A model generated the notes under the pieces. The model was not told the DNA's origin. It saw only the letters and a program-made list of their open reading frames with translations, and made no database searches. This document shows positions 1-64,000 of a stretch of DNA of 64,000 nucleotides, piece after piece (position 1 is the first letter of the stretch; each line of letters starts with the position of its first letter). Source of the stretch: Streptomyces sp. NRRL S-1022 (GTDB taxonomy: Bacteria > Actinomycetota > Actinomycetes > Streptomycetales > Streptomycetaceae); the NCBI RefSeq assembly GCF_000720135.1, contig NZ_JOIU01000010.1:62001-126000 (forward strand), read 5' to 3'. The position numbers were made by a program, and so were the translations under genes.

Positions 1-240
1 TTCCCGCTCGCCTTCGACTTCGGCGACAGCGGCGCGGTCATCGCCATGCTCGGCCTGCTGATCTGCTCCTGCGCGGCGGGCTGGGGCATGATGGCCGCCC
101 GCCGGGTGGGCTACACCTGGCCCGGCCTGCCCCCGCGCGGCTCCGGCCGCCGCCCCGACTGGCGGGTCGTCCTCGCCTACGTCCTGCTGGTCGCCCTGGT
201 GGCCGTGCTGGCGGTGTGGCGCGTGGCCCGGCTCCGCTAG
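1..240 (+). CDS. C-terminal part of a membrane protein (5' truncated)
   Basis: The frame is open from the first base and ends at TAG 238-240, giving the last 79 residues of a longer protein. Two hydrophobic stretches are visible (about residues 13-32 and 57-74), separated by a short Arg/Pro-rich loop, so the product ends in two membrane helices with a short Arg-rich cytoplasmic tail. The family cannot be named from this piece. It lies 78 bp upstream of dapF on the same strand. Confidence 0.7.
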   Translation, partial: FPLAFDFGDSGAVIAMLGLLICSCAAGWGMMAARRVGYTWPGLPPRGSGRRPDWRVVLAYVLLVALVAVLAVWRVARLR

Positions 241-252
241 ACCCCGCCGGGC

Positions 253-305
253 GGGTCCCGTCGTACCCACCCCGCAGCCGGGAGGGGTCCTGTCGTACCC
301 AACCC
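253..305 (+). promoter_or_regulatory. Direct repeat and leaderless-type -10 in front of dapF
   Basis: Two 21-bp direct repeats (253-273 and 285-305; core GTCGTACCCA) differ at two bases and start 32 bp apart, about three helical turns. TACGAT at 307-312 sits 6 nt before the dapF ATG, where a -10 box would lie if the mRNA were leaderless. Control of dapF by a protein binding the repeats is inference. Confidence 0.4.
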
Positions 306-318
306 GTACGATCGAGGA

Positions 319-1188
319 ATGAGCACAAGGATCGCCTTCCTCAAGGGGCACGGCACCGAGAACGACTTCGTGATCGTCCCGGACCCCGAGAACGCCATCG
401 ACCTCTCCCCGGCCGCCGTCGCCGCCCTGTGCGACCGCCGGGCGGGCATCGGAGGCGACGGCGTGCTGCACGTCGTGCGGTCCGCGGCACACCCGGAGGC
501 CCGCGACATGGCCGCCGAAGCCGAATGGTTCATGGACTACCGCAACGGGGACGGCTCGATCGCCGAGATGTGCGGCAACGGCGTCCGTGTGTTCGCGCGC
601 TACCTCCAGCACGCCGGACATGTGGCCGAAGGTGACCTCACGATCGCTACGCGCGCGGGCGTACGGACCGTCCACCTCGCCAAGGACGGCGATGTCACCG
701 TCGGCATGGGCCGCGCCCGCCTGCCCGAGGGCGAGGTCACCGTGACCGTCGGCGAGCGCAGCTGGCCCGCGCGCAACGTGAACATGGGCAACCCGCACGC
801 GGTTGCCTTCGTCGCCGACCTCGCGCACGCGGGCGGCCTGCACACCGCCCCGCCGGTCGGCCCGGCGGCCGCCTACCCGGACGGGGTGAACGTCGAGTTC
901 GTCGTGGACCGCGGCCCCCGCCACGTCGCCATGCGCGTGCACGAGCGCGGCTCCGGCGAGACGCGGTCCTGCGGCACGGGCGCGTGCGCCGTCGCCGTGG
1001 CCGCCGCCCGGCGCGACGGCGCCGACCCGGCCGTCACCGGCACCCCGGCGACGTACACCGTCGACCTGCCCGGCGGGCGCCTCGTCATCACCGAGCGGCC
1101 CGACGGCGAGATCGAGATGACCGGGCCCGCCGTGATCGTCGCCGAGGGTGAGATCGACGCCGACTGGCTCGCCCGCGCGCTCGGCTGA
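319..1188 (+). CDS. dapF: Diaminopimelate epimerase
   Basis: DapF interconverts LL- and meso-2,6-diaminopimelate without a cofactor, the late step of lysine and peptidoglycan precursor synthesis in the cytoplasm; Streptomyces walls use the LL isomer. The 289-residue protein has the normal length. Both catalytic cysteines are present in their signatures: Cys85 in MCGNGVR and Cys218 in RSCGTGACA. The substrate-binding segments GTENDF near residue 12 and NMGNPHAV near 155 are also intact. The ATG at 319 has a GAGGA only about 2 nt upstream and a TACGAT hexamer 6 nt upstream, so a leaderless transcript is possible. It is followed by the RelA/SpoT homologue on the same strand after 187 bp. Identification is secure. 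Confidence 0.96.
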   Translation: MSTRIAFLKGHGTENDFVIVPDPENAIDLSPAAVAALCDRRAGIGGDGVLHVVRSAAHPEARDMAAEAEWFMDYRNGDGSIAEMCGNGVRVFARYLQHAGHVAEGDLTIATRAGVRTVHLAKDGDVTVGMGRARLPEGEVTVTVGERSWPARNVNMGNPHAVAFVADLAHAGGLHTAPPVGPAAAYPDGVNVEFVVDRGPRHVAMRVHERGSGETRSCGTGACAVAVAAARRDGADPAVTGTPATYTVDLPGGRLVITERPDGEIEMTGPAVIVAEGEIDADWLARALG

Positions 1189-1375
1189 ATCGAAAATCTA
1201 AACCTCGATTCCATCGCTCGAATGGGTGATCCGTTTCACGCTCGGCGAGAGGCGGTCGGTCGTGCGTGGTGGGCTCGGTAGCATCAAGCACCGGCACGGA
1301 CGGGGGAACGTCGCCATTCCCTGAGCCGCGTATGCCCTGGGGCTCCGTCCGCCGGTCCACGAGCCGGAGGTGCCC

Positions 1376-3679
1376 ATGAGTGCGGAGGCCACGAACCCTG
1401 CGACCGCTGGCCCGGTAGCGCCCGCAGCGCCACAAGCGCTCACAGCGTCCGTGGCGCCCGCGGCGGCGCGCAGGAAGTCCCGGCCCCGGATCGACCTGCG
1501 CCGGCTGGGCCGGGCCGCGCTGCTCGGCCCCGCCGGCCGCGACAGGCTGCCCGACGCCATCGGCCACGTCGTGGAGGCGCACCGGGCCCACCATCCCGAC
1601 GCCGACCTCGACCCCCTGCGCCGCGCCTACGTCCTGGCGGAGTCCTCGCACCGCGGACAGATGCGCAAGAGCGGCGAGCCGTACATCACGCACCCGCTCG
1701 CCGTCACCCTGATCCTCGCCGAACTGGGCGCCGAGACCACGACGCTGACGGCCTCCCTGCTGCACGACACCGTCGAGGACACCGAGGTGACGCTGGATCA
1801 GGTGCGGGAACAGTTCGGCGAGGAGGTTCGTTATCTGGTCGACGGCGTCACGAAACTGGAGAAGGTCGACTACGGAGCCGCCGCCGAGCCGGAGACCTTC
1901 CGCAAAATGCTCGTCGCCACGGGCAACGACGTGCGCGTGATGTCGATCAAACTCGCCGACCGCCTGCACAACATGCGCACCCTCGGCGTGATGCGCCCCG
2001 AGAAACAGGCGCGGATCGCCAAGGTGACCCGTGACGTCCTCATCCCGCTCGCCGAACGCCTCGGCGTACAGGCCCTGAAGACCGAGCTGGAGGACCTGGT
2101 CTTCGCCATCCTCCACCCCGAGGAGTACGAGCACACGAGAGAACTCATCGCGGAGAACGCCGCCCGCCCCGGCGACCCCCTCGCCGAGGTCGCCGAGGAG
2201 ATGCGCGGGGTGCTGCGCGAGTCCGGCATCCCCGCCGAAGTCCTCATCCGTCCCCGGCACTTCGTCTCCGTGCACCGCGTGGCCCGCAAACGCGGACAGC
2301 TGCGCGGCTCCGACTTCGGCCGCCTGCTGGTGCTGGTGAACGAGGACGCGGACTGTTACGGCGTGCTGGGCGAACTGCACACCTGTATGACGCCGGTGGT
2401 CTCGGAGTTCAAGGACTTCATCGCCGTACCCAAGTTCAACCTCTACCAGTCCCTGCACACCGCCGTCGCCCGCTCCGACGGCCAGGTCGTCGAAGTCCTC
2501 ATCCGCACCCACCAGATGCACAAGGTCGCCGAGGCCGGTGTCGTCGCCCTCGGGAACCCCTACGCCCCCGCTTCCGACGCTCCCGCCCCCGACCCGGCCA
2601 CGGCAGCCCCCGCCACGGCAGCCCCCGCCATGGCCGGCCCGGCCACCTCCGACGCCGCGGCCGACGGCGAGCGCGCCGACCCCACCCGTCCGGGCTGGCT
2701 CTCCCGTCTCCTCGACTGGCAGCAGGCCGCCCCCGACCCCGACACCTTCTGGTCCACCCTGCGCGAGGACCTCGCCCAGGACCGCGAGATCACCGTCTTC
2801 CGTCCCGACGGCGGCACCCTCGGCCTGCCCGAGGGCGCCACCTGCGTGGACGCGGCCTACGCCCAGTACGGCGAGGACGCCCACGCCTGCATCGGCGCCC
2901 GTGTCAACGGACGGCTGGCCACCCTCAGCACGGTCCTGCGCGACGGTGACACCGTGCAGCTCCTCATGGGCCAGGACCCGGCCTCCGAGCCCTCACGAGA
3001 GTGGCTGGAGCACGCCCACACCCCGGCCGCCCGCATCGCCATCCAGCGCTGGCTGGCGGCCCACCCCGGCGGCGGCACCGGCACCACCGAGCCGGGCACC
3101 CCCGCCGACGCCGTCCCCCCGGCTCCCGCCCGGGACGGTGAAGCCGCCCCGGACGAGCCCGTGGCCGCCCCCGCCGCCTCGTCCGCGCGCCCGCCGGACG
3201 GCGCCCCCGCCCCGTACCCCCGGCGCGCCGACGTCCTCGCGGACCGGCCCGGCGTCGCCGCACGCCTCGCCGGGTGCTGTACGCCCGTACCGCCCGACGA
3301 GATCACCGGCTTCGCGGTGCGCGGGGGAGTGGTGACCGTGCACCGCGCGGAGTGCGCCGCGGTGGCGCACATGAAGAGCAAGGGGCGCGCGGAGATCGGA
3401 GTGCGCTGGGGGGACACCACCGCCTGCCGGGTCACCCTGGTCGCTGAATCGTTCGGCCGCCCCCACCTCCTCGCCGACCTCACCGAGGCGATCGCCCTCC
3501 AGGGCGCCGAGATCGTCTCCGCCACCGTCGAACCGCCCAGCCAGCAGCGGGTCCGCCACACCTACACCCTCCAGCTCCCCGACGCGGCCCACCTCCCGGT
3601 CCTGATGCGCGCCATGCGGGACGTACCCGGGGTGTACGACGTGAGCCGCGCCCAGCACCAGGCACCACCGGCCTCCTGA
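1376..3679 (+). CDS. rshA: RelA/SpoT homologue (RshA type) with HD hydrolase, synthetase-like, TGS and ACT domains
   Basis: RSH proteins make and/or degrade (p)ppGpp. An N-terminal Ala/Pro tail precedes an intact HD hydrolase domain with HRGQMRKSGEPYITHP, HDTVED (His130-Asp131) and LADRLHNMRT. The synthetase-like domain (about 290-390) keeps Glu373 in VEVLIRT, but the Asp of the family motif F/Y-D-x3-R aligns with Gly315 (SDFGRLLVLV). A Pro/Ala linker (about 400-440), a TGS domain and a C-terminal ACT domain follow. The ATG at 1376 has GGAGG five bases upstream; a GTG at 1370 would overlap that site. 767 residues. The sequence suggests mainly hydrolase or regulatory activity; the synthetase activity should be tested rather than assumed absent. 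S. coelicolor rshA lies next to dapF, as here. Confidence 0.88.
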   Translation: MSAEATNPATAGPVAPAAPQALTASVAPAAARRKSRPRIDLRRLGRAALLGPAGRDRLPDAIGHVVEAHRAHHPDADLDPLRRAYVLAESSHRGQMRKSGEPYITHPLAVTLILAELGAETTTLTASLLHDTVEDTEVTLDQVREQFGEEVRYLVDGVTKLEKVDYGAAAEPETFRKMLVATGNDVRVMSIKLADRLHNMRTLGVMRPEKQARIAKVTRDVLIPLAERLGVQALKTELEDLVFAILHPEEYEHTRELIAENAARPGDPLAEVAEEMRGVLRESGIPAEVLIRPRHFVSVHRVARKRGQLRGSDFGRLLVLVNEDADCYGVLGELHTCMTPVVSEFKDFIAVPKFNLYQSLHTAVARSDGQVVEVLIRTHQMHKVAEAGVVALGNPYAPASDAPAPDPATAAPATAAPAMAGPATSDAAADGERADPTRPGWLSRLLDWQQAAPDPDTFWSTLREDLAQDREITVFRPDGGTLGLPEGATCVDAAYAQYGEDAHACIGARVNGRLATLSTVLRDGDTVQLLMGQDPASEPSREWLEHAHTPAARIAIQRWLAAHPGGGTGTTEPGTPADAVPPAPARDGEAAPDEPVAAPAASSARPPDGAPAPYPRRADVLADRPGVAARLAGCCTPVPPDEITGFAVRGGVVTVHRAECAAVAHMKSKGRAEIGVRWGDTTACRVTLVAESFGRPHLLADLTEAIALQGAEIVSATVEPPSQQRVRHTYTLQLPDAAHLPVLMRAMRDVPGVYDVSRAQHQAPPAS

Positions 3680-3760
3680 CGACGGCGTCCGGCTACCCGT
3701 TCGGGTGGGCCGGGCGCGCGTCGCCGCCGCCGGGCGGGCACGCACTGGTAGCGGTGGTCC

Positions 3761-5317
3761 ATGCTGCTCACCCCCCGCCCCCGGACCCAGCCCCCGCTCT
3801 CCCGGCGCCGGAGCCTGCGCATCCTCTCCCGGCGCCGGAGCCTGCGCACCCTCTCCCGGCACCGGAAGGCGGCCCTGCTCGCCTCCGCGGTCTCCGTCTG
3901 CCTCGTCGCCGCCGCGGCCCCGGCCGAACCGCTAGGCGTCGGCGACCGGCTCTACCCGTACCTGGGCAACCCCGGTTACGACGTCGCCTCGTACGACATC
4001 TCCCTCACCTACCCCGGCATCAACGACCAGCCGCTCCAGGCCGTCACCACCATCGACGCCTGGACCACCGGCGACCTGGAGCGGCTCAACCTCGACTTCG
4101 CGCACGGCACCGTCCGGTCGGTCGAGGTCGACGGACGTCCCGCACGCTTCACCAGCACCGGCGAGGACCTGGTCGTCACCCCCGAGCACCCCCTGAGCGA
4201 GCGCAGCTGGACCCGGATCACCGTGCGGCACACCAGCGACCCCGTCTACGGCGAGGACCAGCAGGGCGGCTGGGTGCGCACCTCCGACGGCCTCGCCATG
4301 GCGAACCAGGCCGACGCCGCCCATCTGGTGTTCCCGTGCAACGACCACCCGTCCGACAAGGCGATGTTCACCTTCCGGATCACCGCGCCGAACGGCTACA
4401 CGGCCGTGGCCAACGGCCTGCCCGCCGGCGCCGACCGGGTCGGCCGCACCACCACCTGGACCTACCGCACCCAGCACCCCATGGCCACCGAACTCGCCCA
4501 GGTGTCCATCGGCCGTTCCGCCGTGGTGCACCGCGAGGGCCCGCACGGGCTGCCCCTGCGCGACGTCGTGCCCGCCGGCGACCGCCGGACCCTCGAACCG
4601 TGGCTCGCGAAGACACCCGGCCAGATCGCCTGGATGGAGAGCAAGCTCGGCCACTACCCGTTCGAGACCTACGGTGTGCTCATGGCAGAGGCCGACACCG
4701 GCTTCGAGCTGGAGACCCAGACCCTCTCGCTCTTCGAGAAGAACCTGTTCACCGAGCCCGCCTACCCGAAGTGGTACATCGAGTCGGTCATGGTGCACGA
4801 GCTGTCCCACCAGTGGTTCGGGGACAGCGTCAGCCCCCGCAGCTGGTCCGACGTCTGGCTGAACGAGGGCCACGCCACCTGGTACGAGGAGCTGTACGCC
4901 GAGGAGACGGCGCACCGGCCCATGGAGGAGCGGATGAAGACCGCCTACGGCGCCTCCGACCGCTGGCGCGAGGCCGGCGGCCCGCCCGCCCGGCCCAAGC
5001 CGCCCGTGCCCGGCCAGAAGATCAGCATCTTCCGGCCCAACATCTACGACGGCGCCGCCCTCGTGCTCTACGCCCTGCGGCAGGAGATCGGCGGCCCCGC
5101 CTTCGAGCGGCTGGAGCGGATCTGGGTCCAGGAACACCGCGACACCACCGCCACCACCGGCGACTTCGTCCGCCTGGCCTCGGCCGTCGCCGGCCGCGAC
5201 CTCAGGGGCTTCCTCACGCCCTGGCTGTACGGCGAGAAGACCCCGCCGATGCCCGGCCACCCGGACTGGAAGCCGGCGCCCGCGCCCAAGGCAGCCCCGT
5301 TCCGCACGCGGCGATAA
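3761..5317 (+). CDS. Secreted M1-family zinc aminopeptidase
   Basis: 518 residues. The zinc site is complete: HELSH at 346-350 and the third ligand Glu369 in LNEGHATW, 18 residues on, as in M1 metallopeptidases. The exopeptidase motif GxMEN appears as GFELETQ. The N-terminus is a signal-type sequence: an Arg-rich stretch of about 35 residues, then a hydrophobic core ending in VAAAAPAEP, so the enzyme is probably exported. The Arg-rich part contains a 9-residue tandem repeat (RRRSLRILS / RRRSLRTLS) from a 27-bp DNA duplication. At 518 residues it is shorter than PepN-type enzymes (about 850), so the large helical C-terminal domain is missing or reduced. Probable role: peptide degradation outside the cell. 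No operon partner is obvious. Confidence 0.88.
   Translation: MLLTPRPRTQPPLSRRRSLRILSRRRSLRTLSRHRKAALLASAVSVCLVAAAAPAEPLGVGDRLYPYLGNPGYDVASYDISLTYPGINDQPLQAVTTIDAWTTGDLERLNLDFAHGTVRSVEVDGRPARFTSTGEDLVVTPEHPLSERSWTRITVRHTSDPVYGEDQQGGWVRTSDGLAMANQADAAHLVFPCNDHPSDKAMFTFRITAPNGYTAVANGLPAGADRVGRTTTWTYRTQHPMATELAQVSIGRSAVVHREGPHGLPLRDVVPAGDRRTLEPWLAKTPGQIAWMESKLGHYPFETYGVLMAEADTGFELETQTLSLFEKNLFTEPAYPKWYIESVMVHELSHQWFGDSVSPRSWSDVWLNEGHATWYEELYAEETAHRPMEERMKTAYGASDRWREAGGPPARPKPPVPGQKISIFRPNIYDGAALVLYALRQEIGGPAFERLERIWVQEHRDTTATTGDFVRLASAVAGRDLRGFLTPWLYGEKTPPMPGHPDWKPAPAPKAAPFRTRR
3797..3863 (+). repeat. 27-bp tandem repeat inside a signal-peptide region
   Basis: Two copies (3797-3823 and 3824-3850) and a partial third from 3851 lie within the M1 peptidase gene. 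The first two copies differ only near their ends. The period keeps the reading frame and lengthens the positively charged n-region of the signal peptide. Confidence 0.85.
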
Positions 5318-5493
5318 CCCGGTGACGAGACGGGCCGTACCGTGCGACCATCTACGGGTCGGGACGCGCAGGGGAGACGGGAATCTCCCGGGGTACTCGT
5401 ACGTTGAACACCACGAGCGGCCCGGACGACCGACCGTCGTGCCGGCGCCGCAACGGCAGTCCCATCGACGTATCTCATCGACGTAAGGATCCA

Positions 5494-6984
5494 ATGACCT
5501 CCTCTTCTTCCCCTTCCCAGGACACCAAGCGCCTCGCGCACGCCTATCCCGAGGGTCTTCGGGCCGATGCCCTGATGGAAGAGGACGTCGCCTGGAGCCA
5601 CGAGATCGACGGCGAGCGGGACGGCGACCAGTTCGACCGCTCCGAGCGGGCGGCCCTGCGCCGCGTGGTGGGCCTCTCCACCGAGCTGGAGGACGTCACC
5701 GAGGTCGAGTACCGCCAGCTCCGCCTGGAGCGGGTCGTGCTCGTCGGTGTGTGGACCACCGGCACCGCGCAGGACGCCGACAACTCCCTCGCGGAGCTGG
5801 CCGCCCTCGCGGAGACCGCGGGCGCGGTCGTGCTCGACGGCGTGATCCAGCGCCGCGACAAGCCCGACGCGGCCACCTACATCGGCTCCGGCAAGGCCGC
5901 GGAGCTGCGTGACGTCGTCCTCGAAACGGGCGCGGACACCGTCATCTGCGACGGTGAGCTCAGCCCCGGCCAGCTGATCCAGCTGGAGGACGTGGTCAAG
6001 GTCAAGGTCATCGACCGTACGGCCCTGATCCTGGACATCTTCGCCCAGCACGCCAAGTCCCGCGAGGGCAAGGCGCAGGTCGCGCTCGCGCAGATGCAGT
6101 ACATGCTGCCGCGGCTGCGCGGCTGGGGTCAGTCGCTGTCCCGGCAGATGGGTGGCGGTCGCGGCGGCCTCGCCACGCGTGGCCCCGGTGAGACCAAGAT
6201 CGAGACGGACCGGCGCCGGATCCGCGAGAAGATGGCGAAGATGCGCCGGGAGATCGCGGACATGAAGACCGGCCGCGAGATCAAGCGCCAGGAGCGCCGA
6301 CGCAACAAGGTGCCGTCCGTCGCCATCGCGGGCTACACCAACGCCGGCAAGTCCTCCCTGCTCAACCGCCTCACGGGCGCCGGCGTCCTGGTCGAGAACG
6401 CCCTGTTCGCGACCCTGGACCCGACCGTCCGCCGGGCGGAGACCCCGAGCGGCCGGCTGTACACGCTGGCGGACACCGTCGGCTTCGTCCGGCACCTGCC
6501 GCACCACCTGGTCGAGGCGTTCCGCTCCACCATGGAGGAGGTCGGTGACTCCGACCTGATCCTGCACGTGGTGGACGGCTCGCACCCCAACCCGGAGGAG
6601 CAGCTCGCCGCCGTACGCGAGGTGATCCGGGACGTCGGCGCCACCGACGTGCCCGAGATCGTCGTGATCAACAAGGCGGACGCGGCCGACCCGCTGGTCC
6701 TCCAGCGGCTGCTGCGGGTCGAGAAGCGCTCGATCGCCGTCTCGGCACGCACCGGCCGGGGTCTGGGGGAACTGCTCGCCCTGATCGACAACGAGCTGCC
6801 CCGTCCCGCGGTCGAGATCGAGGCACTCGTGCCCTACACCCACGGCAAGCTCGTCGCCCGCTGTCACACCGAGGGCGAGGTGATCTCCGAGGAGCACACC
6901 GCGGAGGGCACCCTGCTCAAGGTCCGGGTGCACGAGGAGCTGGCGGCGGACCTGGCGCCCTACGCACCGGTCTCCGCGGCCTGA
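5494..6984 (+). CDS. hflX: GTPase HflX
   Basis: HflX is a ribosome-associated GTPase that splits or rescues stalled ribosomes, especially after heat or antibiotic stress. The 496-residue protein carries the HflX N-terminal domain (YIGSGKAAELRD; GGRGGLATRGPGETKIETDRRRIRE) and a TRAFAC-type G domain with G1 GYTNAGKS (280-287), G3 DTVGF (about 327) and G4 NKAD (393-396). ATG 5494 is chosen because TAAGGA lies 5-10 nt upstream; the open frame runs further up only through non-homologous sequence. It is followed by a strong bidirectional terminator facing the convergent protease gene. Identification is secure. Confidence 0.95.
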   Translation: MTSSSSPSQDTKRLAHAYPEGLRADALMEEDVAWSHEIDGERDGDQFDRSERAALRRVVGLSTELEDVTEVEYRQLRLERVVLVGVWTTGTAQDADNSLAELAALAETAGAVVLDGVIQRRDKPDAATYIGSGKAAELRDVVLETGADTVICDGELSPGQLIQLEDVVKVKVIDRTALILDIFAQHAKSREGKAQVALAQMQYMLPRLRGWGQSLSRQMGGGRGGLATRGPGETKIETDRRRIREKMAKMRREIADMKTGREIKRQERRRNKVPSVAIAGYTNAGKSSLLNRLTGAGVLVENALFATLDPTVRRAETPSGRLYTLADTVGFVRHLPHHLVEAFRSTMEEVGDSDLILHVVDGSHPNPEEQLAAVREVIRDVGATDVPEIVVINKADAADPLVLQRLLRVEKRSIAVSARTGRGLGELLALIDNELPRPAVEIEALVPYTHGKLVARCHTEGEVISEEHTAEGTLLKVRVHEELAADLAPYAPVSAA

Positions 6985-6995
6985 ACCGCCCGCGC

Positions 6996-7034
6996 ACGGA
7001 GGCCCGTCACCCCGGTGGGGTGGCGGGCCTCCGT
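6996..7034. terminator. Bidirectional terminator between hflX and the convergent protease gene
   Basis: Perfect 11-bp inverted repeat ACGGAGGCCCG (6996-7006) and CGGGCCTCCGT (7024-7034), with an inner CACCCC/GGGGTG pairing. It starts 12 bases after the hflX stop and ends 37 bases before the stop of the opposing gene. Confidence 0.85.
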
Positions 7035-7071
7035 CATGCTCACCGCGTCAGGCGGACCGCCTCACCGCCGG

Positions 7072-8301
7072 TCACCGCCCGGCGAACTGCTTGCTCACCG
7101 ACTCGTACACACCCTTGGCCACCGCACCCAGCCGGGGACCGGCCAGCCAGCCCGCGCTCACCGGGCCGATGGACGTGTTGGACACCAGCGCGGGCTTGCC
7201 GTCCGCACCCGTCTCCACCCAGCCGCCACCGGAGGAACCACCGGTCATCGTGCAGCCGATCCGGTACATCGTCGGGTCGGAGTGCTCGATGGAGAGCCGG
7301 CCCGGCTTGTCCTGGCACTGGTACATCAGCTGGCCGTCGTACGGCGCCGCCGCCGGGTAACCGGACGCCGTGATGCTCTGGACCTGCGACACGGCCGGCG
7401 CGTCGAAGTTCACCGGCAGCGCCCCGCCGACGGTCTCCTCCAGCGACCTGCCGCCGCCGCCCTGCTCCGGTGTCACATGGATGACGGCGAAGTCGTACGA
7501 GGCACCGTTGCCGCCCGTCTGACCGCCCTGGCTGATCCACTGCTGCGAGGTCTTCGCCGCGTCGGCCCACCACACGCCGTACGGGGCGACCTCGGACCGG
7601 CTGGCGTTCTGCAGCGCCGCCGCCGACTTGCCCTGGTTGTTGTACGACGGCACGAACGCGAGGTTCCGGTACCAGCCGCCCTTCTTGCCGGCGTGCACAC
7701 AGTGACCCGCCGTCCACACGAGGTTGGACTTGCCCGGGTGCGCCGGGTCCGTCACGACCGTCGCCGAACAGACCATGGTGCCCTCGGGGGCGTCGAAGAG
7801 CAGCTTGCCCGAGGTGGCCGCACTGCCGTGGTACGGCGGCGCGACCGCCTGCGCCTTCACCGGCTGCGGCGTCGGGTCCGTCACGCCCTGGTCACCGGAG
7901 ATGTCGTTGTCGTCGACGCCCTGGTCCGGGTCGTCGGCGTGACGCATCCGGTCCGGGTCCCACAGACCCTTGATGATCGGGTTGATGAAGTCGTTGGCCT
8001 CGCGCAGCCAGTCCTGCCTGTTCCAGTTCTTCCAGGCGCCGTTCTTCCACTTGTCGACGTCGAACCCGTGGTCCTTGAGCCTCTTCTTGAGGTCGTCCGG
8101 GATCGTGATCTTTCCGTCTCCGGTGCCGGACGCGGTCGCGGTGGAGGCCGGCTTGCCGTCGGCGTTGTCGTCACCGTCACCGTTGCACGCGGTGGCGGTC
8201 AGCGCCAGCGCCGACACGAGGGCGACCGCCGTCAGCGAGGTGGAGGTGCGGCGACCGCCCCTCCCTCGCCGAGCGGTGAACGACGGCCGTATGGATCGCA
8301 T
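7072..8301 (-). CDS. Exported trypsin-like serine protease, probable lipoprotein
   Basis: 409 residues. The N-terminus is Arg-rich with a hydrophobic core ending TATAC, so Cys39 may be lipidated; the -3 residue is Ala rather than Leu, making the lipobox weak. A charged Gly/Asp-rich segment and an uncharacterised helical region (about 65-150) precede a chymotrypsin-fold domain with His200 (WTAGHC), Asp270 (YDFAVIH) and Ser357 (GGSSGGG). The S1-pocket context resembles bacterial glutamyl-endopeptidase/trypsin-like enzymes, but specificity cannot be read. ATG 8301 is preceded by AAGGGGAG on its strand. Likely acts on the cell surface or outside. Confidence 0.85.
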   Translation of the reverse strand: MRSIRPSFTARRGRGGRRTSTSLTAVALVSALALTATACNGDGDDNADGKPASTATASGTGDGKITIPDDLKKRLKDHGFDVDKWKNGAWKNWNRQDWLREANDFINPIIKGLWDPDRMRHADDPDQGVDDNDISGDQGVTDPTPQPVKAQAVAPPYHGSAATSGKLLFDAPEGTMVCSATVVTDPAHPGKSNLVWTAGHCVHAGKKGGWYRNLAFVPSYNNQGKSAAALQNASRSEVAPYGVWWADAAKTSQQWISQGGQTGGNGASYDFAVIHVTPEQGGGGRSLEETVGGALPVNFDAPAVSQVQSITASGYPAAAPYDGQLMYQCQDKPGRLSIEHSDPTMYRIGCTMTGGSSGGGWVETGADGKPALVSNTSIGPVSAGWLAGPRLGAVAKGVYESVSKQFAGR

Positions 8302-8870
8302 GTTCTTGACTCCCCTTGCTGTGAAAGGAACTCGGCGCTTCGGCCCCGACACCGGCGGCGAACTCATGGAAGGTTCATGCCGGTCTCACGACCTTCTGGG
8401 AACGGCAACACACACTATGCCGTCGCCGTGGGGGAGTTCCGACGGGAGGGCAACGGTTCCGTCACAGGGCGCCTGAACCGGGCCGCCCTCGCGGACGGGC
8501 GCGGTGGTCCTGCCGGTGTCCGAGGCGGGGTGCCGGCGTCCTGGGCGGGGGTGCCGGGCCCACCGGACAACTGCGGTGCCGGCGCAGACCGGTTGTGCAT
8601 CCCGTGCGCCCGCCGGTGCCGCCGGCTCCCCGGTGGTTCTGGCCGTCGGCGGCGCGCTTCTGGCCGACGGCCGCCCGCTCCTGGGCGTCGGCCGTGCGGT
8701 GGAGCTCTCCGGTGGAACGGTGGGGCGCGTCCCCCGCCCCAGCCCGCCAAGGAACTCCGGGCGACCCCGTAACCGCCCGAACGGTCCGCGGTTGTAGCCG
8801 GTGGGGCCAGGCGTCCGGGTCCGGTCCCCGAGATCAACTCGCCCTTGAACAGCGGGGAGGACGACGCGCA
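8302..8870. other. Divergent intergenic region between the protease and the siderophore locus
   Basis: About 570 bp between two divergent starts. It is very G/C-rich with many GCCGG-like short repeats. I see no convincing gene, RNA or iron box here. The promoters of both flanking genes should lie in it, but no standard -35/-10 pair stands out. Confidence 0.5.
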
Positions 8871-10355
8871 GTGGCCGTTACGGAGTCGATCGCCGGAGGC
8901 ACACCCGGGGAGGCGAGGGCCGTGCACGAGGGCATCCTGAGACGCCAGTCGGCGCGGGAGTCCTCGGCGCGCACCTACGCTCGCGCCCTGCCCATCGTCC
9001 CCGTCCGGGCGCGCGGGCTCACCATCGAGGGCGCCGACGGCCGCCGTTACCTGGACTGCCTCTCCGGCGCCGGCACCCTCGCCCTCGGCCACAACCACCC
9101 GGTCGTGCTGGAAGCCATCCGCAGCGTCCTCGACTCCGGCGCCCCGCTCTCCGTCCTCGACCTCGCGACCCCTGTCAAGGACGCCTTCGTCACCGAGCTG
9201 TTCCGCACCCTCCCGCCCGGCCTCGCCGACCGTGCCCGCGTCCAGTTCTGCGGACCGGCCGGCACCGACGCCGTCGAGGCCGCCCTCAAACTGGTCCGGG
9301 CCGCGACCGGCCGTTCCGGCATCCTCGCCTTCACCGGCGCCTACCACGGCATGACCGCCGGTGCCCTGGCCGCATCCGGTGGCGCCCGCGACATCCAGGT
9401 TGCCCGCCTGCCCTACCCGCAGGACTACCGCTGCCCCTTCGGCGTCGGCGGCCGGCCCGGCGCCGAATTCGCCGCCCGGTGGACGGAGTCCCTCCTCGAC
9501 GATCCCAAGTCCGGCGTACCCCTGCCGGCCGGCATGATCCTCGAACCCGTCCAGGGCGAGGGCGGAGTGATCCCCGCACCGGACGACTGGCTGCGCCGCA
9601 TGCGCCGGCTCACGGCGGACCGGTCCATCCCGCTGATCGCCGACGAGGTCCAGACCGGAGTCGGCCGCACAGGCGCCTTCTGGGCCGTCGACCACAGCGG
9701 CATCACCCCCGACGTCATGGTCCTGTCCAAGGCCATTGGCGGCAGCCTCCCGCTGGCCGTGATCGTCTACCGCGACGACCTCGACGTCTGGCAACCCGGC
9801 GCCCATGCCGGCACCTTCCGCGGCAACCAGCTCGCCATGGCCGCGGGCACCGCCACCCTCGCCTACGTCCGCGAGAACGCCCTCGCCGAACGCGCCGCCC
9901 TCCTCGGGACCCGCATGCTGACCCAACTCGCGGAACTCACCCACCAGTTCCCCTGCGTGGGCGACGTGCGAGGGCGCGGGCTGATGATCGGACTCGAACT
10001 GGTGGACCCGGACGCCGATCCCGCCACCGCACGCCCGGCACCCCCGGCCGACCACCCCGATGCCGCACCGGCCGCGCTGGCACCCGCCCGCACCCCGCCC
10101 CCAGCCGCGCCCGAACTGGCCGCCGCCGTACAGCGGGAGTGTCTCCAGCGCGGACTGATCGTCGAACTGGGCGGCCGGCACGCGTCCGTGGTCCGGCTGC
10201 TCCCACCTCTGACGCTCAGCGACGAACAGGCGACCGCCGTACTCGACCGCCTGGCCGACGCGGTGGCGGCGGCGGCCCGCCGCCACCAGAGCCACGGCCC
10301 GCAGCACGGCCCGCACCAGCAACGACACCCCGGCCCTGCCCAGCACACGGGCTGA
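8871..10355 (+). CDS. Class III PLP aminotransferase, diaminobutyrate-2-oxoglutarate type (siderophore locus)
   Basis: 494 residues. PLP-fold landmarks are intact: GPAGTDAVEAALKLVR, GAYHGMTAGALAASG, IADEVQTGVGRTG and the PLP lysine in VLSKAIGGSLPLAV. The segment LPYPQDYRCPFGVGG resembles RhbA/Dat enzymes that make 2,4-diaminobutyrate from aspartate semialdehyde for rhizobactin-like siderophores and diaminopropane synthesis. A Pro/Ala insertion near residues 382-415 interrupts the C-terminal domain. The GTG start at 8871 has GGGGAGG 10 nt upstream. It is the first gene of the NIS siderophore set and is followed after 174 bp by the synthetase. A diaminobutyrate decarboxylase, its usual partner, is absent from the window. 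Exact substrate is uncertain. Confidence 0.83.
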   Translation: MAVTESIAGGTPGEARAVHEGILRRQSARESSARTYARALPIVPVRARGLTIEGADGRRYLDCLSGAGTLALGHNHPVVLEAIRSVLDSGAPLSVLDLATPVKDAFVTELFRTLPPGLADRARVQFCGPAGTDAVEAALKLVRAATGRSGILAFTGAYHGMTAGALAASGGARDIQVARLPYPQDYRCPFGVGGRPGAEFAARWTESLLDDPKSGVPLPAGMILEPVQGEGGVIPAPDDWLRRMRRLTADRSIPLIADEVQTGVGRTGAFWAVDHSGITPDVMVLSKAIGGSLPLAVIVYRDDLDVWQPGAHAGTFRGNQLAMAAGTATLAYVRENALAERAALLGTRMLTQLAELTHQFPCVGDVRGRGLMIGLELVDPDADPATARPAPPADHPDAAPAALAPARTPPPAAPELAAAVQRECLQRGLIVELGGRHASVVRLLPPLTLSDEQATAVLDRLADAVAAAARRHQSHGPQHGPHQQRHPGPAQHTG

Positions 10356-10529
10356 ACCCCGCACACGCCCCACACCGGCATCGGTCACCGGACCACCATC
10401 CCGGCCCATCCCCACTCCATCCCCTCTCGTCCACACCCGCTCTCCACCCCACCCCCCTCGGCCACGGAGCAACGGCAACCGAGCGGGAGCGGACGACGCA
10501 ACGCCCGCACCAGCCCCAGAGGAGCCGTC

Positions 10530-12647
10530 ATGAACGCCACCCCCAGCCCCGACGGCCGCTCCGGCGCCCCCGACAACCAGGAAGCCGCCGGCACCCCCTC
10601 CTCCGCCGTACCGCTCACCGAGTCGGTCCCCCAGCAGAAGAAGCGACAGGCGGACCCCACCCGGCCAACAGCGCCAGGCGCCGACCCGCTGGAGGACCCC
10701 GATCCGCGCGCCGCGGCCCAGGCCGCCGCCGTCGAGAACCTCCTGCGCTGCTGGGCCCGCGAGACGGGCCTCACCGCTCCCACGACCGGCAGCCTCCGCA
10801 TCCCACTGCCCGCCAGCGGAACCGTCCTCGTCGCACCGGTCCGCTACTGGTCCCAGACCGGCTGGCACCGCTTCGACCCACCTCGCCTCGCCTGCGCCCC
10901 CGACACCGCGCCCCCCATCGACGCCGTCACCCTCGCCGCGCTGCTCGCCAGGGAGACCACCGGCAGCGGCGACGGCGATGACACCGCCTCCGGTTCGGGT
11001 GACGGCACTGGGGAGTGCCTCCACCGGACTGGGCCCAGCGATGCGAATGCTGTGGGCTCGGACGAAGGTGCCACCACCGCCGTCGCCGACTACGGACTCA
11101 GCAACGGCAACGGCAACGGCAACGGCACTGGCACTGGCACTGGCACTGGCACCGAGAACGGCACCACCCCCACCCCCGGCGACAGCGCCGACCTCCTGGC
11201 CAGGGTGGCCGACTCCGTTCGCCGTACCGCGGACTTCGTCCGGCAGCGACGCGAACACCCCGCCGACACCACCGACCTTTTCCTCAGTGCCGAACAGGCC
11301 CTCCTCCTCGGACACCCCCTGCACCCGACCCCCAAGAGCCGGGAAGGCCTGACCGAGGCCGAAGCCGACAGGTACTCACCGGAGCTGCGCGGCTCCTTCC
11401 CCCTGCACTGGCTGGCCGTCGCCCCCTCTCTCCTCGCGACAGACTCCGCCTGGACCGAGCGCGGCCGTCCGGTTCCCGCAGGCCATCTCGTCCGACAGCT
11501 CGCCGGGACCGAACTGCCCCTGCCCGACGGCCACACCGCCCTGCCGCTGCACCCCTGGCAGGCGCGCGAAGTACGGCTCCGCGCATCCGTCGCCGCACTG
11601 CTCGACTCCGGACTCCTCCGCGACCTCGGCCCCGTCGGCCCTCCTTGGCACCCCACCTCCTCCGTCAGGACCGTTCACCGATCCGGTGTCCCCGCGATGC
11701 TCAAGCTCTCGCTGGCCCTGCGCATCACCAACTCCCGCCGTGAGAACCTCCGTAAGGAACTGCACCGCGGAGTCGAGGTGCACCGACTGCTCCGCACCGG
11801 CCTGGCCCGTCACTGGCAGGCGGTACACCCCGGCTTCGACATCGTCCGGGACCCGGCCTGGCTCGCCGTCGACGACCCGGACGGCCTGCCCGTACCGGGA
11901 CTCGACGTGATGATCCGGCACAACCCCTTCGCCCCGGCCGACGACGTCGGCTGCGTAGCCGGACTCGTCTCACCCCGCCCGCTCGCCGAGCCGCCCGCCG
12001 GCACACCGTCACGCCACGCCCGGCCGATGCGGTCCCGCCTGGCCCAGCTCGTCGTACGCCTCGCCGCACGCACCGGCCGGCCCGTCGGCGTCGTCGCCGC
12101 CGAGTGGTTCCTGCGCTACCTGGAGCAGGTCGTCCGTCCCGTCCTCTGGCTGGACGGCGAGGCCGGTATCGCCCTCGAAGCCCATCAGCAGAACACGCTG
12201 CTCCTGCTGGACAGCGACGGCTGGCCCGCCGGCGGCCGTTACCGGGACAACCAGGGCTACTACTTCCGGGAGTCCCGCCGTGCCGAACTGGACGCCCGGC
12301 TGCCGGGCATCGGCGAACACAGCGACACCTTCGTCCCGGACGAGGTCACCGACGAACGCTTCGCCTACTACCTCGCCGTCAACAACGTGCTGGGCCTGAT
12401 CGGTGCCTTCGGCTCCCAGCGCCTCGCCGACGAGCGACTGCTCCTCGCAGCCTTCCGCCGTTTCCTCACCGACCTCGCCTCAGGGGTCGCCCCGCTGCGC
12501 ACTTCCCTGCCCGGCCGCCTGCTCGACTCACCCGTCCTGCGCTGTAAGGCCAACCTGCTGACCCGGCTGCACGGCCTCGACGAACTCGTCGGTCCGGTCG
12601 ACACCCAGTCCGTCTACGTCACCATCGCCAACCCCCTCCATTCCTGA
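10530..12647 (+). CDS. IucA/IucC-family NRPS-independent siderophore synthetase
   Basis: NIS synthetases join a carboxylate such as citrate to an amine or hydroxamate by ATP-dependent adenylation. The 705-residue protein has family landmarks GHPLHPTPKSREG (about 260), LHPWQAREV (about 345), MLKLSLALRITNSRRE (about 390) and EAHQQNTLLLL (about 550), followed by the C-terminal FhuF-like iron-transporter/reductase region. Residues about 146-220 form a Gly/Asn/Thr/Asp-rich insertion with a hexanucleotide repeat, unlike the rest of the family. ATG 10530 is preceded by AGAGGAG. The neighbouring aminotransferase and GNAT genes form a compact siderophore locus; type A/B/C assignment and the product cannot be read. 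Confidence 0.9.
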   Translation: MNATPSPDGRSGAPDNQEAAGTPSSAVPLTESVPQQKKRQADPTRPTAPGADPLEDPDPRAAAQAAAVENLLRCWARETGLTAPTTGSLRIPLPASGTVLVAPVRYWSQTGWHRFDPPRLACAPDTAPPIDAVTLAALLARETTGSGDGDDTASGSGDGTGECLHRTGPSDANAVGSDEGATTAVADYGLSNGNGNGNGTGTGTGTGTENGTTPTPGDSADLLARVADSVRRTADFVRQRREHPADTTDLFLSAEQALLLGHPLHPTPKSREGLTEAEADRYSPELRGSFPLHWLAVAPSLLATDSAWTERGRPVPAGHLVRQLAGTELPLPDGHTALPLHPWQAREVRLRASVAALLDSGLLRDLGPVGPPWHPTSSVRTVHRSGVPAMLKLSLALRITNSRRENLRKELHRGVEVHRLLRTGLARHWQAVHPGFDIVRDPAWLAVDDPDGLPVPGLDVMIRHNPFAPADDVGCVAGLVSPRPLAEPPAGTPSRHARPMRSRLAQLVVRLAARTGRPVGVVAAEWFLRYLEQVVRPVLWLDGEAGIALEAHQQNTLLLLDSDGWPAGGRYRDNQGYYFRESRRAELDARLPGIGEHSDTFVPDEVTDERFAYYLAVNNVLGLIGAFGSQRLADERLLLAAFRRFLTDLASGVAPLRTSLPGRLLDSPVLRCKANLLTRLHGLDELVGPVDTQSVYVTIANPLHS
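11100..11151 (+). repeat. Hexanucleotide repeats within the siderophore synthetase gene
   Basis: Four copies of a GGCAAC-type hexamer run straight into four copies of a GGCACT-type hexamer, encoding Gly-Asn then Gly-Thr dipeptides. The period keeps the frame, so slippage would lengthen or shorten a flexible loop without breaking the protein. Confidence 0.85.
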
Positions 12648-12755
12648 ACGGAGTACTCCCACGTATCACCGCGCGGACCGCACCTTCAGCGAGCCGCACC
12701 GTCTCCCGCACATCCGAGGAACATGACCCACCTCGTCTCCTGAGAGGAGCGCACC

Positions 12756-13526
12756 GTGCCTCCCACCGACGCGAGCGCCGGAACCGGTCCCGTCTCTGCG
12801 CGCACGGACGGCGCCGGACACCGAGCGGACACCGCAGGCCCGCGGAACTCCCGGTTCGGCCGGCTCACCGTCCAGGACGACGACCCGGACAGCGAGGACA
12901 CACTGGAACTGAGCCTCCCCGCCCAGTTCTTCGCCCTCTACGCCGGGGCGCCGGGCGCCCTCCTCAGCAGACTCGCCACATGGGGTCCGGTCACGACCCG
13001 TGCCGGCTCCTTCCGGCTCGCGCCCGTACGCCTCGATCAAGACCTGCCGATCGTCCACCGCTGGATGAACGACCCCGCCGTCGCGCGATTCTGGGAGCTG
13101 GCCGGGCCCCGGAACCGGACGGAGGAGCACCTACGGGCGCAACTCCACGACGACGGGCGCAGCGTGCCGTGTCTCGGCGTCCTCGACGGCACCCCGATGA
13201 GCTACTGGGAGGTCTACCGGGCCGACCTGGATCCGCTGGCCCACCACTACCCGGCCCGTCCGTACGACATCGGGATCCACCTCCTCATCGGTGACGCCGC
13301 TGACCGGAGTCGCGGGCTCGGTTCCGCCCTGCTTCGCGCCGTGGCCGACCTGATCCTCGACCGGTGTCCCACCTGTGCACGTGTCGTGTCAGAACCCGAT
13401 CTACGCAACACCCCCTCCGTCGCCGCGTTCCTGAGCGCCGGCTTCCGGTACGCGGCCGAGGTCGACCTGCCGGGCAAGCGGGCCGCCCTCATGATCCGGG
13501 ACCGAATCCTGCGCGATGCCCTGTAG
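12756..13526 (+). CDS. GNAT acyltransferase, IucB/RhbD-like (siderophore locus)
   Basis: 256 residues; the first 85 are poorly conserved-looking and the GNAT domain fills the rest. DLPIVHRWMNDPAVARFWEL, PMSYWEVYRADLD, PYDIGIHLLIG and RGLGSALLRAVADL match siderophore-type acetyltransferases (AlcB/IucB/RhbD) that acylate a hydroxylamine or amine to form a hydroxamate. The acetyl-CoA loop is DRSRGLGSAL. The GTG start at 12756 is preceded by GAGAGGAG. It lies 108 bp after the synthetase on the same strand and is probably co-expressed. An N-hydroxylating monooxygenase, normally required before acylation, is not nearby, so the amine may come from elsewhere or be acylated directly. Confidence 0.8.
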   Translation: MPPTDASAGTGPVSARTDGAGHRADTAGPRNSRFGRLTVQDDDPDSEDTLELSLPAQFFALYAGAPGALLSRLATWGPVTTRAGSFRLAPVRLDQDLPIVHRWMNDPAVARFWELAGPRNRTEEHLRAQLHDDGRSVPCLGVLDGTPMSYWEVYRADLDPLAHHYPARPYDIGIHLLIGDAADRSRGLGSALLRAVADLILDRCPTCARVVSEPDLRNTPSVAAFLSAGFRYAAEVDLPGKRAALMIRDRILRDAL

Positions 13527-14048
13527 CGCCGCGTGATCGGCCGCTCACCATGAGATACGAGCGGCGCGCTCCCAGTGTTCCCGGTTCGGGAAAAAATTCG
13601 ACCGACATCCGGCGAGCGCATCCTGCGAGCCGAAGACGGGGCCGGGGCCAGGGCCAGGATCGATCCGGGTGCGAGCGGTGGTGCGGGCACGGCACCGGTG
13701 CCGCCCGTCACTGTCCTCCCACCCCGCCCAAGCGCTGACGGTCTCCCACGGGCGAGGCACCAGCGCCTCGCCCGTACCACCGGAGCTCGGTCGGCGGAGC
13801 CGGTCGCCTGGCCCGCACGACCGGCGCCTTGCCGGTCACCGGTGCCGCGAACCGGCGCACCCGTACGTCGTCCGCACCGCTCCCCGGCGTCAACCCAGCC
13901 CCAGCCCACCCCCAAGCCCGCCCGAACACAAGCCCCAGCCCCAGCCCAGCCCCAGCCCACCCCGCCCAGGAGCCCCGGCCGTGATTCCACCCCCTGCCCC
14001 CGCCGTGACCACCCGCTTGTCAGTGCAGGGCCGTAGGGTGGTCTGGCT
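13527..14048. other. C-rich low-complexity intergenic region upstream of the DinG-like helicase
   Basis: A 7-bp inverted repeat (GCCGCTC 13540-13546 / GAGCGGC 13559-13565) just after the acyltransferase stop may be a weak terminator. Bases about 13890-13970 are a run of imperfect CCCAGC / CCCACC units on one strand. TAGGGT at 14034-14039 is a -10 candidate 9 nt before the helicase ATG. No gene is supported. Confidence 0.5.
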
Positions 14049-16040
14049 ATGACGAAGCCCCCACTCTCCGAACTCCTGCATGCCGCCGTCGCAGCCGTCG
14101 GCGGCACGGAGCGCCCCGGCCAGGTGACCATGGCCGAAGCGGTCGCCGAGGCGATCGACGACGGATCCCACCTGCTGGTCCAGGCCGGCACCGGCACCGG
14201 AAAGTCGCTCGGCTATCTCGTGCCCGCGCTCGCGCACGGAGAACGGGTGGTCGTCGCGACAGCCACGCTCGCCCTGCAGCGCCAGCTCGTGGAGCGGGAC
14301 CTGCCGCGCACGGTCGACGCCCTGCATCCGCTGCTGCGCCGCCGCCCGGAGTTCGCGATGCTCAAGGGCAGGTCGAACTATCTCTGCCTGCACCGTCTGC
14401 ACGAGGGCATGCCGCAGGACGAGGAGGAGGGGCTGTTCGACCAGTTCGAGGCCGCCGCGCCGACCAGCAAGCTGGGCCAGGACCTGCTGAGGCTGCGGGA
14501 CTGGGCGGACGAGACGGAGAACGGCGACCGCGACGATCTCACCCCGGGCGTCTCGGACCGCGCTTGGGCGCAGGTGTCGGTGTCGTCCCGGGAGTGCCTG
14601 GGCGCGTCGAAGTGCGCGTACGGCGCCGAGTGCTTCGCAGAGATGGCCCGTGAGCAGGCCAAGCTCGCCGAGGTCGTGGTCACCAACCACGCCCTGCTGG
14701 CCATCGACGCCATCGAGGGCGCCCCGGTGCTGCCGCAGCACGAGGTGCTGATCGTGGACGAGGCGCACGAACTCGTCTCCCGGGTCACCGGGGTCGCCAC
14801 CGGCGAACTCACACCCGGGCAGGTCAACCGTGCCGTGCGCCGTGCCGCCAAGCTGGTCAACGAGAAGGCCGCCGATCAGCTCCAGACCGCCGCCGAGGGC
14901 TTCGAGCGGCTCATGGAGCTCGCGCTGCCGGGCCGCCTGGAGGAGATCCCGGAGGACCTCGGTTACGCCTTGATGGCGTTGCGGGACGCCGCCCGCACGG
15001 TGATCAGCGGGATCGGTGCGACCCGTGACAAGTCGGTCCAGGACGAGGACGCGGTCCGCAAGCAGGCGCTGGCCTCGGTGGAGAGCGTGCACGACGTGGC
15101 CGAGCGGGTCCTGAACGGCTCCGAGTGGGACGTCGTCTGGTACGAGCGGCACGACCGCTTCGGCGCGTCTCTCCGGGTCGCCCCCATGTCGGTCTCCGGC
15201 CTGCTCAGGGAGAAGCTCTTCGCCGACCGGGCCGTCGTCCTCACCTCGGCGACGCTGAAACTGGGCGGAGACTTCAACGGCGTCGGTGCCTCCCTGGGGC
15301 TCGGCCCCGAGGGCACGGAGGGCGAGGACCTGCCGAAGTGGAAGGGTGTCGACGTCGGCTCGCCCTTCGACTACCGCAAGCAAGGGATCCTCTACGTCGC
15401 GAAGCACCTGGCGCGCCCAGCGCGTGACGGCGAGCGCGCCGACATGCTGGACGAGCTGACCGAGCTGATCCAGGCGGCCGGCGGACGCACCCTCGGTCTG
15501 TTCTCGTCGATGCGGGCCGCCCAGCTCGCCGCGGAGGAGCTGCGCTCCCGGATCCCCGAGTTCCCGATCCTGCTCCAGGGGGAGGAGACGCTCGGCGAAC
15601 TGATCAAGAACTTCGCGGCCGACCCGAAGACCTGTCTGTTCGGCACGCTGTCGCTGTGGCAGGGCGTCGATGTCCCCGGCCCCAGCTGTCAGCTCGTAGT
15701 CATGGACAAGATTCCCTTCCCGAGGCCCGACGATCCGCTGATGAGCGCACGCCAGAAGGCGGTGGAGGACGCCGGCGGAAACGGCTTCATGGCGGTGGCC
15801 GCCACCCATGCGGCCCTCCTCATGGCCCAGGGCGCCGGCCGTCTCGTCCGGGCGTCCGGCGACCGCGGCGTGGTGGCCGTCCTGGACCAGCGGCTGGCCA
15901 CCGCCCGGTATGGCGGCTACCTCAAGGCGTCACTGCCGGACTTCTGGTACACGACGGACCGCAATCAGGTCCGCAAGTCCCTCGCGGCGATCGACGCGGT
16001 GGCGAAGCAGACGGAGACGCCGTCAGCGATGGCCAAGTGA
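14049..16040 (+). CDS. DinG/XPD-family ATP-dependent DNA helicase with four-cysteine iron-sulphur site
   Basis: 663 residues, a superfamily 2 helicase. Walker A is AGTGTGKS (46-53) and the DEAH box is VDEAHEL (about 236). Four cysteines at 113, 183, 189 and 195 have the spacing of the [4Fe-4S] domain of XPD/DinG helicases. C-terminal motifs include VVLTSATL, GTLSLWQGVDVPG and GAGRLVRASGDRG. Such enzymes unwind 5'-to-3' and resolve R-loops, G-quadruplexes or damaged forks. It lies convergent to lexA, a repair neighbourhood; no SOS box is visible in front of this gene. No nuclease domain is seen, so it is the short DinG (YoaA-like) form. Confidence 0.9.
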   Translation: MTKPPLSELLHAAVAAVGGTERPGQVTMAEAVAEAIDDGSHLLVQAGTGTGKSLGYLVPALAHGERVVVATATLALQRQLVERDLPRTVDALHPLLRRRPEFAMLKGRSNYLCLHRLHEGMPQDEEEGLFDQFEAAAPTSKLGQDLLRLRDWADETENGDRDDLTPGVSDRAWAQVSVSSRECLGASKCAYGAECFAEMAREQAKLAEVVVTNHALLAIDAIEGAPVLPQHEVLIVDEAHELVSRVTGVATGELTPGQVNRAVRRAAKLVNEKAADQLQTAAEGFERLMELALPGRLEEIPEDLGYALMALRDAARTVISGIGATRDKSVQDEDAVRKQALASVESVHDVAERVLNGSEWDVVWYERHDRFGASLRVAPMSVSGLLREKLFADRAVVLTSATLKLGGDFNGVGASLGLGPEGTEGEDLPKWKGVDVGSPFDYRKQGILYVAKHLARPARDGERADMLDELTELIQAAGGRTLGLFSSMRAAQLAAEELRSRIPEFPILLQGEETLGELIKNFAADPKTCLFGTLSLWQGVDVPGPSCQLVVMDKIPFPRPDDPLMSARQKAVEDAGGNGFMAVAATHAALLMAQGAGRLVRASGDRGVVAVLDQRLATARYGGYLKASLPDFWYTTDRNQVRKSLAAIDAVAKQTETPSAMAK

Positions 16041-16046
16041 TCGCGG

Positions 16047-16076
16047 GGTAGCCCGACCGGCGCAGGCCGGGCTACC
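16047..16076 (+). terminator. Terminator of the DinG-like helicase gene
   Basis: Perfect 9-bp inverted repeat GGTAGCCCG (16047-16055) / CGGGCTACC (16068-16076) with a 12-base loop, starting 7 bases after the stop codon. Confidence 0.75.
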
Positions 16077-16230
16077 TTCGCGAGGTCTCCGGCCCCGGCT
16101 GCCCCGAGGATCCGGCGACACACGCAAGACCGCCGGACACGCGCAGGGCGCCGAACTCGCGCAGGTGCGCCGAATGGACGCAAGACCACCAAAAAACACG
16201 AAGGTCCGCCGCAAAGCACGAAGGTGGGCC

Positions 16231-16338
16231 CGGGCACCTTCAGGATCCCGGGCACCTTCAGGATCCCGAGCACCTTCAGGACCCCGAGCACCTTCAGGAC
16301 CCCGGACACATGCAGGGCCCCGGGCACATGCAGGACCC
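16231..16338. repeat. Minisatellite: six 18-bp units between dinG-like and lexA
   Basis: Units start at 16231, 16249, 16267, 16285, 16303 and 16321. Units 1 and 2 read CGGGCACCTTCAGGATCC, units 3 and 4 CGAGCACCTTCAGGACCC, and units 5 and 6 carry CACATGCAGG. Neighbouring units are identical or nearly so, showing stepwise duplication. More degenerate CACGCGCAGG-like pieces precede it from about 16120. The array is non-coding as far as I can tell and lies between two converging genes. Confidence 0.88.
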
Positions 16339-16363
16339 CGGAACCGGCGCAGGGGTTCCGGGG
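16336..16363 (-). terminator. Probable lexA terminator
   Basis: Perfect 10-bp inverted repeat CCCCGGAACC (16336-16345) / GGTTCCGGGG (16354-16363) with an 8-base loop, about 40 bases beyond the lexA stop. It overlaps the end of the 18-bp repeat array. Confidence 0.65.
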
Positions 16364-16403
16364 CCCGGTCAGGGAGCGAGCGGCCGCCCGCCCGCCGCGG
16401 CCG

Positions 16404-17183
16404 TCACACGCGGCGCAGCACTGCGACGACCTTGCCGAGGATGGTCGCGTCGTCGCCGGGGATCGGCTCGTAGGCCGCGTTGTGGGGGAGGAGCCACACG
16501 TGGCCGTCCTCGCGCTTGAAGCGCTTGACGGTGGCTTCGCCGTCGAGCATGGCGGCCACGATGTCGCCGTTCTCGGCGACCGGCTGGCGGCGCACGGTGA
16601 CCCAGTCGCCGTCACAGATGGCGGCCTCGATCATGGAGTCGCCGACCACCTTGAGGACGAACAGTTCGCCGTCACCGACGAGCTGTCGGGGGAGGGGGAA
16701 GACGTCCTCGACGGACTCCTCCGCGAGGATCGGGCCGCCGGCCGCGATACGGCCCACCAGCGGGACGTACGACGCGGCGGGCTTGCCGGCGGTGTCCGTC
16801 GGCTGCACGGTGACGGCCTGGTCGGAGCCACGCACCTCGTACGCGCGCGGGCGGTGCGGGTCGCGGCGCAGGAAGCCCTTGCGCTCCAGCGCCATCAGCT
16901 GGTGGGCGACCGACGACGTGCTGGACAGGCCCACGGCCTGGCCGATCTCCCGCATGGACGGCGGGTAGCCGCGCCGCTGTACCGAGTCCCTGATGACCTC
17001 GATCACCCGGCGCTGCCGGTCGGTGAGTCCGGAACTGTCCGCCCGGATGCCTGGAGGTCGCCCCGGCAGGGAGCGCTTGTGTGCCTCGGGATTCGTGGCT
17101 TCGTTCATCGCGTGTACCGGCTCGACTCGGCCCTGGGAGCGGTCCTGGGCGGTGATGGTGGCACTGTCTGCGGTGGTGGTCAC
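16404..17183 (-). CDS. lexA: LexA, SOS-response repressor
   Basis: LexA represses DNA-damage genes until RecA-ssDNA triggers its self-cleavage. The 259-residue protein has an N-terminal extension of about 53 residues, a winged helix-turn-helix ([15 protein letters not shown] to [12 protein letters not shown], 53-113) and a peptidase S24 domain. The Ala148-Gly149 cleavage site lies in GRIAAGG, with nucleophile Ser183 (VGDSM) and general base Lys220 ([11 protein letters not shown]). The GTG at 17183 has GAGAGGGG about 7 nt upstream; the M at residue 26 is a possible later start. A perfect SOS box lies 61 bp upstream, so it represses itself. It is convergent with the DinG-like gene and divergent from nrdR. 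Confidence 0.95.
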
Positions 17184-17243
17184 GTCGGCCCCTCTCGATG
17201 GTCTCCCTGCTGCACAACGGTAGTTGCTTTCGAAAGGTTGCGC

Positions 17244-17257
17244 CAAACACACGTTCG
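17244..17257 (-). promoter_or_regulatory. SOS (LexA) box upstream of lexA
   Basis: On the minus strand this reads CGAACGTGTGTTTG, matching all 14 positions of the Gram-positive/actinobacterial consensus CGAACrnryGTTyG. It lies 61-74 bp upstream of the lexA start, consistent with autorepression. Confidence 0.9.
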
Positions 17258-17591
17258 AGTGAAAAAGTGCGTTTCGCCTGACGTAATCACGTGTCTGGGT
17301 GTATGGCTGGCGCGACACTCGGCGGGCAAAAGCACCCATTGCTGTACTCTTCACCGCCGGGGTCGCTCGCCTCGTGGGCTGCGTCCCAGTCTGCCATCCG
17401 GAATCCCGCGGTCCGGGATCCGGGGTCCGTTCTGCGCGGGAGAGCCACGCGTCCTCCCTGCGGCGCCCACGGTATCCCCGCAAGCGCCACGGCGGCACCG
17501 CTCGGCCCCCGCGTGTCCTCGCCGGTCTCTTCGGACCCCTGGACCTGCTGTTTCCGCGCGACACGCGCGCCTGCCCCGATTTTTGAGCCGA

Positions 17592-17639
17592 GCCCTACAT
17601 GTAGTGGTTGGATGGCTACAGTCGCCCAGAAGTTGTGGT
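17592..17639 (+). promoter_or_regulatory. Two candidate NrdR boxes upstream of nrdR-nrdJ
   Basis: Box 1 (17592-17608) is GCCCTACATGTAGTGGT, centred on the palindrome CTACATGTAG. Box 2 (17624-17639) is GCCCAGAAGTTGTGGT. They start 32 bp apart, three helical turns, the arrangement known for NrdR, which binds paired boxes in front of ribonucleotide reductase operons. NrdR encoded just downstream would thus repress its own operon. Confidence 0.62.
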
Positions 17640-17745
17640 CCCCCGGGTCCGAGCCGGCTCCGGGATCGCCTATGCTTAGGGCTGCTTCGCGGGGCCCCCG
17701 GGTCCGGTGAGGCTGACGAGTCTGCTGTGAGGAGGGTTGGAGAAC

Positions 17746-18297
17746 ATGCACTGCCCCTTCTGCAGGCACCCCGACAGCCGTGTGGTCGACAGTCGTACGA
17801 CCGACGACGGCACGTCCATCCGCAGGCGCCGCCAGTGCCCCGACTGCTCCCGTCGTTTCACGACCGTGGAGACGTGCTCGCTCATGGTGGTCAAGCGGTC
17901 CGGAGTCACCGAGCCTTTCAGCCGTACCAAGGTCATCAATGGTGTGCGCAAGGCATGCCAGGGGCGCCCTGTCACCGAGGACGCGCTCGCCCAACTGGGC
18001 CAGCGGGTCGAGGAGGCGGTGCGCGCGACCGGAAGCGCCGAGCTGACCACCCACGACGTGGGGCTGGCGATACTCGGCCCGTTGCAGGAGCTCGACCTCG
18101 TCGCGTATCTGCGGTTCGCCTCCGTCTACCGGGCGTTCGATTCGCTGGAGGACTTCGAGGCCGCCATCGCGGAATTGCGGGAAGGCGCGCGAGACGCAGC
18201 CGCGGACGAGGGCGACGCGGGAGCGGGGAGCCAGAAAGACGACCGCGGGCGCGGCGGGACCACTCAGGTCCCCGTGCCCGCCGGCGCCGCCGACTGA
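17746..18297 (+). CDS. nrdR: NrdR, ribonucleotide reductase repressor
   Basis: NrdR senses ATP/dATP through an ATP-cone and represses ribonucleotide reductase operons. The protein of 183 residues starts MHCPFC and has a zinc ribbon of two CxxC pairs (CPFC and CPDC), the linker RRFTTVE, and the ATP-cone ([24 protein letters not shown], about 45-135). The last 40 residues are a charged Asp/Gly-rich tail beyond the usual length of about 150. ATG 17746 is supported by GGAGGG ten bases upstream. The next gene is nrdJ, a known target and operon partner in Streptomyces. Confidence 0.95.
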
Positions 18298-18461
18298 CCG
18301 GCGGGCCGGAAACCGGGAGGAGACCCGGGTTCCGGCCGGGAGGCGGCGAACAAAGACCTGTTGCGGGCGGCAGCTGAGGGCGCCCGCGACGCAAGACAAA
18401 ACACGTGTCCACAGGAACAAATGGGCACTTCAGGGCGTTTTTGCCCGTACAGGGAGGCGGC

Positions 18462-21362
18462 ATGACAGAGACGGCGAGCGGTCCGGCACGAGGTTCCCGA
18501 GCCAAGGGCGCCAAGGCGACCAAGGGGGTGCGTGTCGAGCGCATCCACACCACCCCCGGCGTGCACCCGTACGACGAGGTGTCGTGGGAGCGCCGTGACG
18601 TCGTCATGACCAACTGGCGCGACGGCTCGGTCAACTTCGAGCAGCGTGGCGTCGAGTTCCCCGACTTCTGGTCGGTGAACGCGGTCAACATCGTCACCAG
18701 CAAGTACTTCCGCGGTGCCGTCGGCACCCCGCAGCGCGAGACCAGCCTCAAGCAGCTGATCGACCGCATCGTGAAGACGTACCGGAAGGCCGGTGAGGAC
18801 TACAAGTACTTCGCCTCGCCCGCCGACGCCGAGATCTTCGAGCACGAGCTGGCGTACGCCCTCCTGCACCAGATCTTCAGCTTCAACAGCCCCGTCTGGT
18901 TCAACGTCGGCACCCCGCAGCCCCAGCAGGTCTCCGCCTGCTTCATCCTGTCCGTCGACGACTCCATGGAGTCGATCCTCGACTGGTACAAGGAAGAGGG
19001 CATGATCTTCAAGGGCGGCTCCGGCGCCGGCCTGAACCTCTCCCGCATCCGCTCCTCCAAGGAGCTGCTCTCCTCCGGTGGCAACGCCTCCGGCCCGGTC
19101 TCCTTCATGCGCGGCGCCGACGCCTCCGCCGGCACCATCAAGTCCGGTGGTGCCACCCGCCGCGCCGCCAAGATGGTCGTGCTCGACGTCGATCACCCCG
19201 ACATCGAGGACTTCATCGAGACCAAGGTCAAGGAGGAGGAGAAGATCCGCGTACTGCGCGACGCGGGCTTCGACATGGACCTGGGCGGCGACGACATCAC
19301 GTCCGTCCAGTACCAGAACGCCAACAACTCGGTCCGCGTGAACGACGAGTTCATGACGGCGGTCGAGAACGGCGGCAAGTTCGGCCTGCGCGCCCGGATG
19401 ACCGGCGAGGTCATCGAGGAGGTCGAGGCCAAGGCGCTCTTCCGCAAGATCGCCGAGGCCGCCTGGGCCTGCGCCGACCCGGGCATCCAGTACGACGACA
19501 CGATCAACAACTGGCACACCTGCCCCGAGTCCGGCCGGATCACCGCGTCGAACCCGTGCAGTGAGTACATGCACCTGGACAACACGTCCTGCAACCTGGC
19601 CTCGCTGAACCTGATGAAGTTCCTGAAGGACGACGGCAAGGGCAACCAGTCCTTCGAGACCGAGCGCTTCCAGAAGGTCGTCGAGCTGGTCATCACCGCG
19701 ATGGACATCTCGATCTGCTTCGCGGACTTCCCGACCCAGAAGATCGGCGAGAACACGCGCGCGTTCCGCCAGCTCGGCATCGGCTACGCCAACCTCGGCG
19801 CCCTGCTGATGGCCACCGGCCACGCCTACGACTCCGACGGCGGCCGCGCCCTGGCCGGCGCCATCACCTCCCTGATGACGGGCACGGCCTACCGCCGCTC
19901 CGCCGAGCTGGCCTCGGTCGTCGGCACCTACGACGGCTACGCCCGCAACGCCGACGCGCACAACCGCGTCATGAAGCAGCACTCCGACGCCAACGGCAAG
20001 GCCGTCCGCATGGACGACCTGGACACCCCGGTGTGGGCCGCTGCCACGGAGGCCTGGCAGGACGTCCTGCGTCTCGGTGAGAAGAACGGTTTCCGTAACT
20101 CCCAGGCGTCCGTCCTCGCGCCGACCGGCACCATCGGTCTGGCCATGTCGTGTGACACCACCGGTGTCGAGCCCGACCTGGCGCTGGTGAAGTTCAAGAA
20201 GCTGGTCGGCGGCGGCTCGATGCAGATCGTCAACGGCACCGTTCCGCAGGCCCTGCGCCGCCTGGGCTACCAGGAGGAGCAGATCGAGGCGATCGTCGCC
20301 CACATCGCCGAGCACGGCAATGTGATCGATGCCCCCGGCCTCAAGCCCGAGCACTACGAGGTGTTCGACTGCGCCATGGGCGAGCGCGCCATCTCCCCGA
20401 TGGGCCACGTCCGCATGATGGCCGCGATCCAGCCGTGGATCTCCGGCGCCATCTCCAAGACGGTCAACATGCCGGAGACGGCGACCGTCGAGGAGGTCGA
20501 GGAGATCTACTTCGAGGCCTGGAAGCTGGGCGTCAAGGCGCTCGCGATCTACCGCGACAACTGCAAGGTCGGCCAGCCGCTCTCCGCCAAGACCAAGGAG
20601 AAGGAGAAGGCCGAGGTCACGGAGAAGGCCGAGGCGACCATCCGCGAGACGGTCGAGAAGGTCATCGAGTACCGCCCGGTCCGCAAGCGCCTCCCGAAGG
20701 GCCGCCCCGGCATCACGACGTCGTTCACTGTCGGCGGCGCCGAGGGCTACATGACCGCCAACTCCTACCCGGACGACGGTCTCGGCGAGGTCTTCCTGAA
20801 GATGTCGAAGCAGGGCTCCACCCTCGCGGGCATGATGGACGCCTTCTCCATCGCCGTCTCCGTCGGTCTGCAGTACGGCGTGCCCCTGGAGACGTACGTC
20901 TCGAAGTTCACCAACATGCGCTTCGAGCCGGCCGGTATGACGGACGACCCGGACGTGCGGATGGCGCAGTCGATCGTCGACTACATCTTCCGCCGCCTGG
21001 CGCTGGACTTCCTGCCCTTCGAGACCCGCTCCGCGCTCGGCATCCACTCCGCCGAGGAGCGCCAGCGGCACCTGGAGACCGGCTCGTACGAGCAGTCTCT
21101 CGACGACGACGAGGTCGACGTCGAGGGCCTGGCCCAGTCGGCCCCGCGCGCCCAGGAGCTGAAGGCCGTCGCCACGCCGAAGGCCGAGTCCGAGGCGGCC
21201 AAGCCCGCCTCGCGGCAGGCGCACACCAGCGCCGAGCTGGTGGAGATGCAGCTGGGCATCCAGGCCGACGCCCCGCTGTGCTTCTCCTGCGGCACCAAGA
21301 TGCAGCGGGCCGGTTCCTGCTACATCTGCGAGGGCTGCGGCTCGACCAGCGGCTGCAGCTGA
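18462..21362 (+). CDS. nrdJ: Adenosylcobalamin-dependent (class II) ribonucleotide reductase
   Basis: NrdJ makes deoxyribonucleotides from ribonucleotides with vitamin B12 and without oxygen. The 966-residue protein shows FNSPVWFNVG, QQVSACFILSVDDSM, GGSGAGLNLSRIRSSKE, the active-site pattern NPCSEYMHLDNTSCNLASLN and, near the end, PTGTIGLAMSCDTTGVEPD. The C-terminus carries a four-cysteine zinc ribbon (CFSCGTKMQRAGSCYICEGCG) that delivers reducing power. ATG 18462 has GGGAGG six bases upstream. Probably co-transcribed with nrdR 164 bp away. A perfect 16-bp stem terminator follows. Confidence 0.97.
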   Translation: MTETASGPARGSRAKGAKATKGVRVERIHTTPGVHPYDEVSWERRDVVMTNWRDGSVNFEQRGVEFPDFWSVNAVNIVTSKYFRGAVGTPQRETSLKQLIDRIVKTYRKAGEDYKYFASPADAEIFEHELAYALLHQIFSFNSPVWFNVGTPQPQQVSACFILSVDDSMESILDWYKEEGMIFKGGSGAGLNLSRIRSSKELLSSGGNASGPVSFMRGADASAGTIKSGGATRRAAKMVVLDVDHPDIEDFIETKVKEEEKIRVLRDAGFDMDLGGDDITSVQYQNANNSVRVNDEFMTAVENGGKFGLRARMTGEVIEEVEAKALFRKIAEAAWACADPGIQYDDTINNWHTCPESGRITASNPCSEYMHLDNTSCNLASLNLMKFLKDDGKGNQSFETERFQKVVELVITAMDISICFADFPTQKIGENTRAFRQLGIGYANLGALLMATGHAYDSDGGRALAGAITSLMTGTAYRRSAELASVVGTYDGYARNADAHNRVMKQHSDANGKAVRMDDLDTPVWAAATEAWQDVLRLGEKNGFRNSQASVLAPTGTIGLAMSCDTTGVEPDLALVKFKKLVGGGSMQIVNGTVPQALRRLGYQEEQIEAIVAHIAEHGNVIDAPGLKPEHYEVFDCAMGERAISPMGHVRMMAAIQPWISGAISKTVNMPETATVEEVEEIYFEAWKLGVKALAIYRDNCKVGQPLSAKTKEKEKAEVTEKAEATIRETVEKVIEYRPVRKRLPKGRPGITTSFTVGGAEGYMTANSYPDDGLGEVFLKMSKQGSTLAGMMDAFSIAVSVGLQYGVPLETYVSKFTNMRFEPAGMTDDPDVRMAQSIVDYIFRRLALDFLPFETRSALGIHSAEERQRHLETGSYEQSLDDDEVDVEGLAQSAPRAQELKAVATPKAESEAAKPASRQAHTSAELVEMQLGIQADAPLCFSCGTKMQRAGSCYICEGCGSTSGCS

Positions 21363-21380
21363 TGACACGCCGCTCGTGAA

Positions 21381-21416
21381 GTAAGGGGCGCCGGCCTGTG
21401 CCGGCGCCCCTTACTC
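21381..21416. terminator. Bidirectional terminator between nrdJ and the TerD-family gene
   Basis: Perfect 16-bp inverted repeat AGTAAGGGGCGCCGGC (21381-21396) / GCCGGCGCCCCTTACT (21401-21416) with a four-base loop CTGT, between two convergent genes. Confidence 0.92.
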
Positions 21417-21432
21417 GTGCGGGCGGAGGGCC

Positions 21433-21966
21433 TCAGGGCCGGTGCGCCCGCCCCATCACCCGGGTGAAGGTCGCCGGGTCCTCGTCGAAGCCGTGCACGC
21501 CGGGACGGAAGGTCCAGTCGGCGGAATCGTCGCGGACGAATTCGGCGATCGTGGCGGCCGTCGATCCGGGGACCGAGCCGAAGTCGTCCTCGGCGAGCAC
21601 GGTGTAGCCCTCACGGACGCGTACGGCGGGACCGAGCACGTCGGCGAACGTCTTGTGCCCGGACCGCTGCTGGATGACGACACCCACCACCACGCGCGCG
21701 TAGCGGTCGCTCAGGCGCTCCAGTTCGAGCGTCATGACCTCGTCCCAGCCGAACCCCCTGCCGTCGGTGCTGTCCCGGTTGAGGAGGATCGTGCCGTCCG
21801 GCGAACGGCTGTCGAAGTGCACCAGGTAGTCCGGCGCCCCGTACGGGTCGCCGGACGAGAAGGTCGCGGCGATGATGTCCAGATCGGTCGGCGGCCGACC
21901 TGCCGGACTGGGGTCCCACTTGAGCGCGACCTCGACCTTGCGGATTCCCTTGCTGAAGCCGGTCAC
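21433..21966 (-). CDS. TerD-family stress-response protein
   Basis: 177 residues, one TerD domain. The segment VEVALKWDPSPAGRPPTDLDIIAATF and the pattern PDYLVHFDSRSPDGTILLNRDSTDGRG (Asp-rich calcium-binding type) fit TerD/TerE proteins of tellurite and general stress resistance, whose biochemical activity is unclear. The GTG start at 21966 is chosen because GGAAAG precedes it and the family begins near this point. It has no other ter gene beside it and stands as a single gene. Confidence 0.85.
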   Translation of the reverse strand: MTGFSKGIRKVEVALKWDPSPAGRPPTDLDIIAATFSSGDPYGAPDYLVHFDSRSPDGTILLNRDSTDGRGFGWDEVMTLELERLSDRYARVVVGVVIQQRSGHKTFADVLGPAVRVREGYTVLAEDDFGSVPGSTAATIAEFVRDDSADWTFRPGVHGFDEDPATFTRVMGRAHRP

Positions 21967-22118
21967 CAGGCTTTCCCTTCCCCCTGCGGCTCGCTCGACC
22001 CCAACTCCCCAACCGTCGGGGTTCCTTGCCCATCGTGCCACGCGTGCGGGGGCGCATGCGCGGGCGATCTCCGCCGGAGCGTGACCGACGCCACGCCCGG
22101 TGGCCTTACGATGGCGCG

Positions 22119-22724
22119 GTGCTGGTCAAGTGGATTCGCTGCACCGTGGTGGACCGCCGCGGGTTCGAGCGGGGGCAGCGGAAATGGGCGGGGCTTCTGG
22201 GGGAGCCGGGTTTTCGGGGACAGGGCGGGGGATGGAGCCGGCAGCGACCGGGGGTGGCGCACATATTCGCCTTCTGGGAGAGCCGTGCCTTCTACGACTC
22301 CTTCATGGCCCGTTCCCACGATCGCCTGGCCGCCGCCCAGTCCGGCACCTTCAAGGACGCCCAGGCCAAGCTGTTCGAGTACCGCTTCGACGTGAAGACG
22401 GGCTTCGAGCCGCGGTTCACCGACGCCGATCTGATCCGCGTGGCCCTGTGCCGGATCAACGAGGAGCGCGTCGAGCACTTCACGCTCATGCAGGAAAAGG
22501 TCTGGAACCCCGCGATGGCCGGCTCGCCCGGCATGATCCGCGGCATGTTCGCCGAGGCACCCGAACACGAGTTCCTGATCCTGTCGATGTGGCGCTCGGC
22601 GGCCGAGCACGGCAAGTACCGCACGGAGCGTGTGGAACGTCTCGCGCTGCGTGCCCAGACCGAGGCGGACGTCGCGGCGCTCTCCGGTGACATCGTGGAC
22701 ATGGAGCCGTCCTGGACGGTCTGA
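22119..22724 (+). CDS. DUF4937-domain protein (YdbC-like)
   Basis: 201 residues; function unknown. The N-terminal half (VKWIRCTVVDRRGFERGQRKWAGL to AHIFAFWESRAFYDSFM) is a dimeric alpha-beta barrel-like unit of the YdbC/DUF4937 type. The second half (RVALCRINEERVEHFTLMQEKVWNPAMAGSPGMIRGMFAEA, EFLILSMWRSAAEHGKY) repeats the pattern and resembles ABM monooxygenase domains. The GTG at 22119 is preceded by TACGAT 6 nt upstream and lacks a clear ribosome site, so it may be leaderless. Neighbours give no clear hint. Confidence 0.72.
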   Translation: MLVKWIRCTVVDRRGFERGQRKWAGLLGEPGFRGQGGGWSRQRPGVAHIFAFWESRAFYDSFMARSHDRLAAAQSGTFKDAQAKLFEYRFDVKTGFEPRFTDADLIRVALCRINEERVEHFTLMQEKVWNPAMAGSPGMIRGMFAEAPEHEFLILSMWRSAAEHGKYRTERVERLALRAQTEADVAALSGDIVDMEPSWTV

Positions 22725-22837
22725 GCCATCGCTTGGTTTGATGAACGAACGCACCGCGGTGAGCCGCCGTACGCCAGGCCCGGAGACGGCTTCGGACGCT
22801 CGGAACATGTGACCTACGCCGTATACCGGCCGTACGA

Positions 22838-22868
22838 TTGCCCGACTCGCCGCCGTTCGATCTAGGGT
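22838..22868 (+). promoter_or_regulatory. Candidate promoter of the histidine phosphatase gene
   Basis: TTGCCC (22838-22843) and TAGGGT (22863-22868) are separated by 19 bp. The -10 ends 6 nt before ATG 22875, where no ribosome-binding site is seen, suggesting a leaderless mRNA. Confidence 0.4.
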
Positions 22869-22874
22869 TTTGGC

Positions 22875-23534
22875 ATGGCACGACCACGGCGCATCGTCCT
22901 TGTCCGGCACGGCGAGTCCACGGGCAACGTCGACGACTCCGTGTACGAACGCGAGCCCGACCACGCCCTCGCGCTGACCGAGCGCGGCTGGCGGCAGGCG
23001 GAAGAGACCGGCAAACGGCTCCGTGAGCTCTTCGGCCGCGAACGCGTGAGCGTGTACGTCTCCCCGTACCGCCGCACCCACGAGACGCTCCGCGCGTTCC
23101 ACCTCGACCCCGACCTCATACGGGTCCGGGAAGAACCCCGACTGCGCGAGCAGGACTGGGGCAACTGGCAGGACCGCGACGACGTGCGTCTGCAGAAGGC
23201 CTACCGCGACGCGTACGGCCACTTCTTCTTCAGGTTCCCCCAGGGCGAGTCCGGCGCGGACGTGTACGACCGGGTCGGCGGCTTCCTCGAGAGCCTGTTC
23301 CGCAGCTTCGAGGCGCCCGACCATCCCCCCAACGTCCTGCTCGTGACGCACGGGCTCGCGATGCGGCTGTTCTGCATGCGCTGGTTCCACTGGACGGTCG
23401 CTGAATTCGAGTCCCTGGCCAACCCCGGGAACGCCGAGATGCGGGTGCTCGTTCTGGGAGAGGACGGCAAGTACACACTCGACCGGCCCTTCGAGCGCTG
23501 GCGGGAACCTGACCCGTACTGGGTGACCGGATAG
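22875..23534 (+). CDS. Histidine phosphatase family (phosphoglycerate-mutase-like) protein
   Basis: 219 residues. The catalytic RHGE motif (Arg11-His12-Gly13-Glu14, VLVRHGESTGN), YRRTHETLRAF, REEPRLREQDWGNWQD and the second histidine in LLVTHGLAMRLF are present. It is a single-domain acid/sugar-phosphate phosphatase; substrate unknown. It starts a two-gene set, ending 12 bp before an ADP-ribosylglycohydrolase, which hints at, but does not prove, a role in nucleotide or ADP-ribose-phosphate clearance. Confidence 0.86.
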   Translation: MARPRRIVLVRHGESTGNVDDSVYEREPDHALALTERGWRQAEETGKRLRELFGRERVSVYVSPYRRTHETLRAFHLDPDLIRVREEPRLREQDWGNWQDRDDVRLQKAYRDAYGHFFFRFPQGESGADVYDRVGGFLESLFRSFEAPDHPPNVLLVTHGLAMRLFCMRWFHWTVAEFESLANPGNAEMRVLVLGEDGKYTLDRPFERWREPDPYWVTG

Positions 23535-23546
23535 AGTGGCAGGGCG

Positions 23547-24452
23547 ATGACCGCTGACTCCTCTTCCCTCGGGCGCCTGGAGCGCGCCCTGTCGAGCCTG
23601 CGCGGCCTGGCCGTGGGGGACGCACTGGGCTCCCAGTTCTTCGTTCCCGTGAACTATCCCCTGCTGAAGCGCCGCGAGCTGCCCGCAGGCCCCTGGCAGT
23701 GGACGGACGACACCGAGATGGCCTGCTCCGTGGTTGCCGTCCTCGCCGCCCACCACCGCATCGACCAGGACGCGCTCGCCCGCTCCTTCGCGGAGCACCA
23801 CGACTTCGACCGGGGCTACGGCCCCGCGGTCAACCGGCTGCTGCGCCTGGTCCGGGAGGGCGGGGACTGGCGGGAACTCGCCGCCGGCCTCTTCAACGGA
23901 CAGGGGTCCTGGGGCAACGGTGCGGCCATGCGCATCGCGCCCCTGGGCGCCTGGTACGCGGACGATCCCGAGCAGGCGACCCACCAGGCGGAGATCTCGG
24001 CCTACACCACCCACCAGCACCGGGAGGCCGTGGTCGGCGCCATGGCCGTGGCCGCCGCGGCGGCACTGGCGGGCTCGCCGGACGGGCCGCCCGCCCCCGA
24101 GGCGCTCCTCGACGGAGTCGTCGCACTCGTGCCCAAGAGCGCCGTCGGCCAGGGCCTGCGCCGCGCCCGGGACATGCTGGACTACGGCGACGCGGCCACC
24201 GTCGCGGCCGTCCTCGGCTGCGGACGCCGTACGACGGCTCATGACACCGTCCCCTTCGCCCTCTGGTCCGCCGCGCGGGCCCTGGGGGACTACGGGACGG
24301 CGTTCTGGACGACCGCCCAGGTGGGCGGCGACGTCGACACCACCTGCGCCATCGTGGGCGGCGTACTCGCCGCCGGCAAGGCCGGGACGCCGCCCGCGGA
24401 GTGGGCGCAGCGCACCGAGGCCCTGCCGGGCTGGGTACCTACGGGGATCTGA
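23547..24452 (+). CDS. ADP-ribosylglycohydrolase family protein
   Basis: 301 residues. LRGLAVGDALGSQF, WTDDTEM (52-57) and, near the end, VGGDVDTTCAIVGG hold the two Mg-binding acidic clusters of DraG/ARH3 hydrolases, which cleave ADP-ribose from proteins or small molecules. GAAMRIAPLGAWY is the central family motif. The start lies only 12 bp after the phosphatase stop, so the two are likely one operon. The target (protein, DNA or O-acetyl-ADP-ribose) cannot be read from the sequence. Confidence 0.87.
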   Translation: MTADSSSLGRLERALSSLRGLAVGDALGSQFFVPVNYPLLKRRELPAGPWQWTDDTEMACSVVAVLAAHHRIDQDALARSFAEHHDFDRGYGPAVNRLLRLVREGGDWRELAAGLFNGQGSWGNGAAMRIAPLGAWYADDPEQATHQAEISAYTTHQHREAVVGAMAVAAAAALAGSPDGPPAPEALLDGVVALVPKSAVGQGLRRARDMLDYGDAATVAAVLGCGRRTTAHDTVPFALWSAARALGDYGTAFWTTAQVGGDVDTTCAIVGGVLAAGKAGTPPAEWAQRTEALPGWVPTGI

Positions 24453-24863
24453 CGGCTTCCGCCGGTCCGGGGCCGAACCTTATTCCGGCCGACGCGAAAC
24501 TCTCCGTGTGCGACGGGAACTCTGCGTGACCGCCGCCCGTTCTTCCGGTATCCGCTGCTCCTCGCGTCCCGCCTGTGGGGGCGAGGGCGGCCGGGGCCGT
24601 GACGACGAGGGACGGAGGGACGCGAGATGGTGATCACCTCGCCGGTGCCGGCACCGGCGCTGTTCCTGGTCCCGACTTCCCGCCTGGTCCCGGTCTTGTG
24701 CCTGGTACCGGCTCCGCGGCTGATCCCGGTTCTGCTCCTGGTCCTGTTGTTCGCCCTGTCATGGGTGCTGCCTGCCGAAGTGCGGCCGACCGGGCCGCCG
24801 CGTGCGCCGTGCGTCCCTGGGCGGCGGCCCGGTCGGCCGCGGCTTCGCGCGGCCCGGCCTGGA
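24453..24863. other. Convergent intergenic region with imperfect CTGGTCCCG repeats
   Basis: Between two genes whose 3' ends meet. Bases about 24640-24760 carry repeated CTGGTCCCG/CTGGTACCG-like units. The 20-bp terminator stem listed separately is at its right end. An open frame on the plus strand begins at 24627 and runs into the TetR gene, but it is antisense to the MFS gene and without family resemblance, so no gene is called. Confidence 0.5.
24782..24840. terminator. Very strong terminator, 20-bp perfect stem, after the MFS transporter gene
   Basis: Arms 24782-24801 (GCGGCCGACCGGGCCGCCGC) and 24821-24840 are perfect reverse complements, with a 19-base loop. The stem lies 23 bases beyond the MFS stop codon and faces both converging genes. 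Confidence 0.85.
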
Positions 24864-26414
24864 TCAGCCGAGGTGCGGGCCCGCCGTGCCCGCGAGGGAT
24901 TCCAGGTCGCTCTTGCGGACCCTCAGCACCAACCAGGCGGTGAGGAAGGCGAGCGCGGCCATCGCGGCGGCCGGTATGAAGGCGGTGGAGATGCCGTGGG
25001 CGAGCACCTCGTGCCCCCAGGGCGCGGGCAGCTGGTGCGTCTCGGCGAACCGCGCCTTCTGCTCCGGCGAGGCGCCGGCCAGGAACTTCGGCAGCTGCTT
25101 CTTCGCCTCGTCCGTGCTCGCCGAGCCGAAGACGGTCGTCAGGATGGACAGTCCGAGCGAACCGCCCACCTGTTGCATGGCGTTGAGCAGCCCGGACGCG
25201 GCTCCCGCCTCGTGCGGGGCGACACCGGAGACGGCGGTGACGGTGGCCGTCACGAAGTTCAGGCCCATGCCGAAGCCGAACACCAGCATGGGGCCCAGCA
25301 CTCCGCCCACGTAGGTGCTGTCGGGCCGGATGAAGGTCTGCCACGTCAGCCCGATCACCACGAGCGCCGAACCGCCCATCATGAACGGCTTGGGGCCGAG
25401 CACCGGCAGGAAGCGCTGGGACAGACCCGCGCCCACCGCGATCGCGACGGTCACGGGCAGGAAGGCGACGCCGGCCTCGATGGCGCTGTAGCCGAGCACG
25501 TTCTGCACGAACAGCACGATGTAGAAGAACATGCCGAACATCGCCGCGGCCAGGCTGAGCATGATGACGTACGTGCCCCAGCGGTTGCGGTCGGCGAACA
25601 TCCTGAGGGGGGTGATCGGCTCCTTCGCCCGCATCTCGGTGACGACGAAGGCGAACAGCAGTACCACGGCCGCCCCGAAGGAGCCGAGGGTGAGCCCGTC
25701 CCGCCAGCCGTCCTCGGCGGCGCGGATGAACCCGTACACCAGCGAGGCCATGCCGACGGTGGAGGTCAGGGCGCCGGTGAGGTCGAAGCGTCCCGGGTGC
25801 CGCTCGGACTCGTTGATGTACAGCGGCGCGAGCGAGGCGATCAGCACACCGATGGGCACGTTGACGAACAGCACCCACCGCCAGTCCAGCCAGTCCGTGA
25901 GCATGCCTCCCGCGAGGAGGCCGATGGCACCACCGCCCGCGGACACGGCGGCGAACACCCCGAAGGCCCGGTTGCGTTCGGGGCCCTCGGGGAAGGTCGT
26001 TGTGATCAGCGCCAGCGCCGTGGGCGATGCGATCGCGCCACCCACACCCTGCAGGGCCCGTGCGGCCAGCAATTGCCAGGGTTCCTGAGCCAGACCGCCC
26101 AGCAGGGAAGCGAAGGTGAACAGCAGGATGCCGGTCATGAACACCCGGCGGCGGCCGAGGATGTCACCGGCCCGCGCACCGAGCAGCAGCAGGCCACCGA
26201 AGGTGAGCGTGTAGGCGCTGACCACCCAAGTCAGATCGGTGGTGCTGAACTTGAGAGCGTCTTGAATGTGCGGAAGCGCGATATTCACAATCGTCGCGTC
26301 GAGTACCACCATGAGTTGGCAGGCCGCGATGACGGTGAGTGCGATGCCGGGATGCCCCTCCCGGCGGGCCACCCCCGGCTTTCGTTCTTCCTTGAGCAGC
26401 TGAGAGGTCGTCAC
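24864..26414 (-). CDS. MFS multidrug exporter, DHA2 (EmrB/QacA) family
   Basis: 516 residues with about 14 predicted membrane helices, the number for DHA2 drug:proton antiporters. Motif A is GARAGDILGRRRVF, motif D1-like VVLDATIVNIALPHIQ lies in helix 1, and motif C-like GGGAIGLLAGGML in helix 5. It presumably exports a toxic compound or natural product; substrate unknown. The GTG at 26414 is preceded by a GGGGGG ribosome site. It is transcribed away from the TetR gene and two palindromes lie in between, so the TetR protein very probably represses it. Confidence 0.9.
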   Translation of the reverse strand: MTTSQLLKEERKPGVARREGHPGIALTVIAACQLMVVLDATIVNIALPHIQDALKFSTTDLTWVVSAYTLTFGGLLLLGARAGDILGRRRVFMTGILLFTFASLLGGLAQEPWQLLAARALQGVGGAIASPTALALITTTFPEGPERNRAFGVFAAVSAGGGAIGLLAGGMLTDWLDWRWVLFVNVPIGVLIASLAPLYINESERHPGRFDLTGALTSTVGMASLVYGFIRAAEDGWRDGLTLGSFGAAVVLLFAFVVTEMRAKEPITPLRMFADRNRWGTYVIMLSLAAAMFGMFFYIVLFVQNVLGYSAIEAGVAFLPVTVAIAVGAGLSQRFLPVLGPKPFMMGGSALVVIGLTWQTFIRPDSTYVGGVLGPMLVFGFGMGLNFVTATVTAVSGVAPHEAGAASGLLNAMQQVGGSLGLSILTTVFGSASTDEAKKQLPKFLAGASPEQKARFAETHQLPAPWGHEVLAHGISTAFIPAAAMAALAFLTAWLVLRVRKSDLESLAGTAGPHLG

Positions 26415-26437
26415 TATGGGTCCCCCCTGAAGGCGTT

Positions 26438-26457
26438 AGTGAACGCTCGCGTTCACT
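26438..26457. promoter_or_regulatory. TetR operator 1
   Basis: Perfect 20-bp palindrome AGTGAACGCTCGCGTTCACT located 24 bp upstream of the MFS start. Confidence 0.85.
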
Positions 26458-26485
26458 GTCGCGTCCACGGTAGTGAGTCCCCAAC

Positions 26486-26505
26486 AGTGAACGCAAGCGT
26501 TCACT
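26486..26505. promoter_or_regulatory. TetR operator 2
   Basis: Perfect 20-bp palindrome AGTGAACGCAAGCGTTCACT, identical to operator 1 except for the two central bases and 48 bp from it centre to centre. The pair should control both the exporter and the TetR gene. Confidence 0.85.
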
Positions 26506-26600
26506 TAATAGCCCGTCGCGCCCTGCGTCCCCCTTTTGCCTGCAGCGCGGCGCCACCTCCCCGGAACCCCCGCTTCCCCTTGCATGCTGGAGTCATACAG

Positions 26601-27224
26601 ATGGTTACCTCGCGCTGGACGGCCGCGCCTGCCCGGACGGCTTCCCCTCGTCGGCGCGGTGCGGTCCTGGAGCGCGCGATCCTGAACGCCGCCCTGGAGC
26701 AGCTCAGCACGGTCGGCTGGAAGGGGCTGACCATGGAGGGTGTCGCGGCCGGCGCCCAGACCGGCAAGGCCGCGGTCTACCGCCGGTGGCCCTCCAAGGA
26801 GGATCTCGTCGCGGATGCCCTGGTGTCCGGCCTGCCCCAGGTGGAGAAGGCCCCGGACCTCGGCAGCGTGCGCGAAGACCTGCTCGCCCTGTGCCGTCAG
26901 GTGCGGGAGACCATGTACTCCCGCTCCGGTGTCGCCCTGCGATCGGTCATTCACGAATGCGACCACCTGCAAGTCGCACGCTTCGAAGCGGTCATCTTCG
27001 GCAGCGTCGTGGAGCCGACCGTCAAGCTCCTTCGTGAGGTCATCACCCGTGGAATCGAACGTGGAGAGGTCCGGCAGGACGCGGCCAACGGTTACGTCTT
27101 CGACGCCATCCCGGCCATGATGATGTACCGGTCGAAAATGTGCGCCAGCGAATGGAGTGATCGGGATCTCGCGGAGATGGTCGAGCAGCTGATGGTCCCG
27201 CTGCTGCGGCCGTACGGGACCTGA
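26601..27224 (+). CDS. TetR-family transcriptional regulator
   Basis: 207 residues. The helix-turn-helix (GLTMEGVAAGAQTGKAAVYRRWPSKEDLV, about 42-70) is typical; the C-terminal ligand domain matches the TetR_C type of AcrR-like regulators. ATG 26601 has GGAG eight bases upstream; the frame stays open far upstream but without family resemblance. It is divergent from the MFS exporter and flanked by two perfect palindromes, so it most likely represses both genes until a ligand, possibly the exported compound, binds. Confidence 0.9.
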   Translation: MVTSRWTAAPARTASPRRRGAVLERAILNAALEQLSTVGWKGLTMEGVAAGAQTGKAAVYRRWPSKEDLVADALVSGLPQVEKAPDLGSVREDLLALCRQVRETMYSRSGVALRSVIHECDHLQVARFEAVIFGSVVEPTVKLLREVITRGIERGEVRQDAANGYVFDAIPAMMMYRSKMCASEWSDRDLAEMVEQLMVPLLRPYGT

Positions 27225-27305
27225 TCGCCCGCGCCGGCCGTGTGCGCGCGGACCGGGCGGCCGGGGTGTCGTGCGGCGATGGCGGCGGCGTAGGCTAAGG
27301 GCGCC

Positions 27306-28007
27306 ATGCCGTACGAACCACCTACTCACACCGTCGAGCGCTCCCTGCGCGCCACGACCGGAGCGAAGGTCATTGCCGGTGTCGACGAGGTGGGGCGCGG
27401 CGCCTGGGCCGGGCCCGTCACCGTCTGCGCGGCGATCACCGGACTGCGCCGCCCGCCCGAGGGGCTGACCGACTCCAAGCTGCTGACTCTCAAGCGGCGT
27501 ACGGAACTCGCACGGACCCTGCAGTCGTGGGTGACTGCCTATGCGCTGGGGCATGCCTCCCCGGAGGAGATCGACGAGCTGGGGATGACGGCCGCGCTGC
27601 GGCTGGCCGCGGGCCGTGCGCTGGACGCCCTGCCGGCCCGTCCCGAGGCCGTGATCCTCGACGGGAAGCACGACTACCTCGGCGCCCCCTGGCAGGTGCG
27701 CACGGTGATCAAGGGCGATCGGTCGTGCGTGGCCGTGGCGGCGGCGTCGGTGATCGCCAAGGTTCAGCGCGACAAAATGATGGCCGAACTGGGTGCCGAC
27801 CATGCACACTTCGGATTTGCGGACAACGCCGGGTATCCGTCTCCCGTGCACAAGGCCGCACTGGCGGAGTGGGGGCCCACCCCGCACCACCGCCTGTCGT
27901 GGGCGTATCTTGATGCGTTGCCTCAGTGGCGGCACCTCAAGAAGGTCCGCAGCTGGGCGGACGGAAGCGTTCCGGAAATTGAGGGTCAGCTCGGCTTCGA
28001 TTTCTGA
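27306..28007 (+). CDS. rnhB: Ribonuclease HII
   Basis: RNase HII removes ribonucleotides misincorporated into DNA and RNA primers. In this 233-residue protein, the DEDD active site is readable: Asp27 and Glu28 in [14 protein letters not shown], Asp119 in [10 protein letters not shown] and Asp156 in [11 protein letters not shown]. The family segment [12 protein letters not shown] is present. ATG 27306 follows AAGGG by a short spacer. It lies in a stretch rich in DNA-maintenance genes. Confidence 0.95.
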
Positions 28008-28075
28008 CGGTTCTGCTCGCACTGATGTGCCACCCGGTCATCCGCGCCGCAGCAATGTTTGATAAAAATCAGCTC

Positions 28076-28708
28076 ATGCCTCTCATTCCCGAGGAGCCTC
28101 AGATTCACGAGAGTGCCCAGGGTCCCCGCGCCACGCCGGCCAGCGGCCGTACCGCGCCGACCCCCCGCCCCGTACCCGGCCCCCGCCCCGCGGCTCCGTC
28201 CCGCCCCGGTCGCCCCGGCCCTCTGCGGCCCACGGCACCGGTGCAGCGGACGTCGTCGCGTGACGTGGCTCCGGCCAAGCCCGGCCCCTCCGGCCCGGCC
28301 GCTCCCGCCGCCACCGCGGCCCCGCAGATCCAGCTCATCCCGGCCTCGGCCGAGGGTGCGCTCGACGCCGCCGAGGAGGCGGTGGACCTGCTCCTGGACT
28401 CGGGCCGTGCCCCCGGCGACGTGCTGGTGATCACCACTGGTGACCAGCACCCGTGGGCCGAGCACGAGCTGTCCTTCGGCGAAACGTCCTACTGGGCGCA
28501 GCACGACGCCGGTGACGACGTGTTCTATGCGGACGCCACCGTCGTCTCACGCGCCGCGTCCCGCCCGGTGGTGGTCGTGGCCGTCAACGGAGGCCCCGCT
28601 TCCGTCGCTGCCACCGCCCTTCCGCTGGCGCACTCCCGAGCCGGTGCACTGCTGATCGTCTGCGGCGACCCGCAGCAGATCAACTCGGTGCTCGGCGCCG
28701 GCGTCTGA
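28076..28708 (+). CDS. Uncharacterised protein with helicase-tail-like C-terminal domain
   Basis: 210 residues. Residues about 12-85 are Pro/Ala/Arg-rich and probably unfolded. The rest (EAVDLLLDSGRAPGDVLVITTGDQHPW, DDVFYADATVVSRAASRPVVVVAVNG, AGALLIVCGDPQQI) resembles the C-terminal part of superfamily 1 helicases of the UvrD_C_2 type, where a TTG-x-HP-type motif and an S/R-A-x-x-x-L-x-V-x-G segment occur. No Walker A is present. The ATG at 28076 has a TAAAAA hexamer 7 nt upstream, fitting a leaderless start; ATG 28055 is an alternative. Function unknown; the fold suggestion is inference. Confidence 0.62.
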   Translation: MPLIPEEPQIHESAQGPRATPASGRTAPTPRPVPGPRPAAPSRPGRPGPLRPTAPVQRTSSRDVAPAKPGPSGPAAPAATAAPQIQLIPASAEGALDAAEEAVDLLLDSGRAPGDVLVITTGDQHPWAEHELSFGETSYWAQHDAGDDVFYADATVVSRAASRPVVVVAVNGGPASVAATALPLAHSRAGALLIVCGDPQQINSVLGAGV

Positions 28709-29129
28709 GCCACGCCCGGCCCTCGGGACATCGGGGTGCCGAGGGAGCCGCTCCGGCGGGAACCGCACGGTGCGGCTTTTGGCATGTCCGGGTGACGGGC
28801 TGCCCATCGCAGCGGTGTGAGGCCGCTCCCCAGGATGCCCCGGGGAGCGGCACCGTGGTTGTCCGGCGGGTTTGGCCCAGGTCGCCGTGCTGACCCGCCA
28901 CGGTCCGCGCGTGCGACCGGCTCGCGCAGCCGCGGCTCAGGCGGCCGACCGGACCGCGCCGCTTCGTGAGTGTTCGCGTAACCGGAATTTCAGGCGTGAG
29001 CCCGGGCGGGCTCTTCGGTGAGGTTGTCGGGGCGGGCCGGCTCGCCCCGGCCATCGGCTCACCGGCCCCAAGCGCCGCTCGTGACGCTGACCGGCGACAC
29101 GCGCCGTCGTACCGCCGGCCCCGCTCCCT
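28709..29129. other. Intergenic region without visible genes
   Basis: Between two convergent genes. Apart from the small hairpin at 28763 I see nothing that looks functional; the open frames here are short and unrelated to known families. Confidence 0.5.
28763..28779 (+). terminator. Small terminator downstream of the helicase-tail-like gene
   Basis: CCGCA (28763-28767), CGG loop, TGCGG (28771-28775), then CTTTT: a short stem followed by T residues, about 55 bases after the stop codon. Confidence 0.5.
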
Positions 29130-29750
29130 TCAGCGGGCCGCCGCTCGGCGCAGCACATCGGAGACCGGGCCGCCGGTGCGTGGCACCAGCGGCGGAGCCT
29201 CCGCGGTGGCGACGGACTCCGGTACCGAGTGGGCGTTGGGCTGGCGTCCGCCGCGACCCTCGCCCAGCACCTGCCAGCCCTCGTGCGTCAGCGTGATGTA
29301 CGCCCCGCACCGCAGGCCGTGCAGCGTGCAGGCGTCGCGCAGCCCCCACATCCAGGCGCCGTCCTCCTCGGTCCAACGCCCGTCGCCCTCCCGGCAGTAG
29401 AGCAGGACGGCCGTGCGCACCGGGGTACGGCGGCGCAGGTCGTGGGGGATGACCCGGCGCAGCTGGGCCAGCAGCGCGTTACGGAACATCCAGCCGTCGG
29501 CCGGGGCCGGCCGGCGCGTGAACGAGGCACTGGCCCGCAGCCGCTCGTCCGGGTCGAGAACCGCCACGATCGCCGTGAGCGGCTTCGGGTGGTGGCGGGC
29601 GTGCAGCCCGCTGACGACCTCACGGGGGTTGCGCAGCAGAGGGATTCCGGCGGCGGCCCATTCGGCCGGCTCAAGCAGGCGACTGGCGGAAGCGGCGGAC
29701 GCGGACGTCGACAAGGAGGCCGCCGAGGACGAGGCGAATCCGAAGGTCAC
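29130..29750 (-). CDS. Conserved hypothetical protein
   Basis: 206 residues, unrecognised. A Ser/Ala-rich N-terminus (about 1-25) is followed by a compact region with GIPLLRNPREVVSGLH, VAVLDPDERLRASASFTRR, MFRNALLAQLRRVIPHDLRRRTPVRTAVLLYC and GLRDACTLHGLRCGAYITLTHEGW; it looks like one alpha/beta domain. No catalytic motif is evident and the tail is Pro/Gly-rich. The GTG start is supported by GGGAGG upstream on its strand. It lies 329 bp from recQ and is transcribed in the same direction. Confidence 0.6.
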   Translation of the reverse strand: MTFGFASSSAASLSTSASAASASRLLEPAEWAAAGIPLLRNPREVVSGLHARHHPKPLTAIVAVLDPDERLRASASFTRRPAPADGWMFRNALLAQLRRVIPHDLRRRTPVRTAVLLYCREGDGRWTEEDGAWMWGLRDACTLHGLRCGAYITLTHEGWQVLGEGRGGRQPNAHSVPESVATAEAPPLVPRTGGPVSDVLRRAAAR

Positions 29751-30079
29751 GTTCCTCCCTTCGGCTACGCGCCCATACTGAGGGCGAGGTCGGATTCGGG
29801 GGAGCGCGCACCGCAGGGGAGCCCAACCGGATCACGGACGAGCCGTGCGGGGAGCGGACCTCAATTCTTCCTGGCGAACTTGGTTGCGGCAACGAGCAAT
29901 TGGGGCCGCCGACTGTTATCAGGTGGTGCGTGGCTTATATCCCTACCCAAAGGGTTGGCCGATGACGCCTGAGCCGTCCCCTCGGCGTCCGGTCACCCGC
30001 CGCGCGAACCTCTCCGGTCCCGCGAGGACCAGCCGCAACGCACCGCTCGGTCCCGTGAGGCGCAGTGGCGGCGCGTCCG
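29751..30079. other. Intergenic region between recQ-like 3' end and the conserved hypothetical gene
   Basis: Contains the ribosome site and presumably the promoter of the minus-strand gene. An AT-rich patch at about 29915-29940 (CTTATAT) is the only promoter-like sequence. No terminator for the RecQ gene is obvious. Confidence 0.45.
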
Positions 30080-32245
<2,166 letters not shown>

Positions 32246-32387
32246 GCGTCCCATACAACAGGACGGGACCGACAACCGGGCGGGCTCGGGCCGAGGCTGT
32301 GGACGACGGGGACGGCCTTGTCGTGTCCCTGATTCGACTTATCCACAGGCCCAACCGGAATGGTGAGATCCGCGAGATCGTCGGCGC

Positions 32388-33896
32388 ATGACGAATCACA
32401 GCGAAACCGCCGGACCCTTCGAAAGCAACGACATCTCGGGGCAGGAGCCGCCGACCGGGCCGACCGAACACGCCACACAGGTCACTCTGCGCACCCCGGC
32501 CGAACTGGCCGACGCCCTGCCCTACCTGCTCGGCTACCGCCCCGAGGACAGCATGGTGCTCGTCGCCCTGCACGACCACGCGGGCCGCGGCAGGTTCGGC
32601 GGCCGGGCCCGGCTCGGCATCCCCGCGAACGACGAGGACTGGGAGGCCGCCGCCCGGCAGCTGGCCCGCGGGCTGGTGACCGGCAGCGAACGGCGTGGCG
32701 GCCGGCCCGAACGGATGGTGGCCTACGTCTGCCAGGAGCCGGGCCCGGGAGAGTCCGGCCGGGACGTCAAAAGGCGGCTGGAGGGGCTGGCCCACCTGAT
32801 GCGCACCGAGTGCGGGAATCTCGACGTGCCGGTCATCGAGGCCCTGTGCATCTCGGACGGCCGATTCTGGTCGTACTGCTGCCCGGTCGAGGGCTGCTGC
32901 CCCGAGGACGGCTCGCCGATGGGCCTTCCCGGCACCTCCGTGCTCGCGGCCGCGGCCACCTACGCCGGCATCCAGGTGCGCGGCACCCTGCGGGAGCTGC
33001 GCGCCAGGCTCCAGCCGTGGGAGACCGGCGCCGCACTGGAACAGGAGATCGCCCTGGACGCGGTCGGAATGAGCCTGGTGCCCCGCATGCTGGAAGAGAC
33101 GAGCCGCCTGGAGGTGGCGGAGGAGACCATCGCCCTCGCCGGGCGCATCATCCGCCGGTACGCCACGGCCGCACCGGTCCCCGGCACCCACTCCGCGGAC
33201 GTACGCGACGACGACCTCCTCGCGGACGACGAGGCGGCGACCTTGATCCTCGGGCTCCAGGACCGCACGACCCGTGACAAGGCCGCCGCCTGGATGGAGG
33301 GGGACGAGGCCGGTCCGGCGCTCCGCCTCTGGCGCGCCCTGGCCCGCCGTTGTGTCGGACCCTACGGTGAGCACGCCGCCGCACCGCTGACCCTGGCGGG
33401 CTGGGTCGCCTGGTCCCTGGGGGACGAGCTGGAGGCACGGGAAGCACTGGCCATGGCACTGGGCGCGGACCCCGACTACCTCTTCGCCCGCCTGCTGCAC
33501 CAGGCCTGCAACGAAGGACTCGACCCCGAGTCGGTCCGCCGCTGCCTGCGCGCTGAACGGGCGGAGCCTGAGCCGGCACAGCCGACGGACCAGGCGGCCC
33601 CGGCAGCGCGGACGGCTCTCGCCGAGCCCTCTGAGGCCGACACGCAGCAGAGCGACGAGCGTGCCGACCCCGGCGCCAGGAAGGGCGGGCAGCGACGCCG
33701 CCGTGCGCGCGGTGATAAAGCCTCCCGAGCCAGGCAAGACCGTCGGAGGCCGGTCGGCTCCCGTCCCCGGACCACGGACGCGACCGGCCCCGGCCCCCGC
33801 GGCCCGGCCGCCACGCGCACCCGTGCGGCGGCTGCGGGCGACGCCACGCACGGCGGCGCCCCGTCGGACAGCCGGCACTCCGAGGCGGACGGATGA
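32388..33896 (+). CDS. DUF4192-domain protein
   Basis: 502 residues, function unknown. The family region covers about 20-370: LRTPAELADALPYLLGYRPEDSMVLVAL, RFGGRARLGIPA, VIEALCISDGRFWSYCCPVEGCCPEDGSPMG and the later TLAGWVAWSLGDELEAREALAMAL. The Cys-rich CCPVEGCC stretch could bind metal. The tail is Ala/Arg/Lys-rich and disordered. It is divergent from the RecQ gene with 142 bp between, so the two may share a promoter region. DUF4192 proteins are widespread in actinobacteria. Confidence 0.78.
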   Translation: MTNHSETAGPFESNDISGQEPPTGPTEHATQVTLRTPAELADALPYLLGYRPEDSMVLVALHDHAGRGRFGGRARLGIPANDEDWEAAARQLARGLVTGSERRGGRPERMVAYVCQEPGPGESGRDVKRRLEGLAHLMRTECGNLDVPVIEALCISDGRFWSYCCPVEGCCPEDGSPMGLPGTSVLAAAATYAGIQVRGTLRELRARLQPWETGAALEQEIALDAVGMSLVPRMLEETSRLEVAEETIALAGRIIRRYATAAPVPGTHSADVRDDDLLADDEAATLILGLQDRTTRDKAAAWMEGDEAGPALRLWRALARRCVGPYGEHAAAPLTLAGWVAWSLGDELEAREALAMALGADPDYLFARLLHQACNEGLDPESVRRCLRAERAEPEPAQPTDQAAPAARTALAEPSEADTQQSDERADPGARKGGQRRRRARGDKASRARQDRRRPVGSRPRTTDATGPGPRGPAATRTRAAAAGDATHGGAPSDSRHSEADG

Positions 33897-34130
33897 GTCC
33901 CGGCCGACGGATGACGGGCCGGGCGCACCCCGAATGGCCGTCCCAGCCGGCCGGGCACACCGCCATTCGGTCGGCTTCCGACAGGCGAGCCGTGACCCGG
34001 GCGAGTCCGTTTCCGTTCACCTGAGTGGCGGAACGCCTGAACGGGTGCCGCCGTACTCCCCTGTCCTCCGGGGCGACCCACCAGCCGCCCAGCATGTCCG
34101 AGGCGCACCGAGCGCAGAAGAAGCGACGCC

Positions 34131-36326
34131 ATGCACCAACAGCCGACTCCGCCCTCCACCGCCGAGCGTCCGCCCTGGAGCAGGCACGAGCCGTCCCCGA
34201 CGGCAGGCGCCCGCCCCGGCGCACCGACGACGGCCACCGATCCACCACCCCCGTCGTCCGCGGAACCAGGTTCCCCTTCGCCGGCCCCCCACGGGAGCCC
34301 GCCGTCCCCCGGCGCCACACCGCCCCGCCGTCCCGCCGCGGCACCGCAGCCACGTACGCCCCCGGCCGGCCGCCCGGCACCCGAGCTGCCGCCCACGCAC
34401 ACCGCGCTGATCTGTGTGGCTCTGCCCGGCCTCGTCATCTCCGATGAGCCGGGACAACTGGCCGGACGGGGACTGGACGGGTTCTACCGAGGGGGAAGAC
34501 GCCTGCTCTCCCGGTGCCAGGTCCGCGTGGCAGGCCGCGAACCGCTGCCCGTGCAGGGCAGGATGACCGGAGCCGACAGCGCCCGCTTCGTGGGGACGCT
34601 GCGCGTTTCCCCGGCCGCCGGCCCCGACCCCGAAGTCGTCGTCGAACGGACCCGGCACGCCGACGGCACCGAACGCATCACACTCCGCAACGCCGCCCTG
34701 CGCCCGCTGCGCCTGCCCGTCGAGGTAGCCCTCGGCACCGACCTGGCGGAACTCGCCGCCATCGCCGCAGGTGCCGCAGCCCCCGAACTCCCGGCCAGCG
34801 TTCACGACTCGGGCCTGCGCTGGGCCACGGCCGACGCAGCCGCCTGCGTCACCGCTGCCCCGCCGCCCTCCGACGCCCTGGCGTCCGCCGGACTGCTGCG
34901 CTGGGAACTGGACCTGCCCCCGGCCGGGACGGCAACGGTGGAGCTACGGGTACGGCCCGAAGGCGCAGGCCCCCTGCGACCAGCCGGACACGTGGCCACC
35001 AGCCCCCTGGCCCCCGCGCGGGCCGCGGGCGACGACCCCCGGGTGGCCCCGCTGCTGCACTCGGCCGTCGCCGACCTCCAGGCACTGCTCCTGCGCGACC
35101 CCGCACACCCGTCCGACACCTACCTCGCGGCCGGCGCCCCCTGGCGCTGCGGAATGGCTCCCGCCGAGGCGCTCGCCGCCGCCCGCATGACCCTTCCTCT
35201 GGGCACCCGCCTCGCGGCCGGCACCCTGCGCATCCTGGCCCGCACCCAGCTCCGGGGCCCGGGCCCCCGCGCCGGCATGATCCCGGGCCCCCGGCGTGAC
35301 GCCGGCCCGCACCTTCCACCGAGCTGCACCGGAACGGAGGCAACCCTGCTCTTCCCTGTCCTGCTCGCCGAAGCCCGCCGCTGGGGGCTGCCCGAACAGG
35401 AGACACGGGAGCTTCTGCCCGCGGCCGAGCGCTGCCTGACGTGGCTGCGGACCACCGTCGGTGACGGCACCTACCTCCCCGACCCGCACCCCGGGGGGCC
35501 GGCCCGCTGCGAAACGCAGGCGCACGCCTACCGCGCCGCCCTGATCGGCGCCGATCTCCTCGACGCCTACGACAGACCGGGCGCCACGGAGCTGCTCCAG
35601 TGGGCCGAGACCCTGCGGACCGCCTTCCGAGCCGAGTTCTGGGTGGAGGACCGCGGCGGCGGCCGCCCGGCCGCGGCCCTGGCCCCCGGGAGACGCCCCA
35701 TGCCCCAGCTGTCCGCCACCGCCGTCCACCTCCTCGACACCGGCCTGCTCGGCGGCGGCCGACAGGCCCCCGGCCTGCTCGGCAAGGCGCACACCGAACA
35801 CCTCGCCCGGCTGCTCGGCACCCCCGCCATGGACGCCGGCTGGGGACTGCGCGGCCTCGGCGTCAAGGAGGCGGGACACAACCCGTTCGGTCACCGGACG
35901 GGAGCGGTACGGGTGCAGGAGACCGCGCTCGCAGTCGCGGGACTGGCGGCGGCCGGCTGCGAGAAGGAGGCGGCCGGCCTGCTCAAAGGGCTGCTGGAAG
36001 CGGCGGAACACTTCGGTCACCGGCTGCCCGAGATGTTCGCCGGCGAACAGCGCTCAGCCGGCACCGCGCCCCTCCCGCACCCCGCCGCCTGCCGCCCGGC
36101 GGCCACCGCCGCGGCCTCGGTGGTCCTGCTGCTCACCGTCCTGGCCGGTATCCGTCCCGACGTCCCGGCCCGCACCGTCACCCTGCGGCCCGTGCGGAGC
36201 GCACCGCTCGGCGAACTCAGCCTCAGTGGAATGCGGGTCGCGGGCGCCCCCTTCGCCGTACGGATCAGCCGGCTGGGACTGGCCATGGTGGAGGAGGCGG
36301 CGGACGGCCTGCAACTGGGCGCGTGA
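34131..36326 (+). CDS. Glycogen-debranching-enzyme-like protein
   Basis: 731 residues. The first 85 are Pro/Ser/Ala-rich. The region TALICVALPGLVISDEPGQLAGRGLDGFYRGGRRLLSRCQV is the N-terminal domain found in bacterial glycogen debranching-type proteins; the rest has an alpha/alpha-toroid character (YLAAGAPWRCGMAPAEALAAARM, FPVLLAEARRWGLPEQ, CLTWLRTTVGDG, ETQAHAYRAALIGADLL, FRAEFWVED). A glucosidase acid pair is not obvious by eye, so enzymatic activity is uncertain. ATG 34131 has AGAAG upstream. Confidence 0.7.
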   Translation: MHQQPTPPSTAERPPWSRHEPSPTAGARPGAPTTATDPPPPSSAEPGSPSPAPHGSPPSPGATPPRRPAAAPQPRTPPAGRPAPELPPTHTALICVALPGLVISDEPGQLAGRGLDGFYRGGRRLLSRCQVRVAGREPLPVQGRMTGADSARFVGTLRVSPAAGPDPEVVVERTRHADGTERITLRNAALRPLRLPVEVALGTDLAELAAIAAGAAAPELPASVHDSGLRWATADAAACVTAAPPPSDALASAGLLRWELDLPPAGTATVELRVRPEGAGPLRPAGHVATSPLAPARAAGDDPRVAPLLHSAVADLQALLLRDPAHPSDTYLAAGAPWRCGMAPAEALAAARMTLPLGTRLAAGTLRILARTQLRGPGPRAGMIPGPRRDAGPHLPPSCTGTEATLLFPVLLAEARRWGLPEQETRELLPAAERCLTWLRTTVGDGTYLPDPHPGGPARCETQAHAYRAALIGADLLDAYDRPGATELLQWAETLRTAFRAEFWVEDRGGGRPAAALAPGRRPMPQLSATAVHLLDTGLLGGGRQAPGLLGKAHTEHLARLLGTPAMDAGWGLRGLGVKEAGHNPFGHRTGAVRVQETALAVAGLAAAGCEKEAAGLLKGLLEAAEHFGHRLPEMFAGEQRSAGTAPLPHPAACRPAATAAASVVLLLTVLAGIRPDVPARTVTLRPVRSAPLGELSLSGMRVAGAPFAVRISRLGLAMVEEAADGLQLGA

Positions 36327-36449
36327 GCTCCCTGCCAGGCACGTGACCTGGAACGACATCACCGGTCCGGCGGAGCGGAAACCAACCATGCGCGCCGTGG
36401 CGGAAAGAAGCGGAACCACCACCGAAGCGCCCGATCAAGGGAGTGTTTA

Positions 36450-36464
36450 TCGTCAGGAAGACGA
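36450..36464. promoter_or_regulatory. Short inverted repeat in front of the Nudix/winged-helix gene
   Basis: TCGTC AGGAA GACGA, 14-28 nt before the start and overlapping the ribosome-binding AGGAAG. It may be a binding site for the encoded regulator; weak evidence. Confidence 0.3.
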
Positions 36465-36477
36465 CTATGATCGCGGC

Positions 36478-37236
36478 ATGCCCTACGACCCGTCAGCCTT
36501 TCCGCCCTTCGCCGTCACCGTGGACCTGGTCGTGCTGACCGTGCGCCGCGATGCCCTGTGCGCGCTGGCGGTCCGCCGGGGCGAGCCCCCCTTCCAGGGG
36601 CGCTGGGCACTGCCCGGCGGCTTCGTACGGGCCGACGAGGACCTGACCCAGGCGGCGGCACGCGAGCTGGCCGAGGAGACCGGGCTGTCCGCCCACGACC
36701 CCTCGGTCCCGGCCCAGGACAACGGAGCCCACCTGGAACAGCTCGCCACGTACGGCGACCCCAAGCGGGACCCGCGCATGCGCGTGGTCAGCGTCGCGCA
36801 CCTCGCGCTCGCCCCCGACCTGCCCGCACCGCGCGCCGGAGGCGACGCCAGCAACGCCCGCTGGGCCCCGGTCGAGGAACTGCTCCAACAGGGTGGTTAC
36901 GGCCGCGACGGAGAACCCGTGGCACCGCTCGCCTTCGACCACGCCCAGATCCTCGCCGACGGAGTGGAACGCGCCCGCTCCAAGATCGAGTACTCGTCGT
37001 TGGCCACCGCCTTCTGTCCGCCCGAGTTCACCGTCGGAGAGTTGCGCAGGGTGTACGAGGCGGTGTGGGGCGTGGCACTCGACCCGCGCAACTTCCACCG
37101 CAAGGTCACCGGAACCCCTGGATTCCTCGTCCCCACGGGCGGTACGACCACGCGCCAGGGCGGCAGGCCGGCCCAGCTCTTCCGCGCCGGCGGCGCCACC
37201 CTGCTCAACCCGCCGATGCTGCGCCCCGAGGTCTGA
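36478..37236 (+). CDS. Nudix-winged helix regulator (NrtR-like)
   Basis: 252 residues. The Nudix box GGFVRADEDLTQAAARELAEETGL (47-70) matches GX5EX7REUXEEXGU, so hydrolysis of an ADP-ribose-type substrate is possible. The C-terminal part (SLATAFCPPEFTVGELRRVYEAVWGVALDPRNFHRKVTGTPGFLV) is the winged-helix DNA-binding domain of the NrtR family, regulators that sense ADP-ribose and control NAD or sugar genes. ATG 36478 has AGGAAG within the upstream repeat. An ADP-ribosylglycohydrolase gene lies 12 kb away; linkage is speculative. Confidence 0.82.
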   Translation: MPYDPSAFPPFAVTVDLVVLTVRRDALCALAVRRGEPPFQGRWALPGGFVRADEDLTQAAARELAEETGLSAHDPSVPAQDNGAHLEQLATYGDPKRDPRMRVVSVAHLALAPDLPAPRAGGDASNARWAPVEELLQQGGYGRDGEPVAPLAFDHAQILADGVERARSKIEYSSLATAFCPPEFTVGELRRVYEAVWGVALDPRNFHRKVTGTPGFLVPTGGTTTRQGGRPAQLFRAGGATLLNPPMLRPEV

Positions 37237-37398
37237 GGGACACGGCGGCGGCCCTGTCACACGACCGGCGCGCCGGTCACCCCTGCCGAGCGCGCGTTCC
37301 GTCGAACGGCGGACAGATGAGGCGACAGACCACGCGGCTTGTGCTCGCAAGACGCCCTATACCGGAAAAACCGGATATGTCGCGCTATCTTGCTGCAG

Positions 37399-39951
37399 GT
37401 GATCCAGGCCTTCGGACTGACCAGCAATCCCCGCAAGGCGCACCCGCCCGCCGTCGACGACGTCTCCTTCGAAGCGCGCGCCGGGCACGTCACCGCGCTC
37501 CTCGGCAGCGCCGGCGCGGGCAAGACGACGGCGCTCAAACTGATGCTGGAGCTCCAACCAGGGCGCGGCATCACCTACTTCAGAGGCCGGCCCCTGCACT
37601 TGACCGCCCACCCCTCGCGGGAAGTCGGCGTACTCCTCGGTGACGTACCGGGCCACCCGTCCCGTACGGTGCGCGGGCACCTGCGCATGCTGTGCGCCGC
37701 GGCGGGAGTTCCCGCGCGACGAGCCGACGAGGTCCTCGAAGTGGTCGGTCTCGTCAGCCTCCGTGAGGAGCGCCTGGGCACGCTGTCGCGCGGCATGGAC
37801 CGGCGGCTCGGCCTCGCCTGCGCCCTGCTGCCCGACCCGCACACACTCGTCCTGGACGAACCCACGGACGGTCTCTCCGCCCGTGAGGCCCAGTGGCTGC
37901 ACAGCATGTTGCGGGCCCACGCCACCCAGGGCGGCACCGTGCTCTTCACCACGGCCGACACCAAGGAGGCCGCGCGCACCGCCGACCGGGTCGTCACGCT
38001 CGACGGCGGCAGGCTCGTCGCCGACCAGGAGGCCAGGGACTTCGCCCGCACCCGGCTGCGCCCGCGCGTGGCCGTCCGCAGCCCCCACGCCGCCCGCCTC
38101 GCGGCCCTGCTCACCAAGGACGCCCGCACCACCCGCCGCTCCGTCGAAGTCGTACGCGAGGGCGGCAACCGGCTGTCGGTGTACGGCACGACGACCGCCG
38201 ACGTCGGCGAGATCGCGTTCCATCACGGCATCCTCGTCCATCAACTGGCCGACGAGGTCGGAGACATGGGGCCGGGCGCCGGTATCGAGGGTGACGACGG
38301 CACGGGCTCCGCCGAGCCACGGCAGGACGTGCCGGCGGACCGGGAGGCCCGCCCGGAACACGGCCCGGCGGAGCAGGACCCGGCAGCCCGCGACACCCCG
38401 CACGGGGAGCGGGAGCGCGCCTCGGCCGGCCGCGCGCGGCCGGGTGGCGAGCGCGTGGCCTCCGGTGTCTTCGCACGGGAATCCCGCCCCGCCGCGCTCG
38501 GCGGCCCGCCCGCGGACCAGGGTCGAGCCGTGGAGGGGTTCCCACCGGCATCGGCGTATGCAACGGCCGAGGCGTCACCGGACCCCACGACTGCCGGCTA
38601 TCCGGCGGAGGAGTCGCACACCACGTGGCCGGCAGCGGAATCCGGCGCCGCGACGCCCGACCCGGAAGCGGCCGGACCGTGCGCCGAAGCCCCTGACCGG
38701 TCCGCGCCGGAGCCGGACAGCCCGGCGCCGGAGCCCGGCCGGGCTGCGGTCAGCCTTGAGAGAGTGCGGACCATGGAGAGCGAATGGTCCGCGTCCGGCC
38801 GCGCTGTCGAGCAGGGGGCCGCGTCGGCTCGTCCGCCGGCCCATGACGCCGCACCGGCCGCCATGACATCCCCGGAGGGCGGCGTGGCGCACAGCCCGAC
38901 CGCGTCCGGCGAGAAGAGCACGGCGGCTGGCGGCTCCGGCCGGTCCGGCGGCCCGACGGCCACCGTCGACTCCAGCCCGGGCGGAGTGGTGACAGCCTCC
39001 GAGCCGCAGACCGGCAGGGCCCGCACCCCGGCCAAGTTCCTCGCCGGCACCCGCACCTTCCTCCCCGGAGCCAGGAACCCCGACGCCCGGCAGTGGCAGG
39101 TCGACCGCGCCATTCGCCCCGGCGGCGTCCGCCCCCTCGCCGCCGCCTCCCCGCTCCCACCCCCCATCTCCGTCCGCCCCGCACGCAGCCCCCTGCGCCC
39201 CCTGCGCTACGAACTCCGGCGCGCCACCGGAATCGGCACCGGCTTCCTCACCTGCGGTGCCGTGCTGGTGTTGTCCGCGCTCACCGCCGTACTCCTGGCG
39301 CGGCTCGGCCACACCCCGAAGGAGCGGCTGTTCGCGGCCTGGCCGCAGGGGCTGCCGCTGCCGCCCGCGGCGCTCGCGGCAGGGCTGCTCGGCGCACTGG
39401 CCTTCGGGGACGAGTTCCGCCACCCCGCCCTGGCGGCGGACCGCGGTACCGTCCCCCGTAGGCTGGGGCTGCTCATCGCGAAACTGCTCGTCTCCGGAGC
39501 CACCGCGCTGCTGCTGGCCTTCCTCACCGTGGGCTGCGACGCCGAAGTGCTGTACATCGTCTACGGACGGGAGCTGGCACAAGTTCCCGCGGACTGGCTT
39601 TCGCTCACCGCCAGTTGGTTCGGGCTGGTCGTCGGCTGCGCCTGGGCCGGTGTGCTGGCGGCCGGGGTGTTCCGGTCCACGACGGCCGGACTGGCCGCCG
39701 TCCTCGCCGTGCCCGTCCTCGTCGTACCCCTCCTGCACAAGGTCCTGCAGGGCCCGGTGCTGCGGATGGCGGCCGGTTTTCCGGTGCGGTTGCGGGACGT
39801 CCACCTGCTGCAGTGGCCGTTCGGCGGCGAGCGGTACCTGCTCGCGGCCGCGCGGGTCCTCGCTCAACCCGTCGGCGGAGGCCTGGCGTTGTCGCTCGCG
39901 GTGCTGCTCTGTGCCTATCTGGCCACGGCCCTGCGTACCCGCTTCCGATGA
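37399..39951 (+). CDS. Single-chain ABC protein: ATPase, long disordered linker, membrane domain
   Basis: 850 residues. The N-terminal ABC ATPase has Walker A GSAGAGKT (36-43), a degenerate signature LSRGM (129-133) and Walker B TLVLDEP (149-155); the usual H-loop histidine is replaced in FTTADTKE. Residues about 280-605 are Pro/Ala/Ser/Glu-rich and appear unfolded. The end (ELRRATGIGTGFL to the C-terminus) has about six membrane helices of ABC-2 permease type. ATPase and permease are thus one polypeptide. The GTG at 37399 has TATCTT 7 nt upstream and no ribosome site, suggesting a leaderless mRNA; TTG 37390 is an alternative. Substrate and direction (likely export) are unknown. Confidence 0.75.
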   Translation: MIQAFGLTSNPRKAHPPAVDDVSFEARAGHVTALLGSAGAGKTTALKLMLELQPGRGITYFRGRPLHLTAHPSREVGVLLGDVPGHPSRTVRGHLRMLCAAAGVPARRADEVLEVVGLVSLREERLGTLSRGMDRRLGLACALLPDPHTLVLDEPTDGLSAREAQWLHSMLRAHATQGGTVLFTTADTKEAARTADRVVTLDGGRLVADQEARDFARTRLRPRVAVRSPHAARLAALLTKDARTTRRSVEVVREGGNRLSVYGTTTADVGEIAFHHGILVHQLADEVGDMGPGAGIEGDDGTGSAEPRQDVPADREARPEHGPAEQDPAARDTPHGERERASAGRARPGGERVASGVFARESRPAALGGPPADQGRAVEGFPPASAYATAEASPDPTTAGYPAEESHTTWPAAESGAATPDPEAAGPCAEAPDRSAPEPDSPAPEPGRAAVSLERVRTMESEWSASGRAVEQGAASARPPAHDAAPAAMTSPEGGVAHSPTASGEKSTAAGGSGRSGGPTATVDSSPGGVVTASEPQTGRARTPAKFLAGTRTFLPGARNPDARQWQVDRAIRPGGVRPLAAASPLPPPISVRPARSPLRPLRYELRRATGIGTGFLTCGAVLVLSALTAVLLARLGHTPKERLFAAWPQGLPLPPAALAAGLLGALAFGDEFRHPALAADRGTVPRRLGLLIAKLLVSGATALLLAFLTVGCDAEVLYIVYGRELAQVPADWLSLTASWFGLVVGCAWAGVLAAGVFRSTTAGLAAVLAVPVLVVPLLHKVLQGPVLRMAAGFPVRLRDVHLLQWPFGGERYLLAAARVLAQPVGGGLALSLAVLLCAYLATALRTRFR

Positions 39952-40113
39952 CTACAGTCCGTACGCTTCCGGTTCCGTCGTGCACACAACTCCCCGCAGA
40001 GAGCCCATTTCTTTCCGATAAGGCGTCAATTGCGACGGCGTGAGCGATCACCCTTTCGTGTGCTTTTCACCAAAGACCTCAAGGGAGTTGGAGGCGACGC
40101 CGACAAAGGATCC

Positions 40114-41001
40114 GTGAGTACCCTTGCGCACACCATGATGACCGCCGCCCGCTCCGCAGACTCTGGTCTGGCCGGCCCGGGCGAACTCGACCGCTACCCC
40201 TACGCCGAGGCCACGGTGGCCGACCGCGTCGGCGCGCCCCACTGGGACACCGGGGAGCCGGAGCTGGGCCGCGTCGGCCGGCGGGCCGCGGGCAGTCGCG
40301 GACGCGGACTGCACGGACAACTCGTCCAGCAGCTGGGACAGATGATCGTCTCCGGCGACCTGGGGGCGGACCGCCCGCTGGTGCCGGAGGAGATCGGCCA
40401 GCGCTTCGAGGTGTCCCGCACCGTCGTCCGCGAGTCCCTCCGCGTCCTTGAGGCCAAGGGCCTGGTCAGCGCCCGCCCGAACGTCGGCACGCGCGTACGT
40501 CCCGTCAGTGACTGGAACCTGCTCGATCCGGACATCATCGAGTGGCGGGCCTTCGGGCCGCAGCGCGACGACCAGCGCCGGGAGCTGAGCGAGCTGCGCT
40601 GGACGATCGAGCCGCTCGCCGCCCGTCTCGCCGCCGGGCACGGGCGCGAGGAGGTGCAGCAGCGCCTCTGTGACATGGTCGAGATCATGAGCCATGCCAT
40701 GGCGCAGGGCGACGCGCTCACCTACTCGCGCGCCGACACCGAGTTCCACGCGCTGCTCATCCAGATCGCGGACAACCGCATGCTGGAGCACCTCTCCGGC
40801 ATCGTCTCGGCGGCCCTCCAGGTCTCCGGCGGCCCTGTCACGGCCTGTGACCGGCCGAACGAGGCGTCCCTGGCCCAGCACGCGCGGATCGTGGACGCGC
40901 TGGGCACCGGCGACGGTACGGCGGCCGAGGCGGCCATGCGCCAGCTGCTCATGGTCCACCCCGAGGTGGAGCGCGTGGTGCCTGCGCCGCGCGAGCACTG
41001 A
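40114..41001 (+). CDS. FadR-type GntR transcriptional regulator
   Basis: 295 residues. The winged helix (LHGQLVQQLGQMIVSGDL to VSRTVVRESLRVLEAKGLVSARPNVGTRV, about 71-130) is GntR type and the all-helical FadR C-domain (FCD) follows: LRWTIEPLAARLAA, DTEFHALLIQIADNRML, ASLAQHARIVDAL. Conserved Asp/His residues in the FCD often bind a metal and a carboxylic-acid ligand. The first 70 residues are poorly ordered. The GTG at 40114 follows AAAGGA closely. Targets unknown; hrdB follows. Confidence 0.85.
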   Translation: MSTLAHTMMTAARSADSGLAGPGELDRYPYAEATVADRVGAPHWDTGEPELGRVGRRAAGSRGRGLHGQLVQQLGQMIVSGDLGADRPLVPEEIGQRFEVSRTVVRESLRVLEAKGLVSARPNVGTRVRPVSDWNLLDPDIIEWRAFGPQRDDQRRELSELRWTIEPLAARLAAGHGREEVQQRLCDMVEIMSHAMAQGDALTYSRADTEFHALLIQIADNRMLEHLSGIVSAALQVSGGPVTACDRPNEASLAQHARIVDALGTGDGTAAEAAMRQLLMVHPEVERVVPAPREH

Positions 41002-41453
41002 CCCCGCGAGGAATGCGGTGCGGTCGCCGGTGTGCGGCGCGCTCGTGGTGCGCATGGCGGCGCCGGGCCACGAGCGCCGGCCGTCGCCGGACCCCGCCGG
41101 ACCTTCTGGAGTCCGGCGGGTCCGGCGGGCCCGATGGCGCGACGGCGGCGACAGGACCTGGTCGTGGGCGTGGCTGGAACGAACACCGTAAATGTTGCTC
41201 TTTGTGTATGTCTGACCGCTTTTGACCGCTTACGGGGTGTGACTCGGGCCACGTAGATTGGGCGTAACGCTCATGGAGACAGCGCGATGACCTAAGAGGT
41301 GATAGCCGCGGAGGGAATACGGACGCCGTAACAGGCGCTGTGCATCTCCCCGGCCCACGCCCGCGCCGTCGGCCCATCCCCAGGCCGGTGGTCGGCTCAC
41401 GTCCGCAGTGGACGGTGCCGGAAGCCGTTTTCCAACGTTCCGAGAGGTTGTTC
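41002..41453. other. hrdB leader and promoter region
   Basis: A 452-bp region upstream of the principal sigma gene. TTGACC (41222-41227) and TAGATT (41254-41259) are the clearest boxes but are 26 bp apart. GGAAC (41175-41179) and GGGAAT (41312-41317) recall a stress-sigma (SigR) -35 but no GTT follows at the expected 18 bp. The hrdB ribosome site is GAGAGG at 41441-41446. No small gene is seen. Confidence 0.5.
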
Positions 41454-42995
<1,542 letters not shown>

Positions 42996-43012
42996 GTCCC
43001 GCTCCACCACGG

Positions 43013-43049
43013 CGAAGGCCCGGTTCCCCTCGCGGGAGCCGGGCCTTCG
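43013..43049 (+). terminator. hrdB terminator
   Basis: 16-bp stem with one wobble: CGAAGGCCCGGTTCCC (43013-43028), loop CTCGC, GGGAGCCGGGCCTTCG (43034-43049), beginning 18 bases after the hrdB stop. Confidence 0.88.
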
Positions 43050-43116
43050 TGCTGCGCGCGTGCGCGAGGTGGATCACTCTGGGTGTCCCACGAGCACCGC
43101 GGAGTGAGGAGCATGC

Positions 43117-43980
43117 ATGCGCCGTTCCATAGCCCGGGCACTGATCCGGCCGCTGGCCCTGGCGGCCACCCTGACTTCCATACCTCTGGCGAGCACCTCC
43201 ACCGCGGCCGCAGACAGCGTGGTGGTCGGGGGGTTTCCGATAGACGTTTCCCAGGCTCCGTGGACGGTGGCGCTGGCCAGCCGTGACCTGTTCGGAGGAA
43301 TGCGGGCGGGCCAGTTCTGCGGCGCTGTGGCCATCGGACGCAGCACGGTGGTCACAGCCGCCCACTGCCTGGCCGAGGAGTCCCTCGGGACGCCACCGAG
43401 CCGTCTGCGCGACCTCAGGGTCATCGCGGGCCGCACGGACCTGCTGTCGGGGCAGGGCCAGGAAGTCGCCGTACGGGAGATCCGGGTCAATTCCGCGTAC
43501 GACCCCGCGACCAACTCCGGCGACTTCGCGGTCCTCGGACTCGTCGGCTCCCTGCCGCAGAGCGCGGTCGTCGCCATGGCGGGCCCGGGCGACCCCGCCT
43601 ACGCGCCGGGCACCGAAGCCCTGGTGTCGGGATGGGGTGACACCACCGGCGCGGGAACCTACCCACGCCGGCTCCGCGCCGCACGTGTGCGTGTGCTGCC
43701 CGACGAGCTGTGTGCCCGCGCCTACCCGGGCGGCCCTGAGGGCGCCTACCGGGCCGGCACCATGCTGTGCGCCGGTGACCCCGCCGGAGGCCCCGACGGC
43801 TGCCAGGGCGACAGTGGAGGCCCTCTGGTGGCCGGGGGGCGGCTGATCGGCCTCGTGTCATGGGGGAGCGGCTGCGGGCGGCCGGGGCTCCCGGGTGTCT
43901 ACACGCGTGTCTCCGAGGTCGTACGAGCGCTGCAGCCGACGGCCACGGTGGCCGGGGTGCGGAACTCCAGGCCCGCGTGA
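43117..43980 (+). CDS. Secreted trypsin-like serine protease
   Basis: 287 residues. A Sec-type signal peptide ([32 protein letters not shown]) precedes VVGGF at 36-40, a zymogen-activation-like start. Catalytic residues are His83 (TAAHC), Asp137 (GDFAVL) and Ser233 ([10 protein letters not shown]), with cysteines at conserved places and [18 protein letters not shown] near the end. It resembles Streptomyces trypsin (S1A). Probably secreted during growth on protein. ATG 43117 has GAGTGAGGA upstream; ATG 43113 is out of frame. It lies between the hrdB terminator and another strong terminator, so it is a single transcription unit. Confidence 0.9.
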
Positions 43981-43998
43981 GCGCGTCCGGGCATGAGC

Positions 43999-44035
43999 AC
44001 GGGCGGCTGCTTCCTGGTGTGAAGCGGCCGCCCGT
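43999..44035. terminator. Bidirectional terminator between the protease and the DUF7455 gene
   Basis: 15-bp inverted repeat with one mismatch: ACGGGCGGCTGCTTC (43999-44013) and GAAGCGGCCGCCCGT (44021-44035) with a seven-base loop. Confidence 0.82.
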
Positions 44036-44076
44036 TCACCGGCCTGTGCCGGGGCTGGCTCGTCGTGGTGCGAGAT

Positions 44077-44307
44077 TCAGCGCTCTTCTTCCGAAACGGT
44101 GTTCGGAACGGAGGTCAGCCGCTCCGTCTCGTCCTGTATCTCAGCGGCGATCTTCTTGAGTTCCGGCTCGAACTTGCGACCGTGGTGGGCGCAGAAGAGC
44201 AGTTCTCCGCCGCTCAGCAGGACGACGCGCAGGTATGCCTGGGCGCCGCAGCGGTCGCAGCGATCGGCGGCCGTCAGCGGGCTCGCGGGGGTCAGAACAG
44301 TAGTCAC
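44077..44307 (-). CDS. Small zinc-ribbon-like protein, DUF7455
   Basis: 76 residues. Cys17, Cys20, Cys39 and the following His-His form a probable zinc site (RCDRCGAQA, LLFCAHHGRKFEP). This matches the short DUF7455 proteins common in actinobacteria and of unknown function; a housekeeping or RNA-polymerase-linked role is only speculation. The ATG start lies just upstream of a GAAGAGG on its strand. It is divergent from parE across a 442-bp region. Confidence 0.78.
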   Translation of the reverse strand: MTTVLTPASPLTAADRCDRCGAQAYLRVVLLSGGELLFCAHHGRKFEPELKKIAAEIQDETERLTSVPNTVSEEER

Positions 44308-44749
44308 GTCGCCTCTTCTCTAGCTCGACGAGCTGTCGTACCAGGGTCAACATCCAACCAGCCCCAAAACGTTCCCGCTCGTGGCTTTTCCTCGAAAGAA
44401 TCTTTCCGGGGCGGCTGTTTGCTGCCGGTTGGCGGCGAATGTGCCGTATTGCGTCTCTTGTGTGCGTACGGGTTCGCGCTGTCTTTGGTGTCTCGGTCCT
44501 CCCGGCCGGGTTGCCGGTTGTTCATGAGGACGTGCCCGGAGCCTAAATGGTTCATGCCTCGAAGGGAACGTGATGTGTGCTTCACTCCATCGAGGGATCG
44601 AACGTGTATGCGAGTGTGGACTAGTGTGAGTTGTCGGCGAGGGTGGCGTTACACCGGCTCTACCAGGGCTCGGTACCCTCTGAGCGGCGACCGAAGCCGC
44701 CCCCTTACCCAAAAGGGGGCCATCTGAAATTCAGCGAGGAGCGAACCGC
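44308..44749. other. Divergent region and leader of parE
   Basis: The region is less GC-rich than its surroundings, which fits promoter DNA. TAGTGT at 44623-44628 is a candidate -10 for parE. Two hairpins sit just before the ribosome-binding site (listed separately). No gene is seen. Confidence 0.5.
44699..44734 (+). promoter_or_regulatory. Paired hairpins in the parE leader
   Basis: Hairpin 1: GCCCCCTT (44699-44706), loop ACCCAA, AAGGGGGC (44713-44720). Hairpin 2: CTGAA (44724-44728) and TTCAG (44730-44734). The GCGAGGAGCG ribosome site and GTG 44750 follow directly. An attenuator or initiation-regulating element is possible; inference. Confidence 0.45.
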
Positions 44750-46873
44750 GTGACCGCCGATACGTCCGTGCCGTCCACAGCGCTGCTGGCAGGAGCAGAC
44801 CGCGACGGTTCCAACTACACCGCGCGGCACCTGCTCGTCCTTGAGGGTCTTGAGGCCGTGCGCAAGCGCCCTGGCATGTACATCGGATCGACCGACAGTC
44901 GCGGTCTGATGCACTGCCTGTGGGAGATCATCGACAACTCGGTGGACGAGGCCCTCGGCGGCTACTGCGACCACATCGAGGTCGTCCTCCACGACGACGG
45001 CTCCGTCGAGGTGCGCGACAACGGCCGCGGCATCCCCGTGGACGTGGAGCCGAAGACCGGCCTGTCCGGCGTCGAGGTCGTCATGACCAAGCTCCACGCG
45101 GGCGGCAAGTTCGGCGGCGGCTCCTACGCCGCCTCCGGCGGTCTGCACGGCGTCGGCGCCTCCGTGGTCAACGCCCTCTCCGCCCGACTCGACGTCGAGG
45201 TCGACCGCGGCGGCCACACCCACTCGATCAGCTTCCGGCGTGGTGTGCCCGGCGCCTTCGCCGCCGGCGGCGCCGACGCGAAGTTCGAGGCCAAGAGCGG
45301 ACTGCGCAAGACGAAGAAGATCCCCAAGACGCGCACCGGCACGCGCGTGCGGTACTGGGCCGACCGGCAGATCTTCCTCAAGGACGCCAAGCTCTCCCTG
45401 GAGAACCTGCACCAGCGCGCCCGGCAGACCGCCTTCCTGGTCCCCGGCCTGACCATCGTCGTCCGCGACGAGTACGGCCTGGGCGAAGGCGGCAGCAAGG
45501 GCGAAGAGTCCTTCCGCTTCGACGGGGGCATCAGCGAGTTCTGCGAGTACCTGGCGAACGACAAGGCCGTCTGCGACGTCCTCCGCTTCTCCGGCAAGGG
45601 CACCTTCAAGGAGACCGTTCCCGTCCTGGACGAGCACGGCCAGATGACCCCCACCGAGGTCACCCGCGAACTGGGCGTCGACGTCGCACTGCGCTGGGGC
45701 ACCGGGTACGACACGACCGTCCGGTCGTTCGTCAACATCATCGCCACGCCCAAGGGCGGCACCCACGTCACCGGCTTCGAGCAGGCGCTCACCCAGACGA
45801 TGAACGATGTGCTGCGCGCCAAGAAGATGCTGCGCGTGGCCGAGGACAACATCGTCAAGGACGACGCCCTGGAGGGCCTCACCGCCGTCGTCACGGTCCG
45901 GCTGGCCGAGCCGCAGTTCGAGGGACAGACCAAGGAGGTCCTCGGCACCTCGGCGGCCCGCCGTATCGTGAACAGCGTGGTCGGCCGGGAACTGAAGGCC
46001 TTCCTGACCGCGACCAAGCGTGACGCCGCCGCCCAGGCCAGGGTCGTCATGGAGAAGGTGGTCGCGGCCGCCCGCACCAGGGTCGCGGCCCGCCAGCACA
46101 AGGACGCCCAGCGCCGGAAGACCGCTCTGGAGTCCTCGTCCCTGCCGGCCAAGCTCGCCGACTGCCGCAGCGACGACGTCGACCGCAGCGAGCTGTTCAT
46201 CGTCGAGGGCGACTCCGCGCTCGGTACGGCCAAGCTGGCGCGGAACTCCGAGTTCCAGGCCCTGCTGCCGATCCGCGGCAAGATCCTCAACGTGCAGCGG
46301 TCCTCGGTGACCGACATGCTCAAGAACGCCGAGTGCGGCGCGATCATCCAGGTCATAGGGGCGGGCTCCGGCCGCACCTTCGACATCGACCAGGCTCGCT
46401 ACGGCAAGATCATCATGATGACCGACGCCGATGTGGACGGCTCCCACATCCGGTGTCTGCTGCTCACGCTGTTCCAGCGGTACATGCGGCCCATGGTCGA
46501 GGCCGGCCGGGTCTTCGCCGCGGTGCCGCCGCTGCACCGTATCGAGATCGTCCAGCCGAAGAAGGGGCAGGACAAGTACGTCTACACGTACTCGGACCGT
46601 GAGCTGCGCGACAAGCTCATGGAGTTCCAGAGCAAGGGCATCCGGTACAAGGACTCCATCCAGCGCTACAAGGGTCTGGGCGAGATGGACGCCGACCAGC
46701 TGGCCGAGACCACGATGGACCCGCGCCACCGCACCCTGCGCCGGATCAACCTGTCCGACCTGGAGGCCGCCGAGCAGGTCTTCGACCTGCTGATGGGTAA
46801 CGACGTGGCTCCGCGCAAGGAGTTCATCTCCGGCTCGGCGGCGACGCTGGACCGGTCGCGCATCGACGCGTAG
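44750..46873 (+). CDS. parE: DNA topoisomerase IV subunit B (gyrase-B-like)
   Basis: 707 residues of the type IIA GyrB/ParE family, which bind and hydrolyse ATP to power strand passage. The GHKL ATPase domain shows EIIDNSVDEALGG, DNGRGIPVD and GLHGVGASVVNAL; the transducer and TOPRIM domain follow with EGDSALGTAKLAR (acidic EGDSA), IIMMTDADVDGSHIRCLLLT and RYKGLGEMDADQL. The subunit A gene (parC) is 16 kb away on the opposite strand, which also fits ParE rather than the gyrB of the origin region. GTG 44750 has AGGAG in a proper position. Confidence 0.93.
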   Translation: MTADTSVPSTALLAGADRDGSNYTARHLLVLEGLEAVRKRPGMYIGSTDSRGLMHCLWEIIDNSVDEALGGYCDHIEVVLHDDGSVEVRDNGRGIPVDVEPKTGLSGVEVVMTKLHAGGKFGGGSYAASGGLHGVGASVVNALSARLDVEVDRGGHTHSISFRRGVPGAFAAGGADAKFEAKSGLRKTKKIPKTRTGTRVRYWADRQIFLKDAKLSLENLHQRARQTAFLVPGLTIVVRDEYGLGEGGSKGEESFRFDGGISEFCEYLANDKAVCDVLRFSGKGTFKETVPVLDEHGQMTPTEVTRELGVDVALRWGTGYDTTVRSFVNIIATPKGGTHVTGFEQALTQTMNDVLRAKKMLRVAEDNIVKDDALEGLTAVVTVRLAEPQFEGQTKEVLGTSAARRIVNSVVGRELKAFLTATKRDAAAQARVVMEKVVAAARTRVAARQHKDAQRRKTALESSSLPAKLADCRSDDVDRSELFIVEGDSALGTAKLARNSEFQALLPIRGKILNVQRSSVTDMLKNAECGAIIQVIGAGSGRTFDIDQARYGKIIMMTDADVDGSHIRCLLLTLFQRYMRPMVEAGRVFAAVPPLHRIEIVQPKKGQDKYVYTYSDRELRDKLMEFQSKGIRYKDSIQRYKGLGEMDADQLAETTMDPRHRTLRRINLSDLEAAEQVFDLLMGNDVAPRKEFISGSAATLDRSRIDA

Positions 46874-46899
46874 CCGCCGCGCCGGGCTAGGCGCGGCGG
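46874..46899 (+). terminator. parE terminator
   Basis: 9-bp perfect stem CCGCCGCGC (46874-46882) / GCGCGGCGG (46891-46899) with an eight-base loop, starting directly after the parE stop. Confidence 0.8.
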
Positions 46900-47362
46900 G
46901 GGGCTTGCCGGACGGGTGGCCGGCGCCGTCTGAGACGGGGGAGCGGTTCGGGCTCGGTGATCGAGCCCGGGCCGCTCGCCAGCCGGATCCTGCTGAGGCC
47001 GGTCGCCGTGCTCGCGACCGCCACCTGCCACCTGTCCGCCGTCACCTGCCCACCGCCACCCGGGCCTGCCCTGGAATGGGCGGCCGGCCATGCCCCTGTG
47101 CCTGAGGCGGCCCCGGTCCCTCGTTGTCCCTCGTTGATCCGCGTCCGGCCGGGGCACTGGAGACAGTGGACCGTTCTACTGGGTCGGGTGTGTCCCCCTC
47201 GCGACCCGGACGGCTTCTCCACCCGTGGGTGGAGGAGAGCCGCTTCGAGTTTCCACCCTTGATCCACCCCGGCTCCGATCTCCCGGCCTGCGGACTTCCG
47301 TACCTTCGAAGGCGTCGGCAGCACTCGCTCCCGGCACCGCCTTCTCGCTCACGGGGGTTCCG
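46900..47362. other. Intergenic region upstream of the DUF1453 / two-component operon
   Basis: About 460 bp without a credible gene. It should hold the promoter of the following operon, but I do not see a clear -35/-10 pair. Confidence 0.45.
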
Positions 47363-47884
47363 ATGCCCGGGCTCGTCAACGCGCTGGTGATCGCAGCCGT
47401 CGCCGCCATAGTGATCGCACGGCAGTTCCGCGCCCGGGCGATCGACACGGACCGGCGCTGGTGGCTGCTGCCCGTGATACTCGCGGCCGTCGCGCTGCGC
47501 GAGCCCGGTGTCCTCGACGCCCACCACCGCCTCGAATCCGCCGCCCTGCTCGCGGTGGAACTGCTCATCGGGCTGGCCACCGGCGTTGGCTGGGGCTGGA
47601 CCACCCGCATCTGGACGGCGCCGGACGGCGTCCTGTGGACCAGGAGCACGAAGGCGAGCATCGCCGTCTGGGCCGTGGGGCTGGCCCTGCGGGCCGGCGT
47701 CTTCGCCCTCGGCTCCGCACTCGGCCTGCACCAGGACAGCTCCGCGCTGATGCTGGGCCTCGCCGGAACCCTGCTGGTGCGGGGCGTGATCCTGGCCCGG
47801 CGGGTCCGGTCCGCCGACGCCGTGAGCCCTCCCGCCCCGGCATACGGTGCCGACGAGCAGCCGGCCTGGAAGGAGCGCGTGTGA
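47363..47884 (+). CDS. DUF1453/CcdC-like membrane protein
   Basis: 173 residues with about five hydrophobic segments (LVNALVIAAVAAIVIARQF, WWLLPVILAAVALREPG, ESAALLAVELLIGLATGVGWGW, TKASIAVWAVGLALRAGVFALG, LMLGLAGTLLVRGVILARR). The pattern GVGWGWTTRIWTAPDGVLWTRSTK and length match the DUF1453 family. Its stop codon overlaps the start of the following kinase (GTGTGA), indicating translational coupling. It may be an accessory or sensor partner of the two-component system; the role is unknown. ATG 47363 is preceded by GGGGG. Confidence 0.72.
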   Translation: MPGLVNALVIAAVAAIVIARQFRARAIDTDRRWWLLPVILAAVALREPGVLDAHHRLESAALLAVELLIGLATGVGWGWTTRIWTAPDGVLWTRSTKASIAVWAVGLALRAGVFALGSALGLHQDSSALMLGLAGTLLVRGVILARRVRSADAVSPPAPAYGADEQPAWKERV

Positions 47885-49032
47885 CCGAGAACGCCTGGAC
47901 CCGCTGGCCGTCGCGGGAGGCACTGGGCCGCGCGGGAATCACCCGGGCAAGACGCGTGCTCGTCTGGGTCGTCCGGCTGCTCGTGCTGGCCCTGCTCCTC
48001 TGGGGCGCTGTCAGCCAGCGGCACGTCGGTATCTGGGGAGCGGTCACGGCGGCGGCCGGAGTCGTCCTCGCCGCTCTCGTCTCCTGGGCCTTCTTCCGGA
48101 CCACCTATGAGCACCGGCTGGTGCCCTCCCTGGCGCTCGTGAGCATCCTCCTGGGCATCGCGGTCACCGCCGAGGCCACGGGATTCGGAGGACCGGCCCT
48201 GGTGATCTGGTGCGGCTGCGGAGTCGTCGCGCTGGAGCGGCTGCCGCTCGGCGCCGCGGTCCCCGTAGCGTCGGTGGCACTGGCCTCGTACGCCGCGTTC
48301 ACCAACGACGTCTGGCTGGCCACGGCCGCCACCGTGGCCGGCATGGCCCTCGCCGGGTACGTGCTGAGGCTGGACGCGGAAGCCCGGGGCAACGCGCAGC
48401 GGCTGCTTGCCCAGGAGCGCGCCGCCCGCACGGCCGAGGCCGAGTCCGCGGCACTGGCCGAGCGGGCCCGTATCGCACGGGAGATCCACGACGTGCTGGC
48501 CCACAGCCTCTCGGCGCAGCTCGTGCACCTGGAGGCGGCCCGGCTGCTGATCGAGAACGGCGCGGAGCGCGAACGGATCCTGGAGCGGGTGGTGGCCGCG
48601 CGGGGCATGGCCCGCGACGGGCTCGCCGAGACCCGGCAGGCGCTGTCCGCCCTGCGGGGAGAACTGACCCCGCTGGAGGACTTCCTGACCGGGCTCGTCA
48701 GCTCGGCCGACGGGGCGGAGGTCACCGTCACAGGTGAACGCAGACCCCTGCCAGCCGAGGCGTCCCAGGCCGTACGGAGGGTCGCGCAGGAGGCGCTGAC
48801 GAACGTCCGCAAGCACGCCCAAGGCGCCAGAGTGGCCGTACGGCTCGACTACGGCGAGCACGAAGTGACGCTGAACGTCCGGGACTCGGGCGGACGGCCG
48901 GGCGAACTCGACGGAGCCGGAGGCGGGTACGGTCTGCTGGGCATGCGCGAGCGTGCCGAGCTGCTGGGCGGTTCACTGGACGCGAGGCCGGACGATGAGG
49001 GGTTCGTGGTGACGCTGAAGGTGCCCGTATGA
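47881..49032 (+). CDS. NarL-type two-component sensor histidine kinase
   Basis: 383 residues. A short N-terminal cytoplasmic segment is followed by about five membrane helices (residues 25-165), a coiled-coil and a HisKA_3 dimerisation domain with His203 (RIAREIHDVLAHSLS). The ATPase domain holds QEALTNVRKHA (N box) and LNVRDSG and GYGLLGMRERAELLGG (G boxes). No extracellular sensor domain is seen; sensing may occur in the membrane. The GTG at 47881 overlaps the previous stop, and the response regulator overlaps its own stop, so the three genes form one operon. Confidence 0.88.
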   Translation: MTENAWTRWPSREALGRAGITRARRVLVWVVRLLVLALLLWGAVSQRHVGIWGAVTAAAGVVLAALVSWAFFRTTYEHRLVPSLALVSILLGIAVTAEATGFGGPALVIWCGCGVVALERLPLGAAVPVASVALASYAAFTNDVWLATAATVAGMALAGYVLRLDAEARGNAQRLLAQERAARTAEAESAALAERARIAREIHDVLAHSLSAQLVHLEAARLLIENGAERERILERVVAARGMARDGLAETRQALSALRGELTPLEDFLTGLVSSADGAEVTVTGERRPLPAEASQAVRRVAQEALTNVRKHAQGARVAVRLDYGEHEVTLNVRDSGGRPGELDGAGGGYGLLGMRERAELLGGSLDARPDDEGFVVTLKVPV

Positions 49033-49718
49033 CGGAGACGGAAGGGGAGAAGAAGCCCGCACGGGTGGTGGTGGCCGACGACCAGACCGTGGTCCGCGAG
49101 GGCATCGTGATGCTGCTCGGGCTGTTGCCGGGTGTGGAGGTCGTGGGGGCCGCCGCAGACGGTGAGGAGGCGGTGCGGCTGGTCGGCGAACTCGCGCCGG
49201 ACGTCGTGCTGATGGACCTCAGGATGCCCCGCTGCGACGGCGTGGAGGCCACCCGGCGGATCCGGGCCCGGTACCCCGGCACCCAGGTCGTGGTGCTCAC
49301 CACCTTCGCGGACGACGAGTCGCTGTTCCCGGCACTGCGGGCCGGTGCGCGGGGGTACCTGACCAAGGACGCGGGCGGTGACGAGATCGTGCGGGCCGTG
49401 CACAGCGTGCTCTCGGGGGACGCGGGGCTGTCGCCGAGTGTCCAGCGCCGGCTGCTGGAGCGGCTGTCGCAGCCCGAACCCGAGGCCGTGCCGGCGGCCG
49501 GCGAGACGCCCGACGGGCTGACCGCGCGCGAGACCGAGGTCCTCGTGCTGATCGCCGAAGGCCTCAGCAATCAGGAGATCGCCCGCAGACTGCACGTGTC
49601 GACCGCGACCGTGAAGACCCACATCAACAACCTCTTCGCCAAGACGGGCCTCAAGGACCGGGCGCAGGCCGTGCGGTACGCCTACAGCAGGGGGCTCGTG
49701 AGGCCGCCCGCCGGCTGA
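49029..49718 (+). CDS. NarL/LuxR-type response regulator
   Basis: 229 residues. The receiver domain has Asp19 and the phosphorylation site Asp63 (VVLMDLRMPRCDG), Thr in VVLTTF and Lys in YLTKDAGG. The C-terminal LuxR helix-turn-helix is LTARETEVLVLIAEGLSNQEIARRLHVSTATVKTHINNLFAKTGLKDR. It overlaps the kinase stop (ATGA) and is its cognate regulator. Targets unknown; the preceding DUF1453 gene may be one. Confidence 0.9.
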   Translation: MTETEGEKKPARVVVADDQTVVREGIVMLLGLLPGVEVVGAAADGEEAVRLVGELAPDVVLMDLRMPRCDGVEATRRIRARYPGTQVVVLTTFADDESLFPALRAGARGYLTKDAGGDEIVRAVHSVLSGDAGLSPSVQRRLLERLSQPEPEAVPAAGETPDGLTARETEVLVLIAEGLSNQEIARRLHVSTATVKTHINNLFAKTGLKDRAQAVRYAYSRGLVRPPAG

Positions 49719-49787
49719 GTCACCTGATGGGGTGAAGAGCGCGAGGAAGAAGAGTCAGAGATCTTTCCGTTCTGTCCATCCTTGGGC

Positions 49788-50345
49788 ATGCAGTCAAGCA
49801 ACGGTCGCCCCGGGGGCGCCGGGGACGGTTCCGAGAGATCCGAGAGATCGGCCGAGAACCAGGAAGACCACACCGCGCCCTCCCGGGACGTGACGTACGA
49901 AGACCCTTGGTACGACGCGCTGGCCTCCGGCTGGGGTGAGCTGGACGGCACCGGCAGGCCGGCGCCGGCCGTGCCGCCGGCCCGGGGCGAGCCCGGCGTG
50001 ACGGCGGTGGACACCTGCGAGGTGTACCTCCAGGTGCAGCGCAGTCAGGCGTTCCAGGAGGTGCGCGGCAGATACCGGCGGTTCGTGGTGCCGGGGGTCG
50101 TCGGCTTCCTGGTCTGGTACGTGGGGTACGTGGTCGCCGCGACGACCGCGCCCGGGCTCATGGCCCGGCCGGTGGCGGGGGCGGTGAACGTGGGGATGCT
50201 CGCGGGGCTGGGGCAGTTCCTCAGCACCTTCCTGCTCACCTGGGCTTACGCCCGGCATGCTCGGCTGCGCCGGGACCGGGCCGCGCTGGAGCTGCGCTGG
50301 GACACCCAGGAGCTGGCCCGCGGCGCGCGAGGAGGCGCCTCATGA
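49788..50345 (+). CDS. DUF485 membrane protein
   Basis: 185 residues. The first 75 are polar and charged, then VDTCEVYLQVQRSQAFQEVRGRYRRFVVPGVVGFLVWYVGYVVAATTAPGLM and VGMLAGLGQFLSTFLLTWAYARHARLRRD form the two membrane helices of the DUF485 (YjcH) domain. In many bacteria DUF485 proteins are co-transcribed with ActP-like acetate:sodium symporters, as here; the next gene overlaps its stop (ATGA). ATG 49788 is preferred over TTG 49782. The long N-terminal tail is unusual for DUF485. Confidence 0.85.
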   Translation: MQSSNGRPGGAGDGSERSERSAENQEDHTAPSRDVTYEDPWYDALASGWGELDGTGRPAPAVPPARGEPGVTAVDTCEVYLQVQRSQAFQEVRGRYRRFVVPGVVGFLVWYVGYVVAATTAPGLMARPVAGAVNVGMLAGLGQFLSTFLLTWAYARHARLRRDRAALELRWDTQELARGARGGAS

Positions 50346-51934
50346 GCGGTGACCATCAGACACTGGCGCTGCTGCTGTTCATCGGGTTCGTGGCGGTCAC
50401 CCTCGGGATCACGACCTGGGTGAGCCGCAGGCGGCACGGCTCGGCGGAGGAGTTCTACGCCGGCGGCCGGCTGTTCTCCCCGATGGAGAATGGTTTTGCC
50501 ATCGCGGGCGACTACATGTCGGCCGCCTCCTTCCTCGGGATCGCCGGGCTCATCGCGCTGTTCGGGTACGACGGGCTGCTGTACTGCGTGGGCTTCCTCG
50601 TGGCGTGGCTGCTTGTGCTGCTCCTGGTGGCGGAACTGGTGCGCAACTGCGGGCGGTTCACCCTGGCCGACGTGCTGGCCGCGCGGATGCGCGAGCGGCC
50701 GGTGCGGATCGCGGCGGGGACGTCCTCGGTGACGGTGTCCGTTCTGTATCTGGTGGCGCAGATGGTCGGCGCGGGAAGCCTGGTGGCGCTGCTGCTGGGG
50801 CGGACGGGAGGCGCGGCCCAGGCCTGGACGGTCATCGGCGTCGGCGCGCTCATGGTGATCTATGTGTCGTTGGGAGGGATGCGGGCCACCACCTGGATCC
50901 AGATCGTGAAGGCGGTCCTGCTGCTCGGCGGGACGGTCGTGCTGACTGTTCTCGTCCTGCTGCGCTTCCACGGTGACGTCGACCGCCTCCTGCTCGCGGC
51001 CGCGGAGCGCAGCGGCCACGGGAAGGCGTTCCTGGCGCCGGGCCTGAAATACGGCGGGGACTGGACCGACCGGCTCGACTTCATCAGCCTGGGACTCGCG
51101 CTGGTGCTGGGCACGGCCGGACTGCCGCACATCCTGTCCCGCTTCTACACCGTGCCGACCGCGCGGGCCGCGCGCCGCTCCGTGGTGTGGTCCATCGGTC
51201 TGATCGGCAGCTTCTACCTGATGACGATCGTCCTCGGATTCGGTGCGGCGGCCGTGGTGGGGCCGGAGGCCGTGCGCGGGTCCAACGCGGCCGGGAACAC
51301 GGCTGTGCCGCTGCTCGCCCTCGACCTGGGCGGCGGCGCGGGCTCCACGGGCGGCACGGTGCTGTTCGCGGTCGTCGCGGCGGTGGCCTTCGCGACGATC
51401 CTCGCGGTGGTCGCGGGCATCACGCTGGCCTCCTCGGCCTCGGTGGCGCACGATCTGTACGCGTCGCTGCGCCGGCCGCACGGCAGGCCCCGCAGCGAGG
51501 TGGCGGTGGCACGGTGGGCGGCGGTCGGCATCGGCGTCGTGGCGATCGCGCTCGGCCTGCTGGCCCGCGATCTCAACGTCGCCTTCCTCGTCGGCCTCGC
51601 CTTCGCGGTCGCCGCGTCGGCCAACCTGCCCGTCCTGCTCTACTCGCTGTTCTGGCGCGGCTTCACGACACGTGGCGCGGTCTGGGCGGTGTACGGCGGG
51701 CTGCTCCCGGCGATCGGGCTGGTGCTGCTCTCCCCGGTGGTGTCCGGCAGCCCGGACTCCCTGTTTCCGGCCGTCGACTTCCAGTACTTCCCGCTGGACA
51801 ACCCGGGCATCGTCTCCATCCCGCTCGGCTTCCTGGCCGGCTGGCTGGGCACGGTCATCTCGGACGAGGTCGCGGACGAGGGCAAGTACGCCGAGACGGA
51901 GGTGCGCTCGCTGACCGGGGCCGGAGCCGCCTAG
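50342..51934 (+). CDS. Solute:sodium symporter (ActP-like SSS family)
   Basis: 530 residues with about 13 membrane helices. The conserved start (EEFYAGGRLFSPMENGFAIAGDYMSAASFLGIAGL) and GTAGLPHILSRFYTVPTARAARRSVVWSIGLIGSFY are typical of acetate/pyruvate/monocarboxylate symporters. LAVVAGITLASSASVAHDLYASLR and RDLNVAFLVGLAFAVAASANLPVLLYSLFWRGF near the end also match. Coupled with the upstream DUF485 gene, it probably imports a short-chain carboxylate with sodium ions. The gene ends 20 bp from an opposing CitB-type regulator gene. Confidence 0.87.
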   Translation: MSGDHQTLALLLFIGFVAVTLGITTWVSRRRHGSAEEFYAGGRLFSPMENGFAIAGDYMSAASFLGIAGLIALFGYDGLLYCVGFLVAWLLVLLLVAELVRNCGRFTLADVLAARMRERPVRIAAGTSSVTVSVLYLVAQMVGAGSLVALLLGRTGGAAQAWTVIGVGALMVIYVSLGGMRATTWIQIVKAVLLLGGTVVLTVLVLLRFHGDVDRLLLAAAERSGHGKAFLAPGLKYGGDWTDRLDFISLGLALVLGTAGLPHILSRFYTVPTARAARRSVVWSIGLIGSFYLMTIVLGFGAAAVVGPEAVRGSNAAGNTAVPLLALDLGGGAGSTGGTVLFAVVAAVAFATILAVVAGITLASSASVAHDLYASLRRPHGRPRSEVAVARWAAVGIGVVAIALGLLARDLNVAFLVGLAFAVAASANLPVLLYSLFWRGFTTRGAVWAVYGGLLPAIGLVLLSPVVSGSPDSLFPAVDFQYFPLDNPGIVSIPLGFLAGWLGTVISDEVADEGKYAETEVRSLTGAGAA

Positions 51935-51953
51935 CCCGGCCACCGTTGTCCCG

Positions 51954-52646
51954 CTACGGCGCCACCCAGGCGTACCGGTGTTCGGGGCGGCCCGTGTCGC
52001 CGTACTTCAGGGAGAGGCGGAGCCGGCCCGCCTGTTCCAGGTGGCGCAGGTAGCGCTGGGCGGTGGAGCGGCTCAGGCCGGTCCGGGCGGCCACCTCGTG
52101 GGCCGAGAGGGGCTGGTCGGCGCGGTGCAGGACGCCGCAGATCAGGTCCGTCGTGGGCTCGGAATGGCCGGTCGGCAGGCCGGGTGCGGAAGGGGCGGGA
52201 GCGGTGCGCAGGGCGCCGAAGATCCGGTCGACCTGTTCCTGGCCGGTCAGGCCCCGGCCGCCCACCCGGTCGACCGTGCGGCGCAGGGCGGCGTAGGAGT
52301 CCAGGCGGGCGCGCAGTGCGGCGAAGGTGAACGGCTTGACCAGGTAGTGCAGGGCGCCCATGCGCATCGCCTGCTGGACGGTCGTCACATCACTGGCTGC
52401 CGTGATCATGATGACGTCCGTGCCGTGGCCCTGCTCCCGCATGCGGTGCACGAGTTCCAGTCCCGTCCGGTCCGGCAGGTAGTGGTCGAGCAGAACCAGG
52501 TCGATGCCGCCTCGTTCGACGGCGGCCAGGGCCTGCGCGGCGCTGTGCGCGCGGGCGGCCACCCGGAAGCCGGGAACCTTTCCCACGTATTTGGCGTTGA
52601 TCTCTGCGACGCGGAAGTCGTCGTCCACGACCAGGACGTCAATCAT
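51954..52646 (-). CDS. CitB/DcuR-type response regulator without adjacent kinase
   Basis: 230 residues. The receiver has Asp9/Asp10 and phosphorylation site Asp54 (LVLLDHYLPDRTG), and LVKPFTFAALR. The C-terminal domain (VLHRADQPLSAHEVAARTGLSRSTAQRYLRHLEQAGRLRLSLKYGDTGRPEHRYAW) is the DcuR/CitB winged helix. It is a close paralogue of the regulator at 55611-56291 but has no kinase beside it; the one CitA-type kinase in the window belongs to the other copy. It is divergent from the ABC importer, whose upstream region bears an array of half-sites. Confidence 0.88.
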   Translation of the reverse strand: MIDVLVVDDDFRVAEINAKYVGKVPGFRVAARAHSAAQALAAVERGGIDLVLLDHYLPDRTGLELVHRMREQGHGTDVIMITAASDVTTVQQAMRMGALHYLVKPFTFAALRARLDSYAALRRTVDRVGGRGLTGQEQVDRIFGALRTAPAPSAPGLPTGHSEPTTDLICGVLHRADQPLSAHEVAARTGLSRSTAQRYLRHLEQAGRLRLSLKYGDTGRPEHRYAWVAP

Positions 52647-52705
52647 CAGGCCTCTCCTTCAAGGCCGGCGAGCATCGAGCCCGTGTTCGGCTCCGCAGTT
52701 GTAGC

Positions 52706-52763
52706 GCGAGCAAAACGAGCACAACAGGTCCTTGCGAGCAAAAGATCGGCTTGTGCTCACAAG
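52706..52763. promoter_or_regulatory. Half-site array between CitB-type regulator and ABC importer
   Basis: GAGCAAAA occurs twice (52708-52715, 52736-52743), GAGCACAA once (52717-52724) and its reverse complement TTGTGCTC once (52751-52758). The last forms the palindrome CTTGTG-CT-CACAAG (52750-52763). The array lies 41-98 bp upstream of the ABC operon and in front of the divergent regulator, a likely binding region for that regulator. Confidence 0.6.
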
Positions 52764-52803
52764 ACTCCTGCTGTGGCGGGGGCCACACCTACCGTCCCGG
52801 CCC

Positions 52804-53619
52804 ATGAGCGCACACACCAGCCCCGCCATCGAGCTGCGGGGCGCGAGCAAGATCTTCAGAACCCCGTCCGGGGGACTGCACACGGCCGTGCGCGGCCTGG
52901 ACCTCACCGTCGGGCGCGGCGAGTTCGTGGCGGTCGTAGGGCCCACGGGCTGTGGCAAATCCACCACGCTGACCCTGGTCAGCGGCCTGGAGGAGCCCAC
53001 CGAGGGTGAAGTGCTGGTGACCGGGGAGCCGGTCGACGGCGTCGGCGACAAGGTCGGCTTCGTCTTCCAGCAGGACGCCACCTTCCCCTGGCGGACGGTC
53101 CTGTCGAACGTCATGGCGGGCCCCCGCTTCCGGGGCGTGCCCAAGGCGGAGGCCAGGCAGAAGGCCCGCGAGTGGCTGGCCCGGGTGGGACTCGCCGCCT
53201 TCGAGGACCGCTATCCGCACCAGCTCTCCGGCGGCCAGCGCAAGCGCGTCGCCCTGGCGGCCACGTTCGTCAACGACCCCGAGATCCTGCTGATGGACGA
53301 GCCGTTCTCCGCGCTCGACGTGCAGACCCGGGCGCTGATGTCGGACGAGCTGCTGGAGCTGTGGGAGGGCACCGGCGCCTCCGTCGTCTTCGTCACCCAC
53401 GATTTGGAGGAGTCCATCGCGCTGGCCGACAGGGTCGTCGTGATGACCGCCGGACCCGCCACCGTGAAGCAGGTCTTCGACATCGACCTGCCCCGTCCGC
53501 GGAAGGTCGAGTCGGTGCGTCTGGAGCCGCGGTTCATCGAGATCTACCGCGAGATCTGGGACTCCCTCGGCGAAGAGGTCCGCATCACCCGTGAGAGGGG
53601 TGCCGCCCATGTCGCCTGA
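52804..53619 (+). CDS. ABC transporter ATP-binding protein (SsuB/TauB type)
   Basis: 271 residues. Walker A GPTGCGKST, Q-loop VFQQDATFPWRTV, signature LSGGQRKR, Walker B ILLMDEPFSALD and H-loop VTHDLEE are intact. The pattern DVQTRALMSDELLELWEGTGASVVFVTHDLEESIALADRVVVM fits the nitrate/sulfonate/taurine or NMT1-type importers. ATG 52804 follows the half-site array. The permease start overlaps its end by 11 bp, so the two genes are translated in coupling. Confidence 0.9.
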   Translation: MSAHTSPAIELRGASKIFRTPSGGLHTAVRGLDLTVGRGEFVAVVGPTGCGKSTTLTLVSGLEEPTEGEVLVTGEPVDGVGDKVGFVFQQDATFPWRTVLSNVMAGPRFRGVPKAEARQKAREWLARVGLAAFEDRYPHQLSGGQRKRVALAATFVNDPEILLMDEPFSALDVQTRALMSDELLELWEGTGASVVFVTHDLEESIALADRVVVMTAGPATVKQVFDIDLPRPRKVESVRLEPRFIEIYREIWDSLGEEVRITRERGAAHVA

Positions 53620-54472
53620 GGTGCTCAGCACTCCGGTGGTCGACACCGTCAAGACACCCGGTCGCGCGCAGACCCGAGCCCAGGCCGCCCGCCGGCGCAA
53701 GGTCCTCGTCGGTGTCGCGCGCGTGGTGCTGCTCGTGGTCGTTCTCGGGTTGTGGGAGACGCTGTCGCGCGCCAAGGTCATCGATCCGTTCAACTTCTCG
53801 ATGCCCTCGAAGATCTGGGACCAGATCTACACCTGGGTGGCCCACGGTACGGCGCTCGGCTCCCTGGGCGAGCAGATCTGGTACACGCTCCACGAGGCAC
53901 TTCTCGGCTGGGTCATCGGTGTGGTCGCCGGCGTGCTCCTCGGTATCGCGCTCGGGCGGATCAGATTGCTCGCCGAGATTCTTGGTCCGTACATCAAGGT
54001 GCTCAACTCGATTCCCAGGATCGTGCTGGCGCCCATCTTCCTGATCTGGTTCGGCCTCGGCCCGTCCTCCAAGGTGGCCTCCGCCGTCGTCCTCGTCTTC
54101 TTCCCGGTGTTCTTCAACGCCTTCCAGGGCGCCCGAGAGGTGGACCGCAACCTCGTGGCCAACGCCCGGATCCTGGGCGCGAGCGACCGCAGGGTGACCC
54201 TCCAGGTGGTCATCCCGTCGGCCACCTCCTGGATCTTCACCAGCCTCCACGTCAGCTTCGGCTTCGCGCTCATCGGCGCCATCGTCGGCGAGTACATCGG
54301 CGCGACCAAGGGCATCGGCCTGCTCGTCGCGCAGTCGCAGAACACCTTCAACGCGGCCGGTGTGTACGCCGCGATGGTCATCCTCGCCGTCGTCGCCCTC
54401 GTCGCCGAAGGGCTGCTCACCTTCGCCGAGCGCCGCATCTTCCGCTGGAAGTCCAGCGGTTCCGACAGCTGA
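53609..54472 (+). CDS. ABC transporter permease (SsuC/NMT1 type)
   Basis: 287 residues with about six membrane helices. The cytoplasmic EAA loop is REVDRNLVANARILGASDRRVTLQVVIPSATSWIF, matching the MetI-like/SsuC permeases. It partners the ATPase at 52804 (start overlaps its stop) and the binding lipoprotein at 54537. The N-terminal cytoplasmic segment of about 35 residues is Arg-rich. Substrate probably a sulfonate-, amidine- or pyrimidine-like compound; not determinable. Confidence 0.9.
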   Translation: MSPEVLSTPVVDTVKTPGRAQTRAQAARRRKVLVGVARVVLLVVVLGLWETLSRAKVIDPFNFSMPSKIWDQIYTWVAHGTALGSLGEQIWYTLHEALLGWVIGVVAGVLLGIALGRIRLLAEILGPYIKVLNSIPRIVLAPIFLIWFGLGPSSKVASAVVLVFFPVFFNAFQGAREVDRNLVANARILGASDRRVTLQVVIPSATSWIFTSLHVSFGFALIGAIVGEYIGATKGIGLLVAQSQNTFNAAGVYAAMVILAVVALVAEGLLTFAERRIFRWKSSGSDS

Positions 54473-54536
54473 CCGGCCCCCTCGCCACCCCCCGCCGCTT
54501 CCTCCCGCACCGCCCTCTCACAAGGACGTGAACCGC

Positions 54537-55592
54537 ATGCGCAAGACCGCCGGATACGCCTCCCTCGCCGCCGCCGGACTGCTCGCCCTCTCCTCCCTCA
54601 CCGCCTGCGCCAACGACGCGGCAAGCTCCACGGCCGACACCGGCAGCGGTGGTGGCGGCAAGGGCGAGAACGTCAAGATCATGGTCGGCGGCCTGGACAA
54701 GGTCATCTATCTGCCCGCGATGCTGACCCAGCGCCTCGGCTACTTCCAGGCCGAGGGCCTGAACGTCCAGCTCCTGAGCGAGCCCGCCGGGGTCCAGGCC
54801 GAGACCGCGCTCGTCTCCGGCCAGGTGCAGGGCGCGGTCGGCTTCTACGACCACACCCTCGACCTTCAGGTGAAGGGCAAGGCGGTGGAGTCGGTCGTGC
54901 AGTTCTCGCACGCTCCCGGCGAGGTCGAGGTGGTGTCCCGCAAGGCCGCCGGCGACCTCACCTCGCCCAAGGACTTCAAGGGCCGGAAACTGGGCGTGAC
55001 CGGCCTCGGCTCCTCGACCGACTTCCTCACCAAGTACCTGGCGGTCAAGAACGGAGTGAAGATCAGCGAGTTCACGCCGGTCGCGGTGGGGGCGGGGCCG
55101 ACGTTCATCGCGGCGCTCCAGAACGGCGCGATCGACGGCGGCATGACCACCGACCCGACCGTCGCGACGCTCCTGGACAAGAAGGCCGGGAAGATCCTCC
55201 TCGACATGCGCACCCCCGAGGGTTCGCAGGAGGCGCTCGGCGGCCCTTACCCCTCGTCGAGTCTGTACATGCAGACGGACTGGGTCAACGGACACAAGGA
55301 CACCGTCCAGAAGTTGGCCAATGCATTCGTCAAGACGCTCAAGTGGATGTCCACGCACAGCGCCGACGAGATCGCCGCCAAGATGCCCGCGGACTACTCC
55401 CAGGGCGACAAGGGGCTGTACGCGCAGGCCATCAAGAGCACCCTGCCGATGTTCACCGACGACGGCGTGATGCCCCAGGGCGGTCCCGAGACCGTCGAGA
55501 AGGTGCTCAAGGCGTTCAACCCCAACATCAAGAACGCGAAGGTCGACTTGAGCAAGACGTACACGACGGAGTTCGTCAAGGCGGTCAAGTGA
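54537..55592 (+). CDS. ABC transporter substrate-binding lipoprotein (NMT1/SsuA family)
   Basis: 351 residues. A lipoprotein signal ends in LTAC with Cys24 as the lipid anchor, followed by a Ser/Gly linker. The mature part (MVGGLDKVIYLPAMLTQRLGYFQAEGLNVQLL, VSGQVQGAVGFYDHTLDLQVKGKAVESVVQF, LGVTGLGSSTDFLTKYLAVKNG) matches NMT1/THI5-like periplasmic-binding proteins, which bind thiamine precursors, sulfonates or nitrate-type ligands. ATG 54537 is preferred; GTG 54528 is close to AAGGA. It completes the importer operon with 64 bp to the permease. Confidence 0.9.
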   Translation: MRKTAGYASLAAAGLLALSSLTACANDAASSTADTGSGGGGKGENVKIMVGGLDKVIYLPAMLTQRLGYFQAEGLNVQLLSEPAGVQAETALVSGQVQGAVGFYDHTLDLQVKGKAVESVVQFSHAPGEVEVVSRKAAGDLTSPKDFKGRKLGVTGLGSSTDFLTKYLAVKNGVKISEFTPVAVGAGPTFIAALQNGAIDGGMTTDPTVATLLDKKAGKILLDMRTPEGSQEALGGPYPSSSLYMQTDWVNGHKDTVQKLANAFVKTLKWMSTHSADEIAAKMPADYSQGDKGLYAQAIKSTLPMFTDDGVMPQGGPETVEKVLKAFNPNIKNAKVDLSKTYTTEFVKAVK

Positions 55593-55597
55593 CCGCT

Positions 55598-55616
55598 GCC
55601 TGAAGCGCGCTCAGGC
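55598..55616. terminator. Small bidirectional hairpin after the importer operon
   Basis: GCCTGA (55598-55603), seven-base loop, TCAGGC (55611-55616). It overlaps the stop codon of the opposing response regulator and lies 6 bases beyond the lipoprotein stop. Short stem, so moderate at best. Confidence 0.4.
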
Positions 55617-56291
55617 GCGGGTCGCCCACACGTAACGGTGCTCCGGGCGGCCCGCGTCGCCGTACTTGAGGGTCAGCCGGGCCCGGCCGGTGCGCTCCAG
55701 CAGCTTCAGATACCGCTGGGCGGTCTGCCGGCTCACCCCCGTCCGCTCGGCGATCTCCTGGGCGGACAGCGGACGTTCCGCGCTCAGCAGCGCCTGGCGC
55801 ACCAGCTCGGCCGTCGTGGGGGAGTGCCCCTTGGGCAGCCCGGGTTCCGAAGGGGCGGACAGGGCGCCGAAGATCCGGTCCACCTCCGCCTGCTCGGCCT
55901 CGCCGCCGCCGTCCAGGGTGCGCCGCAGCTCGGCGTACGCCTCCAGCTTCGCCCGCAGACCGGCGAACGCGAACGGCTTCACCAGGTACTGCAGCGCCCC
56001 CTGCCGCATGGCCGCCTGCACGGTCGACACGTCCCGCGCCGCCGTCACCATGATCACGTCGGTCTGGTGGCCGCGCCGGCGCATCTCCTGGACGACCGCG
56101 AGCCCCGTGTCGTCGGGCAGGTAGTGGTCCATCAGGACGAGGTCCAGCCGTGGCAGGGTCTCCACCTGGTGCAGCGCCTCGGCCGCGTTGTGCGCCTCGC
56201 CGGCCACGTGGAAACCGGGCACCTTCTCCACGTAGGCGGCGTTGACGCGGGCGACGCGGGTGTCGTCGTCCACGACCAGGACCTCGATCAT
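55611..56291 (-). CDS. CitB/DcuR-type response regulator
   Basis: 226 residues, a close relative of the regulator at 51954-52646 (shared MIxVLVVDDDxRVA, VEKVPGFHVA, YGDAGRPEHRYVW). Phosphorylation site Asp55 (LVLMDHYLPDDTG), receiver Lys in LVKPFAFAGL. The C-terminal winged helix is SAERPLSAQEIAERTGVSRQTAQRYLKLLERTGRARLTLKYG. It overlaps the kinase gene by 4 bp, so the pair is one operon and the kinase is its cognate. Confidence 0.9.
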   Translation of the reverse strand: MIEVLVVDDDTRVARVNAAYVEKVPGFHVAGEAHNAAEALHQVETLPRLDLVLMDHYLPDDTGLAVVQEMRRRGHQTDVIMVTAARDVSTVQAAMRQGALQYLVKPFAFAGLRAKLEAYAELRRTLDGGGEAEQAEVDRIFGALSAPSEPGLPKGHSPTTAELVRQALLSAERPLSAQEIAERTGVSRQTAQRYLKLLERTGRARLTLKYGDAGRPEHRYVWATRA

Positions 56292-57967
56292 TGCGCCTCC
56301 TCCTCGGCGACGGCGGCGGCCCCGACGGACTCCTGGGGCACCGTGGGTTCCGGTTCCGGTTCGGTCAGCGCCTCGGGCAGGATCACGGTGAACTCCGCGC
56401 CACCACCGGCCGCCGTACCCACGGTCGCGCTCCCGCCCTGCCGTTCGGCGAGCCGGCGCACCAGGGACAGCCCGATGCCCCGCTTGCCGTGCGCGGGCGG
56501 CTGCTTGGTGGACCACCCCTCCGTGAAGATCAACTCGCGTTGCTGCTCGGGGATTCCGGGGCCCGTGTCGTGCACCGTCAGGACGACCGTACGGCCCTCC
56601 GTGCGCAACTCGACCTCCACGCGCGCGTGGAGGGTGCCCGCGACCGCGTCGAGAGCGTTGTCCACGAGGTTGCCCACGACCGTGACCAGACCCCGGGGAT
56701 CGATCAGCCGGTCCGGGAGCCGGGTGCGCTCCGACACCCACAGGGCGACTCCGCGCTCGGCCGCCACGGTCGCCTTGCCGACCAGCAGCGCGGCCAGCAG
56801 CGGGTCCTGGATCTTCTCCGTGACCTGCTCGGCGGTGGCCCGGTGGTCCCCGACCACCTCGCCGACGAACTCCACGGCGTCGTCGTACATCTCCAGCTCC
56901 AGCAGTCCCAGCAGGGTGTGCATGCGGTTGGCGTGCTCGTGGTCCTGCGCGCGCAGGGCGTCGATCAGACCGCGGGTGGAGTCGAGTTCGCGCCCCAGCT
57001 GCTCCAGTTCGGTGCGGTCGCGCAGGGTGGCCACGGCGCCCCCGTCGCCGGTGGGCATGCGGTTGGCGACCAGGACGCGCTGGCCGCGCACGGTGAGCAG
57101 GTCGGTGCCGGTCACCCGGCCGGCCAGCACGTCCGTCGTGCGGCCCGCGCCGAGCGCCTCGTCCGGGGTCCGCCCGACGGCCTCGTCACCGATGCCCAGC
57201 AGCCGCCGCGCCTCGTCGTTGAGCAGGCGGACCCGGCCGCCCCGGTCGAGCGCCACGACGCCCTCCCGGATGCCGTGCAGCATCGCCTCGCGCTCCGCGA
57301 GCAGCGCCGAGATGTCGGAGAAGGCCAGGTCCCGGGTCTGCCGCTGGACCCGGCGGGAGATCAGCCAGGCGGCCAGCGCGCCCACCGCGAGCGCGCCGCC
57401 GGCGTACGCGAACAGTCCTGGGATGGCGCTGATGAGCCGCGCCCGCACACTGTCGTAGGCGATGCCGACCGAGACCGCGCCGACGATGCGGTGGCGGGCG
57501 TCGTACAGCGGCACCTTGCCGCGCGCCGAGCGTCCGAGCGTGCCCTTGTCGATCTCCATGACCTCCTCGCCCCGCAGGGCGTCGGAGGGGTCGGTGGAGA
57601 CGAGCCGGCCGATCTCCGAGGGCGTGGGGTGCGACCAGCGCACCCAGTTCCGGTCCAGCACCACGATGTACTCGGCGTGCGTGGCCCGGCGGATCCGCTC
57701 GGCCTCCCGCTGCACCGGACCGTTCCTGGTGGGCGGGGCGGTGAGGACCCCCTCGGCGATCTGCGGGTCCTGGGCGGTGGTCTCGGCGATGGCCAGCGCG
57801 CGCCGCATCGCCTCCTGGTCCAGCTGCTTGCTGAGCGGAGCCAGGAACAGCCCGGTCGCGAGCACCGCGACTCCCGCGGCGATCGCCACCTGCATCAGCA
57901 GCACCTGGGAGAACATCCGCCGGGGCAGTCCGAGGCGCAGACGGCGGACGGGGAGAGTGGGGCTCAT
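56288..57967 (-). CDS. CitA/DcuS-type sensor histidine kinase
   Basis: 559 residues. Helix 1 (about 20-45), an extracytoplasmic PAS/Cache-like sensor (about 46-178) with THAEYIVVLDRNWVRWSHPTPSEIG, helix 2 (about 180-205), a cytoplasmic PAS domain (about 220-310), then the CitA-type phosphorylation site His343 in DHEHANRMH and a HATPase_c domain (NLVDNALDA, VTVHDTGPGIP, GKRGIGLSLVRRL). CitA/DcuS kinases sense citrate or C4-dicarboxylates. The tail after residue 540 is acidic and disordered. The ATG at 57967 lies just before the domain start. Confidence 0.9.
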   Translation of the reverse strand: MSPTLPVRRLRLGLPRRMFSQVLLMQVAIAAGVAVLATGLFLAPLSKQLDQEAMRRALAIAETTAQDPQIAEGVLTAPPTRNGPVQREAERIRRATHAEYIVVLDRNWVRWSHPTPSEIGRLVSTDPSDALRGEEVMEIDKGTLGRSARGKVPLYDARHRIVGAVSVGIAYDSVRARLISAIPGLFAYAGGALAVGALAAWLISRRVQRQTRDLAFSDISALLAEREAMLHGIREGVVALDRGGRVRLLNDEARRLLGIGDEAVGRTPDEALGAGRTTDVLAGRVTGTDLLTVRGQRVLVANRMPTGDGGAVATLRDRTELEQLGRELDSTRGLIDALRAQDHEHANRMHTLLGLLELEMYDDAVEFVGEVVGDHRATAEQVTEKIQDPLLAALLVGKATVAAERGVALWVSERTRLPDRLIDPRGLVTVVGNLVDNALDAVAGTLHARVEVELRTEGRTVVLTVHDTGPGIPEQQRELIFTEGWSTKQPPAHGKRGIGLSLVRRLAERQGGSATVGTAAGGGAEFTVILPEALTEPEPEPTVPQESVGAAAVAEEEAQ

Positions 57968-58077
57968 GCCCACGACGGTACGTGGGACCGCCGGAAGCGC
58001 CCCAGGGGGTGTGGGGCGGATCGCTCGATCCACCCGTTGATCAATGGTTGACGGCATGGGTGACGGCATCCACGCGG

Positions 58078-59019
58078 CTAGCCGGCGAGCGCCGTCGGCC
58101 TCAGCTCGCGCACCTCGACCACGTCCATCCGCGCGGGCGTGCCGAGCACCGCCGCGCCACAGCTCTCCTGGCGGGGCGGCAGTGACGCCCCCTGCGCCAC
58201 GGTGACCCGCCACCGGCGGCCGTCGGTGTGCGCGACGGTGACCTCCCAGCGCGGAGCCGCACCGGCCGTCCGTACGACGCTCAGCACACCCGCCCGGTAC
58301 TCGTCCGCGGCCGACCGGACGGCCAGCTCCGCCGCCTGGCCGGGCCGTTCCCACGCGGAGCACCCCCGGCACCCCTCGACGACCACGCGCCCCTCCCGGA
58401 CGCCGTGCAGGGCCTCCTTCACGGTGTGCGCCTCGGCGCGGCCGTAGGCGTAGCCGTACGGCAGGACGAGCACCGTGGGCGCGAACCGGTGTCCACCCAG
58501 ATGGGTGACCTCCCAGACGCCCCGGACCCCGGAGGCGACCAGCTCCGTGGCGAGCGGACGGCCCAGGAGGGCGCAGCAGCGGTCGCGCTTGCCGTTGGTG
58601 CACACGAGCGCCAGCGGGTCACCGCGGTGCGGCTGCCCGGCGAGCACCGCGCCGAAGGAGCGGTGGTCACCGGCCCCGAGGCCGGCGAAGTCCAGGTCGA
58701 GCAGCCGCCGCGGATCGCGGGTGGTGGCACTGTGCAGCCATACGTTTCCCGGAACGGTGTGTGCGGAGTACACCCGCCGGATCGCGGGCGCACCGGTGTC
58801 GGCATGGCGTCCGGGGCGCCGGATCAGCGCGATGCGCACGCCGGTTCCGTCGGCGGCGGCCTCCAGCTCCCGGCCCAGCACGGGGTCCAGGTGACTGGAG
58901 GTGAGCGCCTTGACGCCCCACGGACCGGGCTGTTCCAGCAGCAGCCACGTCGTCGCCGTGGCAGCCGTACCGGAAACCGGCTCGTCGAGGCTCCGGGAGA
59001 CGGTCGCACACCTAGTCAC
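58078..59019 (-). CDS. Sucrase/ferredoxin-like thioredoxin-fold [2Fe-2S] protein
   Basis: 313 residues of the Suc_Fer-like family. The start (MTRCATVSRSLDEPVSGTAATATTWLLLEQPGPWG) is the family opening; CTNGKRDRCCALLGRPLA and WEVTHLGGHRFAPTVLVLP hold the conserved cysteines and His of the thioredoxin-like ferredoxin fold, and CRGCSAW lies near the end. Related proteins are iron-regulated and thought to reduce or release iron or handle siderophores. The GTG at 59019 directly abuts an iron box and has a TAGGCT 7 nt upstream, so the mRNA is probably leaderless and repressed by a DmdR/IdeR protein. Confidence 0.85.
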   Translation of the reverse strand: MTRCATVSRSLDEPVSGTAATATTWLLLEQPGPWGVKALTSSHLDPVLGRELEAAADGTGVRIALIRRPGRHADTGAPAIRRVYSAHTVPGNVWLHSATTRDPRRLLDLDFAGLGAGDHRSFGAVLAGQPHRGDPLALVCTNGKRDRCCALLGRPLATELVASGVRGVWEVTHLGGHRFAPTVLVLPYGYAYGRAEAHTVKEALHGVREGRVVVEGCRGCSAWERPGQAAELAVRSAADEYRAGVLSVVRTAGAAPRWEVTVAHTDGRRWRVTVAQGASLPPRQESCGAAVLGTPARMDVVEVRELRPTALAG

Positions 59020-59038
59020 AGAGGTGAGCCTAACCTGA
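59020..59038. promoter_or_regulatory. Iron box (DmdR/IdeR site) of the sucrase/ferredoxin gene
   Basis: On the minus strand it reads TCAGGTTAGGCTCACCTCT, 16 of 19 positions of TTAGGTTAGGCTCACCTAA. It lies directly against the GTG start, overlapping the likely -10 TAGGCT, so binding of DmdR1/IdeR with Fe2+ should block transcription. Confidence 0.88.
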
Positions 59039-59072
59039 CTCCCGCCGCGGGCCCTTCCGGCGGTGCCGTGCC

Positions 59073-60329
59073 CTACTCCGGGAGGGGCTGCGGCGGGCGC
59101 GGACCGACGTAGTGGCCGCTGGGGCGCATGCGCAGCGGGCGCTCGCCGTACTCCTCCAGGGCGTGGGCGATCCAGCCCGCCGTGCGGGCGACGGCGAAGA
59201 TCGTCTCGCCGGCCGTGGCCGGCATGCCGCAGGACGCGGTGAACACCGCCAGGGCCAGGTCCACGTTGGCGTGCAGCGGGGTGTGCCGGGCGGTCGTCGC
59301 CACGATGTCGCGGGCCGCGAGCAGCGCGGACTCCGCGCGCGGGACCTGTTCGAGGAGGCCGAAGAGCACCCGCGCGCGGGGGTCCTCGCCCGCGTACAGC
59401 CGGTGGCCGAGGCCGGGGACGCGGCGGCCCTCGCGCAGTTCGGCGGCGATCACGGGGACCGCCGTGCCCTGGTCCAGCACGTCCAGCAGCATCCGGTGGG
59501 CCAGGCCGCTGGCGGCGCCGTGCAGCGGACCCTCCAGCACGCCGAGCCCGGCCGAGACGGCCGCGTACGCGTGCGCGCGGGCCGAGGCGGCGACCCGTAC
59601 CGCGAGCGTCGACGCGGCCAGGTCGTGGTCGGCGAGCAGCGCCAGCGCGGTGTCCAGGACGCGCAGGGAGGCCTCGTCGGCCGGGCGGCCGGTCAGCCGG
59701 GTCCACAGGCGCTGGGCCAGCGGACCGTCGTCCTTGCGCTCGTACGCGGCCGGCGGCAGGGCGGCGACCAGGGTCGGGATGAGGATCCGCGCCGTACTCA
59801 GCACGGCCTCCTCGGACAGGTCGAAGCGCAGCGGGTCCTCGGCCGCGGCGGCGACCGCCGCCACCCGCAGCCGGTCGACGGGCGAGGCGTGCTCGGACAG
59901 GGCGTCCACCGCGCGGCGGGCGACCTCCACGGTGGTGTCGGGTGCGGAGAAGGCCGCCCCGGGGCTCATCCGGCCCGTCCAGAGCCACTCCGCGACCTCC
60001 TCGTAGGGGTGGCGGGCGGCCAGCTCGACGGCGTCCACGCCCCGGTAGAAGTACCGGTCCTGCTCGATCAGCGTGATCCGGGTGCGGACGGACAGGTCAC
60101 CGCCCGAGCCCGGGGTTCCGGCCGCCTCGCGCCGGTTGCGGCGGGCGAGGGCCTCCACCTCCTTGGCCTCGAAGGTGCTGGCCCGGCCGCCGGGCTCGCG
60201 TCTGCTGCTGAGCAGGCCGCGGCTCACGTACGCGTAGACCGTCTCCGGCTTCACGCCGAGGAGTTCGGCCGTCTCCTTGGTGGTCAGCCGGTGCCCGGGG
60301 CGGTGGGGAACGGTGTCGTGATCGCGCAT
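59073..60329 (-). CDS. Citrate synthase-like protein with N-terminal helix-turn-helix
   Basis: 418 residues. Residues about 15-65 (RLTTKETAELLGVKPETVYAYVSRGLLSSRREPGGRASTFEAKEVEAL) form a MerR-like helix-turn-helix, followed by a short linker and a complete citrate synthase domain with His270 (GPLHGAASG), His309 (VPGLGHRLY) and Asp357 (HANVDLAL). The enzyme may thus bind DNA as well as make citrate (or 2-methylcitrate) from oxaloacetate and acetyl-CoA. The start ATG 60329 has TACGGT 7 nt upstream, a leaderless-type start; GTG 60338 is an alternative. It is divergent from a second citrate synthase, with an inverted repeat in between. Confidence 0.87.
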   Translation of the reverse strand: MRDHDTVPHRPGHRLTTKETAELLGVKPETVYAYVSRGLLSSRREPGGRASTFEAKEVEALARRNRREAAGTPGSGGDLSVRTRITLIEQDRYFYRGVDAVELAARHPYEEVAEWLWTGRMSPGAAFSAPDTTVEVARRAVDALSEHASPVDRLRVAAVAAAAEDPLRFDLSEEAVLSTARILIPTLVAALPPAAYERKDDGPLAQRLWTRLTGRPADEASLRVLDTALALLADHDLAASTLAVRVAASARAHAYAAVSAGLGVLEGPLHGAASGLAHRMLLDVLDQGTAVPVIAAELREGRRVPGLGHRLYAGEDPRARVLFGLLEQVPRAESALLAARDIVATTARHTPLHANVDLALAVFTASCGMPATAGETIFAVARTAGWIAHALEEYGERPLRMRPSGHYVGPRPPQPLPE

Positions 60330-60357
60330 GGACGCCACCGTAGCCGTCTCTGCACAG

Positions 60358-60393
60358 GTTGATGGCTACATGTTGATTACATCAACGTTGACA
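60358..60393. promoter_or_regulatory. GTTGAT/ATCAAC operator array between the two citrate synthase genes
   Basis: Four related half-sites: GTTGAT (60358-60363), GTTGAT (60372-60377), ATCAAC (60381-60386), GTTGAC (60387-60392). The middle two form the palindrome GTTGAT-TAC-ATCAAC. The last overlaps TTGACA (60388-60393), the -35 of the plus-strand promoter (16 bp before TAGACA at 60410-60415). The DNA-binding citrate synthase encoded next door is a natural candidate to bind it. Confidence 0.65.
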
Positions 60394-60444
60394 GGATCTT
60401 CGTCAAGAGTAGACAGTCGGATCAAGTCGAGGGAGGAAAGAACC

Positions 60445-61611
60445 ATGGCCGTCAACAGGACCAGCACCCCGCTCATCGACGCCCCGCGCGGCCTCGCGGG
60501 CGTCGTCGTCGCCGAGACCGAGATCGGTGACGTCCGGGGCCGGGAGGGCTTCTACCACTACCGCCAGTACTCCGCCGTCGACCTCGCCCGCACCCGCAGC
60601 TTCGAGGACGTGTGGCATCTCCTGGTCCACGGCGCGCTCCCGGACGCGCGGCGCGGCGCCGCCTTCGCCGCCGAGACCGCCGCCCTGCGGCGCCTGCCCG
60701 ACGGCGTACGCACGGCCCTGCCCGCGATCGCCGGGGCCGGCCGGCTCTCCGGTCCGCTGGCCGGACTGCGCACGGCACTGTCCCTGCTGGGCGCCGCCCA
60801 GGGCTTCCGGCCGGTCTACGACACCGACCCGGACCAGCGGCGCGCCGACACCGTGGCCGTCTGCGCGGCCGTACCCACCCTGCTGACCGCGCTGTACCGG
60901 CTAGGCCGGGGCCTCGACCCCGTAGAGCCCCGCGAGGACCTCTCGTACGCGGCCAACTACCTGTACATGCTGACCGGTTGGGAACCGGATCCGCGTCGGG
61001 TCCGTGCGGTCGAGCAATACCTGATCTCAACCATTGATCACGGATTCAACGCGTCAACCTTCACCGCACGCGTCATCGCGTCCACCGGCGCCGACGTCAC
61101 GGCCTGCCTGACCGGTGCCGTCGGCGCTCTTTCCGGCCCGCTGCACGGAGGCGCGCCCAGCCGGGCCCTGGACACGCTGGACGCCATCGGCACGCCCGAC
61201 CGGATCGACGCCTGGATCCGCGCCCGGGTGCTCGCCGGCGACCGGATCATGGGCTTCGGCCACGCCGTCTACCGTACGGAGGACCCCCGTTCCCGGATGC
61301 TGCGCGAGATCGCCCTCGGCTTCGGCGGCCCCCGGGTCGACTTCGCGGTGGAGGTCGAGCGCCGGGTGGAGGCGATCCTCGCCGAGCTGAAGCCCGGCCG
61401 CGAACTCCACACGAACGTCGAGTTCTACGCCGGTGTGGTCATGGAACTGTGCGGCCTGCCCCGGGAGATGTTCACCCCCACCTTCGCGGCGGCACGCGTC
61501 GTCGGCTGGAGCGCCAACATCCTGGAACAGGCCACCGACCCGAAGATCATCCGCCCGGTGGCACGGTACGTGGGCCCGGAGCCCAGGGTGGCGGTGGCCT
61601 CCGGCCGCTGA
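60445..61611 (+). CDS. Citrate synthase family protein (Asp-to-Glu active site)
   Basis: 388 residues. GPLHGGAPS (His234), FGHAVYRTEDPRS (His273) and TNVEFYAG align with the citrate synthase active site, but the catalytic Asp is Glu326. Some actinobacterial citrate synthase homologues show NVEFY here, so activity as citrate or methylcitrate synthase may persist. Family segments YHYRQYSAVDLARTRSFEDVWHLLVHG and SYAANYLYMLTGWEPDPRRVRAVEQYLISTIDHGFNASTFTARVIAST are intact. ATG 60445 follows GGGAGGAAAG. It is divergent from the HTH citrate synthase. Confidence 0.88.
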   Translation: MAVNRTSTPLIDAPRGLAGVVVAETEIGDVRGREGFYHYRQYSAVDLARTRSFEDVWHLLVHGALPDARRGAAFAAETAALRRLPDGVRTALPAIAGAGRLSGPLAGLRTALSLLGAAQGFRPVYDTDPDQRRADTVAVCAAVPTLLTALYRLGRGLDPVEPREDLSYAANYLYMLTGWEPDPRRVRAVEQYLISTIDHGFNASTFTARVIASTGADVTACLTGAVGALSGPLHGGAPSRALDTLDAIGTPDRIDAWIRARVLAGDRIMGFGHAVYRTEDPRSRMLREIALGFGGPRVDFAVEVERRVEAILAELKPGRELHTNVEFYAGVVMELCGLPREMFTPTFAAARVVGWSANILEQATDPKIIRPVARYVGPEPRVAVASGR

Positions 61612-61763
61612 CGCGGACCGGCGACCCGCCGGTGACGCGGCGCCTCAAGCCGGCGGGCACAAGCACCGTTCCCCACCGCTCGTATCCTGGACGACCAGTC
61701 CACGCCCGTCCGTGCGCCGGGCCCGCGAGCCGGTGCGCGCTGGTACGTCAGAGAGGTCGCCCG

Positions 61764-62855
61764 TTGGGGAACAGCCCGGTAGACAGCGGAAGCCCGCAGC
61801 AGATCCCGGTCGTCGTGCTCGCCGGGTTCCTGGGCTCCGGGAAGACCACGCTCCTCAACCATCTGCTGCACCGCAGCGGAGGCAGCAGGATCGGGGCCAT
61901 CGTCAACGACTTCGGGGCCATCGAGATCGACGCCATGGCCGTCGCCGGCGCCCTCGGCGACTCGACCGTCTCCCTCGGCAACGGCTGTCTGTGCTGTGCC
62001 GTCGACGCCGGCGAACTCGACCTCTACCTGGACCGGCTCGCCGCGCCCGCCACCGGCATCGACGTGATCGTCATCGAGGCCAGCGGGCTGGCGGAGCCGC
62101 AGGAACTGGTGCGGATGGTGCTCGCCAGCGAGCATCCCGGCATCGTCTACGGCGGTCTGGTCGAGGTGGTCGACGCCGCCGAGTTCGACGCCACGCGGGC
62201 CGGGCACCCCGAGATCGACCGGCACCTCGCCCTCGCCGACCTGGTCGTCGTCAACAAACTCGACCGCGCCGGCGACGCCGACCGGATCCTGGGGCTCGTG
62301 CGCTCGCTCACCGACCGGGCCGCCGTCGTCCCCGCCACCTACGGCCGTATCGATCCCGAGTTCCTCTTCGACTGCCGGCCCACCGAGGAGCGCGTCGGGC
62401 AGCTGTCCTTCGACGACCTGGACGACCACGGCGACGACAACCACACCGGCCACCTGCACACCGGCTACGACAGCCTCTCCTTCACCTCCGACGTGCCGCT
62501 GGAGCCCCGCCGGCTCATGCGGTTCCTGGACGGCCGGCCCGAGGGGCTGTACCGGATCAAGGGGTACGTCGACTTCGGGCCGTACGACCCGGTCAACCGG
62601 TACGCCGTGCACGCCGTCGGCCGGTTCCTGCGCTTCTACCCGGAGCCCTGGGCACCGGGGGAGGCCCGTCTCACCCAGCTCGTGCTGATCGGCTCCGGCA
62701 TCGACGCGGACACCCTCGGCAAGGAACTCCAGGGGTGCAGGAACGACGCCCCGCACGCCGATGAGCACGGCATGTGGGGCGTCCTGCGCTACGTACAGGG
62801 CCCGGACGGACCGGACGGCGGGACGGAAGCGGACCTGGAGGATCCGCCCGCCTAG
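61764..62855 (+). CDS. COG0523/CobW-family GTPase (metal chaperone type)
   Basis: 363 residues. Walker A GFLGSGKT (21-28), the metal-binding CLCC (75-78 in GNGCLCC), switch region EASGLAEPQ, guanine-binding NKLD and a C-terminal CobW_C domain (GLYRIKGYVDFG, HAVGRFLRFYPEPW). A His/Asp-rich stretch (DDLDDHGDDNHTGHLHTGYD) may hold metal. COG0523 proteins deliver Zn, Co or other metals to enzymes. The TTG start at 61764 is preferred because AGAGAGG lies 6 nt upstream. Neighbours give no definite target. Confidence 0.85.
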   Translation: MGNSPVDSGSPQQIPVVVLAGFLGSGKTTLLNHLLHRSGGSRIGAIVNDFGAIEIDAMAVAGALGDSTVSLGNGCLCCAVDAGELDLYLDRLAAPATGIDVIVIEASGLAEPQELVRMVLASEHPGIVYGGLVEVVDAAEFDATRAGHPEIDRHLALADLVVVNKLDRAGDADRILGLVRSLTDRAAVVPATYGRIDPEFLFDCRPTEERVGQLSFDDLDDHGDDNHTGHLHTGYDSLSFTSDVPLEPRRLMRFLDGRPEGLYRIKGYVDFGPYDPVNRYAVHAVGRFLRFYPEPWAPGEARLTQLVLIGSGIDADTLGKELQGCRNDAPHADEHGMWGVLRYVQGPDGPDGGTEADLEDPPA

Positions 62856-62904
62856 CTTCGCCCGCCTCGACCCGGGCCGCCCGCGTGGACCCGGGCCGCC
62901 CGGC

Positions 62905-64000
62905 TCAGAGCACCGGCCCCGCCACCACGGCCACCGTCTTCGGCAGCGAGGTGCCTGAGCCGTCCCGGCGCGGGTCCACCTCGGGCAGCTCCACCGGGGT
63001 GCCGTTCTTCTGCGCCGCGCGCGCGGGCAGCGGGCCCGCCCAGGCCAGCGACAGACAGTCCTCGCCCTTCAGGAAGCGCTGGCAGCGCACACCGCCCGTG
63101 GCCCGGCCCTTGCGCGGGTACTGGTCGAACGGGGTCAGCTTGGCCGTCGTCTGCACCGAGTCGTCCAGCGTGCCGCGCGAGCCCGCCACCGTGAACACCA
63201 CCGCGTCGGCGGCCGGGTCGACCGCCGTGAAAAAGATGACCTTCGCGCCCTCGGTGAGCTTGATGCCCGCCATGCCGCCCGCCGGGCGGCCCTGCGGCCG
63301 GACGATCGAGGCCTGGAACCGCAGCAGCTGCGCGTCGTCCGTGACGAACACCAGGTCCTCCTCGCCGGTGCGCAGCTCCACCGCGCCGACGATCCGGTCG
63401 CCCTCCTTGAGCGTGATGACCTCCAACTCGTCCTTGTTGGACGGATAGTCGGGCACCACCCGCTTGACGACACCCTGCTCCGTGCCGAGCGCGAGACCCG
63501 GCGACGACTCGTCCAGCGTGGTCAGGCAGACCACCGTCTCGTCGTCCCCCAGGGAGACGAACTCCGCCAGCGGGGCCCCGCCGGAGAGGTGCGGCGCGGG
63601 CAGCGGCTCCGGCAGCTGCGGCAGGTCGACCACGTTGATCCGCAGCAGCCGGCCCGCCGAGGTCACCGCACCGATCACCCCGCGCGCGGTCGCCGGCACC
63701 GCCGAGACGATCACGTCGTGCTTGACGCGCTTGGCGCCCGCCGCCTGCGGGAACGGCTCCGCGGTCGCCGTACGGGCCAGCAGCCCCGTCGAGGACAGCA
63801 GCACCCGGCACGGGTCGTCGGCCACCTGCAGCGGCACCGTGGCCGCCGTGGCGCCCGCGGACTCCAGCAGGACCGTGCGCCGGTCAGTGCCGAACTTCTT
63901 GGCCACGGCGGCCAGCTCGGCCGAGACCAGCTTGCGCAGCTCCGCGTCCGACTCCAGGATCCGGGTCAGCTCCTCGATCTCCGCGGTGAGCTTGTCCTTC
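62905..64000 (-). CDS. parC: DNA topoisomerase IV subunit A, C-terminal part (incomplete)
   Basis: The frame starts beyond the right edge; the visible 365 residues are the end of the helical core (about KLTAEIEELTRILESDAELRKLVSAEL) and the C-terminal beta-pinwheel, with blades such as VIVSAVPATARGVIGAVTSAGRLLRINVVDLP, VVCLTTLDESSPGLALGTEQGVVKRV and QTTAKLTPFDQYPRKGRATGGVRC. Such pinwheels wrap DNA. A canonical GyrA box (QRRGGKG) is not seen, fitting ParC. The partner parE lies at 44750-46873. Confidence 0.9.
   Translation of the reverse strand, partial: KDKLTAEIEELTRILESDAELRKLVSAELAAVAKKFGTDRRTVLLESAGATAATVPLQVADDPCRVLLSSTGLLARTATAEPFPQAAGAKRVKHDVIVSAVPATARGVIGAVTSAGRLLRINVVDLPQLPEPLPAPHLSGGAPLAEFVSLGDDETVVCLTTLDESSPGLALGTEQGVVKRVVPDYPSNKDELEVITLKEGDRIVGAVELRTGEEDLVFVTDDAQLLRFQASIVRPQGRPAGGMAGIKLTEGAKVIFFTAVDPAADAVVFTVAGSRGTLDDSVQTTAKLTPFDQYPRKGRATGGVRCQRFLKGEDCLSLAWAGPLPARAAQKNGTPVELPEVDPRRDGSGTSLPKTVAVVAGPVL

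What the first reader, a model, noticed from the sequence alone, without database searches (positions are those of the whole stretch)
59073..61611. A citrate synthase fused to a DNA-binding domain faces a second citrate synthase across an operator-like array
The minus-strand protein has a MerR-like helix-turn-helix (about 15-65) joined to a complete citrate synthase (His270, His309, Asp357). It is divergent from a second citrate synthase gene. Between them are four GTTGAT-type half-sites, two forming GTTGAT-TAC-ATCAAC, the last overlapping the -35 TTGACA of the partner. I infer a metabolite-sensing enzyme-repressor that controls its own gene and its neighbour, sensing oxaloacetate, acyl-CoA or citrate. 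A helix-turn-helix on citrate synthase-like proteins occurs in actinobacteria, but I know of no described regulatory function.
Basis: partly seen in the sequence, partly recalled or inferred. Interest (0 to 1): 0.78.

Follow-up and report, generated by a model that had tools for sequence, protein, structure and literature searches.

The report
Citrate synthase with DNA-binding domain and operator
A central-metabolism enzyme, citrate synthase, carries a built-in DNA-binding head, and the same short DNA target lies in front of its gene in very distant bacteria, which suggests that the enzyme doubles as a metabolite-sensing switch for its own gene and its neighbour.

Summary
The minus-strand protein joins a winged helix-turn-helix to a full citrate synthase (CS) and faces a second CS gene across 115 bp that hold the four half-sites. 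The array is not chance: its core, RTCAAYRTTGAY, occurs at 1 mismatch or less upstream of the HTH-CS in 74 of 77 Streptomyces loci, 18 of 19 other Actinomycetota and 76 of 80 loci from several phyla, against 1% or less of shuffles. It occurs 3 times in the 8.9-Mb genome, the other two inside coding frames by my reading. Partner-type CS genes with no HTH-CS in the fetched flank lack it (0 of 19). The divergent neighbour changes (CS, homocitrate-synthase-like, CoA-transferase, tricarboxylate-binding protein) while the operator stays. In one relative group the two catalytic residues are lost, but the HTH and oxaloacetate-pocket arginines are kept in 115-120 of 120; the operator is less regular there. 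Best reading: a CS-fold autoregulator of a dedicated local operator, probably a repressor sensing oxaloacetate or citrate. Binding, direction and ligand are inferred. MtrA is already reported to bind the adjacent segment in S. coelicolor (PMC12323332). I found no described regulatory role for the HTH-CS in this library.

The parts
59073..60338 (-). HTH-CS: helix-turn-helix fused to citrate synthase (GTG 60338; alternative ATG 60329); S. coelicolor counterpart SCO5831/citA3, inferred from gene order
   Evidence: gene order in PMC12323332 and PMC9739823
60132..60287 (-). winged HTH domain, residues 18-69
   Evidence: Pfam HTH_17 E 4.4e-9, MerR 29.8 bits over cut-off 28.2; AF2 model block pLDDT 81-94 here
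60216..60242 (-). recognition-helix motif TVYAYVSRG, residues 33-41
   Evidence: 8 of 9 positions invariant in 76 of 76 Streptomyces rows, V38 in 75 of 76; residues 29-41 have mean identity 97% over 400 sampled Streptomyces pairs, against 74% for the CS domain
59121..60092 (-). citrate synthase domain, residues 83-406, with His273, His312, Asp360
   Evidence: Pfam; aligned to solved citrate synthases; residues kept in 76 of 76 Streptomyces rows
60381..60392 (.). operator core ATCAACGTTGAC (RTCAAYRTTGAY)
60373..60385 (.). TTGATTACATCAA, second inverted repeat overlapping the core; TTGAT looks like the kept half of a second palindrome 3 bp away
60359..60363 (.). outer half-site TTGAT (present in some Streptomyces only)
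60402..60425 (.). downstream half-sites GTCAA 60402-60406 and ATCAA 60421-60425 around TAGACAGT 60410-60417, the counterpart of the MtrA-bound S. coelicolor segment
   Evidence: conserved in Streptomyces; MtrA site from PMC12323332, placement by my comparison
60388..60393 (+). TTGACA, probable -35 of the partner gene, inside the operator; TAGACA 60410-60415 is the probable -10
   Evidence: conserved; not found by the consensus scan; inferred
60445..61611 (+). partner citrate synthase (CitA-like; S. coelicolor counterpart SCO5832/citA4, inferred from gene order), Glu326 in place of the catalytic Asp
61027..61058 (.). candidate intragenic auxiliary element in the partner gene (AT-rich codons 191-204 with half-sites), one Streptomyces group only
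   Evidence: AT3 0.43 in the top 12-codon windows against a gene mean of 0.12, 36 rows; function inferred

Best explanation
The minus-strand protein is a citrate-synthase-fold transcriptional autoregulator. Its MerR/excisionase-type winged HTH, two per citrate synthase dimer, binds the palindrome RTCAAYRTTGAY, usually with a further half-site 3 to 7 bp away. The palindrome covers the -35 of the partner gene and lies in the promoter region of its own gene, so binding most likely represses both. The CS pocket is the sensor: oxaloacetate or citrate (or a close 2-oxoacid or tricarboxylate), with or without acyl-CoA, probably shifts the open/closed CS domains and releases DNA, so the second CS is made when its substrate builds up or its product is needed. 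In this genome the protein also keeps the catalytic residues, so it may be an active enzyme as well. Shown by computation: domain make-up, operator conservation, link of operator to HTH-CS, rarity of the site in the genome, changing partners, loss of catalytic residues with the pocket kept. Inferred: binding, repression, ligand, dimer geometry.
For: (1) Operator at 1 mismatch or less upstream of the HTH-CS in 74/77 Streptomyces, 18/19 other Actinomycetota and 76/80 multi-phylum loci; shuffles 0.5-1%, other windows of the same loci 0.5-1.8%; a further half-site follows at 3-7 bp in 71 of 74 Streptomyces and 80 of 94 other loci that have the 12-mer. (2) Specific to the HTH-CS: among 23 fetched partner-like CS genes, 0/19 without and 3/4 with an HTH-CS in the fetched flank carry it, Fisher p 0.002. 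(3) The 12-mer occurs 3 times in the own genome (reversed-pattern control 0), the other two inside coding frames by my reading. In five other genomes it occurs 1-4 times (controls 0-2). (4) Recognition helix 97% identical among Streptomyces, against 74% for the CS domain and 44% for the linker. (5) Co-occurrence of HTH-CS and partner in 121 Streptomyces genomes: both 74, HTH-CS only 4, partner only 1, neither 42 (Fisher p 1e-26, not corrected for kinship). (6) Among 80 loci the gene upstream is a divergent CS 49, codirectional CS 2, HMGL/homocitrate-synthase-like 18, CoA-transferase III 3, TctC 2, DUF2332 2, unresolved 4, and the operator persists. (7) In the 120 nearest listed proteins of L191, His273 and Asp360 are lost in all 120, while Arg321 (120), Arg385 (120), Arg405 (115), His312 (109), His238 (100) and the recognition helix are kept.
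Against: No binding or expression data for this protein. Three Streptomyces genomes without the partner keep a full-length HTH-CS with no operator (L034, L036, L037), so the HTH-CS can persist without this site. Misses elsewhere: L108 among 19 (in that genome the 12-mer lies upstream of the partner instead; L223), and L156, L164, L194, L196 among 80. In 12 loci from the family of L191's genome, mostly lacking the catalytic residues, a clear operator was seen in only 3. MtrA, not the HTH-CS, is the factor reported to bind this intergenic region in S. coelicolor and to lower both genes (PMC12323332). The 80-locus set was picked by the exact helix TLYAYVSRG, so helix invariance there is by construction. 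In some other genomes the 12-mer is no rarer or commoner than its reversed control.
Confidence: 0.74

Rival explanations
1. The operator is read by another regulator such as MtrA, and the HTH on the citrate synthase has only a structural role or is a relic.
For: MtrA binds a probe from the S. coelicolor intergenic region, and both genes are higher in the mtrA mutant at late times (PMC12323332, passages). Three partner-less Streptomyces keep the HTH without an operator.
Against: By my comparison the MtrA sequence corresponds to the -10 side segment, not to the 12-mer. The same 12-mer precedes HTH-CS genes in Chloroflexota, Myxococcota, Acidobacteriota and Pseudomonadota, where one shared actinobacterial factor is unlikely (inference). 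It is absent where no HTH-CS was found beside the CS gene (0/19). The recognition helix is the best-kept part of the protein measured.
Confidence: 0.12
2. Activator rather than repressor: like MerR proteins, the HTH-CS sits at the promoter and turns the partner on when ligand binds.
For: The HTH is MerR-like, and conserved sites continue downstream to the -10 region.
Against: MerR-type activation needs a long 19-20 bp spacer (recalled). Here the TTGACA-TAGACA spacer is 16 bp and the core site covers the -35. No coiled coil follows the HTH in the model.
Confidence: 0.2
3. Subunit titration, which could also work together with the best explanation: HTH-CS and the partner form mixed dimers with one HTH each, which cannot hold the palindrome, so partner level itself is the signal.
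For: Strong co-occurrence of the pair. Citrate synthases are dimers (recalled), and both proteins keep the arginine that in known enzymes comes from the neighbour subunit (recalled; R405 and R370).
Against: The operator is kept where the neighbour is not a citrate synthase (HMGL-like, CoA-transferase, TctC). No complex could be modelled here.
Confidence: 0.08

Closest known systems
PutA, BirA, NadR (enzymes with a DNA-binding domain, 'trigger enzymes'; recalled)
   Same: A metabolic enzyme carries a DNA-binding domain and would act on operators near its own pathway genes, gated by its ligand.
   Different: Different enzyme fold and HTH class (recalled). No binding or ligand gating has been shown here. 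A relative group has lost the catalytic residues.
Bacillus subtilis CitA with its divergent regulator CitR (CitR recalled)
   Same: The partner CS is closest among solved structures to B. subtilis CitA (2c6x, name of the species recalled) and shares Glu for the catalytic Asp; a CitA-type gene faces a divergent regulator.
   Different: CitR is a LysR-type protein (recalled). Here the regulator is itself a citrate synthase.
MerR / BldC-type regulators
   Same: Winged HTH of the same class (Pfam MerR over its cut-off; NCBIfam BldC only a weak match below its cut-off).
   Different: A CS domain replaces the coiled coil, the promoter spacer is 16 bp, and the site is RTCAAYRTTGAY.
S. coelicolor SCO5831/SCO5832 (citA3/citA4)
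   Same: Same gene pair and order; both called citrate synthases (PMC12323332).
   Different: Described there as MtrA targets; no regulatory role is given to SCO5831 in the passages I read.

Membership tests
Citrate synthase family (PF00285) | Citrate_synt domain over the curated cut-off | tested here: met
   217.4 bits, cut-off 27
Citrate synthase family (PF00285) | catalytic His, His, Asp and substrate arginines | tested here: met
   HTH-CS: His273, His312, Asp360, Arg321, Arg385 in 76/76 Streptomyces rows, Arg405 75/76. The partner has Glu326 in place of Asp.
Citrate synthase family (PF00285) | citrate synthase activity | not testable with these tools
   needs enzyme assay
MerR family regulators | MerR-type winged HTH | tested here: met
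   PF00376 29.8 bits over 28.2; PF12728 36.9 over 27; PF13411 21.3, just under 21.6; strand-helix-helix-strand-strand-helix in the model
MerR family regulators | C-terminal antiparallel coiled-coil dimer helix | tested here: not met
   one helix 58-74, a low-confidence linker 74-80, then the CS domain
MerR family regulators | operator in a 19-20 bp promoter spacer | tested here: not met
   16 bp between TTGACA and TAGACA, and the core site covers the -35; promoter itself inferred
DNA-binding metabolic enzymes (PutA/BirA kind) | enzyme domain and DNA-binding domain in one chain | tested here: met
DNA-binding metabolic enzymes (PutA/BirA kind) | operator at own or pathway genes | tested here: met
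   by comparative genomics only
DNA-binding metabolic enzymes (PutA/BirA kind) | ligand state changes DNA binding | not testable with these tools
   needs gel shift with ligands

The most novel reading that the evidence does not exclude
The HTH-CS proteins are an old, multi-phylum class of one-component transcription factors that use the citrate synthase fold as an oxaloacetate/citrate sensor on a nearly unchanging operator (RTCAAYRTTGAY). Some, as in this window, are still enzymes whose catalytic state gates DNA binding; others are pseudo-citrate-synthases that kept only the pocket and the HTH and moved to new neighbours such as a tricarboxylate-binding protein. Homocitrate-synthase-like enzymes and CoA-transferases are further neighbours.
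Probability: 0.5. Interest if true: 0.88.

Novelty: new variant of a known kind. Interest (0 to 1): 0.78.

Why it matters
Citrate synthase is a textbook entry enzyme of the TCA cycle. A version that reads DNA would tie flux at that step directly to transcription with no separate regulator. The conserved operator makes the idea testable at once in many bacteria, and the members without catalytic residues show how an enzyme may turn into a transcription factor. It would also give a function and a binding motif to a large set of proteins often named simply 'citrate synthase', and a possible genetically encoded oxaloacetate/citrate sensor.

Tried and rejected
Chance array: rejected by the shuffle and other-window controls.

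A regulon across the genome: not supported. The 12-mer occurs only 3 times in the own genome; by my reading of the frames (no family search) the other two lie inside genes for a secreted glycosidase-like and a thioredoxin-like protein. TTGAYNNNRTCAA alone is not enriched (4 sites, control 3).

MerR-type promoter with a long spacer: not met. Sigma-70 consensus scan: no hit.

Heteromeric pair as the only reason for co-occurrence: weakened by loci whose neighbour is not a CS.

Operator kept in all betaproteobacterial relatives: not so. RTCAAYNTTGAY was found in 3 of 12 loci; RTCAAYRTTGAY at 1 mismatch or less in 5 of 12, two of them doubtful.

Site near the downstream histidine kinase gene (58036-58052): exact in the window, 2-3 mismatches in a few relatives among 30 loci read, otherwise weak; left as a side note.

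The HTH-CS tree is the quick version; the careful search did not finish and was not resumed.

Literature: nine searches listed no paper that I could recognise from title and abstract start as describing a regulatory role of a citrate synthase with HTH. The library lacks most subscription journals.

Full report
WHAT IS THERE. The window lies in an 8.9-Mb genome that the tool places in one genus with the 120 others searched. From gene order and the names of near hits I take it to be Streptomyces. ORF 59073-60338 (-) has HTH_17 at residues 18-69 and Citrate_synt at 83-406; ORF 60445-61611 (+) is a second citrate synthase. The genome has four PF00285 genes in all. Downstream on the minus strand follow a sucrase/ferredoxin-like gene and a DcuS/CitA-type sensor kinase and response regulator, the order reported for SCO5831-SCO5828 (PMC9739823, one passage read).

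OPERATOR IN STREPTOMYCES. Of 121 genomes, 78 have the HTH-CS and 75 have the partner: both 74, HTH-CS only 4 (G013, G102, G107, G110), partner only 1 (G027), neither 42. In three of the 74 the arrangement is broken: the partner gene is split in G095 and G012, and in G032 (L026) the partner sits 1.4 kb away in the other orientation, with one mismatch in the 12-mer by my reading. I ran the count on the upstream region of 77 of the 78 genomes (L005-L081, the window included); G102 was read by eye. The stretch ATTGATTcAATCAAtATTGACAg...agTCAAgcaTgGAcaGTCGaatCAag is conserved: 1.86 bits per base in the 12-mer, 0.11 in the 25 columns farthest towards the HTH-CS, and 0.77 in the 60 columns towards the partner, where more conserved sites lie (73 rows). 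RTCAAYRTTGAY is present at 1 mismatch or less in 74 of 77 (71 exact); the three misses are the partner-less G013, G107 and G110. Two of these share 94% protein identity and the third 81-83% with them, so this may be one or two events. G102, the fourth genome without the partner, keeps a one-mismatch copy (GGCAACGTTGAT) and loose half-sites, but not the conserved arrangement (by eye). G027, with the partner but no HTH-CS, keeps the promoter-side TGGACAGT and lacks the palindrome.

OPERATOR BEYOND STREPTOMYCES. A phylum search at E 1e-45 or better found the HTH-CS in 27 of 296 genomes, 7 of them in the window's genus. Among 19 loci outside the genus that are readable at their 5' end, 18 have the 12-mer at 1 mismatch or less, for example ATCAACGTTGAT-cga-ATCAACGTTGAC in L102; two of the 19 (L101, L103) are near-copies. 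The miss, L108, has the 12-mer upstream of its partner gene instead (L223). 76 of 80 have the 12-mer, against about 1% of shuffles and 9 of 1467 other windows. That set was chosen by the exact peptide TLYAYVSRG, so helix conservation there is circular; the Streptomyces and phylum sets were not chosen so, and they show TxYAYVSRG too. As a negative control, 23 partner-like CS genes of other Actinomycetota were read: 4 have an HTH-CS within the fetched flank and 3 of these have the exact 12-mer (the fourth has 2 mismatches); of 19 without, none has it at 1 mismatch or less.

NEIGHBOURS. In the 80 loci the gene upstream is a divergent CS in 49, a codirectional CS in 2, an HMGL-like enzyme in 18, a CoA-transferase III in 3, TctC in 2, DUF2332 in 2, and unresolved or cut off in 4. 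The HMGL-like and TctC groups were assigned by tblastn to members confirmed by Pfam (2 HMGL-like, 1 TctC); all 3 CoA-transferases were scanned themselves. One HMGL match (L153) is short. The two HMGL-like proteins scanned are nearest to NifV homocitrate synthase and isopropylmalate synthase, well below the curated cut-offs; these families join acetyl-CoA to a 2-oxoacid with an unrelated fold (established knowledge). On the quick tree of 96 HTH-CS rows the HMGL label needs 4 changes, CoA-transferase 2 and TctC 1; some of these changes come from neighbours that are unresolved or cut off. The non-CS neighbours lie in separate parts of the tree, so neighbours were probably exchanged several times while the operator stayed.

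CATALYSIS. His273, His312 and Asp360 are intact in 76/76 Streptomyces and 19/19 further rows. Of 77 of the 80 loci that could be aligned, 9 have a changed residue among these three: L138, L143, L155, L160, L181 (alignment unsure), L184, L191, L192 and L196; two more rows are cut off. Eight of the nine keep the 12-mer at 1 mismatch or less; L196 does not. L191 and L192 lost both the acetyl-CoA enolisation His and Asp (equivalents of pig His274 and Asp375, recalled) and keep His238, His312, Arg321, Arg385 and Arg405 (equivalents of the oxaloacetate-binding pig His238, His320, Arg329, Arg401, Arg421, recalled). A search of 5.8 billion sequences with L191 gave 3071 hits at E 1e-30 among the 7996 candidates scored; in the best 120, which are the ones listed, His273 and Asp360 are absent in all 120, Arg321 and Arg385 are present in all, Arg405 in 115, His312 in 109, His238 in 100, and helix residues Y35, Y37, R40, G41 in all. 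In 12 loci from 10 of 200 genomes of L191's family, 10 of the 12 lack the canonical pair and keep all four pocket residues scored (H238, R321, R385, R405), one (L250) lost the pair and part of the pocket, and one (L244) has all of them but its HTH did not align; a clear operator is present in only 3, L191's own locus among them. So the operator rule weakens there; those genes may lie inside operons or use changed sites.

PARTNER. The partner has Glu326 where citrate synthases have the catalytic Asp: 72/72 Streptomyces and 64 of 69 other aligned rows, the other 5 having Asp. 2c6x (citrate synthase 1, B. subtilis CitA as recalled), its best solved relative, has the same NVEFY, and so do most partner-like genes without an HTH-CS neighbour, so this is a trait of the CitA type and not special to the pair. 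In one Streptomyces group (36 rows) codons 191-204 of the partner are AT-rich at third positions (0.43 in the top windows against a mean of 0.12) and spell half-site-like repeats at window 61027-61058; the other group (37 rows) lacks this peak. The groups were split by rank of HTH-CS identity, not by a tree. It could be an auxiliary operator about 650 bp away.

STRUCTURE. The AF2 model (42-row alignment) has mean pLDDT 91, a winged HTH (E17-19 H20-27 H31-39 E45-47 E54-57 H58-74), a loose linker at 74-80 and a CS fold. The 50 best Foldseek matches shown are all citrate or methylcitrate synthases, at up to TM 0.69 on query length. A profile of the HTH region finds MerR-type chains in the PDB only at E 0.03 or worse. 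Placement of the two HTHs in a dimer was not tested.

MECHANISM. The core site covers the TTGACA of the partner and lies in the promoter region of the HTH-CS, with a 16-bp spacer to TAGACA. Occlusion is therefore likelier than MerR-type activation. The kept pocket in members without the catalytic pair points to oxaloacetate, citrate or a close relative as ligand, rather than turnover. MtrA binding next to the site in S. coelicolor (PMC12323332, passages only) shows that the region takes further inputs, and the two may compete.

LITERATURE. Nine searches found the S. coelicolor pair in four papers; passages were read in three of them, and PMC8981147 was seen in the listing only. A GlnR review (passages) reports GlnR control of citrate synthase genes in Saccharopolyspora. 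None of what I read describes regulation by the HTH-CS itself.

VERDICT. I rate it a new variant of the known kind 'enzyme with DNA-binding domain', with high interest because the conserved operator makes it directly testable.

Noticed in passing
58036-58052: GTTGATCAATGGTTGAC upstream of the DcuS/CitA-type sensor kinase gene (57970 and below, minus strand). It shares GATCAATGGTTGA with the intragenic element at 61027-61058 on the other strand. Exact in this genome; weaker or TTGATCAA-like forms in some of 30 relatives read.
   Followed up: partly
61027-61058: Partner gene codons 191-204 are unusually AT-rich at third positions in one Streptomyces group and spell TTGA/TCAA half-sites, a candidate intragenic operator or other DNA/RNA signal.
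   Followed up: partly
61420-61422: The partner citrate synthase has Glu where the catalytic Asp is expected, in nearly all relatives aligned; what CitA-type enzymes with Glu make is unclear.
   Followed up: partly
L034, L036, L037, L087: Four Streptomyces genomes have the HTH-CS but not the partner; three have no operator left, and the fourth (G102, L087) keeps a one-mismatch 12-mer by eye. What the HTH-CS does there is open.
   Followed up: partly
L128 and L165, upstream of position 3501: In two Nocardia loci the operator lies between the HTH-CS and a divergent DUF2332 gene, a hint that DUF2332 acts in acyl-CoA or tricarboxylate metabolism.
   Followed up: no
P0001-P0120, L240-L250: A mainly betaproteobacterial group (by the names given) of 'citrate synthases' with HTH lacks the catalytic His and Asp in all 120 listed proteins; likely pseudo-enzymes annotated as citrate synthase.
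   Followed up: partly
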